Below are positions 1 through 64,000 of a stretch of DNA of 64,000 nucleotides, piece by piece (position 1 is the stretch's first letter; the number at the start of each line of letters is the position of its first letter). The notes under the pieces were generated by a model, which was not told the origin of the DNA, did not search any database, and saw nothing but the letters and a program-made list of their open reading frames with translations. A program made the translations under genes and the position numbers. Source of the stretch: Ralstonia sp. 25mfcol4.1 (lineage in GTDB: Bacteria > Pseudomonadota > Gammaproteobacteria > Burkholderiales > Burkholderiaceae); contig NZ_FNJO01000004.1 in NCBI RefSeq assembly GCF_900104095.1, positions 62,001 to 126,000 on the forward strand, read 5' to 3'.

Positions 1-2
1 GT

Positions 3-263
3 CAGAAGCTGCGGCTGCTGGCCGTGCTGGTGGGACTGTTCTTCCTCGGCGGGTTGGTCGGCGCGCAGGCCTTCAGCGCCATCGGCTATTCGGCCACCTT
101 GCCGCTGGCGGCATTGCTGCTGGTCGTCGCAATCATGCCGGTGGCCGACGACGTGCTGACGCGCGCCCTGTTGCGCGCACACCGGCACCATCTGGTCAGG
201 CGCGCGCGCCGCTGGGGCGCGCGACGCCAGTTCATCGGACCGCCGCCACCACGTGGAGACTGA
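3..263 (+). CDS. DUF1275 (YoaK-like) membrane protein, C-terminal end
   Basis: Only the last 86 codons are in the window; the frame is already open at base 3 and the true start lies upstream. Two hydrophobic helices are visible (around LAVLVGLFFLGGLVGAQAF and LPLAALLLVVAIMPV), followed by a basic Arg/His-rich cytoplasmic tail. The pattern of a Gly-rich GGLVGA helix followed by a Leu/Ala/Val-rich terminal helix is typical of the end of DUF1275 membrane proteins, whose function is not established. An ATG at 24 gives an internal 79-residue frame but is probably not the start. The family call is from pattern only. Confidence 0.55.
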   Translation, partial: QKLRLLAVLVGLFFLGGLVGAQAFSAIGYSATLPLAALLLVVAIMPVADDVLTRALLRAHRHHLVRRARRWGARRQFIGPPPPRGD

Positions 264-411
264 TCCGGTTCGCCAGGTGGCGCGGCGTGCCGCTGACTCG
301 CTGGAAGACCTGCGGCTGGGTCCGGCGCAGTGCCGTGGCGGCAAGGCCAGCGAAGTGCGGCGCTGGGCAGCCGCGCCGCGATAAGGCCGCTTGTCGAAGA
401 GGGCCGGGCCG

Positions 412-1242
412 CTAAAGCGGCTCGGATTGCGCGGTTTCCACGGCGACGCGGATGCCGGCGGCCAGCCGCATCAGCCGGGGCGCCAGTTCGGATGCCACTT
501 CGGAGACCGACGCGCGGGTTGACAGGCTGACGTTCAGCACATGCACCGGATAGTGCTGAAGCGCCAGCGGCGCCGAAATGGCCACCACTTCGGGCTGCCA
601 GCTGGCTGCGCACCAGCCGTGCCGGCGCACGTGCGCCACGGCGGCCTCGATCTCCGCGCGCAGCGCGGGCCAGTGTGCCGGGCGGCTCGATGCATGGCCG
701 GAAGCATGACCGGAGAAATCCGCCATGCGCGCCACATATTCGGCCTCTGGCGCCACTGCCAGCCAGGCGCGCCCCAACGACGTCAGCGCCATCGGCACGC
801 GCTGCCCCGCCACCACGCTGCGCAGCGACGCCTTGCGGCCATGACGGATGGATTCGAGGTACACCATTTCGTCGCGGTCGGCCATCGCCAGGCCCACGTT
901 CAGATGTTCTGCCTGCGCCAGTTCACGCATCATCGGCGCGGCCAGTTGAAGGACCGTGGAGCCGCTGCGCATGGCGTGCGCGAGGCTCAGCACCGGCACG
1001 CCCAGCCGGTAGGCGCGCAGCGCCGGGTCGTACTGGAGAAAGCCGGTGTCGACCAGGCTCTGCGTCAGGCGGCTGACCGTGGAGCGCGCCAGGCCGGTGC
1101 GCTCGGCCAGTTCGCCGTTGCCCAGCACTTCCGAGCCCGGCCTGAACGCACGCAGTATCTCGATGCCGCGCTCCAGCGACCGGTTGGCCAGCAGGTTGGC
1201 CGGACGACCTCGCGCCCGGCGCTGCGCATCGGTTGCGTCCAC
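412..1242 (-). CDS. IclR-family transcriptional regulator
   Basis: A winged-helix domain comes first (SLERGIEILRAF, then GLARSTVSRLTQSLVDTGFL as recognition region), followed by an IclR effector-binding domain (MREL, NVGLAMADRDEMVYLE, GQRVPMALTSLGRAWLA). I chose the GTG at 1242, four bases past the stop of the upstream hydrolase, giving 276 residues. An ATG at 1287 would add 15 residues that are an out-of-frame shadow of the hydrolase. It is the last gene of a minus-strand operon (Bug receptor, crotonase, acyl-CoA synthetase, hydrolase, IclR), so it probably regulates its own operon in response to the substrate or an intermediate. IclR proteins can activate or repress; which applies here is not visible. 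Confidence 0.9.
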   Translation of the reverse strand: MDATDAQRRARGRPANLLANRSLERGIEILRAFRPGSEVLGNGELAERTGLARSTVSRLTQSLVDTGFLQYDPALRAYRLGVPVLSLAHAMRSGSTVLQLAAPMMRELAQAEHLNVGLAMADRDEMVYLESIRHGRKASLRSVVAGQRVPMALTSLGRAWLAVAPEAEYVARMADFSGHASGHASSRPAHWPALRAEIEAAVAHVRRHGWCAASWQPEVVAISAPLALQHYPVHVLNVSLSTRASVSEVASELAPRLMRLAAGIRVAVETAQSEPL

Positions 1243-1246
1243 GGAT

Positions 1247-2167
1247 TCAGCTCGCCTGGCGTGCCAGCCAGTCCAGCAGCAAGGCATTGATCGCGTCGTG
1301 TGCCTCGTACTGGACCCAGTGTCCGGCGCCTTCGATCACCGCGCGGTGGCGATCCGGCCGGCCATCGACCAATGCCGCCAGCACGGCCGCCGGGTCGGCC
1401 GTCACATCGTGCTCGCCGTAGGCGATCAGCACGGCGCCACCGGCCCGAGCCCGGGACTGGGCCTGAAAGCAATCCAGCGCGGCGGCCAGGCCGCCCGCGC
1501 GCGAAATCTGCTTGCTGCGAAAACGCGTGTGCCGGCAAGACTCGGTGTAGGCCAGCAGCGCCAGCGCATCGATCTTGTCGGGGTCCGCGATCATGAACGC
1601 CGCCACGTTGTGACGCATCGCCTCGGTCAGCGCGGCGGCATCGCCCGCACGCCGCCAGTCCACCAGGTCGATGGTCTGGCGCCGCACGCCGCCGTGGCCA
1701 CCCGGCCCCATCAGCGCCAGGCTACGCACGTTCGGCAGCGCACAGGACAGGCAGGACGCCGTCAACCCGCCAAAGGAAAAGCCCACCAGATCGACCGGCC
1801 CTTCCACCGGCAGTTGCGCGAAGCCGGCGGCCACGGTGGCCACCAGCGTCGCCATTTCGCCGTCGGCCGGATCGCCCGAGGCGCCAAAGCCAGGCAGGTC
1901 GGGCACCCAGACCGTATGCCGCGCGGCAAGCGCCTCGATATTGCGCGCCCAGTGCAGCCAGCTGCCGTGGCCGCCATGCACCAGCAGCACATGCGGCCCC
2001 GCGCCAAAGCGGCGCCAGACGATCCGGCAGCCGTCGACATCGGTGGAATGGATATGCCCCTGCTGCGTCAGCCGGTGCACGAACCCGGCCGCCCGGCGCA
2101 CATCCGGCGCGCCTGCGGTTGCAATGGTGTCGATCGATTCCGCTTCACTGGCGGCCACTTCCGTCAT
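1247..2167 (-). CDS. alpha/beta-fold hydrolase
   Basis: A 306-residue single-domain alpha/beta hydrolase. The oxyanion strand HGGHGSWLHW lies near residue 64. The nucleophile elbow GFSFGG places Ser131, with acid Asp254 (GEHD) and base His283 (GAGHW) completing the triad. There is no signal peptide, so it should be cytoplasmic. It starts 18 bp after the acyl-CoA synthetase stop. In this context an ester, thioester or C-C-bond hydrolase acting on a ring-cleavage or acyl intermediate is plausible, but the substrate cannot be read from the sequence. Confidence 0.88.
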   Translation of the reverse strand: MTEVAASEAESIDTIATAGAPDVRRAAGFVHRLTQQGHIHSTDVDGCRIVWRRFGAGPHVLLVHGGHGSWLHWARNIEALAARHTVWVPDLPGFGASGDPADGEMATLVATVAAGFAQLPVEGPVDLVGFSFGGLTASCLSCALPNVRSLALMGPGGHGGVRRQTIDLVDWRRAGDAAALTEAMRHNVAAFMIADPDKIDALALLAYTESCRHTRFRSKQISRAGGLAAALDCFQAQSRARAGGAVLIAYGEHDVTADPAAVLAALVDGRPDRHRAVIEGAGHWVQYEAHDAINALLLDWLARQAS

Positions 2168-2185
2168 CCTGCGCTCTCCTGTCCG

Positions 2186-4315
2186 TTACGCGCCGAGCAC
2201 CGCCACGCCGTCCGCCGCGCGAACGCCCTGGCCCGCCGGCAGCACAAACACCGGGTTGATCTCGGCTTCCACCAGACGTGGCCCCAAGGCGGCCGCCATC
2301 CGCGAAAACGCCACGATAGCATCGACCAGCGCATCGACGTCGGCTTTCGGCCGTCCGCGATAGCCGTCGAGCAGCGGCCACGTCTTCAGTTCGCGCACCA
2401 TCGACAGCGCCTCGGCAGGGCTCAGCCCGCCCGCCTTGGGCAGCAGTCGCAGCGTGGTGTCCTGGAACAGCTCGGCCGTGACGCCGCCCATGCCGAGCAG
2501 GATCGCCGTGCCCAATGCGTCACGATGGGTGCCCAGTATCAGTTCGACGCCGCCGCCGATCATCTCCTGCACCACGAAGCGATCGGGCGCGTGGCCGGTA
2601 TGGCGGCACACGTCCCCGGTCATCGCGGCCAGCCGTGCGCCAATGGTCTCCGGCGTCACGTTGACGGCCACGCCGCCAACATCGCTCTTGTGCGTGATCG
2701 ACGCCGAGAGGATCTTGAGTACCACGCGGCCGCCAAGGTCGCGTGCCGCCGCTTCGGCGCCGGCCGCATCGCTCACCACGATCTCGCGCACGCCGGGCAC
2801 GCCAAAGCGCGCAAACAGCTGCTTGGCCGCGTGTTCGTCGAGCGATCCGGCCGGCAGGTCGCCCGGATCGACGTCCGCGTGCGCGACCCCGGCTGCGGCC
2901 GCCGGCCGCTCGCCGGCCGCCAGCATCGCTGCAAAGGCAACCGCGCAGCTTTCCGGCGCGCTGAAGGCCGGCACGCCGCGCTGGTTCAGCACCGCCGCCA
3001 CCTGCGATGCATGCGGGCTGACGTAGGCCAGCACCGGCTTGTCGCTCTCGGGCAGGCAATCGTTGATGGCGTCGGCCATCAGGTCGGGCATGGCCAGTCC
3101 GGACGATCCGACGATGATGGTCACCGCGTCGTAGCTGGGGCTGGCCAGCAGCGCCCGAATGGCGCCACGAAGCAGATCCGGCTGCAGGCCAGCCAGCGTG
3201 ACGTCGATCGGATTGCGGTCCAGCGCGGCGTGATCGCCCTTCTGCAGCGCGCGCAGCCTTTCGGCAGTTTGTTCGTCGGGCGCGGGCGTCTCGAAGCCCG
3301 ACACGCCGAGGCTGTCGGATACCAGCGTGCCGGCACCGCCGGTAGACGTCAGCACGGCGATGCGCCGGCCGTGCAGCACGCGCCCCGTGGCCAGCGCCGC
3401 CGGGATGTCGATCAGGTCAGAAAACGTATGCGCACGGATCACGCCAACCTGGCGGAACAGTGCGTCGTACATGCGGTCGGCGCCGGCCATGGCCCCGGTG
3501 TGCGACACCGCCGCCCGCGCGCCAGCCTCTGAGCGTCCGATCTTGAACGCCACCACCGGCTTGCCGGCGGCGGCAGCCTTCAAGGCCGCCGCGCGGAATC
3601 GTTCGACGTTGCGCACGGTCTCCACGTAAAGCGCAATCACGCGTGTGGCGGGATCGTCGGCCAGGTAGTCGATGAAGTCGGCCAGTTCCAGATCGGCTTC
3701 ATTGCTGGTCGATACCAGCTTCGACAGCCCGATGCCACGCGCCGCAGCACGCGACAGCAGCGCGCCCAGGATGCCGCCGCTCTGCGACACCACACCGATG
3801 CTGCCCGCCGGAAAGTGGTCCATGGCCAGCGCCCCGCTGGCCGACAGCGGAATGTTGTCGGTCAGGTTGACCAGCCCGATCGTGTTCGGCCCCAGCAGGC
3901 GCATGCTGCCGGCGGCCTCGATCAGTTCGGCCTGGCGCCGCGCGCCCACGTCGCCGGTCTCGGTATAACCGCTGGCCAGCACGATGGCCGCGCCGGTGCC
4001 GCGTTCGGCCAGTTCGCGCACGGCCTGGTGCGCGCGCTCGGCGCCCAGCAGCACGATGCCCACGTCCGGCACCTGGGGCAGCGAGCCGATATCGGGATAG
4101 CAGCGGATGCCGTCGATGGCCTCCACCTTCGGATTGACCGGATAGATCTCGCCGGCAAAGCCGTGGCGGGTCAGGTACGACACCGGGCGACCGGCGGTCT
4201 TGCCGGGATCGGCGGACGCGCCGATCACCGCCACGCTGCGCGGCGTGACGAGCCGGGCGATGGCATCGGTGGCGCCGATGGCGCCTGCGGAACGGTGTGC
4301 TGCCATGATGCTCAA
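2186..4315 (-). CDS. NDP-forming acyl-CoA synthetase (acetate--CoA ligase family)
   Basis: A 709-residue fused-subunit protein. An N-terminal CoA-binding Rossmann domain (VAVIGASADPGKTAGRP near residue 30), succinyl-CoA-synthetase-like ligase domains in the middle (GVVSQSGGILG; AVLTSTGGAG) and a C-terminal ATP-grasp domain (FGVPGVREIVVSDAAGAE; VVLKILSASITHKSDVGGV) are visible in that order. The family makes acyl-CoA from a carboxylate, CoA and ATP with ADP release, or runs in reverse. The ATG overlaps the stop of the upstream crotonase by four bases (ATGA), indicating translational coupling. With the crotonase and Bug receptor it suggests activation of an imported organic acid. Confidence 0.92.
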   Translation of the reverse strand: MSIMAAHRSAGAIGATDAIARLVTPRSVAVIGASADPGKTAGRPVSYLTRHGFAGEIYPVNPKVEAIDGIRCYPDIGSLPQVPDVGIVLLGAERAHQAVRELAERGTGAAIVLASGYTETGDVGARRQAELIEAAGSMRLLGPNTIGLVNLTDNIPLSASGALAMDHFPAGSIGVVSQSGGILGALLSRAAARGIGLSKLVSTSNEADLELADFIDYLADDPATRVIALYVETVRNVERFRAAALKAAAAGKPVVAFKIGRSEAGARAAVSHTGAMAGADRMYDALFRQVGVIRAHTFSDLIDIPAALATGRVLHGRRIAVLTSTGGAGTLVSDSLGVSGFETPAPDEQTAERLRALQKGDHAALDRNPIDVTLAGLQPDLLRGAIRALLASPSYDAVTIIVGSSGLAMPDLMADAINDCLPESDKPVLAYVSPHASQVAAVLNQRGVPAFSAPESCAVAFAAMLAAGERPAAAAGVAHADVDPGDLPAGSLDEHAAKQLFARFGVPGVREIVVSDAAGAEAAARDLGGRVVLKILSASITHKSDVGGVAVNVTPETIGARLAAMTGDVCRHTGHAPDRFVVQEMIGGGVELILGTHRDALGTAILLGMGGVTAELFQDTTLRLLPKAGGLSPAEALSMVRELKTWPLLDGYRGRPKADVDALVDAIVAFSRMAAALGPRLVEAEINPVFVLPAGQGVRAADGVAVLGA

Positions 4316-5109
4316 CCCTTGTTGGCGGTCTTGGCCAGGAACGCCAGGACCGATTCGCGATGCTCGCTGCTCGTGTAGCAGATGCCCTGTGCCTGGCTGC
4401 CCTGTGCAAAGACCTGGTCGGCCGTCAGTTCGAAGGTCTGGTTCAGGATCGACTTGCCCAGCGCCAGCGCCGTGGCCGCGCCTTGCGACATCTCCGCCGC
4501 CCAGGCCACCGCTTCATCGACCAGCGCCTCGGGCGACGTGCTGAGCCGGTCGGCGATGCCGAGCTGCAGGGCCTCGTCGGCCTCCACCTTGCGGCCGCCG
4601 AAAATCAGCTGCTTGGCATTGGCCAGACCCACGCGGCGCGGCAGGAAGTACATGCCGCCGCCATCGGGAATCAGGCCACGATGGATATAGGACCACGTGA
4701 AACTGGCGGCCGACGACGCGATCACCAGATCGCAGGCCATCGCCAGGTCGGCGCCCAGCCCGTTGGCGCCGCCGTTGACCGCGGCAATCACGGGCTTGGG
4801 CATGTTGTGCAGCAGGGCCACCGAATGATGCACGCGCTGCTGGCGCGTCCAGCCATTGAAGCCGACCTCGCCCGGGGGCGCATCCATGCGGCGCTGCATG
4901 CCGGCCACGTCGCCGCCCGCGCAGAAGCCCTTGCCGCTGCCGGTCAGCACCAGCGCGCGGATCTTGCGGTCGGCCGTCACGCGCTCCAGCGCGTCGATCA
5001 GTTCGGTGCGCATGTCGTCGCTGATGGCGTTGCGCTTGTCCGGGCGGTTCAGGGTCAGCACGGCCACGCCGTCGCGCACGTCGAGCTGGATCAGGGTGTA
5101 TTGGGTCAT
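4312..5109 (-). CDS. enoyl-CoA hydratase/isomerase family protein (PaaG-like active site)
   Basis: A 265-residue crotonase-fold protein with the CoA-binding signatures LNRPDKRNAIS and GKGFCAGGDV, and the oxyanion-hole segment AAVNGGANGLGADLAMACD. The two glutamates of canonical hydratases are not present: the first position is Asp121 (GADLAMACD) and the second is Tyr (SYIHRGLIPDGGG). The Asp149 of GLIPDGGG instead matches isomerases of the PaaG type. A delta-isomerase, ring-opening hydratase or other crotonase reaction is therefore more likely than plain 2-enoyl-CoA hydration. It is second in its operon, 43 bp after the Bug receptor stop. Confidence 0.88.
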   Translation of the reverse strand: MTQYTLIQLDVRDGVAVLTLNRPDKRNAISDDMRTELIDALERVTADRKIRALVLTGSGKGFCAGGDVAGMQRRMDAPPGEVGFNGWTRQQRVHHSVALLHNMPKPVIAAVNGGANGLGADLAMACDLVIASSAASFTWSYIHRGLIPDGGGMYFLPRRVGLANAKQLIFGGRKVEADEALQLGIADRLSTSPEALVDEAVAWAAEMSQGAATALALGKSILNQTFELTADQVFAQGSQAQGICYTSSEHRESVLAFLAKTANKG

Positions 5110-5152
5110 GATGCGTTGCGAATGGGTTGCAGGGGATTTGATTCGAGGGCGA

Positions 5153-6157
5153 TCAGTTCAGCGTGATGCGGGCGTCCTTGACGACCTTGCTCCAGCGGGC
5201 TTCCTCGCCATGCACGTAGCGGCCGAAGTCGTCCGGCGTGCCCGGACTGACGATCAGCCCTTCGGCGTCGGCGCGCTTGCGGAAGGCGTCGGCGGTGACG
5301 GCCTTCCTGGCGGCCGCGTTGAGCCGCGCCACCACGGCCGCCGGGGTGCCGGCCGGCGCGAACAGGCCATACCAGCTTTCGGCCGCGTAACCGGGGACGC
5401 CGCTTTCGGCGATGGTCGGCACCTTCGCCAGGTCGGGACTCGTGGAACGCTGCGAGGTGGTCACGCCCAGCGCCCGCAGCTTGCCGCCTTCCAGCAGGTT
5501 GCCCACGGCCGAGGCGGTGGCGAACATCATGTCCACCTGTCCGCCCAGCAGGTCAGTGATGGCCGGGCCGGCGCCCTTGTACGGAATGTGGTTCAGATCC
5601 ACCTTGGCCAGGCTCTTGAACAGTTCGCAGGCCAGATGCGCCGAGGTGCCGGGGCCCTGCGACGCGAACGAGATCGCGCCCGGCCTGGCCCTGGCCGCGG
5701 CAATCACGTCGCGCACCGACTTGTACGGGCTGTCGGCGCGCACCACCAGCACATTGGGAGAACGGCCTACCAGCATCACCGGCGTGAACGCCTTCTCGGT
5801 GTCATAGGGCAGCTTGGGCTGCAGGCTCGGATTGACGGCGTGGGCGAACGTGGCCATCACCAGCGTGTAGCCATCGGCCGCGCTCTTGGCCACGTTGTCG
5901 GTACCGATGATGGTGCCGCCGCCCGGCTTGTTGTCGATCACCACGGGCTGGCCCAGGTCCTGCGCCATGGCCACGCCCATCGCACGCGCAATCAGGTCGG
6001 TGCCGCCGCCGGGCGAAAACGGCACGACGATGCGGATCGGCTTGTCAGGGTAGGCGGCGTGCGCCGGCGCGGAGATGGCGGCCAGCGAGGCCACTACGGC
6101 GAGAGGAAGAACCAGCGCGGCCATGCGGCGCGCGGCGCGGATTGCAGCGGTTGCCAA
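5153..6157 (-). CDS. Bug-family tripartite tricarboxylate transporter substrate-binding protein
   Basis: A 334-residue periplasmic receptor. The N-terminus is a Sec signal peptide (Arg-rich n-region, Leu/Val core, cleavage after APAHA). The mature part begins with the Bug hallmark YPDKPIRIVVPFSPGGGTD, then GQPVVIDNKPGGGTIIG and the later HIPYKGAGPAITDLLGGQVD. Bug proteins bind carboxylates or aromatic acids for TctAB-type carriers, but no TctA or TctB genes are in the window, so this is an orphan receptor, as is common in Cupriavidus and Bordetella. It leads the catabolic operon ending in IclR and probably binds that pathway's substrate. Confidence 0.93.
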   Translation of the reverse strand: MATAAIRAARRMAALVLPLAVVASLAAISAPAHAAYPDKPIRIVVPFSPGGGTDLIARAMGVAMAQDLGQPVVIDNKPGGGTIIGTDNVAKSAADGYTLVMATFAHAVNPSLQPKLPYDTEKAFTPVMLVGRSPNVLVVRADSPYKSVRDVIAAARARPGAISFASQGPGTSAHLACELFKSLAKVDLNHIPYKGAGPAITDLLGGQVDMMFATASAVGNLLEGGKLRALGVTTSQRSTSPDLAKVPTIAESGVPGYAAESWYGLFAPAGTPAAVVARLNAAARKAVTADAFRKRADAEGLIVSPGTPDDFGRYVHGEEARWSKVVKDARITLN

Positions 6158-6225
6158 GGTTGTCTCCTGTCTGTGTTTTCGTATGACAGGAGGTTAGGCC
6201 GATGGCCGGCCCGGCGCAGCCGCTT

Positions 6226-6244
6226 AATTCCGCTGTATGGAAAT
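6226..6244. promoter_or_regulatory. candidate IclR-type operator
   Basis: An imperfect inverted repeat, AATTCC-N7-GGAAAT, lies in the 148-bp gap upstream of the Bug receptor that heads the IclR-linked operon. IclR proteins often bind palindromes containing TGGAAA-type half-sites, so this is a candidate operator for the regulator encoded at the operon end. The arms match at five of six positions. The assignment is inference. Confidence 0.3.
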
Positions 6245-6305
6245 AGATGATGGAGGACTTCCCTCTCCCCATGGGGTGCGGGAGAGGGCGACAGGCAACA
6301 AAGGT

Positions 6306-7835
6306 TTAAACCGCCGACGCTTCCTTGCCCTGCTTCACCCTGGCGTCGAGCACCGGCGGCGCGGTGACGATCGACGTCAGCGCGGGCTCGGCCGGCCTGA
6401 GCGCGGCCAGATCCGGCAGCGGGCGGCGCAGCGACGGAATGGCTGCGAATGCCTGCTCCATCGCGTAGGACACGCCCAGCGTCTCGTGGTCCTTGCGGAA
6501 ACCGCCGACGACCTGCAGGCCGAACGGCATGCCCGCGTGATCGCGGCCGCACGGCAGCGACAGCGCCGGATGCGTGGTCAGCGTGACCACGTAGGTCAGC
6601 GACAGCCAGCGGTAGTAGTTTTCCTGGCGCACGCCGTTGATCGATTCGGCGTAAAGCGACGTCCACCGGAACGGCGACACCGGCGTGGTCGGCGACAGGA
6701 TCACGTCGTAGTCGCGATACAACTGCTGGAACCGCTGCAGGATGCGCGTCTGTTCGGCCTGCGCCCACGCGCTGTCCACCAGCGACATGCGCGCGCCCAT
6801 CTCGTAGTTGGCCCGCGTGTTCGGGCCCAGCTTCGACGGGTCACGCTCGTAGGCGTCGCGCATGCCGGCCACGAAGCTCTCCGCGCGCAGCACGTCGAAG
6901 CAGCGGTGCGCTTCGCCCAGGTCGATATCGATGGCCTCGCAGCTGCGGAACAGGTGGCGCATCGCGGCGATCTTCTCGCGGAACGTGCGGCGGATGCCGT
7001 CATCGACATCGCAGCAGCCAAAGTCTTCGGTGTACGCGACGCGCAGCCTGCCCAGGTCCACCGGCATCGGCGTCAGGAACGACAGCGGGTCGAGCGGATA
7101 GGTCAGCGGATCGCCCGCCGATACCCCGGCGGAGGCCGCCAGCTGCAGGCAGGCGTCGGCCACGGTGCGGCCCATCGGCCCCACCACCGAGATCGGCGTC
7201 CAGCCCAGCAGCTTGCGCGAACTCGGCACCACGCCCGGCGACGGCCGGAAGCCCACCACGCCGCACTTGGCGGCCGGGATGCGCAGCGACCCACCGGTGT
7301 CCGAGCCCGTGCAGACCGGCAGCAGGTCTGCCGCCAGCGCGGCAGCCGAGCCGCCCGACGATCCGCCGGCGTTGAGGTTCGGATTGAACGGATTGCCCGT
7401 GGCGCCCCACACGTCGTTGCGGGAATTGGCACCGGCGCCCATTTCCGGGATGTTGGTCTTGCCGGTCACGATGGCGCCCGCAGCGCGCAGGCGCGCCACC
7501 AGCACATTGTCTTCGGCCGGCACGTTGTCGCGATACAGCGGCGACCCGTAGGTCGTCAGCAGTCCGGCTGTGGCCTCCAGGTCCTTCACGCCCAGCGGCA
7601 GGCCGTGCAGCAGGCCCAGCGGCTTGCCATCGAGCACGGCGCGTTCGGCGGCGCGGGCTTCGTCGCGCGCGCGGTCGAAGCAGGTGGCGGTGACTGCGTT
7701 CAGGAACGGGTTCACCTGTTCGATCTGCGCGATGCAGGCGTCCAGCAGCTCGACCGGCGAAATTTCCTTGCTGCCGATCATGCGCCGCAACTCGGTGGCC
7801 GGGCGCGCCACCAGCGTCTTCTGTGCTTCGTTCAC
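6306..7835 (-). CDS. amidase (amidase-signature family)
   Basis: A 509-residue amidase-signature enzyme, starting at a GTG (7835) preceded by GGAGA. An in-frame TTG at 7859 is an alternative start. The Ser-cisSer-Lys triad is recognisable as Lys84 (LGVKDLE), Ser159 (AGGSSGGSAA) and Ser183 (GSDTGGSLRIPA), with the 24-residue Ser-Ser spacing of the family. It hydrolyses a carboxamide to acid and ammonia in the cytoplasm; glutamyl-tRNA amidotransferase subunit A shares the fold, but no GatB or GatC is adjacent. It lies 20 bp after a Bug receptor and downstream of D-serine ammonia-lyase, which hints at a D-amino-acid amide or related amide as substrate. Confidence 0.9.
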   Translation of the reverse strand: MNEAQKTLVARPATELRRMIGSKEISPVELLDACIAQIEQVNPFLNAVTATCFDRARDEARAAERAVLDGKPLGLLHGLPLGVKDLEATAGLLTTYGSPLYRDNVPAEDNVLVARLRAAGAIVTGKTNIPEMGAGANSRNDVWGATGNPFNPNLNAGGSSGGSAAALAADLLPVCTGSDTGGSLRIPAAKCGVVGFRPSPGVVPSSRKLLGWTPISVVGPMGRTVADACLQLAASAGVSAGDPLTYPLDPLSFLTPMPVDLGRLRVAYTEDFGCCDVDDGIRRTFREKIAAMRHLFRSCEAIDIDLGEAHRCFDVLRAESFVAGMRDAYERDPSKLGPNTRANYEMGARMSLVDSAWAQAEQTRILQRFQQLYRDYDVILSPTTPVSPFRWTSLYAESINGVRQENYYRWLSLTYVVTLTTHPALSLPCGRDHAGMPFGLQVVGGFRKDHETLGVSYAMEQAFAAIPSLRRPLPDLAALRPAEPALTSIVTAPPVLDARVKQGKEASAV

Positions 7836-7855
7836 GACTGTCTCCAGAGACTGTC

Positions 7856-8836
7856 TCAATCGGCCGTAATGTTCGCACGCTGCGCGGTGGCGCGCATCAG
7901 CGGCAATTCCTTCGCAATCAATGCCGACACCGCCGCGCCGTTGCCGTCCAGCGGTTCGAAGCCCGCGTTGGTCAGCGCCTTGCGCGTTTCCGGTTCGGCC
8001 ATCACTTCGGCCAGTGCCTTTTCCAGCTTCAGCTTCACGTCGGCCGGCAGGCCGCGCGGCGCCACCAGCGCCAGCCAGGTATCGGCGTCGATGCCGGGAT
8101 AGCCGGCTTCGGCGGCCGTTGGCACGTCGGGCAGCAGCGTGGACCGCCTGGCGGTGGTCACGGCGATGGCCTTGACCTTGCCCGACTTCACCTGTGGGAT
8201 CGCGGCGGCCACCGTATCCACCGTGAACGGGATCTGCCCGCCGATCAGGTCGGTCATGGCCGGCGCGCTGCCCTTGTACGGCACATGCAGCAGCTTCACG
8301 CCGGCCAGATTGAACAGCATCTCACCCGCGAACTGGGCCGTGGTGCCGGTGCCGAACGATCCGTACGTCAGCTTGCCCGGTTGCGCCTTGGCGGCGGCCA
8401 CCAGCTGCTTCAGGTTGCTGACGGGCTGGTCCTTGTTGGCCAGCAGGATCAGGCCGGTGCGGCCCGCAAACCCGATCGGCTCGAAGCTCTTCACGGGGTC
8501 GTACGGCAGCTTGGCGTGGATGGCCGGGTTCACCGTGAACGTGGTGCCCGAGCTGGCCAGCAGCGTATAGCCGTCCGGCGCGGCCTTGGCAACGTAGCTG
8601 GCGCCGACGATGGTGCCTGCGCCGGGGCGGTTGTCGATCACGACGGTCTGGCCAAGCTTGTCGCCAAGCTTCTTGCCGACCAGGCGGCCGATCACGTCGG
8701 TGGCACCACCGGGCGGGAACGGAATCACAAGCTGGATCGGCTTGGACGGAAAGGTGTCCGCAAACGCCAGCGAGGCACCGGCTGCGAGGCTGCACGCGAC
8801 AACGGCGTGGGCGATTCGGGAAGGCAAACGGGTCAT
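7856..8836 (-). CDS. Bug-family tripartite tricarboxylate transporter substrate-binding protein
   Basis: A 326-residue receptor. The ATG at 8836 gives a proper signal peptide (MTRLPSR, hydrophobic core, cleavage near SLAFA). The longer open frame to 8989 would put about 50 implausible residues ahead of it. Hallmarks are FPSKPIQLVIPFPPGGATD, GQTVVIDNRPGAGTIVG and LLHVPYKGSAPAMTDLIGG. It sits between dsdA (58 bp gap) and the amidase (20 bp gap), consistent with co-transcription and with binding the nitrogen compound that the two enzymes process. No TctAB partner is nearby. Confidence 0.93.
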   Translation of the reverse strand: MTRLPSRIAHAVVACSLAAGASLAFADTFPSKPIQLVIPFPPGGATDVIGRLVGKKLGDKLGQTVVIDNRPGAGTIVGASYVAKAAPDGYTLLASSGTTFTVNPAIHAKLPYDPVKSFEPIGFAGRTGLILLANKDQPVSNLKQLVAAAKAQPGKLTYGSFGTGTTAQFAGEMLFNLAGVKLLHVPYKGSAPAMTDLIGGQIPFTVDTVAAAIPQVKSGKVKAIAVTTARRSTLLPDVPTAAEAGYPGIDADTWLALVAPRGLPADVKLKLEKALAEVMAEPETRKALTNAGFEPLDGNGAAVSALIAKELPLMRATAQRANITAD

Positions 8837-8894
8837 GATGAAGCTCCGCAACGATGCAATCGAAAGATTTCGGATTCGGTTCAGGGGGGGCAGA

Positions 8895-10223
8895 TCAAGC
8901 GGCCAGGGCCGCACCACGCTCGGCAAAGCGCGCGTACTCCTCGGGCGGCACGAACAGGCCGCCAGTCGTCCACACCAGATGGGTGGCATGGGCCATCGCG
9001 CCGTCCAGGTGGTGCTGTGTCAGGTAGGCGCGTCCGGCCTCGGTGCCGGTCAGCATGGCCGGGCCGCTAAAGCCGGCCGCGGCAGATGGCTCAATGCGCA
9101 AGCCTTCGGCTTCACGCACCCGATGGAGATCGGCAAACAGGGTGTCGTCGGCAACGGTACAGACCCCGGACAGCAACGGTCGCATGGCCTGCGCGGCCAG
9201 CGCCGATGCCTGCGGCACGGCCAGACCGTCGGCCTCGGTGCGGTTGGTCAGGCCCACGTCGTACACCGAAGCGCCGGGCGCCAGCATTTCCACCAGGAAG
9301 CACGGCGACTGCGTGGGCTCGACAAAGACCGGATGCACATTCGGGCCATAGAGCTGGCGCAGGCCGAAGGCGATGCCGGCCGGTGCGCCGCCCACGCCAC
9401 ATGGCAGGTAGACGAACAGCGGGTGCGCGGCATCGACCTTCACGTCTGCCCCGGCCAGCTGGTCCTGCAGGTGCAGGGCGGCGGCGCTGTAGCCCAGCAT
9501 CAGCGACAGCGACCGCTCATCGTCGACGAAATAGCTGTACGGGTCGGCATCGGCCTCGCGCCGGCCAGCCGCGACGGCGGCGGCATAGTCGCCCGTGTGT
9601 TCCACCACGGCCACCCCGCGCGCCCGCAGGCGGGCCTTCTTCCATTCCTTGGCGTCGGCCGACATGTGGACGGCCGCGCGGAAGCCCAGCGCCGAAGCCA
9701 TCACGCCGATGCTCAACCCCAGGTTGCCCGTGGAGCCCACGGCCACCTGGTAGCGGCCGAACAGCGCGCGCGCCGGGGCTTCGGCCAGCACGCCGTAGTC
9801 GGCGTCGCGCGTCACCAGACCGTGTTCGAGCGCCAGCGACTCGGCGAACTCCAGCACTTCATGAATGCCGCCGCGTGCCTTGATCGAGCCGGCCACCGGC
9901 AGGCTGTGGTCGGCCTTGATCCATAGCGCGCCGGCCGAGGCCGGCAGGCCGAGCGCACGCTGCATGGCCGGCGCTGGCAGCAGATCCGATTCGATCCGCC
10001 CTGCGCTGCCCTGCAGTTCGGGAAACAGCCGCGCCAGCAGCGGCGCAAACCGGTCGAAGCGTGCCCGGGCGGCTTTCACATCAGCTAGACTAATGCCGCA
10101 CCCGTCCACGACGGTCGGTACGGCAGCGGCGTCACTGCGGCCGGGGTTGCCCCAGAAGACCGGGCGGGCGGCCTGCAGATCGGCGAGCAGTTGTTGCGGC
10201 AGTGCGGAAAAATCGGTCGGCAT
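8895..10223 (-). CDS. dsdA: D-serine ammonia-lyase
   Basis: A 442-residue fold-type II PLP enzyme that converts D-serine to pyruvate and ammonia. The PLP lysine is Lys115 in [10 protein letters not shown], very close to its position in E. coli DsdA. Other family segments are [10 protein letters not shown] before it, [15 protein letters not shown] (phosphate/substrate loop) and the Gly-rich [10 protein letters not shown]. Length equals the family norm. A LysR gene is divergently oriented 93 bp away, as dsdC is in enterobacteria. Unlike the enterobacterial arrangement, the downstream genes are a Bug receptor and an amidase, not a DsdX permease. Confidence 0.95.
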
Positions 10224-10278
10224 GAAGCAAGGGGAAGCGGGATGGGTGACCTCATTCTTGTCCCATTACACCGTCGTG

Positions 10279-10318
10279 ACAAACCATTTGTACTGATCCG
10301 AGCATTAGCCTGACTAAT
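10279..10318. promoter_or_regulatory. two inverted repeats in the dsdA/LysR divergent promoter
   Basis: Two perfect 5-bp inverted repeats lie in the 93-bp divergent gap: ACAAA-CCA-TTTGT at 10279-10291 and ATTAG-CCTGA-CTAAT at 10304-10318. The second has the T-N11-A character of LysR sites and overlaps the ATG of the LysR gene, which suggests autoregulation. Binding is inferred. Confidence 0.5.
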
Positions 10319-11267
10319 GGCCAACACGCTTTCTGCATCATTATTGGGCTGGCTGCGCTGTTTTGAGGCGGCGGCCCGGCACTGCAACTTCACACAGGCC
10401 GCCGCCGAGCTGTGTGTGACCCAGGGCGCGGTCAGCCAGCAGGTCAAGCAACTGGAGCAATGGCTGGACCGCCCGCTCTTCCTGCGCACGCCGCGCGCGC
10501 TGGTGCTGACGCCGGAAGGCGAGCGCCTGCGCTTTGTGCTGCGCGAGTCGTTCCAGGCCATCGAAGGCACACTGACGCAGTTGCGCAGGCCGCGCGACAA
10601 GCAGCCCATCGCGCTGTCGTGCTCGCCGTCATTCGCGATGGTGTGGCTCACGCCACGGCTGGGCGGCTTCTTCCGCCAGCACCCGGACATCGGCTTGCGC
10701 GTTTATGGCGAATTCCACGCGCTCGACCGCTCGCGCATGCTGCGCGATGGCACCGAGGCCGCCGTGCGCTTCGATCCCGGCGGCTATCCCGACCTGAAGG
10801 CACATCAGTTTCTTGAAGAATGGCTGATCCCGGTGGCCAGCCCCGCCTACCTCGACGCCCACCCCGAACTGCAATCGCCCGAAGGCCTGCGCGCCGGCAT
10901 GCTGCTGCACGATGTGAGCCCGTGGGATGGCGCCGGCGAGTTCGAGGAATGGCAATGCTGGCTGCGCCACGCGGGCCTGACCCTGCCCGATGAATCGGAC
11001 GGCCAGCGATTCAACCTGTCGCAACTGGCCATCAATGCCGCCCTGGCCGGGCAAGGCGTGGCCATGGGGCGTTCCGCGCTGGTGCTGGAAGACCTGGAAT
11101 CGGGCCGCCTGGTAGACCTGTGGGGTATCCACGCACGCAGCCAGGCGTCGTACCACTTTGTCTGCGCGCACGGGCAGACCGCGCAGGTGGCCGAAGTGGA
11201 AGCCTGGCTGGTGGCCGAAGGCGCGGCATTCGATGCCGCGCGCCGGCGCGTGCTGGGAATGGGCTAG
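10317..11267 (+). CDS. LysR-family regulator, probable DsdC-like activator of dsdA
   Basis: A 316-residue LysR protein. The N-terminal HTH is LRCFEAAARHCNFTQAAAEL with CVTQGAVSQQVKQLE as recognition helix, which is the GcvA/DsdC subtype. The effector domain includes ALSCSPSFAMVWLTPRLGGF and GVAMGRSALVLEDLESGRLV. It is divergent from dsdA and its start codon overlaps an ATTAG/CTAAT inverted repeat. By synteny with E. coli dsdC-dsdA it probably responds to D-serine, but the downstream amidase operon may mean a different co-inducer. Confidence 0.88.
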   Translation: MANTLSASLLGWLRCFEAAARHCNFTQAAAELCVTQGAVSQQVKQLEQWLDRPLFLRTPRALVLTPEGERLRFVLRESFQAIEGTLTQLRRPRDKQPIALSCSPSFAMVWLTPRLGGFFRQHPDIGLRVYGEFHALDRSRMLRDGTEAAVRFDPGGYPDLKAHQFLEEWLIPVASPAYLDAHPELQSPEGLRAGMLLHDVSPWDGAGEFEEWQCWLRHAGLTLPDESDGQRFNLSQLAINAALAGQGVAMGRSALVLEDLESGRLVDLWGIHARSQASYHFVCAHGQTAQVAEVEAWLVAEGAAFDAARRRVLGMG

Positions 11268-11289
11268 TGCGCGTGGCCAGGGCGCGTGA

Positions 11290-12507
11290 CTAGGCCTGCA
11301 GCGTTTCGATGTGGACTTCGGACTCCAGCGTGCGATGCACCGGGCATTTGTCGGCGATGGCCATCAGCGAGGCGCGCTGTTCCGCCGTCAGCTCGCCACT
11401 GATTGCGATGCGCCGCTCGATCCGGTCCACCATGCCCACGGTGGTCTCGCAGCTGGCGCAGTCCTTCGCGTGGATCTTCTCGTGCCGCAACTGCACGGCC
11501 ACATGTTCCAGCGGCAATGCCTTGCGTTCGGCGTACATGCGCATCGTCATCGACGTACAGGCACCCAGCGCCGACAGCAGCAGTTCATAGGGATTCGGGC
11601 CGGCATCGTCGCCGCCCAGCGCGGCGGGCTCGTCGGCAACGAATTCGTGGCCGCCCACGCGCACGGTCTGCTGGTATCGGCCCCGGTGGCGCTCCGCCAC
11701 CACCACCACGCCGGGCTCGGGAATTTCGGCCTGGACGTCCTCGGTCAGCGTCGGCAGGTAATGCTGCGCCCATGCCGCGATCATGCTGGCCGCATAGGCC
11801 GCGCCGGCACGGTTCTGCAGCAGGTGGTCAGCGCCCTCCAGCGCCACGTAGCTCTTGGGCTGGGCGGCGGCCCCGAAGATCGCCAGCCCGTTCTCGACTT
11901 CCACCGTATCGTCGGTCGGCGACTGCAGCACCAGCAGCGGCTTGCCCAGGTGCGCCACCTCGTCGAGCAGCGTGTGATTGGACACATCGTCGATGAACTG
12001 CCGCGCGATGCGGAACGGGCGCCCCGCCAGCTTGACCTCCAGTTCGCCCTCGGCGCGAATGCGCTCGACGTTGTCGCCCAGCAGCCCCAGCACATGGCGC
12101 GGGTCGCTGGGCGCGGCGATCGTGACCACGGCGCGTAGTTCGGGCAGGCGGCGGGCCACGCCCAGCACGGCGGCGCCGCCCAGGCTATGGCCGATCAGCA
12201 GCGTGGGCGCCTGCCCGCGCGCACGCATATACATGGCCACGGCCTCCAGGTCGGCCAGGTTCGAAGAAAAATTGGTGCTGGCAAAATCGCCCTCGCTGGC
12301 GCCGATGCCCGTGAAATCGAAGCGCAATACGGCAATGCCCTGGGCCGTCAATGCCCGCGCGATGCGCGTGGCGGCCAGGCTGTCCTTGCCACAGGTGAAG
12401 CAGTGCGCAAACAGCGCATGCGCGCGTACCGGGCCATCGGGCCACTCCATCCGGCCAGACAGCGTACCGCCCTGGCTGCCGGGAATCTCGATTTTTTCGA
12501 CGCTCAT
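11290..12507 (-). CDS. bifunctional alpha/beta hydrolase-OsmC family protein
   Basis: A 405-residue two-domain protein. Residues 1 to about 250 form an alpha/beta hydrolase (HCFTCGKDSLAATRIARAL; nucleophile Ser108 in GHSLGGAAVLG). Residues about 270-405 form an OsmC domain with the two redox cysteines of organic hydroperoxide reductases, Cys317 (LGACTSMT) and Cys388 (KCPVHRTL). An extra DCASC pair lies between them. The ATG at 12507 follows GAGGGGG; the open frame to 12582 lacks a better start. A fusion of esterase and peroxidase-like domains is a known bacterial architecture, and a role in detoxifying lipid or organic peroxides is inferred. It converges with the LysR gene upstream. Confidence 0.92.
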   Translation of the reverse strand: MSVEKIEIPGSQGGTLSGRMEWPDGPVRAHALFAHCFTCGKDSLAATRIARALTAQGIAVLRFDFTGIGASEGDFASTNFSSNLADLEAVAMYMRARGQAPTLLIGHSLGGAAVLGVARRLPELRAVVTIAAPSDPRHVLGLLGDNVERIRAEGELEVKLAGRPFRIARQFIDDVSNHTLLDEVAHLGKPLLVLQSPTDDTVEVENGLAIFGAAAQPKSYVALEGADHLLQNRAGAAYAASMIAAWAQHYLPTLTEDVQAEIPEPGVVVVAERHRGRYQQTVRVGGHEFVADEPAALGGDDAGPNPYELLLSALGACTSMTMRMYAERKALPLEHVAVQLRHEKIHAKDCASCETTVGMVDRIERRIAISGELTAEQRASLMAIADKCPVHRTLESEVHIETLQA

Positions 12508-12606
12508 CACCGCCCCCTCGAAACACGTTGCGCGAACTTCCGAAGCATAGTCCACGCGCCGGTTTGGCGTGAGGCGCGCCATCGGCGCGGTCGCCTGCAG
12601 CGTGGC

Positions 12607-15513
12607 TCAGGCCATGTCGACCAGCGCGGGGTCCATGTGGCGTTCGGCGTAGGTGCGATGGATGCCCGCCGCGATAAACAGGTCGAACAGCTCGGCATCG
12701 ATGTGCTGCTGATCGCGCAGCCGGGTCATGATGCCCACGGCTTCGGACAGCGTCTTGGCCTTCTTGTACGGGCGATCCGCGGCCGTCAGCGCCTCGAAGA
12801 TATCGGCGATGCCCATCATCCTGGCCAGCGGGCTCATCTGGTCGCGCTTGAGCCCGCGCGGATAGCCGGTGCCGTCCATCTTTTCATGATGCCCGCCCGC
12901 AATCTCCGGCACGTCGCGCAGATGCTTCGGAAACGGCAGGCGCGACAGCATGATCTGGGTCTGCACGATATGGTCCTCGATCTTGAATCGCTCCTCGGCG
13001 GTCAGCGTACCGCGCGATATCGTCAGGTTGTGCAGTTCGCCGCGGTCGTAGAGATACTGGGGAACGCGAAGCCGGAAGCCCCATGGATTGATGTCGGCGA
13101 TATGGTCCTTCGCGGCACGTTCGATCCGATGATCGGGACGGTCGGCCAGCAGCGGCTCCATGACCGGCAGTGGCGCGGCGGGGACGCTGGCCCGGCGGGC
13201 CAATTCCTCATGCGAGATGCCGAGCCGGTCATCAAGCGTGCGCCGCCACGTCCGCGTGGCGATCTGCCGCAGGCGGGCCTGGTCCTCGGCCCCCATCTGC
13301 TCGCCGCCAACATTGCACGCCGCCACGAACGCGAATTCCTCGTCGAGCTGGCGCAGCAGCCCATCGCGCCGCTCGCGTGCGGCCTGCGGTTCCCCGCCTT
13401 CGGCCACGGCCTGCAGGCAGGCGATTTCCGCATCGCGCTTCAGCACTTCGAAGCGCATGCGCACTTCGTGAATACGGTCGTGCAGCGTTTCGAGCTTGGT
13501 GGCCTTGTCGATCACGTAGTCGGGCGTGGTGACCTTGCCGCAGTCATGCAGCCAGGCGGCTACGTGCAGCGCCTCCCATTCCGTTTCGGTCAGGTTGAAC
13601 GACTGGTACGGCCCTTCGGTGGCATCGCACGCGGCCCGGGCCAGCAGCTTGGCCAGTTCCGGCACCCGCGCGCAGTGGCCGCCGGTGTGCGGACTCTTGG
13701 CATCGATGGCGCCGGCCAGCAGGCGGATAAACGCATCGAACAGGTCGCGCTGCGCCGTGGTGAGTTCGCCCACTTCCAGCGCGCCGGCCGACAGGCTGGC
13801 CATGGTGCTGGCAAATGCCAGCTGCGCGGCTTCGATCGGCGTATCGCGCAGCACCAGCACGACGCCCAGCAGCGCCTGCTGGCGGTTGATCAGCGGAATG
13901 ACGGCGGCATGTACCGGCGCGGCACCCGCCAGGACATCGAGCCGCGCGGCGGCCACGTCGGCCGATGTCAGATGGCCGGCGCGCGCCGTGCCTTCGCGCA
14001 CGGCCGTGCGCACCAGCGCCAGGGTGTCCTGCGCCAGCGCCCCGCTCATCGTGGTCACCTCGGCGCCGCTGCGGTCGAAGCCCACGGCGGGGCTCAGGCC
14101 CTGGTCATTGGCCGCCAGGTACAGCGCCCCGGCCTGCCCGCCCGCGGCGCTCAGCGTTTCCTGCAGCAGCAGCGGCAGCAGCCGGTCCAGGCGGTGCTCG
14201 GCCGATACGGCCCGCATGACGTGCAACATGCGCTGGATGGTGCCGCGCATCTGATCCATCGTCATTGCCAGATCGTTCACTTCGGCAATCTGAGAGCGGA
14301 CCGACACGGGACGCACGAAATCGAAGCGGCGGATGGCGTCGGCCTCGGCGGCCAGCGATTGCAGCGGCCGCGCCACGCTGCGTGCGACCAGCCAGGTGAC
14401 CGGCAACGCCAGCAGCAGCACCAGCCCCGTCATGACCATGCCCCACGCGGCCTGCTGCCGGGCATCGTGCAAAAGCTCCGCCTGCGGGATGGCCGATACC
14501 AGCAGCAGCGAATTGGGGTCCTTGTCGTCCAGCAGGTCCACCGACGTGTACCAGTCTTCGCCATCGGCACGTTCCAGCAGCATGGGGTGCGCGGCGGCCT
14601 GCGGGTCGCCGGGCGCCGCCACCCTGGCGGCAAGACCGGTCAGCACGGCCAGCCCGTAATCCTCCGGCCGGCCCGCCGGATCCATGATCACCGAATCGGG
14701 CGCGGCCACGGAATCGGGCGTCGTGCGGTTGATGGCGACGAGCTTGCCTTTCCGGTCCAGCAGCGCCAGCACCGCACGCGGCGTCAGCGTTTCGTGATTC
14801 AACAGCTGGCCCAGCGCGTCCAGCCTGAAGTCTCCGCCAACCACGGCCTGGCCGTCAGCCGTACGCAAGGCCAGCGTGGCACCCGATTCGCGGTCGGAAT
14901 AGAACATGTACGGATCGGTGCGCACCAGCGTGCCGGACGCCATGGCCGCGGCATACCAGGACCGCGTGCGCGGGTCGTAGCGCCTGGCAAAGTCGGCGGC
15001 GGCGGCCTCGCCGATCAGATGCAGGTCAGACGCCAGGTAAAAGTACCGCCCCACTGGGCGGCCGCTGTCGCGGTCCACGCTTTGCACCAGGAATGCCGCG
15101 CGCGGCGGCGCCTTGTAGGCGGCGCGCTCGCCCTCGTCGCGCAGCGGGCGCATATAGAAGAAGCTGCCGTCCGCGTAGCCGATATACAGCGCCTGCAGGA
15201 TCGGCGAGCTTTCCAGCGCGTCGCGCATCAACGCCATGCGCTGCTTGCGCTGCGCCAGCATCGTGGCATCGGCCAGCGAACTGTGGCTGAGCAGCCGGAC
15301 CGCCATCTGGGCGGGCTGCAACAGGTTCTCCACTTCCTCCAGGCTCTCGCGGCTGACGCGCTGGGTGGTGTCCGTGACGGACCGCTCCAGCGCCGCCTTG
15401 GTCATCACGTAGTTGATGCCGCAGACCAGCGCCCCCACCAGCAGCACCAGCGAGCCGAACCACGTCCAGATATGGAAATGGAGCCGCACGCTCCGTCGCA
15501 CTGCCGTTGCCAT
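12607..15513 (-). CDS. Cache-HAMP-GAF-HD-GYP cyclic-di-GMP phosphodiesterase
   Basis: A 968-residue membrane sensor, with its ATG at 15513 after a strong GGGAGGGG. The order is TM1 (about 14-36), a periplasmic double-Cache-like region (to about 355), TM2 (VMTGLVLLLALPVTWLVA), HAMP (to about 430), GAF (about 435-590), then a catalytic HD domain with HTGGHCARV and HDCGK (His656, Asp657). The HHEKMDGTGYP motif comes at 875-884. The gap between HDCGK and HHE is 219 residues, where ordinary HD-GYP domains have about 60, so about 150 residues are inserted. Motif residues look intact, so c-di-GMP hydrolysis to pGpG or GMP is expected. The periplasmic ligand is unknown. Confidence 0.9.
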   Translation of the reverse strand: MATAVRRSVRLHFHIWTWFGSLVLLVGALVCGINYVMTKAALERSVTDTTQRVSRESLEEVENLLQPAQMAVRLLSHSSLADATMLAQRKQRMALMRDALESSPILQALYIGYADGSFFYMRPLRDEGERAAYKAPPRAAFLVQSVDRDSGRPVGRYFYLASDLHLIGEAAAADFARRYDPRTRSWYAAAMASGTLVRTDPYMFYSDRESGATLALRTADGQAVVGGDFRLDALGQLLNHETLTPRAVLALLDRKGKLVAINRTTPDSVAAPDSVIMDPAGRPEDYGLAVLTGLAARVAAPGDPQAAAHPMLLERADGEDWYTSVDLLDDKDPNSLLLVSAIPQAELLHDARQQAAWGMVMTGLVLLLALPVTWLVARSVARPLQSLAAEADAIRRFDFVRPVSVRSQIAEVNDLAMTMDQMRGTIQRMLHVMRAVSAEHRLDRLLPLLLQETLSAAGGQAGALYLAANDQGLSPAVGFDRSGAEVTTMSGALAQDTLALVRTAVREGTARAGHLTSADVAAARLDVLAGAAPVHAAVIPLINRQQALLGVVLVLRDTPIEAAQLAFASTMASLSAGALEVGELTTAQRDLFDAFIRLLAGAIDAKSPHTGGHCARVPELAKLLARAACDATEGPYQSFNLTETEWEALHVAAWLHDCGKVTTPDYVIDKATKLETLHDRIHEVRMRFEVLKRDAEIACLQAVAEGGEPQAARERRDGLLRQLDEEFAFVAACNVGGEQMGAEDQARLRQIATRTWRRTLDDRLGISHEELARRASVPAAPLPVMEPLLADRPDHRIERAAKDHIADINPWGFRLRVPQYLYDRGELHNLTISRGTLTAEERFKIEDHIVQTQIMLSRLPFPKHLRDVPEIAGGHHEKMDGTGYPRGLKRDQMSPLARMMGIADIFEALTAADRPYKKAKTLSEAVGIMTRLRDQQHIDAELFDLFIAAGIHRTYAERHMDPALVDMA

Positions 15514-15553
15514 ACGGCCCCTCCCGATGTGGGGTGCTTCGTGAAATGACAGT

Positions 15554-16477
15554 TCAGCGTCCGTCGAACCTGCGCGCCAGGCCCTTGCGCTGGAAGGCAT
15601 CGACGATGAATTCGATGAACACGCGCGTCTTGGGCGGCAGCAGCTTGCGGTTGGGATAGTAAAGCGCCAGAGGGCCGTTGTCAGCACACCAGCCCGGCAC
15701 CAGCCGGACGAGCGCGCCGCGTTCCAGCCACGGCGCGGCGTGCGGCATCGGCAGCAACGCCACGCCCAGCCCCTGCATCGCGGCGTGGGCCATGGCTTCC
15801 GGGTCGTCGAAGATCAACCGGGTACGTGGCTCGGCCAGGGCTTCCTCGCCAATCTGGTTGCGCAGGTTCCACAGCCGCAGGCGGCCGGTGGAGGCAGACC
15901 GGCGCACGATGCCGTCGAACGCGGACAGGTCAGCCGGATGCTTCGGAAGCGTCTTCCCTTCCAGGTAGGCCGGAGCGGCTACCGCCACCACATAGGTTCG
16001 CGCCAGTTCACGCGCCACCACGCCCTCGGTCAGTTCGATGCCGCCGCCGATGGCCGCATCGAAACCGCCGGCAATCAGGTCCACGCTCCGGTTGTCGAAA
16101 TGCCAGTCCGGAACGATGGCCGGATACATCGTCAGAAACTCGCCGAGCAATGGCACCAGGTATTCGCGCCCAAACGCCACGCCCATGCTGACCCTCAGCA
16201 CCCCGGCCGGCTTGCCGTCTTCCTGCGCGGCGCTGGCAAACGCATCGCGCAACGTGGAATAGGGGTCGGACACCTGCCGGAAGAACTGCTCCCCGCCCAT
16301 GGTCAGCGTCAGCTTGCGCGTGCTGCGCTGGAACAGCCGCAGCCCGAGATGATCTTCGAGCCGGGCCACGTTCTTGCTGACGGCGGCGGGCGTCAGGCCG
16401 AGCCGGCGGGCTGCAGCCGAAAAGCTGCCCGTTTCGGCACTCTGGATAAACGATTCGAGCAGGTTCAAGGCTTCCAT
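15554..16477 (-). CDS. LysR-family transcriptional regulator
   Basis: A 307-residue LysR protein of the CrgA/AaeR-like branch. The HTH is LLESFIQSAETGSFSAAARR with LTPAAVSKNVARLEDHLG, followed by LRLFQRSTRKLTLTMGGEQF. The effector domain has LRVSMGVAFGREYLVPLLG and DLIAGGFDAAIGGG. It is divergent from an SDR oxidoreductase gene across a 113-bp gap that holds a CTACCGGTAG palindrome. It most likely controls that enzyme and itself, a common LysR-SDR arrangement in Burkholderiales. The inducer is unknown. Confidence 0.92.
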   Translation of the reverse strand: MEALNLLESFIQSAETGSFSAAARRLGLTPAAVSKNVARLEDHLGLRLFQRSTRKLTLTMGGEQFFRQVSDPYSTLRDAFASAAQEDGKPAGVLRVSMGVAFGREYLVPLLGEFLTMYPAIVPDWHFDNRSVDLIAGGFDAAIGGGIELTEGVVARELARTYVVAVAAPAYLEGKTLPKHPADLSAFDGIVRRSASTGRLRLWNLRNQIGEEALAEPRTRLIFDDPEAMAHAAMQGLGVALLPMPHAAPWLERGALVRLVPGWCADNGPLALYYPNRKLLPPKTRVFIEFIVDAFQRKGLARRFDGR

Positions 16478-16525
16478 GGCGGCAAGCTTATACCAATGGT
16501 TGAAAAAGTTGATCCGGATTTATGA

Positions 16526-16535
16526 CTACCGGTAG
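16526..16535. promoter_or_regulatory. palindrome between divergent LysR and SDR genes
   Basis: CTACCGGTAG is a perfect 10-bp palindrome centred between the two divergent start codons. It is a candidate core for LysR or another regulator; assignment by position only. Confidence 0.35.
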
Positions 16536-16590
16536 GGGATCGCAAAAACCATACTTCGTTCACCAACCTACCTCAACAAGGAAACCGATC

Positions 16591-17331
16591 ATGACCTCGC
16601 TCTCGAACAAAGTTGCCTTCGTAACCGGCGGTGCGCGCGGCATCGGCGCCGCAGTGGTACGCCGCCTGGCCCGGGACGGCGCCGCCGTTGCCTTCACCTA
16701 CCAGAGCTCCGGCGCCGCCGCGCAGGAACTGGTGGAGTCGATCCAGGCTGCCGGCGGCCGCGCCAAGGCCTATCGCGCCGATGCGGCCGACGCCGCCGCC
16801 CTCACCGACGCCATCAACGATGCCGCCGTGCATTTCGGCCGGATCGACATCCTGGTGAACAACGCCGGCGTGCTGTTCCTGGGCGCGGTCGAGGACTTCT
16901 CGCTGGAAGACTTCGACAAGACGCTGGCCGTCAACGTCCGCGCCGTGTTCGTGGCCAGCAAGGCCGTGCTGTCGCATATGGGCGAAGGTGGCCGCATCAT
17001 CAACATCGGCAGCACCAACGCCGACCGCATGCCGTTCGCCGGTGGCGCCGCCTACGCCATGAGCAAGTCCGCCCTGAAGGGCCTGGTGCAAGGCCTGTCG
17101 CGCGATCTGGGCCCGAAGGGCATCACGGTCAACAACGTGCAGCCCGGTCCGGTCAACACCGACATGAACCCGGAGAACTCCGACTTCGCCGCATCGCTGC
17201 ACGGTCTGATGGCCCTGCCGCGCCACGGCCATCCGGATGAAATCGCCAGCATGGTCGCCTATCTGGCGGGCCCGGAAGCCGGCTTCGTCACCGGTGCCAG
17301 CCTGAACGTGGACGGCGGCTTCGCGGCGTAA
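16591..17331 (+). CDS. SDR-family oxidoreductase (3-oxoacyl-ACP-reductase-like)
   Basis: A 246-residue classical short-chain dehydrogenase. The cofactor loop is VTGGARGIGAAVVRRL, with NNAGVLFLG as the structural motif. Catalytic Ser lies in IINIGSTNADR, and Tyr and Lys in AYAMSKSALKGLV. The C-terminus has the typical GASLNVDGGFAA. The ATG at 16591 is preceded by AAGGA; an upstream in-frame ATG at 16522 adds a tail without SDR character. The family uses NAD(P)H on ketones or alcohols; the substrate is not evident. Divergent from its probable LysR regulator. Confidence 0.93.
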   Translation: MTSLSNKVAFVTGGARGIGAAVVRRLARDGAAVAFTYQSSGAAAQELVESIQAAGGRAKAYRADAADAAALTDAINDAAVHFGRIDILVNNAGVLFLGAVEDFSLEDFDKTLAVNVRAVFVASKAVLSHMGEGGRIINIGSTNADRMPFAGGAAYAMSKSALKGLVQGLSRDLGPKGITVNNVQPGPVNTDMNPENSDFAASLHGLMALPRHGHPDEIASMVAYLAGPEAGFVTGASLNVDGGFAA

Positions 17332-17340
17332 CGCCAGCCG

Positions 17341-17418
17341 CCCGGCCCTGATCCCGGCCCTGATCCCGGCCCCGATCCCGGCCCCGATCCCGGCCCTGAT
17401 CCCGGCCCTGATCCCGGC
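17341..17418. repeat. 12-bp tandem repeat, six copies plus partial
   Basis: The unit CCCGGCCCTGAT (third and fourth copies CCCGGCCCCGAT) repeats six times head to tail directly after the SDR stop, ending in a partial CCCGGC. Non-coding in this position and likely variable in copy number between strains. Confidence 0.9.
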
Positions 17419-17620
17419 GCGCAGGCTCCAGCAGCGACGCGCCGCTCAGCGTGGCCCCTCCGCCGCATGCGGTCGAGGGGCCATTGATCGTCAGGCGCCG
17501 CACGAATGCCGGGCAGGCGCAACACCTACCGCGCCACAAAGTTGCGAACAACAAGCGGTGTGAGACAATCGCAGGCGTTTTCCGGGGGATCTCCCGGCAT
17601 ACCTTTTTAGCGCCCCGTAC

Positions 17621-18142
17621 ATGTCCAGCACTACCCAGCACACTCCGGCTACCACCGAGGGCATCGATCCCTGGTCGCACCTCGACGAAGCCGGCACCGG
17701 GCTGAACGTCAACGACTTCCTGACCACCATGCTGAGCCAGTTGGTGACGGCGCTGCGAAGCAGCGTGACGGAGCCGTACGCGACGCAGTTCGACCTGACC
17801 GTGCCGGAATGGCGCATTCTGGCGCTATTGGCCCATGGCGAGCCGATGTCCTTCGCGGAACTGGTCAAGCAGTCGACGTCGGACAAGGCCCTGGTCAGCC
17901 GCACGCTGCGATTGCTGGAAGACCGTGGCCTCGTCACGCTGGAGTCGCAAGGCACCACGCCGCGCAAGCGACTGTCCTGCAAGATCAGCGAAGCCGGGGC
18001 GGCCCTTCATGCGCAGGTGATTCCACTGGCGCGGCGCGGTCAGGCTTCCGTGATCCGGCTGCTGACGCCCGAGGAACGGCATGGCCTGTATGCTGGACTG
18101 CGCAAGCTGCACGGTATCTGCACGGGCGCCGGCAAGGCATAG
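17621..18142 (+). CDS. MarR-family transcriptional regulator
   Basis: A 173-residue protein with a MarR winged helix. Dimer helices (NVNDFLTTMLSQLVTALRSS) precede LTVPEWRILALLAHGEPMSF. The recognition helix region is STSDKALVSRTLRLLEDRGL and the wing is TPRKRLSCKISEAG. An unusual 30-residue Thr/Asp-rich N-terminus precedes the fold. It stands alone: upstream is the 12-bp repeat region and downstream a convergent gene, so its target is not visible. MarR proteins commonly repress efflux or aromatic catabolism genes and respond to phenolic ligands. Confidence 0.9.
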   Translation: MSSTTQHTPATTEGIDPWSHLDEAGTGLNVNDFLTTMLSQLVTALRSSVTEPYATQFDLTVPEWRILALLAHGEPMSFAELVKQSTSDKALVSRTLRLLEDRGLVTLESQGTTPRKRLSCKISEAGAALHAQVIPLARRGQASVIRLLTPEERHGLYAGLRKLHGICTGAGKA

Positions 18143-18175
18143 CAGCGCCGATCCCAGCCCCGGCGGCACCGGCCG

Positions 18176-18661
18176 TTAGCGGCGGCTTGAGACGTGTTCG
18201 AGGACGCGATCCAGCTTCGTGTCCATCGTTGTCAGTTGTGCCTCCACCCTGGTGAGCCGCTCGTCGGTCCGATCGGCTCGCACTTCCGGGCGCTCCAGCC
18301 GTCTTTCCATGGCGGCGAACCTGCCGTCGTAACGCTGGTCCATCGCAGCCAGCTGGCCGTTGATTCGCTTGTCCATCTCGTCGAAACGCACATTGATGCG
18401 CCTGTCCCGTTCCTCGATGCTCCGCGTCACGGCAACCAGCTTGTCTGCCATCGACGCGTTCATCGTGGTCATGATGTAGAGCACGAACGTCACGCCTGCG
18501 CCGGCCATTGCCAGAACGGGCGCCCACTTTGCCACGCCCAAGCGGCCCGGTCTCGGTCCGCGTGCATAGCCCGATGCCCGCGACCTGCCCCGGTGCGGCT
18601 TGGCTCCGGTTGCGTCATTGGCACAGGGTTCTGCCATTGTGGCCGTTCGAAAAATCCTCAT
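18176..18661 (-). CDS. hypothetical protein with one membrane helix and a coiled coil
   Basis: About 161 residues. A basic N-terminal stretch precedes a single membrane helix (WAPVLAMAGAGVTFVLYIMT), then about 90 residues of charged heptad sequence (IEERDRRINVRFDEMDKRIN; DERLTRVEAQLTTMDTKLDR) predicted to form a coiled coil. The start is uncertain: ATGs at 18661 and 18637 both have weak ribosome sites. I do not recognise a named family. Its layout resembles small membrane-anchored coiled-coil proteins that scaffold or measure distance in the envelope. It converges with the MarR gene. Confidence 0.6.
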   Translation of the reverse strand: MRIFRTATMAEPCANDATGAKPHRGRSRASGYARGPRPGRLGVAKWAPVLAMAGAGVTFVLYIMTTMNASMADKLVAVTRSIEERDRRINVRFDEMDKRINGQLAAMDQRYDGRFAAMERRLERPEVRADRTDERLTRVEAQLTTMDTKLDRVLEHVSSRR

Positions 18662-18994
18662 GATTGACCCCGGAACGAAGGTTGCCCGTCGGTGGCCCGC
18701 TCGTTTTTGGGCGGACTGCATCACACGAAACAACCATACCGCAGCGCCCAGCGATCCGAAATCGTATTTGTCTCATCGCGACCAGATTCAGATTGCTCTC
18801 ATATGCCGCGGGGCGCAGGATGTGCCGATGTTGGCGCGCGCCCGGCCTGCCATGGCGCAAATTACAAACGTCGGTAAGTCGGCGCTGCCGGTTGCCGGGT
18901 CAAAGGGCCGCAAGCCCCCGGCGTCCGTGCATTGGGCGCTGGTATGAAACCTGCGCCAGCAGATGTCCGCATACGAACCCAGCGAGGAGACGCC
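18662..18994. other. divergent intergenic region
   Basis: A 333-bp gap between the coiled-coil gene and the DUF883 gene, which must carry both promoters. It holds an AT-richer patch near 18755-18800. I see no convincing operator, terminator or RNA gene. Confidence 0.5.
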
Positions 18995-19375
18995 ATGGCC
19001 GCCTTTGACCCCAACGATATCAATGCATCCAGCGCCCAGCAGAGCAATGCATCCAACGCCCAGCAGAAGCTGCAGGCCGATACCCGGCAGCTGGCCAAGG
19101 ATCTCGATGACCTGCTGGCGCAGTTGCCGAACCTGACCGGCGAGGCCATCGAAACCGCCAAGCAGACCTTCCTGTCGAAGGCCGCGCAGGGATCGGACAA
19201 GCTGGCATCGATCAAGGCATCGGTCAGCGACAGTGTGTCGCGCGGCCAGGAATGCGTGACCGACTATACGCACCGCGAGCCGATCAAGGCGCTGGGCATG
19301 GCCCTGGGCGTTGGCGTCCTGCTGGGCGCGCTGCTATGCCGGCCGACCCGGCATGGCGACCGCTACGACGACTGA
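18995..19375 (+). CDS. DUF883 (ElaB/YqjD-like) membrane-anchored protein
   Basis: A 126-residue protein whose ATG at 18995 follows GAGGAGA. An Asn/Ser/Gln-rich start (ASSAQQSNASNAQQKLQAD) leads into amphipathic helices (TRQLAKDLDDLLAQLPNL). Next is the family's YTHREPIKALGMALGVGVLLGAL, an Arg/Glu-Pro motif before the single C-terminal membrane helix. ElaB/YqjD proteins are inner-membrane tail-anchored proteins that associate with stationary-phase ribosomes in E. coli. Whether this one does is inference. Confidence 0.85.
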   Translation: MAAFDPNDINASSAQQSNASNAQQKLQADTRQLAKDLDDLLAQLPNLTGEAIETAKQTFLSKAAQGSDKLASIKASVSDSVSRGQECVTDYTHREPIKALGMALGVGVLLGALLCRPTRHGDRYDD

Positions 19376-19401
19376 CGCGCAGGCCCTGGTGCCTGGCTGA
19401 A

Positions 19402-20346
19402 TCAGGCTGCCAGGGCGTCCGGCACCGGCGCGCCGGGCAGCGCCGCGCGGAGGATGTCGGCAAGCCGCTCCACCTCGGGCGGCATCGTGGCCGACGCACG
19501 CACCATCGCGAGCGACATCGACGGCAGCGCAGGCAGGCCATGCTCCCCGGCCTGCAGCGCCCGTACACCCGCGGGCAATCCATAGCGCGAGCGCACCGTC
19601 AGGCCCAGCCCTGCGGCGGCGGCGGCCCATAGACCGCCAAGATTGGGGCTCGAAAACGTGATCCGCCAGGGAATGCCGGCGCGATCCAGTGCGGCCATCG
19701 CAGCCGAATGAAACTGGCACGGGCGGTCGAAGGCCACCAGCGGCAGCGGCTCGCCATCGGCAGGCTGCCACGGGATCATCGCCGCCCCGCTTGCGGCGCC
19801 TACCCAGCACATCGGCACCTCGTCGATCCGTTCCACGTGCCGGTGACCTATCGCGTACCCGCCCACGTCGTCCGATACGGCGGGATGCATGTCGGCCCAC
19901 ACCAGCGCCAGATCGCACCGTCCGCTGTCGATCCGCTCCAGCAAGTCGGCATTGCGGGACACCACCGCCTCGATGCGCACCCTTGGGTGGGCCCGCGCGA
20001 ACCGGCCCAGCACTTCCGGCAGCAAGCCTTCGCCGAATTCCTCCTGCAACCCCAGGCGGATGCCGCCCGACAGATCCACGCCGCGCACCGCGCTGACCGC
20101 TTCGTCGTTCAGTTCCACCAGCCGACGCGCGTAACCCAGCATGGCCTCGCCCGCTGCGGTCAGCGCCAACCCGCGCCCGGCCTTGCGGAACAGCGGCGTG
20201 CCGGCCTGTTCTTCCAGCTTGCGGATCTGGGCGCTGATGGCCGACGTGGATCGGCCGACGCGCTCGGCCGCGCGCGCAAAGCTGCCCAATTCCATGCCGG
20301 CCAGCAGGCTGCGCAGTGCAGACAGATCGAGATTGGTTCGGGACAT
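19402..20346 (-). CDS. LysR-family transcriptional regulator
   Basis: A 314-residue LysR protein (ATG 20346; ATG 20355 is also possible). The HTH is LRSLLAGMELGSFARAAERV with GRSTSAISAQIRKLEEQAG, then FRKAGRGLALTAAGEAMLGY. The effector domain begins IRLGLQEEFGEGLLPEVLGR. It is divergent from an MFS transporter 111 bp away, which it probably regulates. The gap contains GAAAAATTTTC (20378-20388), a short inverted repeat in an AT-rich patch suited to a promoter. Effector unknown. Confidence 0.9.
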   Translation of the reverse strand: MSRTNLDLSALRSLLAGMELGSFARAAERVGRSTSAISAQIRKLEEQAGTPLFRKAGRGLALTAAGEAMLGYARRLVELNDEAVSAVRGVDLSGGIRLGLQEEFGEGLLPEVLGRFARAHPRVRIEAVVSRNADLLERIDSGRCDLALVWADMHPAVSDDVGGYAIGHRHVERIDEVPMCWVGAASGAAMIPWQPADGEPLPLVAFDRPCQFHSAAMAALDRAGIPWRITFSSPNLGGLWAAAAAGLGLTVRSRYGLPAGVRALQAGEHGLPALPSMSLAMVRASATMPPEVERLADILRAALPGAPVPDALAA

Positions 20347-20457
20347 CGCCACCATCCTGTTTTATCGAACGAATCGTGAAAAATTTTCCGATTTTCAGGA
20401 TGAATTCTCGATGACAGACTGGATCACGTCAAACCTCTTCGGGATCACCTGTCACCT

Positions 20458-21717
20458 ATGTCTTCGCACACCGTTCCGCTTGCCGTACCGCCAGCCCGGC
20501 GCCTGGCACCTTCCCATCGCTGGAAGGTATTGGGCGTCGGCGTGGCGGCCAACGCCAGCGTACTGGCGGCCGTCGGCGGCATTCCGACCACAGCCGTCTG
20601 GATGCGCACGGGCTACCACCTGGACACCGCGCAAGTCGGTCTGGCCGTCGGCGCGATCGGCCTCGGCACCGCGCTCTCGGAACTGCCCTGGGGCCTGGCC
20701 GCCGACCGCTGGGGCGACCGCCCCGTGCTGCTGGGCGGACTGGCCGCCACCAGCGCGGCGTTGCTGGCGATGGCCCTCTGGCTATCGCCGATGGCCGAGG
20801 CCGCCGCACATGTCCCTTCGCTGTCATGGCTGGTCGTGGCCATGACGCTGGTCGGCCTGGTGGGCGGCAGCGTCAACGGTGCCAGCGGGCGGGCTGTCAT
20901 GCGCTGGTTTCACGAAGGCGAACGCGGGCTTGCCATGAGCATCCGCCAGACTGCCGTGCCGATGGGCGGCGGCATCGGGGCGCTGACCCTGCCCTGGCTG
21001 GCATCAACGTTCGGCTTTGCCTGGGCTTATGGGTGGGTCGCGCTGCTGTGCGGCGTCTCCGCCGTCCTGACCTGGTGCTGGCTCCATGAACCGCCCGACT
21101 TCCCGGCCACCTCCGCGGCGCAGTCGCGCAGCCCGAACCCGCTCGGGCGGGCCAGCGTCTGGCGCATCGTGCTGGCCATCGGGCTGCTTTGCGTGCCGCA
21201 ATTCGCCGTGCTGGCCTTCGCCTCGATCTTTCTGCATGACTACGCACAGGCCGGGCTCGGTGCGATCACGGCCACGCTGGTCACGATCCAGGGCGGCGCG
21301 ATGCTCACCCGCGTCTGGAGCGGCCGCTGGACGGACCGGCATGGCAACCGCCGGGCCTATCTGCGTGCATGCACGCTGATCGCTGCGGGTGCCTTCCTGC
21401 TGCTGGCCGGCTGTGTGCACGGCAGTGCGACGGATAGCCGCCTGATGGCGCTGCTTCCGGTGGTGCTGGCGCTTGCCGGGATCGCGGTATCCGCCTGGCA
21501 CGGGGTCGGATACACCGAACTGGCGGCCATGGCCGGCGCCGACCGCGCAGGTACCGCGCTGGGCATGGCCAACACGGTGGTGTTCTTCGGTTTCTTCCTC
21601 ACGCCCCTTGCGCTGCCGCACTGGCTGGCGCTGACATCGTGGCCAATGGTCTGGGCAACGACGGCCGTGGTGGCGCTCGGCGCCTGGCCGCTCTTCCCAC
21701 GGTCCCCCAGACGGTGA
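20458..21717 (+). CDS. MFS transporter (CynX/NimT or sugar-type, 12 TM)
   Basis: A 419-residue major facilitator protein with twelve hydrophobic segments. The loop 2-3 motif appears as GLAADRWGDRPVLLGG near residue 80 and its repeat in the second half as GRWTDRHGNRRAYLRA. There is no cleavable signal. It lies divergent to a LysR regulator. Substrate and direction cannot be assigned; adjacent genes give no pathway clue. It ends 33 bp before the terminator that closes the converging metal efflux operon. Confidence 0.88.
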   Translation: MSSHTVPLAVPPARRLAPSHRWKVLGVGVAANASVLAAVGGIPTTAVWMRTGYHLDTAQVGLAVGAIGLGTALSELPWGLAADRWGDRPVLLGGLAATSAALLAMALWLSPMAEAAAHVPSLSWLVVAMTLVGLVGGSVNGASGRAVMRWFHEGERGLAMSIRQTAVPMGGGIGALTLPWLASTFGFAWAYGWVALLCGVSAVLTWCWLHEPPDFPATSAAQSRSPNPLGRASVWRIVLAIGLLCVPQFAVLAFASIFLHDYAQAGLGAITATLVTIQGGAMLTRVWSGRWTDRHGNRRAYLRACTLIAAGAFLLLAGCVHGSATDSRLMALLPVVLALAGIAVSAWHGVGYTELAAMAGADRAGTALGMANTVVFFGFFLTPLALPHWLALTSWPMVWATTAVVALGAWPLFPRSPRR

Positions 21718-21749
21718 AGCCGGGCAGTCATCTGCGCCGCACAGGGACG

Positions 21750-21776
21750 AAAAAAAACCGGGGCGCTTGCCCCGGT
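21750..21776 (-). terminator. intrinsic terminator of the czcCBA-like operon
   Basis: An 8-bp perfect stem, ACCGGGGC/GCCCCGGT, with a GCTT loop. Read on the minus strand it is followed by a run of T (the AAAAAAAA at 21750-21757). It lies 27 bp past the CzcA-like stop. Confidence 0.92.
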
Positions 21777-21802
21777 CTTCGCTACGGCTTCACATCGCCT
21801 GC

Positions 21803-24800
21803 TCAATGCGCCATCGAGTCGTTCAGGCGGTTCTCGTTGTTCGACTGGCCTTCCTCGTCCGGCCAGTTGCGGCCCACCATCCACTCGTAGAGCGTCGGCA
21901 GCACGATCAGCGTCAGCAGTGTGGCCGTAATCAGGCCGCCGATGATGACGATGGCCAGCGGACGCTGCGTCTCCGAGCCAATGGCGCGCGAGATGGCCAT
22001 CGGGAACAGGCCCAGCATGGCCAGCATGGCCGTCATCAGCACCGTGCGCAGGCGGTCCATCGAACCGGTCAGCACGGCCTGGCGCACCGGCATGCCTTCC
22101 TGGCGCAGCTGGTTGAAGTACGTCACCATCACCACCCCGTTCAGCACGGCCTGGCCAAACAGCGCGATAAAGCCGATGGCCGCCGACACCGACAGCGGAA
22201 TGCCGGTCAGGAACAGCGCGAACACCCCGCCAATCAGCGCGAACGGAATGTTCGAGATGATCAGCGCCGCGCTCTTGAACGACTGGAAGGCATTGAACAG
22301 CAGCAGGAAGATCAGCAGCACCGACAGCGGCACCACGATCGACAGCCGCGCCATGGCGCGCTCCTGGTTCTCGAATTCGCCCGACCAGCTGATCTTGACG
22401 TCCTCGGCGTTCACGTTCTTCTTCACCAGCGCCTGCATGTCCTTCACCACGCTGCCCATGTCGCGGTCGTGGATGAAGATGCCGATCGACGTGGTGCGCT
22501 GGCCGTTCTCGCGGCTGATGTTCATCGCGCCGGACGCCGCCCGGAACGTCACCAGTTGCGACAGCGGCACCTGCGCCCCGTCGGCGGTCTGCATGAAGAT
22601 GTTCGGCAGGTTCGGCAGTTCGCGCTCGCCCGACTTCAGGCGTACCACCACGCTGAAGTGCTTTTCGCCCTCCCACAGTTCCGTGGCGGCCTTGCCGGCC
22701 AGCGCGCTTTCCATCAGGTCCTGTACGTCGGCCACGTTGATGCCGTAGCGGGCCGCCTGGGCGCGATCGAATTCCAGCACGTACTGCGGCAGTTCGCCGT
22801 CGCGGTCGATGAACGCGCGCATCACGCCCTTGACCGACTGCACGTTCGCCAGGATCTGGTCGGCCACCTTCTTGTTGTGCTCGAGGCTGTCGCTCTGCAC
22901 CTTGATCACGATCTGGCCCTTGATCTGCGAGATGCTTTCCAGGATGTTGTCGCGCACCGGCTGCGAGAAGTTCGGTTCGATGCCTGGCAGCTGACGCAGG
23001 TTGTGGTTGATCTCGTTGATGATCTTGCGCTTGTCGTAACCCGCGCGCCACTGCTTGTCGGCCTTCAGGTCGACCAGGATCTCGACGGTGTTGATCAGCT
23101 TCGGATCGGTGCCGTCGTCGGGGCGGCCCACCTTGGAAATCGTGGTATTCACCTCGGGCGTCTTGCGGATCACGTTGCGCAGGATGCGAGCCTGGTCGCG
23201 CGCCTCGTCCAGCGACACCGACGCCGGCAGGTCGAAGCTGACCCACATCGAGCCTTCGTCCAGCTCGGGCAGGAATTCGCTGCCCAGGAACTTGCCCACG
23301 CCCACGGTCGCCACCAGCAGGCCCAGTGCAATGCCCACCACCTTCTTCTTGTTGTCCAGCGCCCAGGCCAGCATCGGCTCGTAGAGGCGCTTGCAGTAGC
23401 GCACCACGAAGTTGTCGTCGTGGGCGATGTTCTTGGTCAGCAGCAGGTGGCACAGCAGCGGCACCACCGTCAGCGACAGGATCAGCGAGCCGATCAGCGC
23501 GCCGGTCACCGTGTACGCCATCGGCGCGAAGATCTTGCCCTCGTGGCGCTGCAGCGTGAAGATCGGGATGTGCGCCGCGATGATGATGATCATCGAGAAC
23601 ACGGTTGGCCGGCCTACCTCGGTGGTGGCCTGCAGGATCGCGTAGAGCCGCGCCTTGTTGTCCTTGATCTGCTGTTCCTTCAGCTCGCCCAGCCGCTTGA
23701 AGATGTTCTCGACGACGATCACCGCGCCGTCGACGATGATCCCGAAGTCCATCGCGCCCAGCGACAGCAGGTTGGCCGGTATGCCGACCCACGTCAGGCC
23801 GATGAACGTCGACAGCAGCGACAGCGGAATCACCAGCGCCACGATGGCCGCGGCGCGCACGTTGGCCAGGAACAGGTAGAGCACGGCCAGCACCAGCAGC
23901 GCGCCTTCCACCAGGTTGCCGAACACCGTGTGCAGCGTCTTGTCGATCAGCGTGGAGCGGTCGTAGTACGGCACGATCTTCACGCCCTTGGGCAGGATCT
24001 GCGTGTCCAGCAGTTCGATCTTCTGCTTCAGCGCCTCAAGCACCACCGACGGGTTCTCGCCCTTGCGCATCACCACGATGCCCGAGACGATGTCGTCCTC
24101 GTTGTCCTGGCCCATCAGGCCCTGGGGCGGCGCCGCGCCGATCTTCACCTCGGCAATGTCCTTGACCAGGATCGGCGTGCCGTTGTTCTCGGCGACCACC
24201 ACGTTGGCGATGTCCGCCGACGAGCGGAAGCTGCCCAGCGAACGCAGCAGGTACTGCTGGCGGCCATGTGCCACCGCGCCGCCGCCGGCGTTCGAGTTAC
24301 CGCGCTGCAGCGCCGTGAACAGCTGCGACAGCGAGATCTTGGCGTCGCGCATGCGGCCCAGGTTCGGGTTCACCTCATACTGCTTGATCGAACCGCCAAT
24401 CGTCACCACGTCGGCCACGCCCGGCACCTGGCGCAGGTTCTTTTCGACCACCCAGTCCTGCAGCGTGCGCAGTTCCTGCGCCGTATAGCCCTTGCCGGTC
24501 AGGCGGAAACGGAAGATTTCGCCGATGGCGGTGGACAGCGGCGCCAGCTCCGGCTGCACGCCGTCGGGCAGGTCCACGCTGCGCAGCCGCTCGATGATCT
24601 GCTGGCGCGCGGTAATGTCGGTGGCCTTGTCGTTGAAGGTCACCATCATGAACGACAGGCCGAACTGGGTATGCGAGAACACCCGCACGGAGTTCGGCGT
24701 GCCGGCCAGTGCCGTTTCGATCGGAATCGTGACCTGGCGCTCCACCTCTTCGGCGGCGCGGCCCGGGTACAGCGTGATGATGTTGACCTGGATGTCCGAG

Positions 24801-24925
24801 ACGTCCGGGAAGGCCTCGATCGGCAGATTCTTGAAGGCTGCCAGGCCGCCCGCGACAAAAATGATCAGGCCGAGCCAGACGAACAGCTTCTGGTGCAGCG
24901 CAAAGCTAACGATACGTTGGATCAT
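21803..24925 (-). CDS. CzcA-like heavy-metal efflux RND transporter
   Basis: A 1040-residue HME-RND inner-membrane pump (ATG 24925). TM1 starts the protein (FALHQKLFVWLGLIIFVAGG), then two large periplasmic loops and twelve membrane helices. The TM4 signature DFGIIVDGAVIVVEN (Asp393 and its partner acids) fits the divalent-cation HME classes (Zn, Co, Cd, Ni) and not the CusA monovalent type. It uses proton import to drive metal into the outer channel. It is the last gene of a C-B-A operon, 10 bp after the adaptor. Exact metals are not determinable; Zn/Co/Cd or Ni/Co are most likely. Confidence 0.93.
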   Translation of the reverse strand: MIQRIVSFALHQKLFVWLGLIIFVAGGLAAFKNLPIEAFPDVSDIQVNIITLYPGRAAEEVERQVTIPIETALAGTPNSVRVFSHTQFGLSFMMVTFNDKATDITARQQIIERLRSVDLPDGVQPELAPLSTAIGEIFRFRLTGKGYTAQELRTLQDWVVEKNLRQVPGVADVVTIGGSIKQYEVNPNLGRMRDAKISLSQLFTALQRGNSNAGGGAVAHGRQQYLLRSLGSFRSSADIANVVVAENNGTPILVKDIAEVKIGAAPPQGLMGQDNEDDIVSGIVVMRKGENPSVVLEALKQKIELLDTQILPKGVKIVPYYDRSTLIDKTLHTVFGNLVEGALLVLAVLYLFLANVRAAAIVALVIPLSLLSTFIGLTWVGIPANLLSLGAMDFGIIVDGAVIVVENIFKRLGELKEQQIKDNKARLYAILQATTEVGRPTVFSMIIIIAAHIPIFTLQRHEGKIFAPMAYTVTGALIGSLILSLTVVPLLCHLLLTKNIAHDDNFVVRYCKRLYEPMLAWALDNKKKVVGIALGLLVATVGVGKFLGSEFLPELDEGSMWVSFDLPASVSLDEARDQARILRNVIRKTPEVNTTISKVGRPDDGTDPKLINTVEILVDLKADKQWRAGYDKRKIINEINHNLRQLPGIEPNFSQPVRDNILESISQIKGQIVIKVQSDSLEHNKKVADQILANVQSVKGVMRAFIDRDGELPQYVLEFDRAQAARYGINVADVQDLMESALAGKAATELWEGEKHFSVVVRLKSGERELPNLPNIFMQTADGAQVPLSQLVTFRAASGAMNISRENGQRTTSIGIFIHDRDMGSVVKDMQALVKKNVNAEDVKISWSGEFENQERAMARLSIVVPLSVLLIFLLLFNAFQSFKSAALIISNIPFALIGGVFALFLTGIPLSVSAAIGFIALFGQAVLNGVVMVTYFNQLRQEGMPVRQAVLTGSMDRLRTVLMTAMLAMLGLFPMAISRAIGSETQRPLAIVIIGGLITATLLTLIVLPTLYEWMVGRNWPDEEGQSNNENRLNDSMAH

Positions 24926-24935
24926 CGGGCCGCCC

Positions 24936-26135
24936 TTATTGCTTGGCGGTCGCACGCGCGGCATTCACCGCGGTGGCATCGCGCAGGATGTCCTGCAGAT
25001 AAAGGTTGCCGTCGGTGACGACCACGTCGCCGGCCTTCAGGCCCGCCACCACTTCGGTCGTGCCCGGCAGCGACACGCCCAGCTTGACCTCGCGGCGCTC
25101 GAACACGAACGGCGTGGCCGACGTGCGCACGAACACGTAGTTCTTGTTGTCGGCCAGGAACACGGCCTTGGACGGCACCGAAATGCCCTGGAACGACGCG
25201 GCCTGGAGCCTGGCCGTCACGAACATCTCGGCCTTCAGGCGACGGTCGGCGTTGGGCACCACCAGTCGCACCTTTACGCTGCGCGAGGCCGGATCGACAT
25301 AGTCGGCGATCTTGACCACGGTGCCCGTGAAGGTCTCGCCGGGATAGGCGGCGCTGACCAGCTGCACGTTGATGCCCGGCTTGAACAGGCCAAGGTCGGC
25401 CTCGGCGGCGTCGAGCTGGGCCCACAGCGTGCTGGGATCGGTGATCAGGAACAGCGGCGCATTGGGCTGCTGGTCCGGGCGCACTTCCATGCCGGGATTG
25501 ATATTGCGCTCCACCACCAGACCGTCGATGGGGCTGCGCAGCGCGAACCGCTGGTTCACGGCGTCGCCGCCGCCAGCGCCATACATGCGTAGCGCGGCCT
25601 GCGTGCGGGCCAGGTCGGCGGCGGCACGGGCGTTGTCGGCCTGCGACTGCTCCAGGTCCTTCTGGGCGATCACGCCGGCCTGGTACAGCTCGCGCTGGCG
25701 GGCCAGCGACTTGGCGGCCACGGCGCTGTCGGCCGCAGCCTTGCGGGCGTCGGCCTGCGCCACGCCGTAGTCGGGCGATGTCAGCATGGCCAGCGCCTGG
25801 CCGGCCTTCACCGTGGCGCCCGGCTGCACCATGATTTCCATCACGCGCCCCGCGAACGGCGTGGCCACGCGCACGGTCTTGTCCTCGTTCCAGACCAGGC
25901 GGCCCGGCATGCTCAGCATGCGGTCGCCACCGCTTTGCACGGGCTGGCCAACCACCCCGGAAAGCGCCTTCACGCTGGCCGGATACGTGATGGTCTGGCC
26001 GGTGATCTTCGGCTCGTCATCGTTTTCCGGGACTTCCTTCTTGCCACAGCCGGCCAACGCCAGCGCGCACAGCGACACCACGGCGGCCATGCGGAAACGG
26101 CCGGAGAGAGACGGGAAATTAAGGGCGCGACGCAT
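24936..26135 (-). CDS. CzcB-like periplasmic adaptor lipoprotein
   Basis: A 399-residue membrane fusion protein with a lipobox (LALAGC, Cys30), so probably anchored to the inner membrane. A barrel-sandwich (lipoyl) half is seen at GRVMEIMVQPGATVKAGQAL, then a coiled coil (ADARKAAADSAVAAKSLARQ), the second lipoyl half at SPIDGLVVERNINPGMEV, and beta-barrel and proximal domains to the end. It bridges the CzcA-type pump and the TolC-like channel. Its start overlaps the channel gene's end by 17 bp. No His-rich N-terminal metal-binding domain such as that of some CzcB proteins is visible. Confidence 0.92.
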   Translation of the reverse strand: MRRALNFPSLSGRFRMAAVVSLCALALAGCGKKEVPENDDEPKITGQTITYPASVKALSGVVGQPVQSGGDRMLSMPGRLVWNEDKTVRVATPFAGRVMEIMVQPGATVKAGQALAMLTSPDYGVAQADARKAAADSAVAAKSLARQRELYQAGVIAQKDLEQSQADNARAAADLARTQAALRMYGAGGGDAVNQRFALRSPIDGLVVERNINPGMEVRPDQQPNAPLFLITDPSTLWAQLDAAEADLGLFKPGINVQLVSAAYPGETFTGTVVKIADYVDPASRSVKVRLVVPNADRRLKAEMFVTARLQAASFQGISVPSKAVFLADNKNYVFVRTSATPFVFERREVKLGVSLPGTTEVVAGLKAGDVVVTDGNLYLQDILRDATAVNAARATAKQ

Positions 26136-27483
26136 CGGTACGAACCTGGGGAAGCTTGTTGATATCGGATTGGGTGGATTGCAGCGCGGTCAGGTAGGCC
26201 GACAGGGCCTTGGCATAGTTGCCCTGCGCCTCCACGGCATCCACGCGGGTCTGGCGCAGCGCGCGGCGTGCGTCCAGCAGGTCCAGCACGCCGCTGGCCC
26301 CCTTGGAATAGGCGAACTCGGCACTGTTTGCCACGCTTTCGGCGGCCGGCAGCACCGATTCACGCATCTGCTGCAGCGACGCCCGGGCGGCGTCCAGCTG
26401 CGCACGCAGCCGGCCGATCTCGTTCTGGGCCTCGAGCAGGATGCGATTGCGGTCGTCCAGCGCCGCGTAGTAGTCAACCTCGGCCCGGCGCGCCTCGCCG
26501 CCGAAGCTGTGGCGTACGAACAGCGGGATCGACACGAACGCGCCGTAGCTGTTGCCGCTGCCGGTGGTGTTGGTTTCGGAAACAGGATAGTGCTCGTACT
26601 GCACACCGACGGTCACGTCGGGCACGCGGCCGGCACGGGCCAGGTCACGCTGCGACGCCGCGGCGGCCAGCCGCGCTTCGGCGGCGGTCACGTCCGGGCG
26701 TCGCTGCAACACTTCAGGATCGAACGGCGGCACCGTCGCATCGGGAGTCGGCCAGTCCGCCACCAGGCGGTTGTCCATCAGCGTGCCGGGCACGCCCATG
26801 GCGGCGGCCAGCGCGGCCTTGTCGCTGCTGTGGTCGGCCATGGCAGCGCGCAGGTCACTCTGGGCGCGCAGCGTTTCCAGCTGGAGCTTTGTCACGTCGG
26901 CCCGCGACACATCGCCCGCCTTGAGCCGCGCCTCGTTGGCCTGCTGGGTCCGGCCGTAGAGCCCGACCGTCTCGGTCAGCACCTCCACGCGGGTCTGGCT
27001 GACCACGGCTTCGTACCAGGCCTGGTCCACGGCGCCCAGCTGCTGGGCCACCACCGCCTGGGTCTGCTCCCCGGCGGCGGCGCTGGCCTTGCGGGCGGCC
27101 TCGGTACGCAGGTTGCCCTTGTTGGCCGTCTCGATGACCTGGTCCACGCGAACGGTGGAATCCACCGTCTTGCTGCGCAGGTTGCCGGCGCCCACGCCAA
27201 GGTGCGGGTTGATATTGGCCACGCCCAGGCTCAGCACCGGATTGGGCCGCTGGGAAGCAATCTGGATGTCGGCCTGGCTGGCCTCTTCGTTTCGGCGCGC
27301 GGCGATGATGTCGCGGTTGCAACGCAACGCGTCAAGCCGGGCCTGCGCCAACGTCAGGGCCGCCTTGGCCGGCGGTGGCACGCAGGGGCCGTCGGGTGGC
27401 ATCGGCTCGCTGGCGGCGTGACCAGCACTGGCCACCAAGGCAAGCAGCGTTGCCGCGGCGGCACGGTAAACAGGAAAATGCAC
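26119..27483 (-). CDS. CzcC-like TolC-family outer membrane efflux channel
   Basis: A 454-residue outer membrane protein with a Sec signal peptide (cleavage near AGHAA). It has two repeats of the long alpha-helical efflux-channel domain: first ALTLAQARLDALRCNRDIIA to about residue 230, second from about LQRRPDVTAAEARLAAAASQ to the C-terminus. The motif RPNPVLSLG is the family's first strand region. It is first in the operon, so the promoter lies in 27484-27772. It forms the exit duct for the metal efflux complex. Confidence 0.92.
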   Translation of the reverse strand: MHFPVYRAAAATLLALVASAGHAASEPMPPDGPCVPPPAKAALTLAQARLDALRCNRDIIAARRNEEASQADIQIASQRPNPVLSLGVANINPHLGVGAGNLRSKTVDSTVRVDQVIETANKGNLRTEAARKASAAAGEQTQAVVAQQLGAVDQAWYEAVVSQTRVEVLTETVGLYGRTQQANEARLKAGDVSRADVTKLQLETLRAQSDLRAAMADHSSDKAALAAAMGVPGTLMDNRLVADWPTPDATVPPFDPEVLQRRPDVTAAEARLAAAASQRDLARAGRVPDVTVGVQYEHYPVSETNTTGSGNSYGAFVSIPLFVRHSFGGEARRAEVDYYAALDDRNRILLEAQNEIGRLRAQLDAARASLQQMRESVLPAAESVANSAEFAYSKGASGVLDLLDARRALRQTRVDAVEAQGNYAKALSAYLTALQSTQSDINKLPQVRTDASRP

Positions 27484-27772
27484 GATCAGTCTGGCTCAAT
27501 TCGACTTGCGGTCTGCAGTAAACGACCGTGCCAGCCGAATGGTGGACCGGGTAAGTGACTTTTATCGTTCTGTTTTACCCGGCGCCATTCCATTCATCCC
27601 GCATGCATGGCAGCGCACGATCTCCCATGCGCATTTGACAGCAACCTGATTACAAACGGCTTTCATCCTGCCGATAAATTTCGACATTTGCATCGAACCC
27701 ACCGGTCAGGGAAAACACCGATTGGCGCCATACCGATGCCAATGGCTGCGCCTATGTTTTATTAACCGAACA
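27484..27772. other. intergenic region holding the efflux operon promoter
   Basis: This 289-bp gap precedes the CzcC-like gene and follows the stop of the lyase gene, both minus strand. It is AT-richer than its surroundings (notably 27660-27780), suiting a promoter. I do not see a MerR-type spacer operator or a clear terminator hairpin for the upstream operon. Confidence 0.5.
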
Positions 27773-28615
27773 TTAACGGGCGGCCGCCGCCACAATACGT
27801 TGCGCGCGATCCAGCACCGGGCGGTCCACCATTTTCCCGTCCACCGCAATGGCGGCACCATGCGCTGCCGCGGCCTGCTCCACCACGCGGCGGGCCCATG
27901 TGAGTTCGGCGTCGGAGGGCGCCAGCGCTTCGTGGACGCCGGCCACCTGGCTGGGGTGAATCAGCAGCTTCGCACCGAAGCCGAAGCGACGCCCACGCAA
28001 TGTATCGGCGGCCAGCGCCTCGGCATCGCCAATGGCGGTGCAGACGCCGTCTACCGGAGGCGGCAGGCCGGCAGCCCGGGAATGGAGGACCAGGGCGCTG
28101 CGGCAGTAGTGCAGCGGCAGGTCGTCGTCGCCCACGTCGAGGTCGAACATCAGGTCAATGCTGCCGAACAGCAGACGCGTGACACCTGCTGCCCGCGCCA
28201 CATCCGGCAGATCGGCAAACCCGGCGGCGGTTTCCAGCAAGGCGTGGCAAGGCGTCTCCGGCAATTTGGCACGAAGTGCTGCCAGCGACGCATTGTCGGC
28301 CTTGGGCAAGACGACGGCTTGCACCGCCTGTGTGCGGCAAAAGGCCAGATCCTCGTCGAAGTACGCGGTATCAGCGCCGTTCACCCGCAGTAGGAGCACC
28401 ACGCCTGCCACGTCGGCCTGCTGTTGAAGTATGCGCCATACTGCACGCAGCCCGTCCCGCGCCTCAGCCTTGGCATCGGGTGCGACTGCATCCTCCAGAT
28501 CGACGATCACCGCGTCGGAGCCGGCGGCGATCGCTTTCCCGATTCGATCCGGCCGCGACGCCGGTACAAACAAATAGCTGCGCGGGACGCGCGCCTGGGC
28601 CGGAGTTGCGCTCAT
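27773..28615 (-). CDS. HpcH/HpaI aldolase/citrate lyase family protein (CitE-like)
   Basis: A 280-residue TIM-barrel lyase. N-terminal RSYLFVPASRPDRIGKA and the metal-binding strand DAVIVDLEDAVAPDAK are CitE hallmarks. Later, LLFGSIDLMFDLDV carries the second metal acid and GAKLLIHPSQVAGV is the conserved C-terminal loop. Stand-alone CitE-like enzymes cleave or form (S)-citramalyl-CoA, malyl-CoA or similar 3-hydroxyacyl-CoA. It begins 9 bp after a class III CoA-transferase gene, so the pair probably activates a dicarboxylate and cleaves its CoA ester. Confidence 0.92.
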   Translation of the reverse strand: MSATPAQARVPRSYLFVPASRPDRIGKAIAAGSDAVIVDLEDAVAPDAKAEARDGLRAVWRILQQQADVAGVVLLLRVNGADTAYFDEDLAFCRTQAVQAVVLPKADNASLAALRAKLPETPCHALLETAAGFADLPDVARAAGVTRLLFGSIDLMFDLDVGDDDLPLHYCRSALVLHSRAAGLPPPVDGVCTAIGDAEALAADTLRGRRFGFGAKLLIHPSQVAGVHEALAPSDAELTWARRVVEQAAAAHGAAIAVDGKMVDRPVLDRAQRIVAAAAR

Positions 28616-28624
28616 GCCGCCTCC

Positions 28625-29797
28625 TCAGACCACGCCATCGGCGTGCAGGCTGGCGATCTGCGCCGCGCTGCAACCCACCTCGGCCAGGATGGCGTCGGTG
28701 TGCTGGCCGACGCCGGGTACGGCATCCATCCGCGCATCGGTCATGCCTGGCGGCAGCAGCGCCGGAATCGGTCCGGCCGGTGTGTCCACCTGGCGCCACC
28801 GCCCGCGGGCGGCCAGTTGCGGGTGATGCCACACATCGGCCATGGTGTTGACGCTGGCGTTCGCGATCCTGGCCTCTTCCAGGCGGTGCACCACCTCGGC
28901 GGCGCTGAGCCGGCTGAAGGCCTCTACGATGCGGGCGCGCAGTTGCGTGCGGTTGGCGCTGCGCAGGCTGTTCGTGGCAAAGTCCGCCTGCGTGGCCAGA
29001 TCGGGCTCCTGCAGCACCACCTTGCAGAACACCGCCCATTCGCGCTCATTCTGCAGGCCCAGCATCACGGTCTTGCCGTCGCCGGTGGGGAACGGCCCGT
29101 ACGGATAGATCGTGGCGTGGGCGGCACCGGCGCGCGGCGGCGGCTCGGCGCCTTCGAACGCGTAATACATCGGAAAGCTCATCCACTCGACCATCGATTC
29201 GAGCATCGACACGTCGATGCGCTTGCCGCGCCCGGTCTGCCCCCGCTCGATCAGCGCCGCCAGCACGTTGCTGTAGGCGTACATGCCGGCCGCGATGTCG
29301 GCCACCGATGCACCCGCCTTGACGCCCTCGTCCGGCGTGCCGGTGACCGACACGAAGCCCGACTCGCTTTGCACCAGCAGGTCGTACGCCTTCTTGTCGC
29401 GATAGGGGCCATCGCCGCCGTAGCCCGAAATATCGCAGACGATCAGGCGGGGATAGCGTTTCGACAGCGTTTCATAGTCGAGCCCCAGCCGCGCGGAAGC
29501 GCCGGGCGCCAGGTTTTGCACCAGCACGTCGGTCTTTTCCAGCAGCGCCTCCAGCACCGGCCCCGCGCCGGGCGCCTTGACATCGAGCGTCAGGCTTTCC
29601 TTCGAACGGTTGGTCCAGACGAAGTGCGACGACAGCCCCCGCACCCGGCCGTCATAGGCACGCGCGAAATCGCCGGGGCCGGGGCGTTCGATCTTGATGA
29701 CGCGAGCGCCCAGGTCGGCCAGCTGGCGGGTGCAGAACGGCGCCGCAATGGCCTGTTCGAGCGAGACTACGGTGATGCCTTCAAGCGGTCTGGACAT
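28625..29797 (-). CDS. CaiB/BaiF class III CoA-transferase
   Basis: A 390-residue interlocked-dimer CoA-transferase. Segments are PLEGITVVSLEQAIAAPFC, DLGARVIKIERPGPGDFAR and LVQNLAPGASARLGLDYE, plus the catalytic aspartate Asp167 in ASVADIAAGMYA. It moves CoA between carboxylic acids, for instance from succinyl-CoA to a dicarboxylate. It is translated with the CitE-like lyase downstream. A LysR gene diverges 156 bp away. Itaconate/citramalate-type metabolism fits the pair, but the matching hydratase is absent here. Confidence 0.93.
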   Translation of the reverse strand: MSRPLEGITVVSLEQAIAAPFCTRQLADLGARVIKIERPGPGDFARAYDGRVRGLSSHFVWTNRSKESLTLDVKAPGAGPVLEALLEKTDVLVQNLAPGASARLGLDYETLSKRYPRLIVCDISGYGGDGPYRDKKAYDLLVQSESGFVSVTGTPDEGVKAGASVADIAAGMYAYSNVLAALIERGQTGRGKRIDVSMLESMVEWMSFPMYYAFEGAEPPPRAGAAHATIYPYGPFPTGDGKTVMLGLQNEREWAVFCKVVLQEPDLATQADFATNSLRSANRTQLRARIVEAFSRLSAAEVVHRLEEARIANASVNTMADVWHHPQLAARGRWRQVDTPAGPIPALLPPGMTDARMDAVPGVGQHTDAILAEVGCSAAQIASLHADGVV

Positions 29798-29953
29798 GGC
29801 AGTGTCGGGGGCGAAAGATGCGCATGGCGCGATGCCGACAATCTACCTGCCGGCGCCAGCCGTGTGAAATAGGGATTGCGGAAGGCACCATAAGTAGAAT
29901 CAATACCCTGGCGTTTTCATATCTGATAAGTCGAAGGGGAGAGGCCCACAATC

Positions 29954-30889
29954 ATGGACATCCGCGCCATGCGCTATTTCGTGGCCATCGTCGACCACGG
30001 CAGCCTCACCCGGGCCGCCGAGGTGGTGTGCGTGGCACAGCCCGCGCTGTCGCAGCAGCTGGCCGCGCTGGAGGACGAGTTCGGCGTGCCGCTGGTGCAT
30101 CGCGGCGCCAAGGGCGTACGGCCCACCGAGGCCGGCAAGACGCTCTACCGGCATGTGCGCAATATCCTGCGTCAGATCGAGATTGCCGGGGCCGACGTAC
30201 GCGTGGCCGGCACCGAGGTCTCGGGAACCGTGGCCATCGGGCTGCCCACCACCGCTGCCGCCGCCTTCGGCATGGCCCTGGTGCGCGCCGTGCGGCAACG
30301 CTATCCACAGGTGCGGCTGCAGCTCTTCGAAAGCATGAGCGGCTATATCTCCGAACTGCTCAACCAGAACCGGCTCGACTTTGCGATTCTGTTCCGCGAC
30401 ACACCGTCGCGCGCGGTGGAGCCCGAGCCGCTGGCCAGCGAACCGCTCTACCTGATTGGCACGCCGCCCGGCCCGACGCCGCGCGGCAAGGCCACCGGGA
30501 CGGTGGCGCTCAAGGCGCTCGACGCGCTGCCACTGGTACTGCCGAGCGGATCGCAGGGCCTGCGCGAGGTGGTGGAGCGGCGCTTCGCCCAGGCCGGCAT
30601 CGCCCTGAACGTGGTGGCCGACCTCGATTCGCTGCCGTTCCTGCTGGCCGCCGCCCGCGAAGGGCTGGCCTGCACGATCCTGCCGGCCTCGTCGCTCGAC
30701 GAAAGCGATGCGGCCGTGCCGCGCCGGCGCATCGTGCCCGAACTGCGCCGCACGCTGTCTCTGTGCTGGCCGCGCGCCCTGCCGCGCTCGAACGCGGCGG
30801 AAGCCGTTGCCGACGTCCTGCGCGAAATCGTCAAGGAAAGAATTGCAGAAGGCGGTTCGTTGGCGCCACCGGCATTGCAAAAGAGCTGA
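29954..30889 (+). CDS. LysR-family transcriptional regulator
   Basis: A 311-residue LysR protein (RBS GGGGAGAGG). The HTH is MRYFVAIVDHGSLTRAAEVV with CVAQPALSQQLAALEDEFG, of the Nac/Cbl-like branch frequent in Burkholderiales. The effector domain starts GTVAIGLPTTAAAAFGMALV. It faces the CoA-transferase/CitE operon across a 156-bp gap, and also lies 104 bp ahead of the MFS-HlyD-NodT exporter on its own strand. Divergent control of the CoA operon is the more usual arrangement, but it could link both. Confidence 0.9.
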   Translation: MDIRAMRYFVAIVDHGSLTRAAEVVCVAQPALSQQLAALEDEFGVPLVHRGAKGVRPTEAGKTLYRHVRNILRQIEIAGADVRVAGTEVSGTVAIGLPTTAAAAFGMALVRAVRQRYPQVRLQLFESMSGYISELLNQNRLDFAILFRDTPSRAVEPEPLASEPLYLIGTPPGPTPRGKATGTVALKALDALPLVLPSGSQGLREVVERRFAQAGIALNVVADLDSLPFLLAAAREGLACTILPASSLDESDAAVPRRRIVPELRRTLSLCWPRALPRSNAAEAVADVLREIVKERIAEGGSLAPPALQKS

Positions 30890-30993
30890 CCCCGGCCATC
30901 CCGCCCGGCGGGGCGCCCCGGGCCGTGCTTGCCACGCGCCGGTTCCTCCCGCATCATCGCCACATCCCACGCCGTTCGTCGCCCAAGTCAGCC

Positions 30994-32652
30994 ATGGCAA
31001 CTGCCAGCTACGAGTTCAAGCCGCATGAACGGCCGTCGATGCCGGGATCGCCCGCCACGCCGGACCATCCCACGCCACGGCGGGTGGCCTATTTCTGCGT
31101 GGGCGTCCTGATCGGGCTGACCGGCGCCTTCGGCAACGCGCTGGTTGTGGCCAACCTCAACAACATCCAGGGGGTGTTCGGGCTGTACAGCGACGAGGCC
31201 GCGTGGTTGTCCACGGTCTATGTCATGACCAATGTCTGCATGTCGATGCTGGTCATCAAGTTCCGCCAGCAGTACGGCCTGCAGCGGTTCACCAAGGTCT
31301 TCCTGCTGTCCTACGCGCTGGTCACGGGCGCCCACCTGCTGACCCACACCTTCGGCACCGCCCTGCTGGCGCGCGCCGCCAACGGCGTCGCCGCCAGCGG
31401 CATGTCCACGCTGGCGCTCTACTACATCATCCAGTCGCTGCCGGCGCGGCATCGCATGCGCGCGGTGGTGATCGGCTTCGGCGTGCCGCAACTGGCCACG
31501 CCGCTGGCACGGACGTTTTCCACGGGCATGCTGGAAGCCGGCAACTGGCAGACGCTGTACCAGTTCGAATTCGGCCTGTCGCTGCTGTCGCTGGTAACGG
31601 TGGCCCTGCTGCCGCTGCCGCCCAGCGAGCGGATCAAGGCCTTCGAGCCGCTCGACTTCGTCACCTTCGCCCTGTTTGCGCCGGGCATGGCGCTGCTGTG
31701 CGCGGTGCTGGGCCAGGGCCGCATCCTGTGGTGGACCGAGGCGCCGTGGCTGGGCTACGCGCTGTGCGGCGCGGTGATCCTGATCGCGGCGGCGCTGTGG
31801 ATCGAGCACAACCGAGTGAATCCGCTGCTCAATACGCGCTGGCTGGGCAGCATGGCGATCATCCGCTTTGCCGTGGTGGCCACGTCGGTGCGCATCCTGC
31901 TGTCCGAACAGCCGTATGGCGCGGTGGGCCTGCTGACGGCGCTGGGCATGGGCAACGACCAGCTGATCTCGCTGTATATCGTCGTGTCGATGGCCACGGT
32001 GGCCGGGATCGCGGCCAGCGCCCTGACCCTGAATCCGCAGAACCTCGGGCGGCCGATCCGCATTTCGCTGATCCTGATCGCGATCGGCGCGTTCGTCGAT
32101 GCCGGCTCGACGAACCTGACGCGGCCGCAGAACATGTACTTCACGCAGTCGCTGATCGCATTTGCCGCGGTCTACTTCCTGGGGCCGACGCTGCTGATCG
32201 GCATGGGCAGCGCGCTGCAGCGCGGCATGAGCCATTTCGTCAGCTTTTCGGCGCTGTTCAGCATCACGCAGTCGCTGGGCGGGCTGGCGGGTTCGGCGCT
32301 GCTGGGCACGTTCCAGACCTGGCGCGAGAAATTCCATTCCCACGCGCTGGTACAGGGCATCAGCCTGTCCGACCCGCTCGACGCCGCGCGCCTGCAACAG
32401 CTGGGCAACGTCTACAGCCGCGTGCTGGCCGACCCCCTGCTGCGTCAGACAGAGGGCGCCATGGCGCTGGCGCAGCAGGTTACGCGCGAAGCCAACGTGC
32501 TGGCGTTCAATGATGTGTTCCTGGTGATCGGCATCCTGTCCACCGTCACCTTTGTCTGGCTGCTGGCGCTGTACCTGAACCGGGTGGTGCCGGGACATAT
32601 TCCAGAGAAGAAGCCACCGCCAACCCCGCCCTCCACGGAGAAAGGCACTTGA
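30994..32652 (+). CDS. DHA2-type MFS efflux transporter (EmrB-like)
   Basis: A 552-residue transporter with about 14 hydrophobic segments. The first helices are AYFCVGVLIGLTGAFGNALV and EAAWLSTVYVMTNVCMSML. Length and the downstream HlyD and NodT genes identify the EmrB/FarB inner-membrane pump of a tripartite exporter. The classical RxxxDRxGR motif of loop 2-3 is not obvious (KFRQQYGLQRFTKVFLL). A Pro/Lys/Glu-rich C-terminal tail (PEKKPPPTPPSTEKGT) is cytoplasmic. Its stop overlaps the TTG of the adaptor by three bases, showing coupling. Confidence 0.9.
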   Translation: MATASYEFKPHERPSMPGSPATPDHPTPRRVAYFCVGVLIGLTGAFGNALVVANLNNIQGVFGLYSDEAAWLSTVYVMTNVCMSMLVIKFRQQYGLQRFTKVFLLSYALVTGAHLLTHTFGTALLARAANGVAASGMSTLALYYIIQSLPARHRMRAVVIGFGVPQLATPLARTFSTGMLEAGNWQTLYQFEFGLSLLSLVTVALLPLPPSERIKAFEPLDFVTFALFAPGMALLCAVLGQGRILWWTEAPWLGYALCGAVILIAAALWIEHNRVNPLLNTRWLGSMAIIRFAVVATSVRILLSEQPYGAVGLLTALGMGNDQLISLYIVVSMATVAGIAASALTLNPQNLGRPIRISLILIAIGAFVDAGSTNLTRPQNMYFTQSLIAFAAVYFLGPTLLIGMGSALQRGMSHFVSFSALFSITQSLGGLAGSALLGTFQTWREKFHSHALVQGISLSDPLDAARLQQLGNVYSRVLADPLLRQTEGAMALAQQVTREANVLAFNDVFLVIGILSTVTFVWLLALYLNRVVPGHIPEKKPPPTPPSTEKGT

Positions 32653-33857
32653 CCCCGCCGCCCGCCCCCCCAGAACGGCCAGAACCGCCCCAACCGCCAG
32701 ACTCGCCAGCGCAGCCCGATCGCACCCCCGCCGCGCCCCCGGCCGGCAAGCCCGAACGGCTCGAAGACCCGGTGGAGGTCGAGGCATCGCCCAAGGGCTG
32801 GGCGCCACCGCGCGGATCGCGCCGGCTGACCGCGCTGATCGTCGTCGTGGCGCTGGCCAGCGTGCTGATCATCCTGTACGCCTGGGGCCTGCCGCCGTTC
32901 TCGCCGTCGATCCAGAGCACCGACAATGCCTATGTGCGCGGCCAGACCACCATCATCAGCCCGCAGGTGAGCGGCTATGTGACCGAGGTGCCGGTGCATG
33001 ACTTCGACCTGGTCAAGACGGGTCAGGTGCTGCTGCGCATCGACGACCGCATCTACAGTCAACGCGTGGCACAGGCGCGCGCATCGCTGAACACGCAGAT
33101 CGCCAACCTGGCCAACGCCGACCAGACCCAGCGCGCCCGCGAGGCCACCGTGAAGTCACAGCTGGCCAATGCCGAGAACGCCCGCGCCCAGTTGTTGCGC
33201 GCCCAGGCCGACATGAAGCGTGTGGACGAACTGGTGGCCGACGGTTCGGTGTCGCTGCGCGAACGCGACCAGACGCGGGCGGCGCTGCGCCAGGCCGAGG
33301 CTGCCGTCGAGCAGTCGCGCGCCGCGGTGGAGATCGCCCGGCAGGACGTGGAAGCCATCATCGTGGGCCGCGAGGGCCTCAAGGCTGCCGTCGAACAGGC
33401 GCGGGCCGCCCTGCAGCTGGCCGACATCGACCTGTCGAACACCGTTGTCATCGCGCCGCAGGACGGCCGGCTCAGCCAGATCGGCGCGCGGCTGGGCCAG
33501 TACGTGACATCGGGCTCGCAGCTGATGTTTCTGGTGCCGCCGCAACGCTGGGTCATCGCCAACTACAAGGAAGCCCAGACCGCCCGCATGGCGCCGGGCC
33601 AGCGGGCCACGTTCCGCGTCGATGCGCTGGACAACGCGCGCCTGACCGGCCGCGTGGAGCGCCTGTCGCCGGCGGCCGGTTCGGAGTTCGCGGTGATCGT
33701 GGCCGATAACGCCACGGGCAACTTCGTCAAGGTGGCGCAGCGCATCTCGGTGCGCATTGCCATCGACCCCGACCAGCCGATGGCGGATCGCCTGCGTCCG
33801 GGCATGTCGGTGCAGGCCGAAGTCGACACCAGCACCAACGGGCCGCCAACGCGATGA
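32649..33857 (+). CDS. HlyD-family efflux adaptor (EmrA-like)
   Basis: A 402-residue membrane fusion protein initiated by TTG after GGAGAAAGG. An unusual Pro-rich cytoplasmic leader of about 55 residues precedes one membrane helix (LTALIVVVALASVLIILYAW). The lipoyl half SPQVSGYVTEVPVHDFDLVK, a long coiled coil (about 150-270) and VIAPQDGRLSQIGARLGQYV follow. DNAYVRGQTTIISPQVSGYV is the EmrA-type signature. It connects the MFS pump to the NodT channel. The adjacent gene starts inside its stop codon (ATGA). Confidence 0.92.
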   Translation: MTPPPAPPERPEPPQPPDSPAQPDRTPAAPPAGKPERLEDPVEVEASPKGWAPPRGSRRLTALIVVVALASVLIILYAWGLPPFSPSIQSTDNAYVRGQTTIISPQVSGYVTEVPVHDFDLVKTGQVLLRIDDRIYSQRVAQARASLNTQIANLANADQTQRAREATVKSQLANAENARAQLLRAQADMKRVDELVADGSVSLRERDQTRAALRQAEAAVEQSRAAVEIARQDVEAIIVGREGLKAAVEQARAALQLADIDLSNTVVIAPQDGRLSQIGARLGQYVTSGSQLMFLVPPQRWVIANYKEAQTARMAPGQRATFRVDALDNARLTGRVERLSPAAGSEFAVIVADNATGNFVKVAQRISVRIAIDPDQPMADRLRPGMSVQAEVDTSTNGPPTR

Positions 33858-35275
33858 CGCACGGCCCCGGTCCTTCCGCCTGCATCGCGCTGCGCCTGAC
33901 GCGCCGCGCCGTGCTGCCCGTCATCGCCCTGCTGCTGGCCGGCTGCATGGGGCCACGCCCGCCCTTGCCGGATCCCGTCGCGCCGCCGGTAGCCTGGCGC
34001 GTGGATCCCGGCCCCACCGTTGCCATCGAGCGCGAATGGTGGCAGACCTACGGCGACCCGGCGCTGACCGCGCTGGTGGCCCAGGCGCTGAGTCAGAACG
34101 ACGACATCGCCATCGCCGTGACACGCGTGCGCCAGGCCGATGCCCAGGCGCGCATCGCGCGTGCCGAGCTGTTCCCGACGCTGGACTTCACGGCGGGCGC
34201 CACTCGCGCCCGCGCCATCAACGCCTTCGGCACGGCCGGCACCGCCAACACCGGCCAATTGGCGCTGGATGCTTCGTACGAGGTCGATCTGTTCGGCCGG
34301 ATCCGCGATTCGGTGGGCGCCGCGCGCAACAGCCTGCTGGCCAGCGAAGCGGCGCGCGACACCACCATCCTGTCCGTGTCGGCCGCCGCGGCGCGCGGCT
34401 ATATCACGCTGCGGGCACTCGATGCCCAGCTCGATGTCGTGCGCCAGACGCTGACGTCGCGCGCCGACGCGCTGCGGCTGGCGCGTGATCGGGCGCGGGC
34501 CGGGTACACGTCCCAGCTCGAATACGAACAGGCGCGGGCGGAGTACGAATCGACCGCCCAGGCGGTCCCCCAGGCCGAACTGGCCGTGGCACGGCAGGAA
34601 AACGCGCTGGGCGTGCTGGTGGGCAATCCGGAGGCGGGCGCCATCGCGCGTGGCCTGCCCCTGCAGGCGCTGCAGCAGCCGCCCGTACCGGCGGGCCTGC
34701 CGTCCGAACTGCTGCGGCGGCGACCCGATATCGCCCAGGCCGAATACACGCTGGCCGCCACCGATGCCAGCCTGTCCGCCGCCCGCAAGGCCTACCTGCC
34801 GCGCATTCCGCTGACGGCCTCGGGCGGCCTGGTCTTTGCAACCGGCCTGGCCAATCCGGTTCGCATCTGGACACTCGGCGGCAGCGTGCTGGCACCGCTG
34901 TTCGAGGGCGGCCGCATCGTGGCCGGCGCCGACGCCGCCGCCGCCCAACGCGACGAGGCCGCCTATGCCTACCGCCGCGTGGCGCTGACCGCCTTCCGCG
35001 AAGTCAACGACAACCTGGCCGCGGTGCAGAAACTGGGCGAACAGGAAGCACGGCTGCGCGAGCAGCGCGACGCACTGGCAGCGGCCCTGCGCCATGCCAC
35101 CAACCGCTATCGCGCCGGGTACTCGCCTTATCTGGAGCAACTGGACGCCCAGCGCCAGCTGTTCAGCGCCGAACTGAACCTGATCCAGACTCACGCGGAC
35201 CGACTCAATGCCAGCGTGGCCCTGTACCAGGCGATGGGGGGCGGCTGGCAGCCGGCTGGCGGGGCAGGCCAATAA
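33854..35275 (+). CDS. NodT/OprM-family outer membrane efflux lipoprotein
   Basis: A 473-residue RND/MFS outer membrane factor with a lipobox (LLLAGC, Cys31). Two repeats of the helical barrel domain are visible (EREWWQTYGDPALTALVAQA; LRRRPDIAQAEYTLAATDAS). ASYEVDLFGRIRDSVGAARN is the diagnostic NodT segment. It completes a three-gene MFS-adaptor-channel export system for hydrophobic or aromatic compounds. The start overlaps the adaptor stop by four bases. Confidence 0.94.
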   Translation: MTHGPGPSACIALRLTRRAVLPVIALLLAGCMGPRPPLPDPVAPPVAWRVDPGPTVAIEREWWQTYGDPALTALVAQALSQNDDIAIAVTRVRQADAQARIARAELFPTLDFTAGATRARAINAFGTAGTANTGQLALDASYEVDLFGRIRDSVGAARNSLLASEAARDTTILSVSAAAARGYITLRALDAQLDVVRQTLTSRADALRLARDRARAGYTSQLEYEQARAEYESTAQAVPQAELAVARQENALGVLVGNPEAGAIARGLPLQALQQPPVPAGLPSELLRRRPDIAQAEYTLAATDASLSAARKAYLPRIPLTASGGLVFATGLANPVRIWTLGGSVLAPLFEGGRIVAGADAAAAQRDEAAYAYRRVALTAFREVNDNLAAVQKLGEQEARLREQRDALAAALRHATNRYRAGYSPYLEQLDAQRQLFSAELNLIQTHADRLNASVALYQAMGGGWQPAGGAGQ

Positions 35276-35399
35276 GAAAAGCTTATGGCGCCAGTCGCCG
35301 ATTGAATTTCTCCTGCGTGCGGGGCTGGGCTAGAGTGGGCCCCACAACACCCGGCAAGACCCCAGAACACCGGCCGGGCCGCATTCATCAGGAGACAGC

Positions 35400-36368
35400 A
35401 TGACCCGTACCCTTCGCGCCCTGGCCGGCGTGGCACTGGCGGCAGCCGCCATCGGCCACGCCCAGGCAGACACCTATCCCTCGAAGCCGATCCAGATGAT
35501 CGTGCCGCAGGCGCCGGGTGGCTCCAACGACATCGTCGCGCGGCTGGTGGCGGCCGACCTGTCGCAGCGGATCGGCCAGCAGGTGGTGGTGGAAAACCGC
35601 CCCGGCGCCGGCGGCAACATCGGCACGCAGACCGCCGCACGCGCCACGCCCGACGGCTATACGCTGCTCATGACCATCAGCAGTACGCAGGCCATCAACC
35701 CGTCGCTGTACCGGAGCGTGCCGTTCGACCCGGTCAAGGATTTCGAGCCGATTTCGCTGGTGGCCACGGTGCCCAACGTGCTGGTGGTGAATCCGGCCTT
35801 CCCGGCCAGGTCGATGTCGGAACTGATCGCGATGGCCAAGGCCAAGCCCGACTTCTATCGCTACGGATCGGCCGGCAACGGCACGCTGAACCACCTGCTG
35901 GGCGAGATGCTGAACACGATGGCCGGCATCAAGCTGGAGCACGTACCGTACAAGGGCGTGGCGCCGGCGCTGAACGACGTGCTCGGCAACCAGGTGCCGA
36001 TGGCGTTCGCAAGCCTGCCGTCGGTGCTCTCGCACATCAAGGCCGGCAAGGTGCGCGCACTGGGCGTCAGCTCGGCCAAACGGTCGCCGTTCGCGCCGGA
36101 CATACCGGCCATCGGCGAGACCGTGCCCGGCTATAGCGGCGATCTGTGGGTCGGCCTGTTCGCGGTGCGCGGCACGCCGAAGGAGGTCGTCCAGAAACTG
36201 TCCACGGCCATGCAGGCCGCACTGGCCGACAAATCGCTGCGCGACAAGCTGGCCGCGCAGGGCGCCGAAACGCTGGGCGGCACGCCGCAGCAGCTGGCCG
36301 CCACGCTGCGCACCGACATCGACAAGTGGGCGAAAATCGTCAAGCAGTCGGGAGCCCAGGTGGACTGA
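35400..36368 (+). CDS. Bug-family tripartite tricarboxylate transporter substrate-binding protein
   Basis: A 322-residue periplasmic receptor, third of its family in the window. The signal peptide ends near HAQA. Hallmarks are YPSKPIQMIVPQAPGGSND, GQQVVVENRPGAGGNIGTQ and EHVPYKGVAPALNDVLG. The ATG follows AGGAGA. It stands alone: upstream is the tripartite exporter and downstream a tandem repeat, so no ligand is suggested. It may pair with TctAB proteins encoded elsewhere. Confidence 0.93.
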   Translation: MTRTLRALAGVALAAAAIGHAQADTYPSKPIQMIVPQAPGGSNDIVARLVAADLSQRIGQQVVVENRPGAGGNIGTQTAARATPDGYTLLMTISSTQAINPSLYRSVPFDPVKDFEPISLVATVPNVLVVNPAFPARSMSELIAMAKAKPDFYRYGSAGNGTLNHLLGEMLNTMAGIKLEHVPYKGVAPALNDVLGNQVPMAFASLPSVLSHIKAGKVRALGVSSAKRSPFAPDIPAIGETVPGYSGDLWVGLFAVRGTPKEVVQKLSTAMQAALADKSLRDKLAAQGAETLGGTPQQLAATLRTDIDKWAKIVKQSGAQVD

Positions 36369-36396
36369 GCCGCGCCGGGCACGGCTCGCCCGGACC

Positions 36397-36466
36397 GCTT
36401 CAATCGGCTTCAATCGGCTTCGATCGGCTTCAATCGGCTTCAGCCGGCTTCAACGGGCTTCCGCCG
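36397..36466. repeat. 10-bp tandem repeat, seven copies
   Basis: The unit GCTTCAATCG repeats seven times, decaying toward the right (GCTTCGATCG, GCTTCAGCCG, GCTTCAACGG, GCTTCCGCCG). It lies just after the Bug receptor stop, in the 256-bp gap before the TauE/SafE gene. The 10-bp period is close to one helical turn. Confidence 0.9.
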
Positions 36467-36624
36467 CATTACGACGCTCTGCTCTCCTGCCGCGGGAGCG
36501 GAGCGTCGCCCTCCCGATCCCGGCCCTGCGCGACCGGCATCGTGTCGGTGATTTCCCGAATGTCTGCGCCATGTCCGCGTATCATCGTGCGCTTGCCCGA
36601 TCCGTACCCCGCCCCTGATTCGCC

Positions 36625-37389
36625 ATGCCTGACCATTCGTTGTTGTCCGCCCTGCTCATCTTTGGACTTGGAGGGCTGCTCGGTGGGGTAGGCGGCCTGT
36701 TCGGCATCGGCGGCGGCCTGATCGCCATTCCGGCGCTGGGGCTGCTCTACGGCATGGATCAGCAACTGGCGCAGGGCACCTCGCTGGTCATGATCGCGCC
36801 CAACGTGGTGATCGGCTTCTGGCAATACCGCAAGCGCGCCGACATCGACCTCAAGACGGCAATCGTCCTTGGGCTGTCCGCCATGCTGTCCACCTATCTG
36901 TCGGCACGGCTCGCCACATCGATCGACGCCGCACTGCTGCGCCGTATCTTCGCCGTGTTCATGATCGGACTGGCCCTCTACTTCCTCTGGCGGCTATTAC
37001 CCGGCCGCGCAGCGACGCACCAGCAGGCGCGGGTATCGGCGTCCTGGATTCCAGCGGTTGGCGTGGTCGGCGGCGCGTTTTCGGGATTTTTCAGCGTAGG
37101 CGGCGGCGTGGTGGCCGCCCCTGCCCTGGTCGGCCTGTTTGGCATGCGCCAGGCCGCCGCCCAGGGCCTGGCGCTGGCCCTGGTCACACCCGGCGCGGTA
37201 GTGGCCTTGCTCACCTATGCACATGCCGGCCATGTGGACTGGTACAGCGGCATCCCGCTGTCGCTGGGCGGCATGCTGACGATCTCCTGGGGGGTGGCAC
37301 TGGCCCACCGCATGCCGGAACGGCGCCTGCGCGCAGCGTTCGCGGTGTGCCTGATTGCAACGGCGGTGGTGATGCTGGTGCGAGGGTAA
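36625..37389 (+). CDS. TauE/SafE (DUF81) family permease
   Basis: A 254-residue membrane protein with about eight helices in two homologous halves. Each half carries the Gly-rich signature: GGLLGGVGGLFGIGGGLIAI near the start and VGGAFSGFFSVGGGVVAAP near residue 150. Members export or import sulfite, sulfonates and other small organosulfur or carboxylate anions. There is no adjacent sulfonate gene, so the substrate is open. Confidence 0.92.
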   Translation: MPDHSLLSALLIFGLGGLLGGVGGLFGIGGGLIAIPALGLLYGMDQQLAQGTSLVMIAPNVVIGFWQYRKRADIDLKTAIVLGLSAMLSTYLSARLATSIDAALLRRIFAVFMIGLALYFLWRLLPGRAATHQQARVSASWIPAVGVVGGAFSGFFSVGGGVVAAPALVGLFGMRQAAAQGLALALVTPGAVVALLTYAHAGHVDWYSGIPLSLGGMLTISWGVALAHRMPERRLRAAFAVCLIATAVVMLVRG

Positions 37390-37530
37390 GCGGCCCGCCA
37401 CGACCCACGGCTATCGGCGGTCCTGCGGGAGATCGCGTGGATCGCGGCAGGGTCGCCGGTGAATCGGCATATCGTGCAAAGCAGTTCGGCCGGCGCCGCT
37501 CCTTCCACGACATTCCGTTGCGCGCCGCCC

Positions 37531-38154
37531 TCAACCGGCCTTGTGGAACACCAGGCTGAAGTTGTTGGCCGGCATGGGAATCGGCTCCGCACAGGTCAAG
37601 CCGTGCGCCGCGCCCAGGGCGATGACGGCTTCCATGTCGCGTACGCCCCAATCGGCATCGGCCACGCGCAGCTGCCGGTCGAATGCTTCGTTGCTGGGTG
37701 CGGTATGCGCGCCGTTGCGGCGGTAGGGGCCGTAGAGATACAGCACGCCGCCGGGGGACAGGTGCCGGCCGGCGCCCGCGAACAGCGCCTCGGCGGCAGC
37801 CCACGGCGCGATGTGGATCATGTTGATGCAGACCATGGCATCCACCGCGTCGACGCCCCAGGGCTCCTGCCTCACGTCGATGGCGAGCGGCGGCCGCACG
37901 TTGGCGGCCTTTTCGTGGGCCGTCCAGGCCATGATCGATTCCCGGTGCGTGGCATCGGGGTCGCTGGGCTGCCAGGTGAGCCCGGGCAGCGCGGCCGCGA
38001 AGTACACCGCATGCTGGCCGGTGCCGCTGGCGATCTCGAGCACCGTGCCGGTTTTCGGCAGGGCGTCGCGCAAGACGGCCAGAATGGGCGCGCGGTTGCG
38101 GTCGGTGGCGGGCGCCATGCGGCGCGCGGTCAGGTCTGCGGCGGGCTGTGTCAT
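37531..38154 (-). CDS. DUF938 SAM-dependent methyltransferase-like protein
   Basis: A 207-residue protein. The SAM-binding strand-loop is TVLEIASGTGQHAVYFAAAL, with WQPSDPDATHRESI as the acidic loop and CINMIHIAPWAA and YLYGPYRRNGAHTAPSN as DUF938 hallmarks. The family is widespread in proteobacteria and its substrate is not known to me. It converges with the TauE/SafE gene and stands apart from other genes. Confidence 0.88.
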   Translation of the reverse strand: MTQPAADLTARRMAPATDRNRAPILAVLRDALPKTGTVLEIASGTGQHAVYFAAALPGLTWQPSDPDATHRESIMAWTAHEKAANVRPPLAIDVRQEPWGVDAVDAMVCINMIHIAPWAAAEALFAGAGRHLSPGGVLYLYGPYRRNGAHTAPSNEAFDRQLRVADADWGVRDMEAVIALGAAHGLTCAEPIPMPANNFSLVFHKAG

Positions 38155-38262
38155 GGGGGTTCCTGTGAGCGTGCGCCGGCAATATGCCCGGCCCAGCCCA
38201 CAGGGTAGCAGGACCGCCGTGCCTGCGTGGTCAGATTGCGTCGGACGCTTCTTATACGCGCC

Positions 38263-40245
38263 TTACGCGCGCCGGTTCAGCCGCAGCGCCGACGGCGTGG
38301 CTGTCAGATAGCCGACGGCCGCGCCGAAGCGGTCCTTGTAGTTGGCACGCACCAGCGGGTCCAGCGTGCCCTTCACCTTGTCATGGAGCCCCTTTTCCCA
38401 GTCGCCGGGGTGCTGGAAGTTGCTCAGGATGTAGGTCCAGCCGTGGATCTCGTCCACCGCGTGCAGCCCGGTGGATTCCGCGCCCGCCGGGCACGACAGC
38501 ACGCGCGACAGTTGCTTCGTGTCCACGTTGTAGGCCCACAGGAAGTTGTTCACGTGCGTGTTGCTGTCCTCGCCGACAAACAGCGTGCGCAGCGTCTCCG
38601 AGAACTTGAGGTTGTCCGGCGTGGCCACCTTGTCGGGGTTGGCGTAGTTGCCCAGTGCGTCCTGCGCCTTCTTCGGGCCACCGCCAAGATCCTCCGACAC
38701 CAGCGCCGGTACGGCCGCCATGTCGACCGGCACCCATTCACTGTCGATGCGGGCACCGGCCTGGTCGGACTGCGCCCCGCGCAGGTTCAGTTCGTAGACC
38801 GCGCCCGAGTACGGGCCTTCCACGCGGATGTCGCCGGCATTGGCGGCATTGCCGGCCAGCATGCTGGTCTCGATGCGCGAGATGGCCGAGTACGCCTTCC
38901 TGTCCGCGATATTGACGGTCGTGCCTTCCATTTTGGTGAAGCCGAGGCTGCCGCCCACCAGCGCGGCGTAGCGGTGGGTTTCCAGGAAGGCAGCGGCCTT
39001 CTCCTGCCCCGGCTTGAGCCTGACCCAGTTCGGCTTGCCATCGAACAGGATGCGCTTGTAGCTGGAATCCTCCGGATCCTTGAACTGCACGTCCATGATG
39101 TCGGTGACCTTGATCCCGCCATCCACGAGCTTGCGGATCTCGTCGCTGCTGGCGCTGCCCAGCGGAATCCACGACAGCGTGGCCGCGCCCGGGCCGGTGC
39201 CCGATGTCTGGTGCCACTTGGCCACATACAGCTTGCCCGCCGACAGGTCGCGCGGACGGTCGGCGATGAACAGGAACAACCCGCCATTGGTGGCGTCGTC
39301 GCCCATCAGCACGGTGCGCTCGTCGGGCATCACCTGTACCAGTTCGTGCGAGATGCGCCCCAGGCAATAGTGCTTGCGGATCGATCCGGTGCCGTCGGGG
39401 TTCACGGTCACCTCCGGCAGGTGGCCGTAGTGATACGGATTGGCGCGGCCCGCATCGCCATACAGGTGCTGGCTGAAGCCGCGCAGCTTCCTGTCGGTGG
39501 CGGCCCTGGCCGCGTCGGGCTCGTATTCCTCGCTCGACAGGTGCGTGTTCCACGGCGACAGGCTTGCGCCGCAGGTGATCCACAGGCCGTTCACGCCGGA
39601 CGTATCCACATTGTGGTACTGCACCAGGCTCAGCTTGCCGGTCTTCGGGTCCTGGTCCAGCGTCAGCACGGCGATGGGCGACGGCAGCATGCCATGCATC
39701 TCGGCATCGGCCTGGTCGCGCGTGGTGTACTCGAACTGCACCACCGCGAACACCGTGTTGCCCTTGACGCCGCGCACCCTGGTGTTGCGCAGCGTCAGCA
39801 GCGAACTGCCGTCCGGGGCATCGGAATAGAACTGACGCGCCTTGCCCGGCACCGAGTCGTCCACGATCGGACGGTTCTGGATGTCGTAGTACCCGCCGGC
39901 CAGCACCTTGCCGCCCTTGCCGTCCGGCACCAGGTCGCCGGTGACGAAGAACGGCTGGTAGGCCAGCGTGTAGTCCTGCCCGGTGCCGTCGGCGTACGAC
40001 ACCTTCAGCGACGATCCCACCGTCGTGGTGGCCATGGCCGCGGCGTTTTCCAGCGTGGGCGCGGCCATGCCGGTGAACGTGGCGGATGCAAAGGCGGCCT
40101 TGCGGCGGGGCGCGGCGGCGAAGGCGGCCTCCATCGCGGACATGCCGCCGGCCAGGCTGGCGGCAGCGGCACCGAGCGGCAGCATCGGAGCGCCGCCCAG
40201 GATTTTCAGGGTGCGGCGGCGGGCATTGACGGTCTGGTCGGACAT
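38263..40245 (-). CDS. PhoX-family phosphatase with Tat signal
   Basis: A 660-residue protein (ATG 40245; the open frame extends to 40344 without a better start). The N-terminus NARRRTLKILGGAP with a long Ala/Gly core is a twin-arginine signal, as expected for a cofactor-loaded beta-propeller. DUF839/PhoX features include SGVNGLWITCGASLSPWNTH, HYGHLPEVTV, CLGRISHEL, the aspartate-rich VLMGDDATNGGLFLFIAD and VATPDNLKFSETLRTLFVGEDS. PhoX enzymes are periplasmic Ca/Fe-dependent alkaline phosphatases, typically phosphate-starvation induced. No Pho box was identified. Phosphatase activity is inferred from family only. Confidence 0.9.
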   Translation of the reverse strand: MSDQTVNARRRTLKILGGAPMLPLGAAAASLAGGMSAMEAAFAAAPRRKAAFASATFTGMAAPTLENAAAMATTTVGSSLKVSYADGTGQDYTLAYQPFFVTGDLVPDGKGGKVLAGGYYDIQNRPIVDDSVPGKARQFYSDAPDGSSLLTLRNTRVRGVKGNTVFAVVQFEYTTRDQADAEMHGMLPSPIAVLTLDQDPKTGKLSLVQYHNVDTSGVNGLWITCGASLSPWNTHLSSEEYEPDAARAATDRKLRGFSQHLYGDAGRANPYHYGHLPEVTVNPDGTGSIRKHYCLGRISHELVQVMPDERTVLMGDDATNGGLFLFIADRPRDLSAGKLYVAKWHQTSGTGPGAATLSWIPLGSASSDEIRKLVDGGIKVTDIMDVQFKDPEDSSYKRILFDGKPNWVRLKPGQEKAAAFLETHRYAALVGGSLGFTKMEGTTVNIADRKAYSAISRIETSMLAGNAANAGDIRVEGPYSGAVYELNLRGAQSDQAGARIDSEWVPVDMAAVPALVSEDLGGGPKKAQDALGNYANPDKVATPDNLKFSETLRTLFVGEDSNTHVNNFLWAYNVDTKQLSRVLSCPAGAESTGLHAVDEIHGWTYILSNFQHPGDWEKGLHDKVKGTLDPLVRANYKDRFGAAVGYLTATPSALRLNRRA

Positions 40246-40439
40246 GGGATTGAAGTGGGCTCTGTGGGTGTCTGGCAGTTCTTCTGAAGGGATGCGCTGT
40301 GGCAGGAACGACATCTGCCCGTCCGGATGGTAAGGCGCTTTCATGACAGATATTTGACGGTCCGCAAGCTGTCACACATCTGGCGCTTCAGCCGGCTGCG
40401 CTACACTCGCCCTCCTGCCTGTCGATTCCCTGCCCTGTC

Positions 40440-41045
40440 TTGCCCACCTTCACGTTAGCCGCCCCGGTACATGCCGACATCGAGATACGCAAAAGCCGCT
40501 TTATCGCGCTGGCCGTGCCGGTGCCCGATCGCGAGGCTGCCATGGGCGTGATCGCGGACCTGCGCGCGCAGCATCCCACGGCCACGCACGTGTGCTGGGC
40601 GCTGCTGGCCGGCGGGCAGTCGGGCATGTCCGACGACGGCGAGCCATCCGGCACGGCAGGCCGGCCGATCCTGGAGGTATTGCGCCATCACGACCTGGAT
40701 GGCGTGCTGGCCGCCGTGGTGCGATATTACGGCGGCGTCAAGCTGGGCGCCGGGGGACTGGTGCGCGCCTATACCGACGCCATCGCGGGGGCGCTCAAGG
40801 ACGCGCAGCGGATCGAGCGCATCGCCTACGCCACGCTGACCGTGCTGGTCGATTACCCCGACGAACCGCGCGTGCGCCGCTGGATCGATCAGTCGGCCGA
40901 TGCGGGTTGCACGCTGGCCGAGACCCGCTATGGCGCGCTGGCCACACTGGTCATCCGCTTGCCGGCCGCGCTGCGCGAGCAGGCGCAGGCAGCCCTGCGC
41001 GATGCCACTCACGGGCGAGCCGGGTTTCCGGCCCATGAGGACTAG
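40440..41045 (+). CDS. YigZ/IMPACT family protein
   Basis: A 201-residue protein starting at TTG 40440, since the next in-frame ATG would remove the conserved N-terminus. IMPACT-domain hallmarks are EIRKSRFIALAVPV, ATHVCWALLAGGQSGMSDDG, EPSGTAGRPILEVLRHHDLD and VRYYGGVKLGAGGLVRAYTD. The C-terminal ferredoxin-like domain runs from about residue 140. The cellular role is uncertain; YigZ proteins bind nucleic acid or act near translation. A ferredoxin gene follows 4 bp after its stop. Confidence 0.93.
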   Translation: MPTFTLAAPVHADIEIRKSRFIALAVPVPDREAAMGVIADLRAQHPTATHVCWALLAGGQSGMSDDGEPSGTAGRPILEVLRHHDLDGVLAAVVRYYGGVKLGAGGLVRAYTDAIAGALKDAQRIERIAYATLTVLVDYPDEPRVRRWIDQSADAGCTLAETRYGALATLVIRLPAALREQAQAALRDATHGRAGFPAHED

Positions 41046-41049
41046 CCGC

Positions 41050-41376
41050 ATGGCCGAATCGCAGTACGGCATGCCAGCCGACATCCCGGACGACACTCGG
41101 GAGTTCACGGCGCAGGTGCTGCCGGGCCAGGTACGCTTTGCCGCGCCCGCGTCCTTGAGCCTGCTGGAAAGCGCCCTGCTGGACGGCGTCAGCCTGCCCA
41201 GTTCCTGCCGCAACGGCACCTGCCGCGCATGCATCAGCAAGCTGCACGCGGGCAGCGTGCGGTATCGGATCGAATGGCCCGGCCTGAGCCTGGACGAAAA
41301 GGACGACGGCTACATCCTGCCCTGCGTGGCCTGCCCGACCAGCGACGTGGTGTTCGAGCCGGTAGGCGCGGGGTGA
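41050..41376 (+). CDS. plant-type 2Fe-2S ferredoxin
   Basis: A 108-residue protein with the cluster motif SSCRNGTCRAC and the fourth ligand in YILPCVACP, all four cysteines present. The upstream part VRFAAPASLSLLESALLDGV is the usual beta-grasp entry. A stand-alone electron carrier in the cytoplasm. It starts 4 bp after the YigZ stop and is probably co-transcribed. No partner reductase or oxygenase adjoins; the only P450 in the window is 4 kb away on the other strand. Confidence 0.92.
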   Translation: MAESQYGMPADIPDDTREFTAQVLPGQVRFAAPASLSLLESALLDGVSLPSSCRNGTCRACISKLHAGSVRYRIEWPGLSLDEKDDGYILPCVACPTSDVVFEPVGAG

Positions 41377-41550
41377 TCCCGCCAGCGGACGTCCAGCACC
41401 GCCGGAGCGAGCGAAAAACGCTGTAACGCGTACCGGGCCACGTCCTGGCACCGGAGCCCGCACCCATCGTTTCATGAGCCCGTCTTATCAGGGCTTCCGT
41501 GGGCGGCGCGGTCGTCGCGGACGACTTTCCCACGAACATATCGCCTGCCC

Positions 41551-42483
41551 TCAGCCCCCCGTATAGCGCGTGTACGTGCGCATCTTTTCGCTCATGACCA
41601 GCAATCGCTCGCGCAGGATTGCGTGCAGGTACCGCACCGCAGGCGAAAACTGTCGGCGGTGCGGACACACCAGATTGAGCGGCACCGGCTCGCCAGGCTG
41701 CTCGGGCAGCAGCAGCTCCAGCCGGCCTTGCTCGACGTCGGCGCAGACGTCTATCCACGACTTGTAGGCGATGCCGCGTCCATCGATGGCCCAGCGCCGC
41801 GCGATCTCCGCGTCATCGCATAGCAGCGTGCCCTTGATCGTGATCTGTCGCCGCATGCCGGCCGCAGGGAAGTGCCACCGATCGTACAGGCGGCCACCCA
41901 GCACAAACGGCAGGCATTGGTGCATGAGCAGGTCATCAAGCGATGCAGGACGCCCATGGCGCTGCAGGTATTCCGGCGAAGCGACCAGAACGCGGCGGTT
42001 GTGCTCGGCCAACGGCAGCGCCACGTAAGTGGCGCCTTCGTTCGCGCCGTAGCGGATGGCGATGTCCACGGGGTCCCGGAATACATCGGTGACCTGGTCG
42101 GACAACGAAAGCCTGAGCACCAGCTTGGGGTGCGATGCCTGGAACGCCGTCAGGAGTGGCAACAGCACGTTACGCCCCAGGTCGGAAGGCGCTGCAATCT
42201 TCAGCGTGCCCTGCAGCGCCGTCTGCTCGCCATGCAAGCGCTCCCGCCCTTCGTTGAGCATCGCCAGCACTTCGTCGGCATAGGGCAGGTATTGCTCACC
42301 CTCCGCGGTCAGTCGGAGGCTGCGTGTCGACCTGGCGAACAGTCGGATATCCAGTTCCTTTTCCAGCCGCTGGATGGCTGCGCTGACCTGGCCGGGCAGC
42401 AGATCCGCCTCGCGGGCAGCGTTCGAAAAGCTGCCAAGCGCCGCGGTTCGTACAAAAAGATGAAGGTCGTCGAGTCTGATCAT
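41551..42483 (-). CDS. LysR-family transcriptional regulator
   Basis: A 310-residue LysR protein (ATG 42483; a GTG at 42489 is possible). The HTH is LHLFVRTAALGSFSNAAREA with LLPGQVSAAIQRLEKELD, then FARSTRSLRLTAEGEQYLPY. The effector domain begins LKIAAPSDLGRNVLLPLLTA, of the PA0477/DmlR-like branch. A perfect 19-bp inverted repeat abuts its start codon. It is divergent from a secreted beta-propeller protein, which it probably controls. Confidence 0.92.
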   Translation of the reverse strand: MIRLDDLHLFVRTAALGSFSNAAREADLLPGQVSAAIQRLEKELDIRLFARSTRSLRLTAEGEQYLPYADEVLAMLNEGRERLHGEQTALQGTLKIAAPSDLGRNVLLPLLTAFQASHPKLVLRLSLSDQVTDVFRDPVDIAIRYGANEGATYVALPLAEHNRRVLVASPEYLQRHGRPASLDDLLMHQCLPFVLGGRLYDRWHFPAAGMRRQITIKGTLLCDDAEIARRWAIDGRGIAYKSWIDVCADVEQGRLELLLPEQPGEPVPLNLVCPHRRQFSPAVRYLHAILRERLLVMSEKMRTYTRYTGG

Positions 42484-42502
42484 TTTCACTACATCAGTGA
42501 AA
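42484..42502. promoter_or_regulatory. LysR operator, perfect inverted repeat
   Basis: TTTCACT-ACATC-AGTGAAA has two exact 7-bp arms around 5 bp, matching the T-N11-A layout of LysR operators. It touches the LysR start codon and lies 139 bp from the divergent gene's ATG, suggesting autorepression plus control of the neighbour. Confidence 0.75.
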
Positions 42503-42640
42503 GTCCTGCCTGATTATCACAGTTTTTCGAAAAACCAGCCGGGCGGAATATACCGCCACGGACGGGTTTTCGACGCGAATCGACCCGGTCCATGGCCGAA
42601 CGAACGCCTCTCATCGAACAAGAATCCAGGAGTCCATACC

Positions 42641-43807
42641 ATGTATCCATCACTGAACGGCCACGCGTCGTCGCTCGCGGTCGCCATCGCCATCACTTTC
42701 GGCGTGCTTGCGCCGCTGGGCGCTACCGTCTCGGCAGCGCCATCCTCGACCCTGGAAACGGTCGCAACTTTCGACGGCGCCATGCCGACTGGCGTGACGA
42801 TCGCCGAAGGCGGCCGCATCTTCGTCAACTTCCCTCGCTGGGGCGACGATGTCCCTTTCACCGTGGGCGAACTGCGGAATGGCAAGGTCACTGCCTATCC
42901 TGATGCCGCGGTCAATCAACCGGACAATGCGCGGCCGGCCGAAACCTTCCTCAGCGTGCAGAGCGTGGTGGCCGACGGCCAAGGGCGCGTCTGGGTGCTC
43001 GATACCGCCGCTCCCGGCTTCTCCAACCCCGTGCCGGGCGGCGCCAAGCTGGTTGCCATCGACCTGAAGACCGACCAGATCGTCAAGACCATTGTCTTCC
43101 CCGCCAACGTGATGCGAGCGCGGACCTATGTCAACGACATGCGTTTCGATTTCCGCGTCGGCAAGGCCGGCGTCGCCTATGTCACCGATTCCTCGCTGTC
43201 CGGTATCGGCGGCATCATCGTGGTCGATCTCGATACAGGCAAGGCCATCCGCCGCCTGACCGGCCACCCGTCAACCTCGGCCGATCCATCGTTCCGTCCC
43301 GTCGTCGAAGGCAAGCCGATGGAAGCCCGCGATGCGTCAGGCAAGGTCACCCCGTTCACCGTCGCCTCCGACGGCATTGCGCTGAGCCCGGATGGCAAGA
43401 CGCTGTACTTCTCGCCGTTGTCGAGCCGGCATCTCTACGCGGTGTCGACCGCCATGCTGCGCGACCCTTCGGTCAGCGACGCGCGAATCGGCAAGACGGT
43501 CAGGGATCTCGGAGAAAAAGGTGCGTCCGACGGACTGGAGTCGGATGCGAACGGCGCCGTCTACGCCAGTGACTATGAGCACAACGCCATCCGCGCGCGC
43601 GGCGCATCGGGCAGATGGACCACGCTGGTGCAGGATGCCAGGCTGCTGTGGCCGGACACGCTCTCCGTTGGCGCCGACGGATACCTGTACGTCACGGCCA
43701 ACCAGTTGCATCGCCAGGCCGGATTCCAGGGCGGCGAGGACAAGCGCGAGAAGCCCTACGCGCTGTACCGCATGCATATCGGCGCAAAGCCGGCGCCCAC
43801 GCGTTGA
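42641..43807 (+). CDS. secreted MRJP/SMP-30-like beta-propeller protein
   Basis: A 388-residue protein (ATG after AGGAGT). The signal peptide ends near TVSAAP. The body is a six-bladed propeller of the major-royal-jelly/gluconolactonase superfamily: PTGVTIAEGGRIFVNFPRWG, SVVADGQGRVWVLDTAAPGF, VNDMRFDFRVGKAGVAYVTD, SDGIALSPDGKTLYFSPLSS, SDGLESDANGAVYASDYEHN. Members are annotated as L-dopachrome tautomerase-related proteins or lactonases, but enzymatic activity is rarely shown. Metal ligands of SMP-30 (Glu, Asn, Asp) cannot be matched with confidence by eye. Probable target of the divergent LysR. Confidence 0.88.
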   Translation: MYPSLNGHASSLAVAIAITFGVLAPLGATVSAAPSSTLETVATFDGAMPTGVTIAEGGRIFVNFPRWGDDVPFTVGELRNGKVTAYPDAAVNQPDNARPAETFLSVQSVVADGQGRVWVLDTAAPGFSNPVPGGAKLVAIDLKTDQIVKTIVFPANVMRARTYVNDMRFDFRVGKAGVAYVTDSSLSGIGGIIVVDLDTGKAIRRLTGHPSTSADPSFRPVVEGKPMEARDASGKVTPFTVASDGIALSPDGKTLYFSPLSSRHLYAVSTAMLRDPSVSDARIGKTVRDLGEKGASDGLESDANGAVYASDYEHNAIRARGASGRWTTLVQDARLLWPDTLSVGADGYLYVTANQLHRQAGFQGGEDKREKPYALYRMHIGAKPAPTR

Positions 43808-43857
43808 GCCAGAGTCCGTAGCTGGCCCGGCTGCCATCCCGCGTCGGGTCACCGGGC

Positions 43858-44985
43858 TCAATCCCGCTGGCGTCCGTTCACCGAAAAAAAGCGTAGCGCG
43901 ATCTTGAGCGCGTCAGGCCCGCTGGGGTCCGAGAACGCCTGTCCGGGCGCGCCGCCGCTCCACGCGTGGCGCAGCCCTTCCACCTTCACCACGCGCAGAT
44001 AGGGACGCGGCCCGGCCTGCCAGTCGAACACGTCCACCGCGCGGCGCGTGCCGCGCCGTACGCGCCTGGCGGGCAGTGCCCTGGGGGCCGGCGTACCCGG
44101 CGGCCACAGTTCCAGCCACATCGCCGCCGTGGACGTGGCGTTGTCGTAGGACACCACGCTGTCCTCGTCGCCGTGCAGCAACAGCAGGGGGGGCGGGGAA
44201 CGCCCGGCCAGCGCCAGGCGGGCCGCCACGGCGTCGGGCGCCCGATCGCCGCGCATGGCCTTTGGCGCCTGCGTGGCATTGACGGCGCTATAGGGCGCGG
44301 CCCCGGAATGGGAGCCGATGGCGGCGAAGCGATCCGGATAACGCAGGCCCAGCATCATCGCCATGGCGCCGCCGGCCGACAGGCCGAATGCGCAGACGCG
44401 ATGGGCCAGGATGGCGTAGCGCTGGCTGACATGGTCGATCATCGACATCAGCAGCGCGGTTTCCGATGCACCGCGCGCTGCGGGACGGAACCAGTTCCAG
44501 CAACGCTGGGCATTGGCGTGCACCGACTGCTCGGGCATCAGCACGACCCAGCGCGCGTCGCGCGCCACCGTGGCCACCCGGGCGCACGCGGCAAAACTGG
44601 CGGCGTCCTGCCCGCAGCCGTGCAGCAGGACCAGCAATGGCGCGGGCCGCGCCGCGCTGACGCCGGGCGGTACGTACACCCGGTAGCGGCGCTGCCCCAT
44701 GCTGCCGATCCCCATGCTGAAGCCCCAAAGGCCTTCCTCCCACGATCCGCCGCCCTTGCTCACCGGCGCGCGCGCCGGCGTCACCACCCCGGTCATGGCC
44801 TGCCGCGCCACCTTGCCCACGGCGCGGCCCATGGCCTTGCTCACGGCCTGACTCTGCTGCCGGGCCGCGCGCATCATCGGATCAGCCACGGTCCTGGTAA
44901 CCGTGCGGCTGAACTGGCGTGCGCTGCGCGTCGCCTGCTTGCTCAGCGTTGCCCACAATTTGGTGCCGCCCGTGCGCCGTTTCAT
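43858..44985 (-). CDS. PHB-depolymerase-family esterase
   Basis: A 375-residue esterase. About 95 residues of basic, Ala-rich sequence without a signal peptide precede the fold. Then come RRYRVYVPPGVSAARPAPLL, the oxyanion LLHGCGQDAASF, WNWFRPAARG and the lipase box GLSAGGAMA with Ser203. LLLHGDEDSVV supplies the acid and GLRHAWSGG the base. The HGCGQ and CWNWF segments are typical of short-chain PHA depolymerases and feruloyl-esterase-like enzymes. The missing signal peptide suggests a cytosolic enzyme, or a granule-associated one via the basic leader. Confidence 0.9.
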   Translation of the reverse strand: MKRRTGGTKLWATLSKQATRSARQFSRTVTRTVADPMMRAARQQSQAVSKAMGRAVGKVARQAMTGVVTPARAPVSKGGGSWEEGLWGFSMGIGSMGQRRYRVYVPPGVSAARPAPLLVLLHGCGQDAASFAACARVATVARDARWVVLMPEQSVHANAQRCWNWFRPAARGASETALLMSMIDHVSQRYAILAHRVCAFGLSAGGAMAMMLGLRYPDRFAAIGSHSGAAPYSAVNATQAPKAMRGDRAPDAVAARLALAGRSPPPLLLLHGDEDSVVSYDNATSTAAMWLELWPPGTPAPRALPARRVRRGTRRAVDVFDWQAGPRPYLRVVKVEGLRHAWSGGAPGQAFSDPSGPDALKIALRFFSVNGRQRD

Positions 44986-45129
44986 GCCGCATCGCCCTTT
45001 CGTTTCCGCTGCTGCGTGGTCAGACCTCCGCTGCGATGATGCACGAGTCTACGAGGCGAATATGTCAGATTGTCATGAACCGGCGCGTCGGAGACCGGCC
45101 GGATGCGGCCAATCCTCCAAGGAGGGCCG

Positions 45130-45486
45130 TCAACGGCCGGCCGCGTCATGCACGGCGCGGCTATCGGCCGGCGCTTCGTCGCGTTCTTGCAGACCGTAGT
45201 CGCGCAGCACCTGCGCCACGCGCAGCCGGTAGTTGGCGAACACGCCGCCGCGCCCGGCCGCCTGGGCCTGGCGGTGGTCGAGCGTATTGCGCCAGGCCAG
45301 TACGGCGGCCTCATCGCGGAAGAACGACAGCGACAGCAGCTTGCGCGGGTTCGTCAGGCTCTGGAAGCGTTCCACCGAGATGAAGCCGTCGATGGCTTCC
45401 AGTGTCGGTTTGAGGTGGGCGGCGATGTCCAGATAGGTGTCCTGTCGCCCGGGCGCAGGCTCGACTTCGAAGATCACGGCAATCAT
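45130..45486 (-). CDS. antibiotic biosynthesis monooxygenase-domain protein
   Basis: A 118-residue dimeric alpha/beta barrel protein: MIAVIFEVEPAPGRQDTYLD, IDGFISVERFQS, LLSLSFFRDEAAVLAWRN and HRQAQAAGRGGVFANYRLRV. The ABM fold covers quinol monooxygenases, heme-degrading enzymes and non-enzymatic members. It follows the P450 gene by 20 bp, so the two probably act together or in the same stress. The last 20 residues are polar and may be disordered. Confidence 0.9.
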   Translation of the reverse strand: MIAVIFEVEPAPGRQDTYLDIAAHLKPTLEAIDGFISVERFQSLTNPRKLLSLSFFRDEAAVLAWRNTLDHRQAQAAGRGGVFANYRLRVAQVLRDYGLQERDEAPADSRAVHDAAGR

Positions 45487-45506
45487 CGGGGGCTCCTTCG
45501 TATGGT

Positions 45507-46742
45507 TCAGGGTTGTACGTAGAACAGGGGAATGCGGGCGTTGACCGATGGCCGATAGCGTACGCGATCCACCAGGCGCGCCGGTTGGATCCCGCGCGAC
45601 AGCAGCGCCTGCACGGTACAGGCGGCCAGTAAGCGGGCCAGCGCATCGCCGGGGCAGCCGTGACGGCCGGCACCGAATGTCCAGGGGCGGGCCGCCGCCG
45701 CTGCGGCGACCTCCTGGCCATCGTCATGCGCGGCGGCGGCCAGCAGCACCAGCACCGCATCGCCGGCGCGGACGGGCTGGCCGCAGACCATGGTGTCGGC
45801 GACCATGAAGCGTCGCGTGTTCTGCACGGGCGGGTCCAGGCGGGCCACGTGGTCCACGTGGTCCACCAGCGTATCGGCGCGACTGTCCGGGCCGGCGTGC
45901 TGGCCGGTACGTCCCAGATGGACCAGCGTGTTGCCGATCAGGCCGGCAGTGGCCTCGCACGCCTGGATCATCAGCCCCACGGCGTTGGCGACCAGCGTTG
46001 GGGCATCGATGCCTGCCAGCGCGGTGTCCTGCGACAGCGCGTGCAGCAGGTTTCCCGCCGGTGCGGACGGCGTGCAGCCGTGCGTCCAGTGCGTGAGCCA
46101 TTGCGCGGCCGCCGCGCCCGCTTCCACTTCGGCCGGCGTGGCCAGCGGCGACATCGCCATCGCAAAGGTGGAAACGAAGCCGGCCACACGCGTGGAAACA
46201 TGGCCATCGGCGTCGCGTTCGAGTGGCAGGCCCAGCAGGTCCGCGACTGTCAGCACCGGCAAGGTGAACATCCAGCGCGTGGCTTCGTGTGCGTCCTCAT
46301 CGGCCATACGCGGCAGCGCCGCGGCCAGCGCGTGGGCGCGCACGCGCACCAGGCCCAGGTCGAGCCCGGCCAGATGGCGCAGCACGATGGCTTTCAGGGC
46401 AGCGTGGGCAGGTCCGTCGGTCATGCGAACCAGTCGGCCGAACAGGTCGCCCGCCGGGCCACCGGCCAGCGCGGGCGGCACCGGCTGGCCCGGCGGACGC
46501 ACGCGGGCATCGGGATGGTCCAGCACTTCCGCCACGGCGGCAGCGCTGGCAGCCACCCACAGCTTCAGCGCCGCGTCGTAATGGAACGGACGCGTGCGCG
46601 CCAGCTGGCGATACCAGGGATAGGGGTCGGGATGCGTGACCGCTGCAACGGGGTCGGCGGGGTCGGCGGGGTCGGCGGGATCGGCGGCCGGCGCCACGCC
46701 GGGAGAGGACAGCGTGAGCACGGCATCAAGGGGCGAATTCAT
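45507..46742 (-). CDS. cytochrome P450 with atypical ExxR motif
   Basis: A 411-residue bacterial class I P450 (ATG 46742; upstream ATG at 46775 possible). The heme loop FGAGRHGCPG with Cys363 is intact, and the I-helix has MIQACEATAG in place of AGxxT. In the K helix the motif reads HVAR, with His298 where the invariant Glu of ExxR belongs, followed by the usual LDPPVQNTRR. A 9-bp duplication makes VDHVDHV just before it. Asp-Pro-Ala repeats (four 9-bp units) occupy the N-terminus. Substrate and redox partners unknown. Confidence 0.9.
   Translation of the reverse strand: MNSPLDAVLTLSSPGVAPAADPADPADPADPVAAVTHPDPYPWYRQLARTRPFHYDAALKLWVAASAAAVAEVLDHPDARVRPPGQPVPPALAGGPAGDLFGRLVRMTDGPAHAALKAIVLRHLAGLDLGLVRVRAHALAAALPRMADEDAHEATRWMFTLPVLTVADLLGLPLERDADGHVSTRVAGFVSTFAMAMSPLATPAEVEAGAAAAQWLTHWTHGCTPSAPAGNLLHALSQDTALAGIDAPTLVANAVGLMIQACEATAGLIGNTLVHLGRTGQHAGPDSRADTLVDHVDHVARLDPPVQNTRRFMVADTMVCGQPVRAGDAVLVLLAAAAHDDGQEVAAAAAARPWTFGAGRHGCPGDALARLLAACTVQALLSRGIQPARLVDRVRYRPSVNARIPLFYVQP
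46651..46686. repeat. 9-bp tandem repeat inside the P450 N-terminus
   Basis: Four copies of GGGTCGGCG (last GGATCGGCG) keep the reading frame and encode Asp-Pro-Ala triplets. Likely a slippage-prone linker before the P450 fold. Confidence 0.85.
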
Positions 46743-47019
46743 CACGGTTTCCGGCTGAATGGGCGATGTCGCCATCTTCGCAGCGCGCGGGCCAGGGAAG
46801 GTTCGTCCTGTCGTGAAATGTCGAATGCGGGACGGCGCGGTCGTTGGGGCGCCCAGACCAAGCGCCACGCAGCCCCAAGATGCCGTGCGTGACCCCGGTC
46901 AAGCGGCCGGCCGAGTCGGACGCGCGGCAGCCCGACGACCCGTCGCTGCATGCGCAATATCAGACATGTCATGGAGATCGTTCTGCTATGCTGCCTCGCA
47001 CTCCATCCACCCTGACCCA

Positions 47020-48597
47020 ATGACCCGGCGCCACTGGCTCTTCATGTTTTGCGCGATCACGCTGGGCGTCTGCGGCCCGGTGGCGCTCACCACATGGGTG
47101 TCGCGCGAGTTGGCCGAGCAGTTGTTCCGCCAGCGCGTGGACGCTTTCACCGAACGCGCGCTGCTCCGTGTGGAAGCGGTGGCACGCGATGCCGTCGAGG
47201 CCGCCCGCCAGGCGGACCAGTTCGACGGCCCGCCATGCACCCCGGATCATCTGGACGCCATGCGCGAGGCCGACCTCCATCACCGCTACGCGCGACAGAT
47301 CGTCTACCTCGATGGCGAGCAGCTGCTGTGCGCGTCGTCATCGCTGCCGGGCGCGCTGCGCAGCATCACAGGCCAGAATCCGCGCTGGGCCTCGCTGCCG
47401 GCGCTGCGGGCCGTGTATCGCATCGATGCCACGGGGGAACCGCCGCCCGCCGTCCAGTTTCGCGTGGGCCGGCACGTGGCCGTGGTCGACGCGCAGTTCT
47501 TCATCGACATCGTTCCGCTCGATGCGCAGATTCGCCTCGGCATGATCGATACGCACTCGGGCAAGGCGGTGGCGATCTGGGACGACACCGATACGGCTAC
47601 CCTGCAGCGCGCATGGGCCGAGAAGCTCGACGGCAAGGTGCGGGGGGATCGCTATCTGGACGTCAAGCAGTCGCAACACCTGCCATTCGCCGTGGTGGCC
47701 TACGAGCCGCGCGACGAGATGGCCGGCACCTGGCGGCAACTGCTGGTCGTCGGCCTGCCCGTGGCGCTGCTGGCCAGCGCCCTGGCCGCCTGGCTGATGC
47801 TGCGGTGGGGCCGGCGCCTGCGCAGCCCCACCTACCTGCTGCAGGATGCCATCCGCCACAAGGCGTTCTTCGCGGTCTACCAGCCCGTGATGGCGCTCGA
47901 CGACGGACGCTGCGTCGGCGCCGAGGCGCTGGTGCGCTGGCGCATGCCGGACGGCTCGGTGGTGCTGCCGGACCGCTTCATTCCGATGGCCGAATCGGTC
48001 GGTGTCATCCACGCCATCACCACGTGCGTGATCGAGGCCGTGCTGGCAGACCTTGGCCCGCACCTGGCCGCCGATCCGGCCATGCATGTATCGATCAACC
48101 TTTCGCCGGACGACTTCCGCGCCCACGACACGCTGCCAGCCATCAGCGCGGCACTGGCGCGCGCCGGCGTGCGCGCAGGGCAGATCTGGATCGAGGTCAC
48201 CGAGCGCGGCTTTGCCAATGACACCGCCTGCCGCGAGATGATCGCGGCCTTCCGCAAGGCCGGCCATCCGATCCTGATCGACGACTTCGGCACCGGCTAT
48301 TCGAGCCTGGCCTATCTGCATGACCTGGACGTGGACGGTATCAAGATCGACAAGGCCTTTGTCGGATCGATGACGACCGACGCCCCGTCGAAGTCGGTCG
48401 GGCCCCATATCATCGGGATGGCTCGCGCGCTGGACATCGATATGGTGGCCGAGGGCATCGAAACCGAAGCGCAGCGCGTGGCGCTACGGCAACGCGGCGT
48501 GCAGTACGGCCAGGGCTGGCTGTTCGGCAAAGCCATGCCACGGGCCGAATTCCTGGCGTTCTGGCAAGAGCACGCGGGCGCTGCCATCGAGGCCTGA
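47020..48597 (+). CDS. CSS-motif EAL cyclic-di-GMP phosphodiesterase (PdeC-like)
   Basis: A 525-residue membrane protein. TM1 (WLFMFCAITLGVCGPVAL) and TM2 (LLVVGLPVALLASALAAWLM) flank a periplasmic CSS domain whose two cysteines are Cys73 (GPPCTPD) and Cys104 (LLCASS). That spacing closely resembles the redox-sensing pair reported for E. coli PdeC. The EAL domain is complete: AEALVRW (Glu302), INLSPDDF, EVTERGF, IDDFGTGYSSLAYL, KIDKAF, EGIET. It should hydrolyse c-di-GMP under control of periplasmic thiol state. A GGDEF-EAL gene follows 339 bp downstream on the same strand. Confidence 0.93.
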   Translation: MTRRHWLFMFCAITLGVCGPVALTTWVSRELAEQLFRQRVDAFTERALLRVEAVARDAVEAARQADQFDGPPCTPDHLDAMREADLHHRYARQIVYLDGEQLLCASSSLPGALRSITGQNPRWASLPALRAVYRIDATGEPPPAVQFRVGRHVAVVDAQFFIDIVPLDAQIRLGMIDTHSGKAVAIWDDTDTATLQRAWAEKLDGKVRGDRYLDVKQSQHLPFAVVAYEPRDEMAGTWRQLLVVGLPVALLASALAAWLMLRWGRRLRSPTYLLQDAIRHKAFFAVYQPVMALDDGRCVGAEALVRWRMPDGSVVLPDRFIPMAESVGVIHAITTCVIEAVLADLGPHLAADPAMHVSINLSPDDFRAHDTLPAISAALARAGVRAGQIWIEVTERGFANDTACREMIAAFRKAGHPILIDDFGTGYSSLAYLHDLDVDGIKIDKAFVGSMTTDAPSKSVGPHIIGMARALDIDMVAEGIETEAQRVALRQRGVQYGQGWLFGKAMPRAEFLAFWQEHAGAAIEA

Positions 48598-48936
48598 GCG
48601 CCGATGCCGGCGCCTCCGTGCCAGTTTGCACCTATACTCGCCGTTTCCTTCCGCGCGAACACGTGCGAGCCACCATCGATGAGCAAACCACCATGCCTTG
48701 AGCCATCAACACCTGACGGGACGAAGGTTCCGCATTGCCGGCATCGGGGACACGGCCGGCATGGCGGAGTTTGACGGGCACCACGGTTCATGAACCTGTC
48801 GTCGACGACGGCGAACGTCGCGGCGCAGGGCAGACATCAGAAAAACGGGAACCGGGTAGTCAGGACGCGGAAGACCGCCATCCTGCCTTGCGGCGCACAG
48901 CGCACGGGGCATGCGATCGGCGGCGGGCATGAATCG
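48598..48936. other. intergenic region upstream of the GGDEF-EAL gene
   Basis: This 339-bp stretch holds two adjacent 12-bp palindromes (48785-48809). An in-frame ATG at 48790 would add 49 residues to the next gene, but the sequence there lacks protein-like character. No terminator was seen. Confidence 0.45.
48785..48809. promoter_or_regulatory. twin 12-bp palindromes
   Basis: GGTTCATGAACC (48785-48796) and GTCGTCGACGAC (48798-48809) are both perfect and are separated by one base. They lie about 130-150 bp upstream of the likely start of the GGDEF-EAL gene and may be a regulator-binding site. Confidence 0.45.
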
Positions 48937-51075
48937 ATGAAACAGACAGATCGTGCGCAGGGCGCGGCGCTGGCCGGCCTGCGCGCCGCCGACGGGGCAA
49001 ACGGCGGAAGCATCGGCGGGAACATCAGAAATACCGGTGGCATCGGCGGCGGAGCGGTCAACGGGCCCGTCAAGCCCGTCGAGGGGGCCCTGCCCTGGCA
49101 GACCCGCCACGACCAGTTGCTGGCCGTGCGCCGCACGGTCCGGCTGTCGATTCCGATCAACATCATCCTGGGCGTGAGCGTGCTGGCCGTGGCCTGGCAC
49201 GCAGGGCGCGGTGCCACGGCGGCGGTATGGTTCGTGTTTTCCCTGCTCTGGAACATGCTGCGCATCTGGATGTGCCAGGTGCCGGTGGGCCGGGCGCCCG
49301 GCACCACGCGGCCGGACGATGACCGGCTGGCACGCACGGTGGCACGCCACCTGCGCATCCATTGCACGCTGGCGCTGCTGTCGGGCCTGACCTGGGCTGC
49401 CATTCCGGTGCTGTGCGACGGCTACACGTCGCCGCAGACGCTGTTCTACCTGACCGTGGTCTGCGGCATCACCGCCGGTGCGGTGACCCACGGCTTTGCG
49501 TACGCGCGTATTCCATTCTTTTTCATCACACCGCCACTGCTGTCGGCCGCCGCATGCCTGTTGTGGTTCGGCGATTTCGACAAGTTCTGGCTGGCCGGCA
49601 CCACGCTGCTCTACCTGGCCGCACTCGTCCGGTGCACGCTGGAAAGTGAGCGGCAGATCCGGCATTCGATCCGGCTCAAGAACGAGGCCACCGCCATCCA
49701 GGATTCTCTGCGTATCGCGCATGACCACGCCGTGAATCGTGCCGACGAGATGTGGACGCTCGCCAGCCTGGACCCGCTGACCGGCCTGCTGAGCCGCAGC
49801 GGGTTCTTCGCTCGGGCCAACAAGCGATTTGCCAACGGCTTGAGCGGCCGGCATTGCCTGTTGCTGCTGGACCTGGACGGCTTCAAGCTCATCAACGACG
49901 CGTTCGGCCACAAGGCTGGCGACGGCGTGCTGCGCGAGGTGGCGCGGCGGCTAGAGTCGGTGGCCGGGCCTGCCATGCTGGTGGGCCGCATGGGCGGCGA
50001 CGAGTTCATGCTGCTCTACGATCCGATTGAGAGCGACGATTGCCCGTCCTCGCTGGCCGCCCGGCTGATCGAGGCCGTGCGCCAGCCGCTGGAAGGCTAC
50101 GAATTCTGCGCGGTAGGCATCAGCATCGGCATCTGCCGCGGGCCGGACATCTCCCTGGACGACATGCTGCTGTTTGCCGACGCCGCGCTGTACGCAGCCA
50201 AGCGTGCGGGCCGCAACAGCGTGTACGTGTTCGACGACGACCTGCACCGGCACCTGCAGATGCAGCGCGACATCGAACGCGATCTGCCGCGCGCACTGGC
50301 CGACGACAGGCTCGAGGTCTGGTTCCAGCCGATCTTCGCCGAAGGCGGCGCGCGGGTGCGCAGCCTTGAGGCGCTGATCCGCTGGAAGCACGGGCGCCAT
50401 GGCTGGGTCCCGCCGCCGGAACTGGTGTCGGTGGCAGCGGCGTCCGGCTTGTCCGAGACATTGCTGCGCGCCACGCTGTCGAAGGTCTGCCGCTTGTCGA
50501 AAGCCATCGAGGCACAGGGCGGGCAACGCATTCCCATCGCCATCAACCTGTCACCGCGCGAAATGGCGCAGGTGGACATCGACCAGCTGCTGCTGTCGAC
50601 GCTGGAGGCCTGCCGGATCGAACCGGGCCTGCTGACCGTGGAAATCACCGAGGAAGTGGCGCTCGACGTGATGGCCGTGCAAGGCAAGCTGGCCAACATG
50701 GCCAGGGCCGGCGTGGCAATTGCGCTCGACGACTTCGGCGTGGGCTATTCCGGCCTCGGGGCGCTGCGCCAGCTGGGCGCGGCATGCGTGAAGGTGGATC
50801 GCAGCTTCATCACCGATATCGCGCAGTCGCCGCGCAACCAGGATCTGATGCGTGCGGTGCTGAATCTCGGGCGCTCGTTCGGCTTCGAAGTCGTGGCCGA
50901 GGGCGTGGAGCACGAAGCCGACCGGCAGACGCTGATCGGCATCGGCTGCTATGCCATGCAAGGCTACCTGCTGGCGCGTCCGATGCCCGAAGCCGAACTG
51001 CTGGCCTGGCTGCTCGCGCGCGCGGCCACGGCCACGGCCAACAGCGAAGCCAGCATCGACGGCGGCGGGGCCTGA
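48937..51075 (+). CDS. membrane GGDEF-EAL cyclic-di-GMP protein
   Basis: About 712 residues from ATG 48937, a start with a weak ribosome site. A Gly/Asn-rich leader precedes about six membrane helices (residues 60-230; for instance IPINIILGVSVLAVAWHAG), a MASE-type sensor. The GGDEF domain has an intact RMGGDEF (353-357) but no RxxD inhibitory site at the usual spacing. The EAL domain has LEALIRW (Glu478), INLSPREM, EITEEVAL, LDDFGVGYSGLGAL, KVDRSF and EGVE, so both synthesis and hydrolysis look possible. It probably acts with the CSS-EAL gene just upstream. Confidence 0.92.
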   Translation: MKQTDRAQGAALAGLRAADGANGGSIGGNIRNTGGIGGGAVNGPVKPVEGALPWQTRHDQLLAVRRTVRLSIPINIILGVSVLAVAWHAGRGATAAVWFVFSLLWNMLRIWMCQVPVGRAPGTTRPDDDRLARTVARHLRIHCTLALLSGLTWAAIPVLCDGYTSPQTLFYLTVVCGITAGAVTHGFAYARIPFFFITPPLLSAAACLLWFGDFDKFWLAGTTLLYLAALVRCTLESERQIRHSIRLKNEATAIQDSLRIAHDHAVNRADEMWTLASLDPLTGLLSRSGFFARANKRFANGLSGRHCLLLLDLDGFKLINDAFGHKAGDGVLREVARRLESVAGPAMLVGRMGGDEFMLLYDPIESDDCPSSLAARLIEAVRQPLEGYEFCAVGISIGICRGPDISLDDMLLFADAALYAAKRAGRNSVYVFDDDLHRHLQMQRDIERDLPRALADDRLEVWFQPIFAEGGARVRSLEALIRWKHGRHGWVPPPELVSVAAASGLSETLLRATLSKVCRLSKAIEAQGGQRIPIAINLSPREMAQVDIDQLLLSTLEACRIEPGLLTVEITEEVALDVMAVQGKLANMARAGVAIALDDFGVGYSGLGALRQLGAACVKVDRSFITDIAQSPRNQDLMRAVLNLGRSFGFEVVAEGVEHEADRQTLIGIGCYAMQGYLLARPMPEAELLAWLLARAATATANSEASIDGGGA

Positions 51076-51077
51076 CG

Positions 51078-52001
51078 TCAGCCGCCGCGGGCGCGGCGGG
51101 CCTCGTACGCCTTCAGGTGGGTCAGTGCCATGCCGAGCGTGGGCGCATCGGTGCGGCCCCGGCGTGCCAGCAGGTCGCCGACGATCTGGTCCGATTCGAT
51201 GGCGGCGCCACGCTCCACGTCGCGCAGCATCGATGCCGTGATCGGCGAGCCTTCCGTGAACAGCGTGGTCCTGGCTTGCTGCATCGCCGGCTCGCGCACC
51301 GGATAGCCGTTGGCCGCCGCGATGGCGGCGCATTCGTCCAGCAGGGACGCAATGGTCTCGCGGCCACCCGGCGCGGCAAGGATGTCGCCGATGGTGGCCC
51401 GCATCAGGCAGGTGGCAGCCGCCAGCGTGGCCAGGAAGAACCATTTTTCCCACATGTCCTGCAGCATCGCGTCGCTGCGCTGCACGTCGAAGCCCGCGTT
51501 GCCGAACACTTCGGCCAGCGCCTGCGCGCGGGGGCTGTTGCCCGACGGGCGCTCGCCAAACGACAGGACGTGGAATGCCGACAGATGCAGGATGGTGCCC
51601 TGATCGTCGAGCGTGCTCGAAATCAGGCAGCGGCCGCCCATCACGCGGGCCGCGCCAAAGCGGGCATCGAGCTGGTCCAGGTGCCGCATGCCGTTGAGCA
51701 GGGGCACGATCACCGTGTCCGGGCCGACGGCCGGGGCGATCGAATCCATTGCGCTGGCCAGGTCATAGGCCTTGCAGCTCAGCAGCACCACATCGTACGG
51801 CGTGGTGATCTGCTCCGAGAGCACGACAGGGGGCGTGGCGATGTGCAGATCGCCCTGCGGGCTCTTCACGCGCAGCCCATGCTCCGCCAGTTGCCCAGCC
51901 CGCCGCGCGCGCACCAGAAAGGTCACGTCACGCCCGGCCTGCAACAGCCGTGCTCCGAAATAGCCGCCAGTCGCGCCGGCACCGACCACCAGAATACGCA
52001 T
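51078..52001 (-). CDS. 2-dehydropantoate 2-reductase family protein
   Basis: A 307-residue NADPH-dependent ketopantoate-reductase-fold enzyme. ILVVGAGATGGYFGARL is the dinucleotide motif. SCKAYDL holds the catalytic Lys, and LLNGMRHLD the conserved Asn. EKWFFLATLAAATCLMRATI is the start of the helical C-terminal domain. Start ATG 52001. Burkholderiaceae carry several paralogs, many linked to 2-oxoacid catabolism and not to pantothenate synthesis; no pan gene is adjacent. It converges with the GGDEF-EAL gene, stops only 2 bp apart. Confidence 0.9.
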   Translation of the reverse strand: MRILVVGAGATGGYFGARLLQAGRDVTFLVRARRAGQLAEHGLRVKSPQGDLHIATPPVVLSEQITTPYDVVLLSCKAYDLASAMDSIAPAVGPDTVIVPLLNGMRHLDQLDARFGAARVMGGRCLISSTLDDQGTILHLSAFHVLSFGERPSGNSPRAQALAEVFGNAGFDVQRSDAMLQDMWEKWFFLATLAAATCLMRATIGDILAAPGGRETIASLLDECAAIAAANGYPVREPAMQQARTTLFTEGSPITASMLRDVERGAAIESDQIVGDLLARRGRTDAPTLGMALTHLKAYEARRARGG

Positions 52002-52175
52002 CCTAGACTCCCAGGTCTGACCCGGCACCTTGCCGGGCGATGCGCCATTCTAGTGGGGTTCCGGCAAGCCTGCCGGCGGGGTGCCGATCCTGCTGCGGAT
52101 CAGGCCACGCACGGGCAGAACACTGCCGGAAACGAGAAAGGGGCCGTCAGTGGCGGTCCCCGTCCTCGCGTCGCG

Positions 52176-52289
52176 TCATGTGAGCAGATTGAACACGAAG
52201 CCCAGTGCAATCGCGCCGCCCAGTGCCTCCAGCGTGGCCAGCGCCACCAGTTCGCGGAAAATGCGTGATTCGTCCTGCTTGGTCACCAT
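52176..52289 (-). CDS. 37-residue single-pass membrane peptide
   Basis: A short gene: ATG 52289 preceded at the right spacing by GGAGA, stop at 52176. The product starts with a charged head (MVTKQDESRIFRELVALATL) and continues into a hydrophobic helix ending FVFNLLT. A good ribosome site, a coherent amphipathic-to-hydrophobic layout and a 285-bp clean upstream region support it. I do not recognise the family; small membrane peptides of this kind often modulate a transporter or sensor. Confidence 0.6.
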   Translation of the reverse strand: MVTKQDESRIFRELVALATLEALGGAIALGFVFNLLT

Positions 52290-52574
52290 GGTATTGTCTC
52301 CAGTCGGTTTTCCAAACGGCTGGCCGGTGGTGTCGTACCGGTCAGTCACACTGCAACCTGCGACTTCAGTAGACTGCAACGCCGGTGTGCAGAACAGTTG
52401 GCACAAACCCGCATGGGGTGATCCCCGATGGCACGCCGCGCCGCCGTTTCCACCCCATGCCAGGAAAACCCCTACAATAGCGCCCCACGCCACGGCACCC
52501 GACCCCGCCTCCTTCAAATAGCAGCGGACAAGCGCGCCGCCGGCATCCTGCTGCACCTGAACCCCTGCATTCCC

Positions 52575-53828
52575 ATGATCTCAAACGCTTGCGGCGTCGA
52601 CTTCGGCACGTCCAATTCCACCGTCGGCTGGCTGCGTCCCGGCGCACCCACGCTGCTGCCGCTGGAAGACGACAAGTCCACGCTGCCATCGGTGATCTTC
52701 TTCCACGCCGAGGATCCGCTCGTCAGCTACGGCCGCGCCGCGCTGGCCGACTACCTGGCCGGCTACGAGGGCCGCATGATGCGGTCGCTCAAGAGCCTGC
52801 TGGGCACGTCGATGATGGACGACAGCACCGAGGTCATGGGCCAGGCCATGCCGTTCCGCAAGCTGCTGGCGCATTTCATCGGCGAACTGAAGGGCCGCGC
52901 CGAGCGCGCTGCCGGCCGCCAGTTCAGCGCGGCGGTGCTGGGGCGTCCGGTTCACTTCATCGACGAGGATGCCGCCGCCGACCAGCTGGCCGAGGACACG
53001 CTGGCGGAGATTGCCCGCGACGCGGGCTTCAAGGACATCGCCTTCCAGTATGAGCCGATTGCGGCCGCCTTCGACTACGAGGCCGGCATCGGCAGCGAGG
53101 AACTGGTGCTGGTGGCCGACATCGGCGGCGGTACGTCGGACTTCTCGCTGGTGCGGCTGTCGCCCGAGCGCGCCAGAAAGACCGACCGCCGCGAGGACAT
53201 CCTGGCCAATGGCGGCGTGCACATCGGCGGCACCGACTTCGACCGCGCACTGAGCCTGGCCAGCGTCATGCCGATGCTGGGCCTGAACAGCCAGTTGCGC
53301 AACGGCAAGGCGATGCCGTCGGGCCAGTATTTCGACCTGGCCAGCTGGCACACGATCAACCTGGTCTATACGCGCCGCGCCTGGGCCATCGTGATGGACA
53401 ACTATCGCGATGCCGCCGAAACCGAGAAGCTCGACCGCCTGATCCGCCTGATCAAGGACCGCGCGGGACACTGGCTGGCGATCCAGGTGGAAGCCGCGAA
53501 GATTGCGCTGTCCGAGGCGCCGCTCACCACCATGGACCTCGCGCGCATCGCGCCCGATACCACGCTGGATGTCACGCGCGACGATTTCGACCAATCGATC
53601 TCGAAACTGGTCGACAAGACGGCCAGCACCGTGAAGGGCATGCTCAAGACGGCCGGCGTTCCGGCCGATGCGGTGGATACCATCCTGTTCACCGGCGGCT
53701 CCAGCAGCGTACCGATGCTGCGCGAGCAACTGGCGCGGCTGCTGCCCGGCGCGCGGCGCGTGGAAGGCGACCTGTTCGGCGGTATCGGTTCAGGGCTGGC
53801 ACTGGACGCGGCCCGCAAGTTTGGCTGA
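52575..53828 (+). CDS. Hsp70-family ATPase (YegD-like)
   Basis: A 417-residue protein containing only the actin-like ATPase domain of Hsp70. Phosphate loop 1 is GVDFGTSNSTVGWL and loop 2 is VADIGGGTSDFSLVRL. LGRPVHFIDEDAAADQ is the YegD-type segment and ILFTGGSSSVPMLREQLARL is the adenosine motif. The C-terminal substrate-binding domain of DnaK is absent. YegD-like chaperones have no settled client. No DnaJ or GrpE is nearby. ATG 52575 is preferred to the longer open frame from 52428. Confidence 0.92.
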   Translation: MISNACGVDFGTSNSTVGWLRPGAPTLLPLEDDKSTLPSVIFFHAEDPLVSYGRAALADYLAGYEGRMMRSLKSLLGTSMMDDSTEVMGQAMPFRKLLAHFIGELKGRAERAAGRQFSAAVLGRPVHFIDEDAAADQLAEDTLAEIARDAGFKDIAFQYEPIAAAFDYEAGIGSEELVLVADIGGGTSDFSLVRLSPERARKTDRREDILANGGVHIGGTDFDRALSLASVMPMLGLNSQLRNGKAMPSGQYFDLASWHTINLVYTRRAWAIVMDNYRDAAETEKLDRLIRLIKDRAGHWLAIQVEAAKIALSEAPLTTMDLARIAPDTTLDVTRDDFDQSISKLVDKTASTVKGMLKTAGVPADAVDTILFTGGSSSVPMLREQLARLLPGARRVEGDLFGGIGSGLALDAARKFG

Positions 53829-53885
53829 GCCTGGTCCCCGGCGCGTGCCGGGAACGCCGGCAGACTGACCTGCTGACCTGCTGAT

Positions 53886-54545
53886 TTACTGCTCGGCCTT
53901 GCAGAGGCCGATCTGCTGGGCCATCAGCACCAGATCGGCAAAGGTGCGGGCGCGCATCTTGCGCATGGCCTGGCCACGGTGGATCTTCACCGTCACCTCG
54001 CTGATGCCGATCTCCCCGGCGATCTGCTTGTTCAGCAGGCCCGAGACGGCCATGCCCATGACTTCCGCCTCGCGCGGCGTCAGCGTGGCGTAGTTGCCGC
54101 GAATCTCCTCAACCTTGCGCAGGCCCCGGCGTCGCAGCCGGTCTTTCTCGATGGCCGCCGACACGGCGTCGAGCAGGTCCTGGTCGCGGAACGGCTTGGC
54201 CATGAAATCCTCGGCGCCCGCCTTCATGGCGGTCACCGTCATGGCGATATCGCCGTAGCCGGTCATGAAGATGATCGGGATATGCACGCCCATCTGCGCC
54301 AGCCGGGTCTGCAGGTCGAGCCCGCTCGGACCGCGCAGTCGCACGTCAAGCACCAGGCAGCACGGCACATCAGGCAAGCGGTATTCCAGCAGCTCGGCTG
54401 CCGAGCCGAACAGCGCCGTCTGCATCCCCACCGATCGAAACAGGTTGCCCAGGCCGGCGCGCAGCATGGCATCGTCGTCGACGATCAGCACCATCGCGTC
54501 GTCGGCGGCGCCAGTACCGGCAGGGTCCCCGCTCTGGGATGTCAC
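53886..54545 (-). CDS. FixJ/NarL-type response regulator (receiver plus LuxR HTH)
   Basis: A 219-residue regulator starting at GTG 54545 behind GGAGA; ATG 54575 is an alternative. The receiver has the acidic pocket VLIVDDDAM, phosphoacceptor Asp67 (LVLDVRLRG), FMTGYGD and Lys in FMAKPF. The LuxR HTH follows a linker (TLTPREAEVMGMAVSGLLNK, ISEVTVKIHRGQAMRKM). No histidine kinase adjoins it; the nearest kinase begins at 63128, beyond the hydrolase-transport gene run that starts 604 bp away in the opposite direction. It is the probable activator of that run. Confidence 0.92.
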   Translation of the reverse strand: MTSQSGDPAGTGAADDAMVLIVDDDAMLRAGLGNLFRSVGMQTALFGSAAELLEYRLPDVPCCLVLDVRLRGPSGLDLQTRLAQMGVHIPIIFMTGYGDIAMTVTAMKAGAEDFMAKPFRDQDLLDAVSAAIEKDRLRRRGLRKVEEIRGNYATLTPREAEVMGMAVSGLLNKQIAGEIGISEVTVKIHRGQAMRKMRARTFADLVLMAQQIGLCKAEQ

Positions 54546-55149
54546 GGCTCTGTTCTCCAAGGTCCTTGAGGGCATGTTGCGGTGCCGCCCGAAGCACCAG
54601 GACAGTGGAGCGTGGCCGGGCGGCAGGTCGGGCGGAATCCGCGCGCATGAGGGCGGACATGGCCCGGCGCGCGTCCAGCATTTCAGCACAGCACGCGCCG
54701 CTTCGCCACCCATACCATTGGCTGAGTGGACAGCGCCGCCGAAACGGCCCCGCAAAACCCTGCTTGTCGGCGGGCCCGCCAATACCTATACCAAGTGTGT
54801 ATGGCGAAGCCGCAAGCGCCCGCCTACCCTGCGCGTGCCTTGTTACCCCCATCGTCCCAGTTTCCCATGTCCGGTCCTGTCCACTGGCGTGATCGCAAGC
54901 CTGCCGGCCGCCGCTTGCCGGGCGCCCGCAAGTTCGCTCGCGAACGCCGCGACGGACCGCTAATCCGTAGATACGTCCGCCTAATACGATGGGCCAATGG
55001 CTGCATACGCATGTGCCGTCTAGTCTTGCGTCGGGTTGCATCTTGCCTGTCCCCAGGCATGACGACGTCGATGCAACCGGTGCCGAACGGGCCAGCGCAC
55101 GCTGCGCCGTCCGCGCCAGCCCCAACCTTCGTTTCAAGGAATTTTCATC
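54546..55149. promoter_or_regulatory. 604-bp divergent regulatory region
   Basis: The longest gene-free stretch in the window separates the FixJ-type regulator from the YcaC-like gene. AATACC and ATACCAAG boxes occur at 54781-54795. A pair of CTAAT boxes, CTAATCCGTAG and CTAATACGATGG, occurs near 54960-54995. Related AATACC/CTTGGTAT boxes recur at 62493-62505. I see no gene or RNA here. Binding by the FixJ-type regulator is inferred from position. Confidence 0.45.
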
Positions 55150-55836
55150 ATGTCGAACCCCAAGCTCGAAGTACTGACACCGCAGAACAGCCAGCTGATC
55201 ATCATCGACCACCAGCCGCAGATGGCTTTCGGCGTGCAATCGATGGACCGTCAGGCGCTGAAGAACAACGTGGTGGGCCTGGCCAAGGCCGCGAAGATCT
55301 TCAACGTGCCGACCACCATCACCACCGTCGAAAGCGAATCGTTCTCGGGCTACACGTACCCGGAAATCCTCGACGTGTTCCCGAATGCCAAGACGCTGGA
55401 ACGCACCTCGATGAATTCCTGGGACGACCAGAAGGTGCGTGATGCCCTGAAGGCCAACGGCCGCAAGAAGGTGGTGGTCGCGGGTCTGTGGACCGAAGTC
55501 TGCAACACCACGTTTGCCCTGTGCGCCATGCTGGAAGGCGACTACGAGATCTACATGGTGGCCGACGCCTCGGGTGGCACCACCAAGGAAGCCCACGACT
55601 ACGCCATGCAGCGCATGGTGCAGGCCGGCGCCGTGCCCGTGACCTGGCAGCAGGTGCTGCTGGAATGGCAGCGCGACTGGGCGCACCGCGACACCTACGA
55701 CGCCGTGATGAAGCTCGTCAAGGAACATTCGGGCGCCTACGGCATGGGCGTGGACTACGCCTACACGATGGTCCACAAGGCCGCCCAGCGCACGGCCACG
55801 CCGCATGAATCCATCGCGCCGGTGCCGGCCCGCTAA
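55150..55836 (+). CDS. isochorismatase-family cysteine hydrolase (YcaC-like)
   Basis: A 228-residue cysteine hydrolase. The triad is Asp20 (IIIDHQPQMAFGV), Lys107 (GRKKVVVAGL) and Cys118 (WTEVCNTT). The segments VESESFSGYTYPEILD and VADASGGTTKEAHDYAMQRM match the YcaC subgroup, whose physiological substrate is unknown. The ribosome site AAGGA is good. First gene of the plus-strand run to 62464 and cytosolic by lack of a signal. A hairpin follows its stop. Confidence 0.93.
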   Translation: MSNPKLEVLTPQNSQLIIIDHQPQMAFGVQSMDRQALKNNVVGLAKAAKIFNVPTTITTVESESFSGYTYPEILDVFPNAKTLERTSMNSWDDQKVRDALKANGRKKVVVAGLWTEVCNTTFALCAMLEGDYEIYMVADASGGTTKEAHDYAMQRMVQAGAVPVTWQQVLLEWQRDWAHRDTYDAVMKLVKEHSGAYGMGVDYAYTMVHKAAQRTATPHESIAPVPAR

Positions 55837-55878
55837 CAGCCCGCCATCGACATTCAATTTATTTGAATGAAATGTACA

Positions 55879-55908
55879 GCGCGAGTGCGGCAGGCACCGC
55901 ATTCGCGC
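55879..55908 (+). terminator. 12-bp-stem hairpin without T-run
   Basis: GCGCGAGTGCGG-CAGGCA-CCGCATTCGCGC pairs over 12 bp with one G-U. No T-tract follows, so this is either a weak terminator or attenuator between the YcaC-like and alpha/beta hydrolase genes, or an mRNA-stabilising hairpin. Confidence 0.5.
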
Positions 55909-56008
55909 CGCTAAAGTTCTCCCCATCGCAGCACGGCCGGCGAATAGCCACGCAATACGCCGGGCCGATAACTCAAACAATCTGAACTCATTCTTGCAGG
56001 GAAATCTC

Positions 56009-56998
56009 ATGTCCAACGTCGCCCCCCAATCCCAGGCCGAACAACACGACGCGTCTCGCCGCAAGCTGCTGGTCGGCAGCACGATGGGCGCAGCCGCTGC
56101 CACCGTGGCATCGATGGCCGCGCTGACGCCGGCCGCTGCGGAAGCCGCACCGGCCGCGGGCCGCCAGTCGAAGCAGGGTCACTACGTGACCACCAAGGAC
56201 GGCACGCGCATCTTCTACAAGGACTGGGGTTCGGGCCGTCCGGTGGTGTTCTCGCACGGCTGGCCGCTGGACGCCGACGCCTGGGACGCCCAGATGCTGT
56301 TCCTGGTGCAAAAGGGCTTCCGGGTGATCGCCCACGACCGCCGCGGCCATGGCCGCTCGGACCAGCCGGCGCAAGGCAACGACATGAACACGTACGCCGA
56401 TGACCTGGCCGCCGTGCTCGACGCGCTGGACATCAAGGGTGCCACGCTGGTCGGGCACTCCACCGGCGGCGGCGAAGTGGCCCGCTACATCGGCCGCCAC
56501 GGCACGAAGCGCGTGGCCAAGGCCGTGCTGATCGGCGCCGTGCCCCCGACCATGGCCAAGAGCGCCGCCTACCCGAACGGCCTGCCGCTGGAAGTGTTCG
56601 ACAACATCCGCAAGGGCGTAGCTGAGAACCGCTCGCAGTTCTACAAGGACCTGGCCACGCCGTTCTTCGGCTTCAACCGCCCCAACGCCAAGGTATCGCA
56701 GGGCACCATCGACGCCTTCTGGGCGCAGGGCATGGCCGGCGGCATCCTGGGCCAGTACCTGTGCATCAAGGAGTTCTCGGAAGTGGACTACACCGAAGAC
56801 CTGAAGAAGATCGACGTGCCCACGCTGATCCTGCATGGCGACGACGACCAGATCGTGCCGATCGACAACTCAGCCAGGCTGTCGGCCAAGATCGTCAAGA
56901 ACGCCACGCTGAAGGTCTACCCCGGCGCTTCGCACGGCATGTGCGTGATCAACGCCAACCAGGTCAATGCCGACCTGCTGGCTTTCCTGAACGCCTGA
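56009..56998 (+). CDS. Tat-exported alpha/beta hydrolase (non-heme haloperoxidase-like)
   Basis: A 329-residue hydrolase with a twin-arginine leader ([19 protein letters not shown], long Ala-rich core). The fold is that of cofactor-free chloroperoxidases: [39 protein letters not shown] and nucleophile Ser151 in [10 protein letters not shown]. The acid lies in HGDDDQIVP and the base in ASHGMC. Such proteins act as esterases or perhydrolases. Periplasmic export by Tat is unusual for this group. It is followed 13 bp later by a second Tat-exported hydrolase. Confidence 0.92.
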
Positions 56999-57011
56999 GG
57001 CGCCTGAACCC

Positions 57012-58958
57012 ATGTCAGTCACCCGCCGGCAATTCATCGCCTCGGCCGCCGCGCTTGGCGCGGCAGCCTCTTCGGAGCTTTTCGCCATGTCACCGAACCC
57101 GACTCCCGATCTCATCCTGGTCAACGGCAAGTTCACCACCCTTGACAAGTCCAACCCGCAAGCTGATGCCGTGGCCATCCAGGACGGCCGCTTCATCAGC
57201 GTGGGCACGCGCGACGAGATCATGAAGCTCGCGGCTGCCAAGACGAAAGTGATCGACCTGAATGGCCGGCGGGCCATTCCCGGGCTGATCGACAGCCACA
57301 TGCACATCATTCGTGGCGGCCTGAACTACAACATGGAACTGCGCTGGGACGGCGTGCGTTCGCTGGCCGACGCCATGCGCATGCTCAAGGACCAGGTTGC
57401 CCGCACGCCCGCACCGCAATGGGTGCGCGTGGTCGGCGGCTTCACCGAGCACCAGTTCGTCGAAAAGCGCCTGCCGACCATCGAGGAACTGAACGCGGTG
57501 GCGCCCGATACGCCGGTGTTCATTCTGCACCTGTACGACCGCGCCATCCTGAACGGCGCCGCGCTGCGCGCCGTGGGCTACAACAAGGACACCCCGAACC
57601 CGCCGGGCGGCGAGATCATCCGCGACAAGGCCGGCAATCCCACCGGCCTGCTGCTGGCCAAGCCCAACGCGACCATCCTGTACGCCACGCTGGCCAAGGG
57701 CCCGAAGCTGCCGCCCGAGTACCAGAAGAATTCCACGCGCCACTTCATGCGCGAGGTGAACCGCCTGGGCGTGACCGGCGTGATCGACGCCGGCGGCGGC
57801 TACCAGAACTACCCCGAGGACTACAACATCATCGAGGAGCTGCACAAGGAAGGCCAGCTCACGGTGCGCCTGGCGTACAACCTGTTCACGCAGAAGCCCA
57901 AGGAAGAACTGAGCGACTTCAAGACCTGGACTTCCACGGTGAAGCCGGGCCAGGGCGACGACCTGTACCGCCACAACGGCGCCGGCGAAATGCTGGTCTA
58001 CACGGCCGCCGACTTCGAAGACTTCCGCGTCGAGCGCCCCGACATGCCGCCGTCGATGGAAGCCGACCTGGAGCCGGTGATCCGCCTGCTGGCCGAAAAA
58101 CGCTGGCCGTGGCGCCTGCACGCCACGTACGACCAGACCATCGACCGCGCGCTGGACGTCTACGAGAAGGTGGCCAAGGACGTGCCGTTCAACGGCCTGA
58201 ACTGGTTCTTCGACCACGCCGAAACGATCTCCGACCGCAACATCGACCGCATCGCGGCACTGGGCGGGGGCATCGCGGTGCAGCACCGCATGGCCTACCA
58301 GGGCGAGTATTTCGTCGAACGCTACGGCGCCAAGGCTGCCGAAGCCACGCCGCCGATCAAGAAGATGCTGGAAAAAGGCGTGAAGGTTGGCGCCGGCACC
58401 GATGCCACGCGCGTCGCGTCGTACAACCCGTGGGTGTCGCTGTACTGGCTGACCACCGGCAAGACCGTGGGCGGCATGTCGATGTATCCGCAGGCCAACC
58501 TGCTCGATCGCGAGACCGCGCTGCGCCTGTGGACCGAAGCCAACACGTGGTTCTCGTCCGAAGAAGGCAAGAAGGGCCAGATCAAGGCTGGCCAGCTGGC
58601 CGACCTGGCCGTGCTGTCGGCCGACTACTTCGCCGTGCCGGGCGACGACATCCAGGACATCACGTCCGTGATGACGGTGCTGGGCGGCAAGGTGGTCTAC
58701 GGCGACAGCGAGTTCGGCCCCCATTCGCCCGACATTCCGCCGGCCATGCCCGACTGGTCGCCGGCCCGCCATGGCAGCCAGTACCAGCCGCGCCCGACGG
58801 CCAAGGCTAAGCAGCTGGCGATGAACACCGCCTGCGGCTGCGCCAGTTCGTGCGGCGTGCACGGCCATGCGCATGCCAAGGCGTGGACGTCCAGCGTGCC
58901 GACGTCGGACGAAAGCAGCTTCTGGGGCGCCCTGGGCTGCTCCTGCTGGGCGTTCTGA
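57012..58958 (+). CDS. Tat-exported YtcJ-like amidohydrolase with Cys/His-rich tail
   Basis: A 648-residue amidohydrolase-superfamily enzyme with a twin-arginine leader (VTRRQFIASAAALGAAASSE). The metal-site HxH is His96/His98 (GLIDSHMHI). WRLHATYDQTIDRAL, FDHAETISDRNI and GAGTDATRVASYNPW carry later ligands, and GQLADLAVLS is the returning beta-sandwich. After residue 600 an extra tail has Cys608, Cys610 and Cys614, then His617, His619 and His621, and ends GCSCWAF (Cys643, Cys645). The tail looks like an added metal or redox site. The substrate is probably an N-acyl compound or cyclic amide. Confidence 0.92.
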   Translation: MSVTRRQFIASAAALGAAASSELFAMSPNPTPDLILVNGKFTTLDKSNPQADAVAIQDGRFISVGTRDEIMKLAAAKTKVIDLNGRRAIPGLIDSHMHIIRGGLNYNMELRWDGVRSLADAMRMLKDQVARTPAPQWVRVVGGFTEHQFVEKRLPTIEELNAVAPDTPVFILHLYDRAILNGAALRAVGYNKDTPNPPGGEIIRDKAGNPTGLLLAKPNATILYATLAKGPKLPPEYQKNSTRHFMREVNRLGVTGVIDAGGGYQNYPEDYNIIEELHKEGQLTVRLAYNLFTQKPKEELSDFKTWTSTVKPGQGDDLYRHNGAGEMLVYTAADFEDFRVERPDMPPSMEADLEPVIRLLAEKRWPWRLHATYDQTIDRALDVYEKVAKDVPFNGLNWFFDHAETISDRNIDRIAALGGGIAVQHRMAYQGEYFVERYGAKAAEATPPIKKMLEKGVKVGAGTDATRVASYNPWVSLYWLTTGKTVGGMSMYPQANLLDRETALRLWTEANTWFSSEEGKKGQIKAGQLADLAVLSADYFAVPGDDIQDITSVMTVLGGKVVYGDSEFGPHSPDIPPAMPDWSPARHGSQYQPRPTAKAKQLAMNTACGCASSCGVHGHAHAKAWTSSVPTSDESSFWGALGCSCWAF

Positions 58959-59007
58959 CGCCGGCTGCATCCCCGCCATCCGCATTGCATTGAACCGGAG
59001 ACCCGTC

Positions 59008-59442
59008 ATGCCCTATACCTCTTCCCCGCTGGCGGCGGCCGGCGACACCACGCACCGGCTGCCGCGCTGGATGCACTGGATCGCCCTGCTGCTGCTGTGC
59101 GCGGCGTACCTGCAAGGCGGGCTCGTCAAGCTGTTCGACTTCTCCGGCGCGGTGGCCGAGATGCAGCACTTTGGCCTGAGCCCAGCCGTGCCGATGGCGG
59201 CGGCCACGATCGCGCTGGAACTGGCCGCGCCCGCCATGATCCTGCTCGGCGTGTACCGCTGGCTCGGCGCGCTGGCGCTGGCCGCCTTCACGCTGGCCGC
59301 CACCTTCATGGCCAATCGCTTCTGGAGCGCCCCTCCCGATGCTTACTTCATGCTGATGAATGCGTTCTTCGAGCACCTTGGGCTGGTAGGGGGCTTCCTG
59401 CTGGTCGCCTGGCACGACCTGCGCACGCGGGGCCGCGCATGA
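59008..59442 (+). CDS. DoxX-family membrane protein
   Basis: A 144-residue protein with four membrane helices. MHWIALLLLCAAYLQGGLVK and LFDFSGAVAEMQHFGLSPAV are the DoxX signature region (Gly-Lys then F..G/A.A.M..FGL). DoxX/DoxD proteins link to thiosulfate:quinone oxidation or to oxidative-stress complexes. It is followed with a 4-bp overlap (ATGA) by an MFS gene, so they are translationally coupled. Confidence 0.88.
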   Translation: MPYTSSPLAAAGDTTHRLPRWMHWIALLLLCAAYLQGGLVKLFDFSGAVAEMQHFGLSPAVPMAAATIALELAAPAMILLGVYRWLGALALAAFTLAATFMANRFWSAPPDAYFMLMNAFFEHLGLVGGFLLVAWHDLRTRGRA

Positions 59443-61055
59443 CGCAGGCCGCCGCAACCTCCACGGCCAAGCCGTCCGGCTCGTTCGCGCCGCTGGCCCA
59501 GCCAACATTCGCCGTCCTCTGGGTGGCCACGATCCTCGGCAATATCGGCAGCTTCATGCGCGATGTGGCCAGTGCCTGGCTGGCCACCGACCTGTCGTCG
59601 TCACCGGCCGCAGTCGCCACCATCCAGGCGGCGGCGACGCTGCCGGTCTTCCTGCTCGCCATTCCGGCGGGCGTGCTGTCCGATATCCTGGATCGCCGCC
59701 GCTTCCTGATCGTGATCCAGATCGCGCTGGCGGCAGTCAGCGGTTCGCTGGCCTTCCTGTCGTGGCAGAACGGGCTGACGATCGAGATCCTGATTGCGCT
59801 GGCGTTTGCCGGCGGTATCGGCGCGGCGATGATGGGGCCGACCTGGCAGTCCATCGTGCCCGAACTCGTGCCCGCGAATACGCTGCGGCAGGCCGTGGCC
59901 CTGAACGGCCTGGGCGTCAATATCGCGCGCGCCATCGGCCCCGCCATGGGCGGCCTGCTGCTGGCCGGGCTGGGCGCGGCCGCGACCTACTGTGCCGATC
60001 TGATCAGCTATGTGTTCGTGATCGGCGCGCTGATCTGGTGGAAGCGCCCAGCACAGCCGCGCGATCCGCTGCGCGAGCATTTCTTCAGCGCCTTCCGCGC
60101 CGGGCTGCGCTTCACGCGGGCCCATAGCAAGCTTCATATCGTGCTGCTACGGGCGGCCGTGCATTTCGCGTTCGGCAGCAGCGTCTGGGCCCTGCTGCCG
60201 CTTGTCGCCAAGCAGTTGCTGCACGGCGGCGCCGGGCTCTACGGCGTGCTGCTGGGCGCGGTCGGCGCCGGCGCGATTCTGGGCGCGCTGTCCATGCCCA
60301 CGCTGCAGAAGCGGCTCGACGGCGACGGCGTGATCCTGGTGTCCGCCATCGCAACCGCCGTGGTCATGGCCGGGCTGTCGTTCGCCCCGCCGGTCTGGCT
60401 GGCGCTGCCGCTGCTGCTGGTGCTGGGCGCCGCGTGGATCCTGGCGCTGACCACGCTCGGCGGTGCGGCACAGGCCATCCTGCCGAACTGGGTGCGCGGC
60501 CGTGCGCTGGCTGTCTACCAGATGGTATTCAACGGCGCGCTGGCCGGCGGCAGCCTGCTGTGGGGCTTTGTGGCCCAGGCCCTGGGCACGCCGCACGCGC
60601 TGCTGATTGCCGGCGCGGGCCTGGTCGTGGCGGCCCTGTTGCTGAACCGCATCCGCCTGCCGCGCGGCGAGGAAGACCTGGGGCCGGCACATCACTGGCC
60701 GGAACCGGAGATGGCCGACGACATCGCCCACGATCGCGGCCCGGTCATGATCCTGATCGAATACTGCATTCCGGCGGCCAACCGGGAGGCGTTCCTGCGT
60801 GCCGTCCATCACCTGTCCGAGGAACGCCTGCGCGACGGTGCCTTCAACTGGGGCGTCATGGAAGACCCGGCCAACCCCGAACTGCTGACCGAGTGGTTCC
60901 TGGTCGAGTCGTGGGCCGAACACCTGCGCCAGCATCGACGCGTACCGAACGCCGATGCCGACCTGCAGCGCGACGTGGCCCGGTTCCACGTGGCCAGCGA
61001 GCCGCCGCGTGTGCGGCACCTGCTGGGCGTGGGGCTGCCCGGCGCCACGCGCTGA
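59439..61055 (+). CDS. MFS transporter with C-terminal dimeric-barrel domain (MFS_3 type)
   Basis: A 538-residue protein. Residues 1 to about 410 are a 12-helix MFS of the enterobactin-exporter-like group (TFAVLWVATILGNIGSFMRD; IPAGVLSDILDRRRFLIVI; ILPNWVRGRALAVYQMVFNG). The last 110 residues form a soluble alpha/beta ferredoxin-like domain resembling antibiotic-biosynthesis monooxygenase proteins (VMILIEYCIPAANREAFLRA, LTEWFLVESWAEHLRQHRRV). MFS plus this tail is seen in MFS_3 members. The tail may sense or modify the cargo. Its start overlaps DoxX by four bases. Confidence 0.9.
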   Translation: MTQAAATSTAKPSGSFAPLAQPTFAVLWVATILGNIGSFMRDVASAWLATDLSSSPAAVATIQAAATLPVFLLAIPAGVLSDILDRRRFLIVIQIALAAVSGSLAFLSWQNGLTIEILIALAFAGGIGAAMMGPTWQSIVPELVPANTLRQAVALNGLGVNIARAIGPAMGGLLLAGLGAAATYCADLISYVFVIGALIWWKRPAQPRDPLREHFFSAFRAGLRFTRAHSKLHIVLLRAAVHFAFGSSVWALLPLVAKQLLHGGAGLYGVLLGAVGAGAILGALSMPTLQKRLDGDGVILVSAIATAVVMAGLSFAPPVWLALPLLLVLGAAWILALTTLGGAAQAILPNWVRGRALAVYQMVFNGALAGGSLLWGFVAQALGTPHALLIAGAGLVVAALLLNRIRLPRGEEDLGPAHHWPEPEMADDIAHDRGPVMILIEYCIPAANREAFLRAVHHLSEERLRDGAFNWGVMEDPANPELLTEWFLVESWAEHLRQHRRVPNADADLQRDVARFHVASEPPRVRHLLGVGLPGATR

Positions 61056-61104
61056 TCCTCACATTTGCCGTTTTGTCGTTTTGTTGTTGTATTGCGAGAC
61101 CATC

Positions 61105-61383
61105 ATGAAGATCTACCTTGTCTCTCTTGGCGCCGGCATCCTGGTCGGCATCATCTATGCCCTGATGCAGGTGCGTTCCCCGGCGCCGCCGGCCGTGGCG
61201 CTGATCGGCCTGCTGGGCATGCTGATCGGCGAACAGGTGGTGCCGCCGATCAAACGCATGATTGCCGGCGAGCCCGTGACCCTCTCGTGGTTCCATTCCG
61301 AGTGCGTGCCGAAGATCACCGGCACGCCCGGGCCGGCCACGCTGACGGCAAAGAACGATGAAAAGACCGATGCGGCGCACTGA
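61105..61383 (+). CDS. XapX-domain (DUF1427) small membrane protein
   Basis: A 92-residue protein. The XapX core is MKIYLVSLGAGILVGIIYAL and RSPAPPAVALIGLLGMLIGE, two membrane helices joined by the Arg-Ser-Pro-Ala-Pro-Pro turn. A soluble tail includes SWFHSECVPKITGT. The family has no established function and is usually encoded near hydrolases or transporters. Its 3-prime end overlaps the porin start by 26 bp. Confidence 0.9.
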   Translation: MKIYLVSLGAGILVGIIYALMQVRSPAPPAVALIGLLGMLIGEQVVPPIKRMIAGEPVTLSWFHSECVPKITGTPGPATLTAKNDEKTDAAH

Positions 61384-62464
61384 CGGGCTTGCGCTGCTGG
61401 CGGCGCTGGCCGCACCTGCATCGGCGCTGGCGGCCGACTCCGTGACGATCTACGGCCGGCTGAATACCGCCATCGAATACTCGCGCGCCAGCACGGCCAC
61501 CGACGGCACGGCGCTGGGCAGCGTGGTCCGGCAGACCAACTACCGGTCGGTATGGGGCCTGCGCGGCGAGGAAGGGCTGGGCGGCTCCCTCAAGGCCGTC
61601 TGGCAGATCGAAAGCAACCTGTCGATCGACAACGGCCAGGGCGGCATCGCCACGCGCAATTCGCGCATCGGCCTGCAGGGCGACTATGGCCTCCTGTTCA
61701 TGGGGCACTGGCACACGCCCTACACCGAGTCGACCATGGCGTACGACCCGTACTATCCGACCACGGCCGGCTACATGGCGCTGATCGGCAACGGCTCGAC
61801 GTCCAGCTCCGACAACGTGCAGGACACCAGCTCGTTCGACCGCCGCCAGAAGAACATCCTGCAGTACCGCACGCCGCAGCTGGCCGGTGTCAGCGTCTGG
61901 CTGGGCTGGGGCCTGCCCGAGGAGAAAAACGCGGTAGCGCGCAACCCGGCGCTGTATTCGGCCGCCGTGGTCTACGACCAGGGACCGCTGAACGCCACGC
62001 TGGCCTACGAGATCCACCAGCACTACCAGGCCGCCGGGCGCAATGACGATGCACTGAAGGTGGGCGTGGCCTACCAGCTGTTCAAGGGCACGCGCATTTC
62101 GGCGCTCTACGAACACCTGCACTACCGCACCGACACCGGCGACCTGCAGCGCAACGGCTACTATGCGTCGCTGGTGCAGCAGCTGGGCCCGGGCAGCGTG
62201 CGGGTGGGCTTCGCGCTGGCCGCCAACGGCACGGGGTCATCCACCGATACGATCGGCTTCTTCCGCAGCGGCCCGGAGACCGGCGCGACGCAGTTCACGG
62301 TCGGCTACGACTATCCGCTGTCCAAACGCACGGCGCTGTTCGTCTTCTACAGCCGCATCAACAACAAGAAGAACGCGATCTACGACTTCGCCATCAACGA
62401 GCTGGGCGTCAGCGCCGGGGCCGACCCGCAGACGTTCGCCCTGGGCATGCGGCACAACTTCTGA
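61358..62464 (+). CDS. trimeric Gram-negative porin
   Basis: A 368-residue outer membrane porin of the Burkholderia/Neisseria type (start ATG 61358 or 61370). A signal peptide (cleavage ALAADS) is followed by SVTIYGRLNTAIEYSRAS, the family's first strand. RSVWGLRGEEGLGGSLKAVW and the L3 region follow, and the protein ends GMRHNF with the terminal Phe needed for assembly. Last gene in the hydrolase-transport run, so it likely admits the substrate. Confidence 0.94.
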   Translation: MKRPMRRTDGLALLAALAAPASALAADSVTIYGRLNTAIEYSRASTATDGTALGSVVRQTNYRSVWGLRGEEGLGGSLKAVWQIESNLSIDNGQGGIATRNSRIGLQGDYGLLFMGHWHTPYTESTMAYDPYYPTTAGYMALIGNGSTSSSDNVQDTSSFDRRQKNILQYRTPQLAGVSVWLGWGLPEEKNAVARNPALYSAAVVYDQGPLNATLAYEIHQHYQAAGRNDDALKVGVAYQLFKGTRISALYEHLHYRTDTGDLQRNGYYASLVQQLGPGSVRVGFALAANGTGSSTDTIGFFRSGPETGATQFTVGYDYPLSKRTALFVFYSRINNKKNAIYDFAINELGVSAGADPQTFALGMRHNF

Positions 62465-62490
62465 GGCCCGATGCCACGCACGGGGCGTAA

Positions 62491-62508
62491 CTAATACCTT
62501 GGTATGGG
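62491..62508. promoter_or_regulatory. AATACC/GGTATG inverted box
   Basis: CTAATACCTTGGTATGGG contains 5-bp arms ATACC/GGTAT around TT, between the porin stop and the receiver gene. AATACC and CTTGGTAT also occur in the regulatory region near 54781-54795, hinting at one regulator for both sites. Confidence 0.35.
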
Positions 62509-62707
62509 TCCGCTCCGATTCGTGGCGGAGCGGGCCCGAAGCGAATATCCTTGTCGGTTTCCGCGCGGACCATGGTTGCTGCGCCGGCTTCCGCTGTCGG
62601 CGGAACACCGGCAATACCACCGTATGATGTTGAGCATGGCCCGGCGGGATTATGCTGTGCGCAAGCGGTGGCCCCTGTCACCGCTCCAGACTTCTCAAGG
62701 ATTCCGT

Positions 62708-63088
62708 GTGACTGCCACCCCCGTGATTGCCATTGTCGACGACGACGCTTCCGTCCGGCATGCCATGGGCAGACTGGTGCGCTCGCTGGACATGACCGCG
62801 GAACTCTACGGCGGCGGCGCCGAACTGCTGGCATCCGCATCGATCGCCGGCATCCACTGCGTGATCACCGACGTGCAGATGCCCGGGATGAATGGCTTTG
62901 CCCTGTGCGAGGCGCTGCGCGCCCGGGGGCACCGGATGCCCGTCATCTTCATGACGGCCTTCGCACAGGAAGGCTACGAACAGCGCGCCCGCGACGCCGG
63001 CGCGGCCTGTTTCCTGAACAAGCCCTTCCAGGATACGGATATCATCGACTGCATCGAGAACGCGCTGCAGATCCGCCCCGGAAACTAG
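62708..63088 (+). CDS. single-domain response regulator (receiver only)
   Basis: A 126-residue receiver with no output domain, starting at GTG 62708 behind AAGGA. Acidic pocket VIAIVDDDASVR, phosphoacceptor Asp55 (VITDVQMPGMNG), FMTAFAQEG and Lys in FLNKPF are all present. It is a CheY/FixJ-receiver-like phosphate relay or sink. The multidomain kinase gene starts 39 bp downstream, so they are a likely pair. Confidence 0.9.
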   Translation: MTATPVIAIVDDDASVRHAMGRLVRSLDMTAELYGGGAELLASASIAGIHCVITDVQMPGMNGFALCEALRARGHRMPVIFMTAFAQEGYEQRARDAGAACFLNKPFQDTDIIDCIENALQIRPGN

Positions 63089-63127
63089 GCCCACTCCCAG
63101 GTCTCCTTTTTTCTCCGGCGCCGCCCC

Positions 63128-64000
63128 ATGACGACCGACGAATCCAGCCTGCCGAATCACCTCCGGAACGGCCCGCAAGACGCCCTTTCCCTGTCGGAAT
63201 ACCGCTTCGAGCCCTGCCTGCAGGACGGCATCGTGGCACTCTCGCGCGGCGTGCATGCCCGCACCGGCAGCACGCTGATGCTGGCACATGCGGCGTCCCC
63301 GCGCGCGGAGCCCGATGCCGCGCGGCGCATCGAGACCGAATTCGCATTGCGCGGACTGCTGCGCACCGAATGGGCGCTGGTGCCGCGCACCCTCGCGCGC
63401 TACCGCCAGGGCGTGGCGGCCGTCTACGACGACCACGCCGGCACGCCGGTATCCTCCCTGGCAGGACAGCGACTGCCCGTGGCGCAGGTGCTGTCGATCG
63501 CGCTGGGGGCCAGCGCGGCGCTGAAGGCAGTACACGAGTGCGGCCTCGTGCATCGGGCCATCACGCCGTGCAGCCTGTTCGTCGATGACGCCGGGCGCTG
63601 CCGGATCGGCCGGTTCGGCTTTGCCATCCACGCCTCGCAGCCCGACGCCGACCGCCCCGCTGTGACGACGCTGGCGGGCGAAGCCCCGGCGTACATGTCG
63701 CCGGAGCATACCGGCCGTACCCGGCATGCCATCGACGCACGCAGCGATCTCTACGCGCTGGGGGTCATCCTCTATCAGTTGCTGACCGGGCAATTGCCGT
63801 TCGGCGTCAGGAATCCGGACGACCTTGGCGAGTGGATTCACGGCCACGTCGCTGGCACGGCGCTGCCGCCCGATGCCATCGCGCCCGACGTGCCACCCAT
63901 GCTCTCGCGAATCGTGCTCAAGCTGCTGGAAAAGAGCCCGTCGCGCCGCTACCAGACCGCAGCCGGACTGCACGCCGACCTGACCCGGTGCGTCGACGCA
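63128..64000 (+). CDS. multidomain sensor kinase, N-terminal degenerate Ser/Thr kinase domain (truncated by window end)
   Basis: The frame is open from ATG 63128 through base 64000 (291 codons). Residues about 25-285 have a protein-kinase fold: GLVHRAITPCSLFVD for the catalytic loop, RFGFA for DFG, APAYMSPEHTG for the activation-loop end, and SDLYALGVILYQLLTGQLPF for helix F. Catalytic residues are lost: the HRD Asp is Ala144, the DFG Asp is Arg162 and the VAIK region reads LMLAHAAS. It is thus a pseudokinase. This N-terminus heads large kinase-AAA-GAF-histidine-kinase proteins, which the remainder outside the window probably completes. Confidence 0.82.
   Translation, partial: MTTDESSLPNHLRNGPQDALSLSEYRFEPCLQDGIVALSRGVHARTGSTLMLAHAASPRAEPDAARRIETEFALRGLLRTEWALVPRTLARYRQGVAAVYDDHAGTPVSSLAGQRLPVAQVLSIALGASAALKAVHECGLVHRAITPCSLFVDDAGRCRIGRFGFAIHASQPDADRPAVTTLAGEAPAYMSPEHTGRTRHAIDARSDLYALGVILYQLLTGQLPFGVRNPDDLGEWIHGHVAGTALPPDAIAPDVPPMLSRIVLKLLEKSPSRRYQTAAGLHADLTRCVDA

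Follow-up and report, generated by a model that had tools for sequence, protein, structure and literature searches.

The window (the whole stretch of 64,000 nucleotides of Ralstonia sp. 25mfcol4.1 DNA analysed here) encompasses a seven-gene cassette whose core, by comparison across loci, is conserved as a unit, and which is accompanied in several lineages by a FixJ-type regulator, a lone receiver and a large kinase. Alignment of upstream regions further brings out a motif, with its spacing to a -10-like element, that is common to the upstream DNA of the cassette and to that of the receiver-kinase pair. We consider it reasonably probable that this block is a self-contained signal-inducible operon with a conserved core, controlled by the FixJ, kinase and receiver proteins, through which a substrate would be taken in and broken down.

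Gene content and protein families

Open reading frame calls and profile searches recovered all the genes named in a sequence-only reading of this DNA, that is, seven plus-strand genes with flanking regulators, as well as the two overlapping gene pairs, DoxX/MFS (ATGA, -4) and XapX/porin (-26). The gaps inside the cassette are 172, 13, 49 and 49 nt, followed by 243 nt before the receiver gene and 39 nt between the latter and the kinase gene.

The first gene of the cassette (55150..55836, plus strand) encodes a YcaC-like isochorismatase-fold cysteine hydrolase, identified by profile and PDB matches. Residues 11-179 match the YcaC structures 1yac and 4wgf, and the score for the isochorismatase superfamily is well above the cut-off (102.8 against 27), but that for the YcaC equivalog NF041461 is far below it (140.9 against 310), such that the protein differs from known YcaC. 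The next gene (56009..56998, plus) encodes an alpha/beta hydrolase that, by sequence match and nucleophile elbow (GHSTGGGE at residue 149), is predicted to belong to the cofactor-free chloroperoxidase/arylesterase group; residues 61-328 match non-haem chloroperoxidase F and arylesterases (PDB 1a8s, the best match with E 1.3e-120, and 3hea), to which the window protein adds a Tat-like N-terminal signal.

The third gene (57012..58958, plus) encodes an amidohydrolase of the YtcJ type (Amidohydro_3, 450.9 against 29.7), also with a Tat-like N-terminus, which matches YtcJ-like metal hydrolases by sequence in its N-terminal part and, among folds, has its best structure-model matches in 3icj and 3igh. 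It differs from these enzymes by a conserved, previously undescribed C-terminal Cys/His tail, CxxxCxVHxHxH...FWGxxGCxC[WF]A (58785..58955, plus; C608, C610, C614, H617, H619, H621, C643 and C645), found in 78 of the 79 complete relatives and without matches in Pfam or the PDB. All 16 proteins matching the tail pattern are this amidohydrolase, which rules out a general C-terminal sorting signal. The structure model, built with an alignment of the proteins from 46 of the 80 loci compared below and the window protein, leaves the tail unresolved (pLDDT under 50). A probable role for the tail is metal binding or docking of the amidohydrolase to a membrane partner such as XapX or DoxX.

The DoxX-family membrane protein (59008..59442, plus; profile match) could alternatively start at 58867, in a longer frame overlying the tail DNA. 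This frame can be aligned in at least 10 loci, but there it covers the conserved tail DNA, and in three plasmid records the annotation places the DoxX start at or after the amidohydrolase stop, so that we infer the start at 59008 and do not favour an amidohydrolase/DoxX overlap. The MFS transporter (59439..61055, plus) matches PF05977 (MFS_3; 685.4 against 27) over residues 14-529 of 538. The 'dimeric-barrel tail' previously ascribed to it falls within this model, that is, it is the usual C-terminal domain and not a special fusion. The models matched are export-like, TIGR00900 only below the cut-off. The cassette is completed by the small membrane protein XapX/DUF1427 (61105..61383, plus; 66.2 against 27.8 for TIGR03510 and 127.1 against 27.1 for DUF1427) and, by profile match, a Gram-negative porin of the Porin_4 family (61358..62464, plus).

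The Gig operon of C. metallidurans (PMC10304878 and PMC11647585) likewise has a DoxX-like membrane protein, GigT; its DUF2063 partner, GigB (PMC10304878), is absent from the ten window proteins scanned by profile, which rules out identity with that operon.

Conservation of the cassette

We compared 80 relatives chosen by the YtcJ-type amidohydrolase, 31 of them beta loci and 49 others; given that these loci are related, the counts are not independent. The YcaC-like gene is present in 73 of the 80 loci, XapX in 69, DoxX in 64, the alpha/beta hydrolase in 47 and MFS in 44, whereas three control genes just outside the block recur in 2, 2 and 4 loci. FixJ is matched in 37 loci, a count that takes in matches of only 26-30% identity (for example, L046, L057, L076 and L090), the kinase in 27 and the receiver in 23; among the beta loci, 20 of 31 have a FixJ match within 10 kb. 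The porin is confined to beta loci (14 of 31, against none of the 49 others). Members of an outer-membrane channel cluster, of which the one tested is Alginate_exp, occur in 20 of the 80 loci, an approximate number since the neighbour gene calls are crude.

In 119 family genomes (the source genome left out), the amidohydrolase co-occurs with XapX in 41 (other cells 1/7/70, Fisher 2e-23) and with YcaC in 41 (other cells 1/4/73, Fisher 4e-26). XapX lies within 6 kb at 44 of the 56 amidohydrolase places (0.28 expected) and YcaC is nearby at 44 as well (0.26 expected). Together, the neighbourhood counts and the co-occurrence rule out chance adjacency, and the neighbourhood comparison that the sequence-only reading had called for thus bears out conservation of the core genes as a unit. 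Several members, regulators included, are absent from about half of the relatives, that is, the set is modular.

Most of the block is found again in many other Proteobacteria. The amidohydrolase is widespread: the genome collection yields at least 588 confirmed stretches, and there are matches on 385 of 72,556 plasmid records, among them 102 from Rhizobium, 83 from Sinorhizobium and 52 from Pantoea. In C. metallidurans CH34, tblastn finds FixJ, the genes from ycaC to XapX, and the receiver.

The proposed assignment of the parts to outer membrane, periplasm, inner membrane and cytosol is not maintained across the relatives. Under a crude, home-made rule for Tat signals, the amidohydrolase carries one in 42 of 80 relatives and the alpha/beta hydrolase in 19 of the 44 scanned, and the porin varies too.

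Signalling proteins and promoter elements

The FixJ/NarL-type response regulator (53886..54575, minus), a proposed activator by profile match and neighbourhood, has a receiver (D77) and a GerE/LuxR HTH, both above the Pfam cut-offs (87 and 65.2 bits), and scores 170.4 against 255 for the FixJ equivalog NF006900. We placed its start at ATG 54575, the GTG at 54545 being another possible choice. On the other side of the cassette, a lone receiver domain (62708..63088, plus; GTG start, D55; profile match) precedes a sensor kinase of 1851 aa that begins at 63128 (plus), occupies the window up to 64000 and ends beyond it at 68683 (L009:11129-16684). The kinase consists of a degenerate protein-kinase fold followed by AAA, GAF, PAS, HisKA (33.9 bits) and HATPase_c (76.7 bits) parts, the last two above their cut-offs, which makes it a sensor histidine kinase, with the H-box HEVNQPL and H1638 as the phospho-His candidate.

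In the Ser/Thr kinase part, HRD and DFG have given way to VHRAITPCSL and GRFGF, and an active Ser/Thr kinase (a 'trifunctional kinase') is ruled out in this protein. The kinases of L011, L014, L015 and L021 are degenerate in both motifs; those of L013, L016 and Cronobacter have lost DFG but retain the HxD loop. The order protein-kinase fold, AAA ATPase, GAF, PAS, histidine kinase is that of the fungal Mak/Chk1-type and cyanobacterial HstK hybrid kinases, a likeness to which a weak PF25503 match adds. The window kinase differs from these in the missing HRD and DFG and in its link to a metabolic cassette. With systems of the FixL/FixJ and TodS/TodT types, the block has in common a PAS kinase with an HEVNQPL H-box, a FixJ-like regulator with a GerE HTH and a proposed operator overlapping the -35 region. 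It differs from them in the kinase parts that precede PAS (a degenerate Ser/Thr-kinase fold, an AAA ATPase and a GAF), in the second, lone receiver and in falling below the FixJ equivalog cut-off.

The regulator had been described as lacking a kinase, but the system appears to have one. On a Cronobacter plasmid, FixJ, kinase, receiver, two XapX, YcaC, amidohydrolase, DoxX, MFS and hydrolase genes are contiguous, and the kinase there has the same full architecture, with 43% identity over 1865 columns; this co-location and likeness speak against a kinase-less FixJ. The window receiver is 31% identical to the Cronobacter lone receiver and 34% to its FixJ, that is, no closer to the former, and the two DoxX proteins are only 29% identical. 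There are also alpha loci in which matches to kinase, FixJ and receiver lie directly 5' of YcaC. The presence of all three beside the cassette on the Cronobacter plasmid suggests that FixJ, kinase and lone receiver form a single signalling set.

Upstream of ycaC, the proposed FixJ operator CTAATACGATGGGCCAATGG (54981..55000, plus) is the sole match with 0 mismatches in the genome. A -10-like TAGTCT (55021..55026, plus) starts 40 bases from the operator start, which puts the operator centre near -42.5. An operator-like site ahead of the receiver gene (62611..62656, plus), with TATGCT at +40, repeats this geometry. One pattern covering both sites occurs twice in the window and shuffles give 0.00, a figure that is no independent test because the pattern was composed from the two sites found. 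The operator patterns were written after inspection of the alignment. All 20 operator-bearing upstream regions have TAnnnT exactly at +40, and the counts at all other offsets between 15 and 59 stay below 4, which fits a class-II activator. The receiver-gene site with the same geometry was seen in 8 of the 13 loci examined and none was found in the other 5. Among the 31 beta loci, 18 have both a nearby FixJ and the operator and 11 neither, the exceptions being L018 (FixJ only) and L023 (operator only, cut by a contig end); the beta operator was not seen in alpha loci. The palindrome CTAATACCTTGGTATGG (62491..62507, plus) could be a further operator ahead of the receiver gene, with similar ones in L012, L014, L016 and L021 and none seen in the nearest relative, L011. 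Between the porin and receiver genes lies a 12-pair hairpin without a T run (62506..62537, plus; -29.6 kcal/mol for 61 nt, z -3.2), a possible end of the cassette transcript. A scan for consensus elements found 1 promoter against 1.3 expected and 6 terminators against 5.2.

Proposed function and alternatives

Of the single stimulus-controlled unit originally suggested, the conserved block and its own signalling stand, and the ycaC and receiver genes have one promoter pattern in common; the compartment scheme is weaker. We propose that a cytosolic signal would act on the AAA, GAF or PAS part of the kinase, whose N-terminal fold is probably a binding or dimerisation module. The kinase would autophosphorylate at H1638 and pass the phosphate to D77 of FixJ, and FixJ-P would bind the operator TAATAC[CG]A, with its centre near -42.5, turning on both the cassette and the receiver-kinase pair in positive feedback, with the lone receiver draining or buffering phosphate. 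A small ester, amide, lactone or oxidised compound may enter through the porin and be cleaved by the chloroperoxidase-like hydrolase, the tailed amidohydrolase and the YcaC-like hydrolase; the MFS pump would export the compound or its product, and XapX and DoxX may be membrane partners of the core enzymes. The role is most likely inducible detoxification or scavenging of such a compound, the substrate class being a guess from the enzyme families.

Among the alternatives, the best surviving, which we nevertheless regard as rather unlikely, is an oxidative or electrophile stress module. Here, peroxides, quinones or products of these would be cleared by the enzymes, and the kinase would sense oxidants, as do the fungal Mak/Chk1 kinases of similar build. 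The haloperoxidase grouping of the alpha/beta hydrolase and the match of the kinase to a CHK1-like TPR model, below the cut-off, point this way, as do neighbours in single loci, namely Dps (L192), pirin (L190), an NAD(P)H-dependent oxidoreductase (L187), VOC (L189) and glyoxalase-like and esterase-like genes, but such neighbours occur in few loci and haloperoxidase-group proteins are often simply esterases. Somewhat less probable still is a catabolic module for one natural compound, such as an amide, lactone or ester from plants or soil, that serves as a source of carbon or nitrogen: the porin, the three hydrolases and the frequency of the amidohydrolase on Rhizobium, Sinorhizobium and Pantoea plasmids would suit it, but the top 40 neighbour clusters include no oxidation, ring-cleavage or assimilation family, and the transporter matches export-like models. 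A mere adjacency of three independently acting parts (FixJ, cassette, receiver-kinase pair) is very improbable, since the 243-nt gap with its hairpin and the loss of regulators in many relatives are outweighed by the motif and spacing that the two upstream regions share, the full co-location in another class (the Cronobacter plasmid) and the FixJ-operator association in beta loci.

The core set is common, yet we found no described function or description of it in the literature. With the proposed operator, the promoter geometry and a candidate kinase-regulator pair at hand, the inducer of the signal-inducible operon that we favour should be findable with a reporter, and the tail, a compact and nearly invariant Cys/His motif, lends itself well to metal analysis and could mark the system in genomes. 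Tentatively, and with less confidence than in the inducible operon itself, we suggest that these genes represent a new inducible detoxification system, often carried on plasmids. Its core would comprise the YcaC-like hydrolase, XapX, DoxX and an amidohydrolase whose extreme C-terminus is a new metal module; the tail would be a second metal site or a dock to XapX/DoxX, and sensor kinases of widely differing architecture (degenerate-kinase/AAA/GAF/PAS or MASE4) would have been swapped in beside a FixJ-plus-lone-receiver pair. If the tail does dock the enzyme, the substrate would be handled at the membrane.

Recurrence of the cassette

All the genes that the sequence-only reading had listed are present in the window, some with corrected boundaries or readings: those for a YcaC-like protein of isochorismatase fold, an alpha/beta hydrolase (ABH) of the chloroperoxidase/arylesterase group, a YtcJ-type amidohydrolase, DoxX, an MFS transporter, XapX and a porin, flanked by genes for a FixJ-type regulator (53886-54575, minus strand), a lone receiver (62708-63088) and a multidomain kinase (63128-68683). 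The window (G000:C20:62001-126000) belongs to a genome of 6.3 Mb in 44 contigs; judged by this locus, the closest named organisms among the amidohydrolase matches listed in our collection scan are Cupriavidus. We found no description of the cassette in the full-text literature searched, which covers subscription papers thinly and excludes preprints.

In the best 80 relatives among the amidohydrolase matches listed, we sought neighbors by tblastn (E up to 1e-5) with 13 window or flank proteins including the anchor amidohydrolase itself, counting matches that spanned half of the query (>150 aa for the kinase) within 10 kb on either strand. The 31 betaproteobacterial loci yielded YcaC in 29, XapX in 29, DoxX in 25, FixJ in 20 (here and below, weak matches of 26–30% identity are included for FixJ), the kinase in 15, MFS in 15, the porin in 14, the receiver in 14 and ABH in 13. 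For the 49 other loci, mainly alphaproteobacterial, the counts were YcaC 44, XapX 40, DoxX 39, ABH 34, MFS 29, FixJ 17, kinase 12, receiver 9 and porin 0. The claim that the block is conserved as a unit thus holds, in that YcaC, XapX and DoxX recur, whereas control genes outside it scarcely do (beta/other loci: ketopantoate reductase-like, 2/0; HSP70-like, 2/0; downstream thiamine-dependent-type enzyme, 3/1); the choice of loci was biased toward the amidohydrolase only, not its neighbors, and kinship makes the loci non-independent trials. Strand is also shared with the amidohydrolase (YcaC, 73/73; XapX, 68/69; DoxX, 62/64). A survey of 120 family genomes (E limits 1e-3, 1e-100 and 1e-40) identified, among the 119 excluding our own, 42 carriers of the amidohydrolase, 48 of XapX and 45 of YcaC, the latter two each co-occurring with the amidohydrolase in 41. 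Within 6 kb of the 56 amidohydrolase places, XapX and YcaC were each found at 44 (0.28 and 0.26 expected), and neither at 8. Additional recurrent neighbors include DUF1275/YoaK, an alginate-export-type channel, LysR regulators and glyoxalase-like proteins.

At four loci (L035, L036, L038 and L039), multiple pieces of ycaC, xapX or the amidohydrolase gene surround the cassette, some in opposite orientation, which suggests duplication and decay. In the source genome, extra ycaC pieces lie at contig ends (G000:C20:431860-432339, C43:653131-653610 and C15:2-235), as if a repeated ycaC-bearing element had interrupted the assembly.

The proposed division of labor, with outer membrane entry, periplasmic hydrolysis, inner membrane transport and cytosolic hydrolysis of one compound class, may hold in the source strain but is not a conserved core trait, given that Tat signals are patchy among relatives (crude scan: amidohydrolase, 11/31 beta and 31/49 other loci; ABH, 9/11 and 10/33).

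A Cys/His tail on the amidohydrolase

Near its C-terminus, over ~45 residues, the amidohydrolase carries a tail with two conserved parts, C608-x-C610-x3-C614-x-V-H617-x-H619-x-H621 and the end F637-W638-G-x-x-G-C643-x-C645-W-A-F. Their Cys and His residues are invariant in an alignment of 47 rows (the window and 46 of the 80 loci). Both parts are present in 78 of the 80 loci; one further locus ends at a contig edge, and L063, where the last amidohydrolase match lies in another frame, lacks both. In a further 20 family copies at greater distance, the tail is complete in 12, and 8 have neither part. Of the eight copies without YcaC or XapX nearby, seven lack the tail, L170 being the exception, and at L174 the tail is absent although YcaC lies just under 6 kb away; the association with these neighbors may reflect shared ancestry. 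The Cys/His part is encoded at 10 of 11 plasmid loci; 8 of them also match the end given above, and two have a variant end. Of 398 Pseudomonadota genomes searched with a DNA pattern for FWxxxGCxCWA, 14, including the source genome, gave a total of 16 matches, all of them amidohydrolase C-termini; the reversed control gave none. One of these, the amidohydrolase of the relative L135, retains the FWGALGCACWAF end with most of the Cys/His cluster gone, so that the two parts are separable. The tail has no match in Pfam or PDB, and an AlphaFold model (mean pLDDT 68) leaves it unresolved, the core matching 3icj/3igh; we infer a metal site or a docking role.

A candidate FixJ operator

Alignment of 15 ycaC upstream regions revealed a single conserved block. 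In 20 sequences (from L011–L034 and the window), [CG]TAATAC[GC]A lies ahead of ycaC or, in L032 and L034, of the amidohydrolase gene; the window copy, 54981..55000, is the proposed operator. TAnnnT begins exactly 40 bases on in 20/20 (<4/20 at any other offset of 15–59), and, if it is taken as the -10 element, the operator centers at about -42.5. LuxR/FixJ-type activators touch polymerase from sites near -42.5. In the 31 beta loci, FixJ and the operator are both present in 18 and both absent in 11; L018 has FixJ only and L023, whose contig is cut ahead of the operator, the operator only. This pairing persists where FixJ identity falls to 42–50%, and FixJ is mainly divergent from ycaC (same-strand match in 4/20).

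A similar site, 62611..62656, lies ahead of the receiver gene and has TATGCT at +40. The combined pattern of operator and spacing occurs twice in the window (54983 and 62613) and 0.00 times in 100 shuffles, a figure that is not independent because the pattern was built from these sites. We examined 13 loci for this arrangement ahead of the receiver gene: site and spacing recur in 8 (L011, L012, L014, L015, L016, L021, L022 and L041) and were not seen in L013, L017, L024, L027 and L030. Farther upstream, at 62491, lies a palindrome, for which we saw no counterpart in L011, the nearest relative. Between the porin and receiver genes lies a 12-pair hairpin (62506-62537) without a T run. Genome-wide, the ycaC site is the only operator without mismatches (the other 23 matches have 2–3; reversed control, 15), and the palindrome scan gave two best-strand readings of 62491 plus two 3-mismatch sites elsewhere (control, 5), so that the regulon, as predicted from these scans, looks local.

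No motif like the beta operator was found in the alpha upstream regions examined. In Cronobacter dublinensis plasmid pA84-1, the stretch separating YcaC from the amidohydrolase (L195:8673-8979) contains [CG]GTATA[AC] as four direct repeats with a spacing of exactly 16 bp, a number reached in 0/2000 mononucleotide shuffles; Pantoea has one copy, a number reached in 131/2000.

The kinase and its possible co-inheritance

The 1851-aa kinase, which extends past the window end, comprises a protein-kinase fold (residues 119-280, matching the second half of the model only), AAA_16 (318-506), GAF (1315-1463), PAS (1517-1599), HisKA (1630-1695) and HATPase_c (1740-1850). Kinases of such build are commonly labeled 'trifunctional'. 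Judging by its motifs, the label is misleading here because HRD and DFG are lost, VHRAITPCSL and GRFGF standing in their places; the protein keeps an intact H-box and Walker A motif (GPSGVGKS). HRD and DFG are likewise both degenerate in L011, L014, L015 and L021, but L013, L016 and Cronobacter retain the HxD loop and have lost DFG, so the loss is not uniform.

Kinase, FixJ and receiver matches lead directly into YcaC at alpha loci L040, L046, L048, L056, L074, L075 and L079. Of three non-beta kinases scanned, those of L056 and L059 carry a MASE4 membrane sensor and that of L085 a PAS domain; in the tblastn search, L059 had no receiver match and the L085 kinase lies downstream. Plasmid pA84-1 contiguously encodes FixJ, the kinase, a lone receiver, two XapX and YcaC and, on the divergent side, the amidohydrolase, DoxX, MFS and ABH; Pantoea agglomerans has the same arrangement without FixJ in the fetched stretch. 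The pA84-1 kinase shares the window kinase architecture (43% identity over 1865 columns).

On the contig that carries the window, a second kinase of this type (G000:C20:153079-157398; 34% identical where matched) is found 22 kb beyond the window kinase. A second FixJ paralogue (G000:C20:138066-138758, minus strand) lies ~7 kb past the window kinase. The divergent neighbor of this paralogue is a Tat-type alpha/beta hydrolase assigned by reading (G000:C20:139682-140734, plus strand), and the pair is a small echo of the cassette layout.

The window kinase scores higher against the Cronobacter kinase (1353 bits) than against this second kinase (610.6 bits, 34%), a rough comparison because the programs differed, which fits co-inheritance with the cassette. 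Counter to this, the window receiver is 31% identical to the Cronobacter receiver and 34% to Cronobacter FixJ, and the DoxX proteins share just 29%. The block is a real, conserved and apparently self-regulated operon, with a largely legible control logic.
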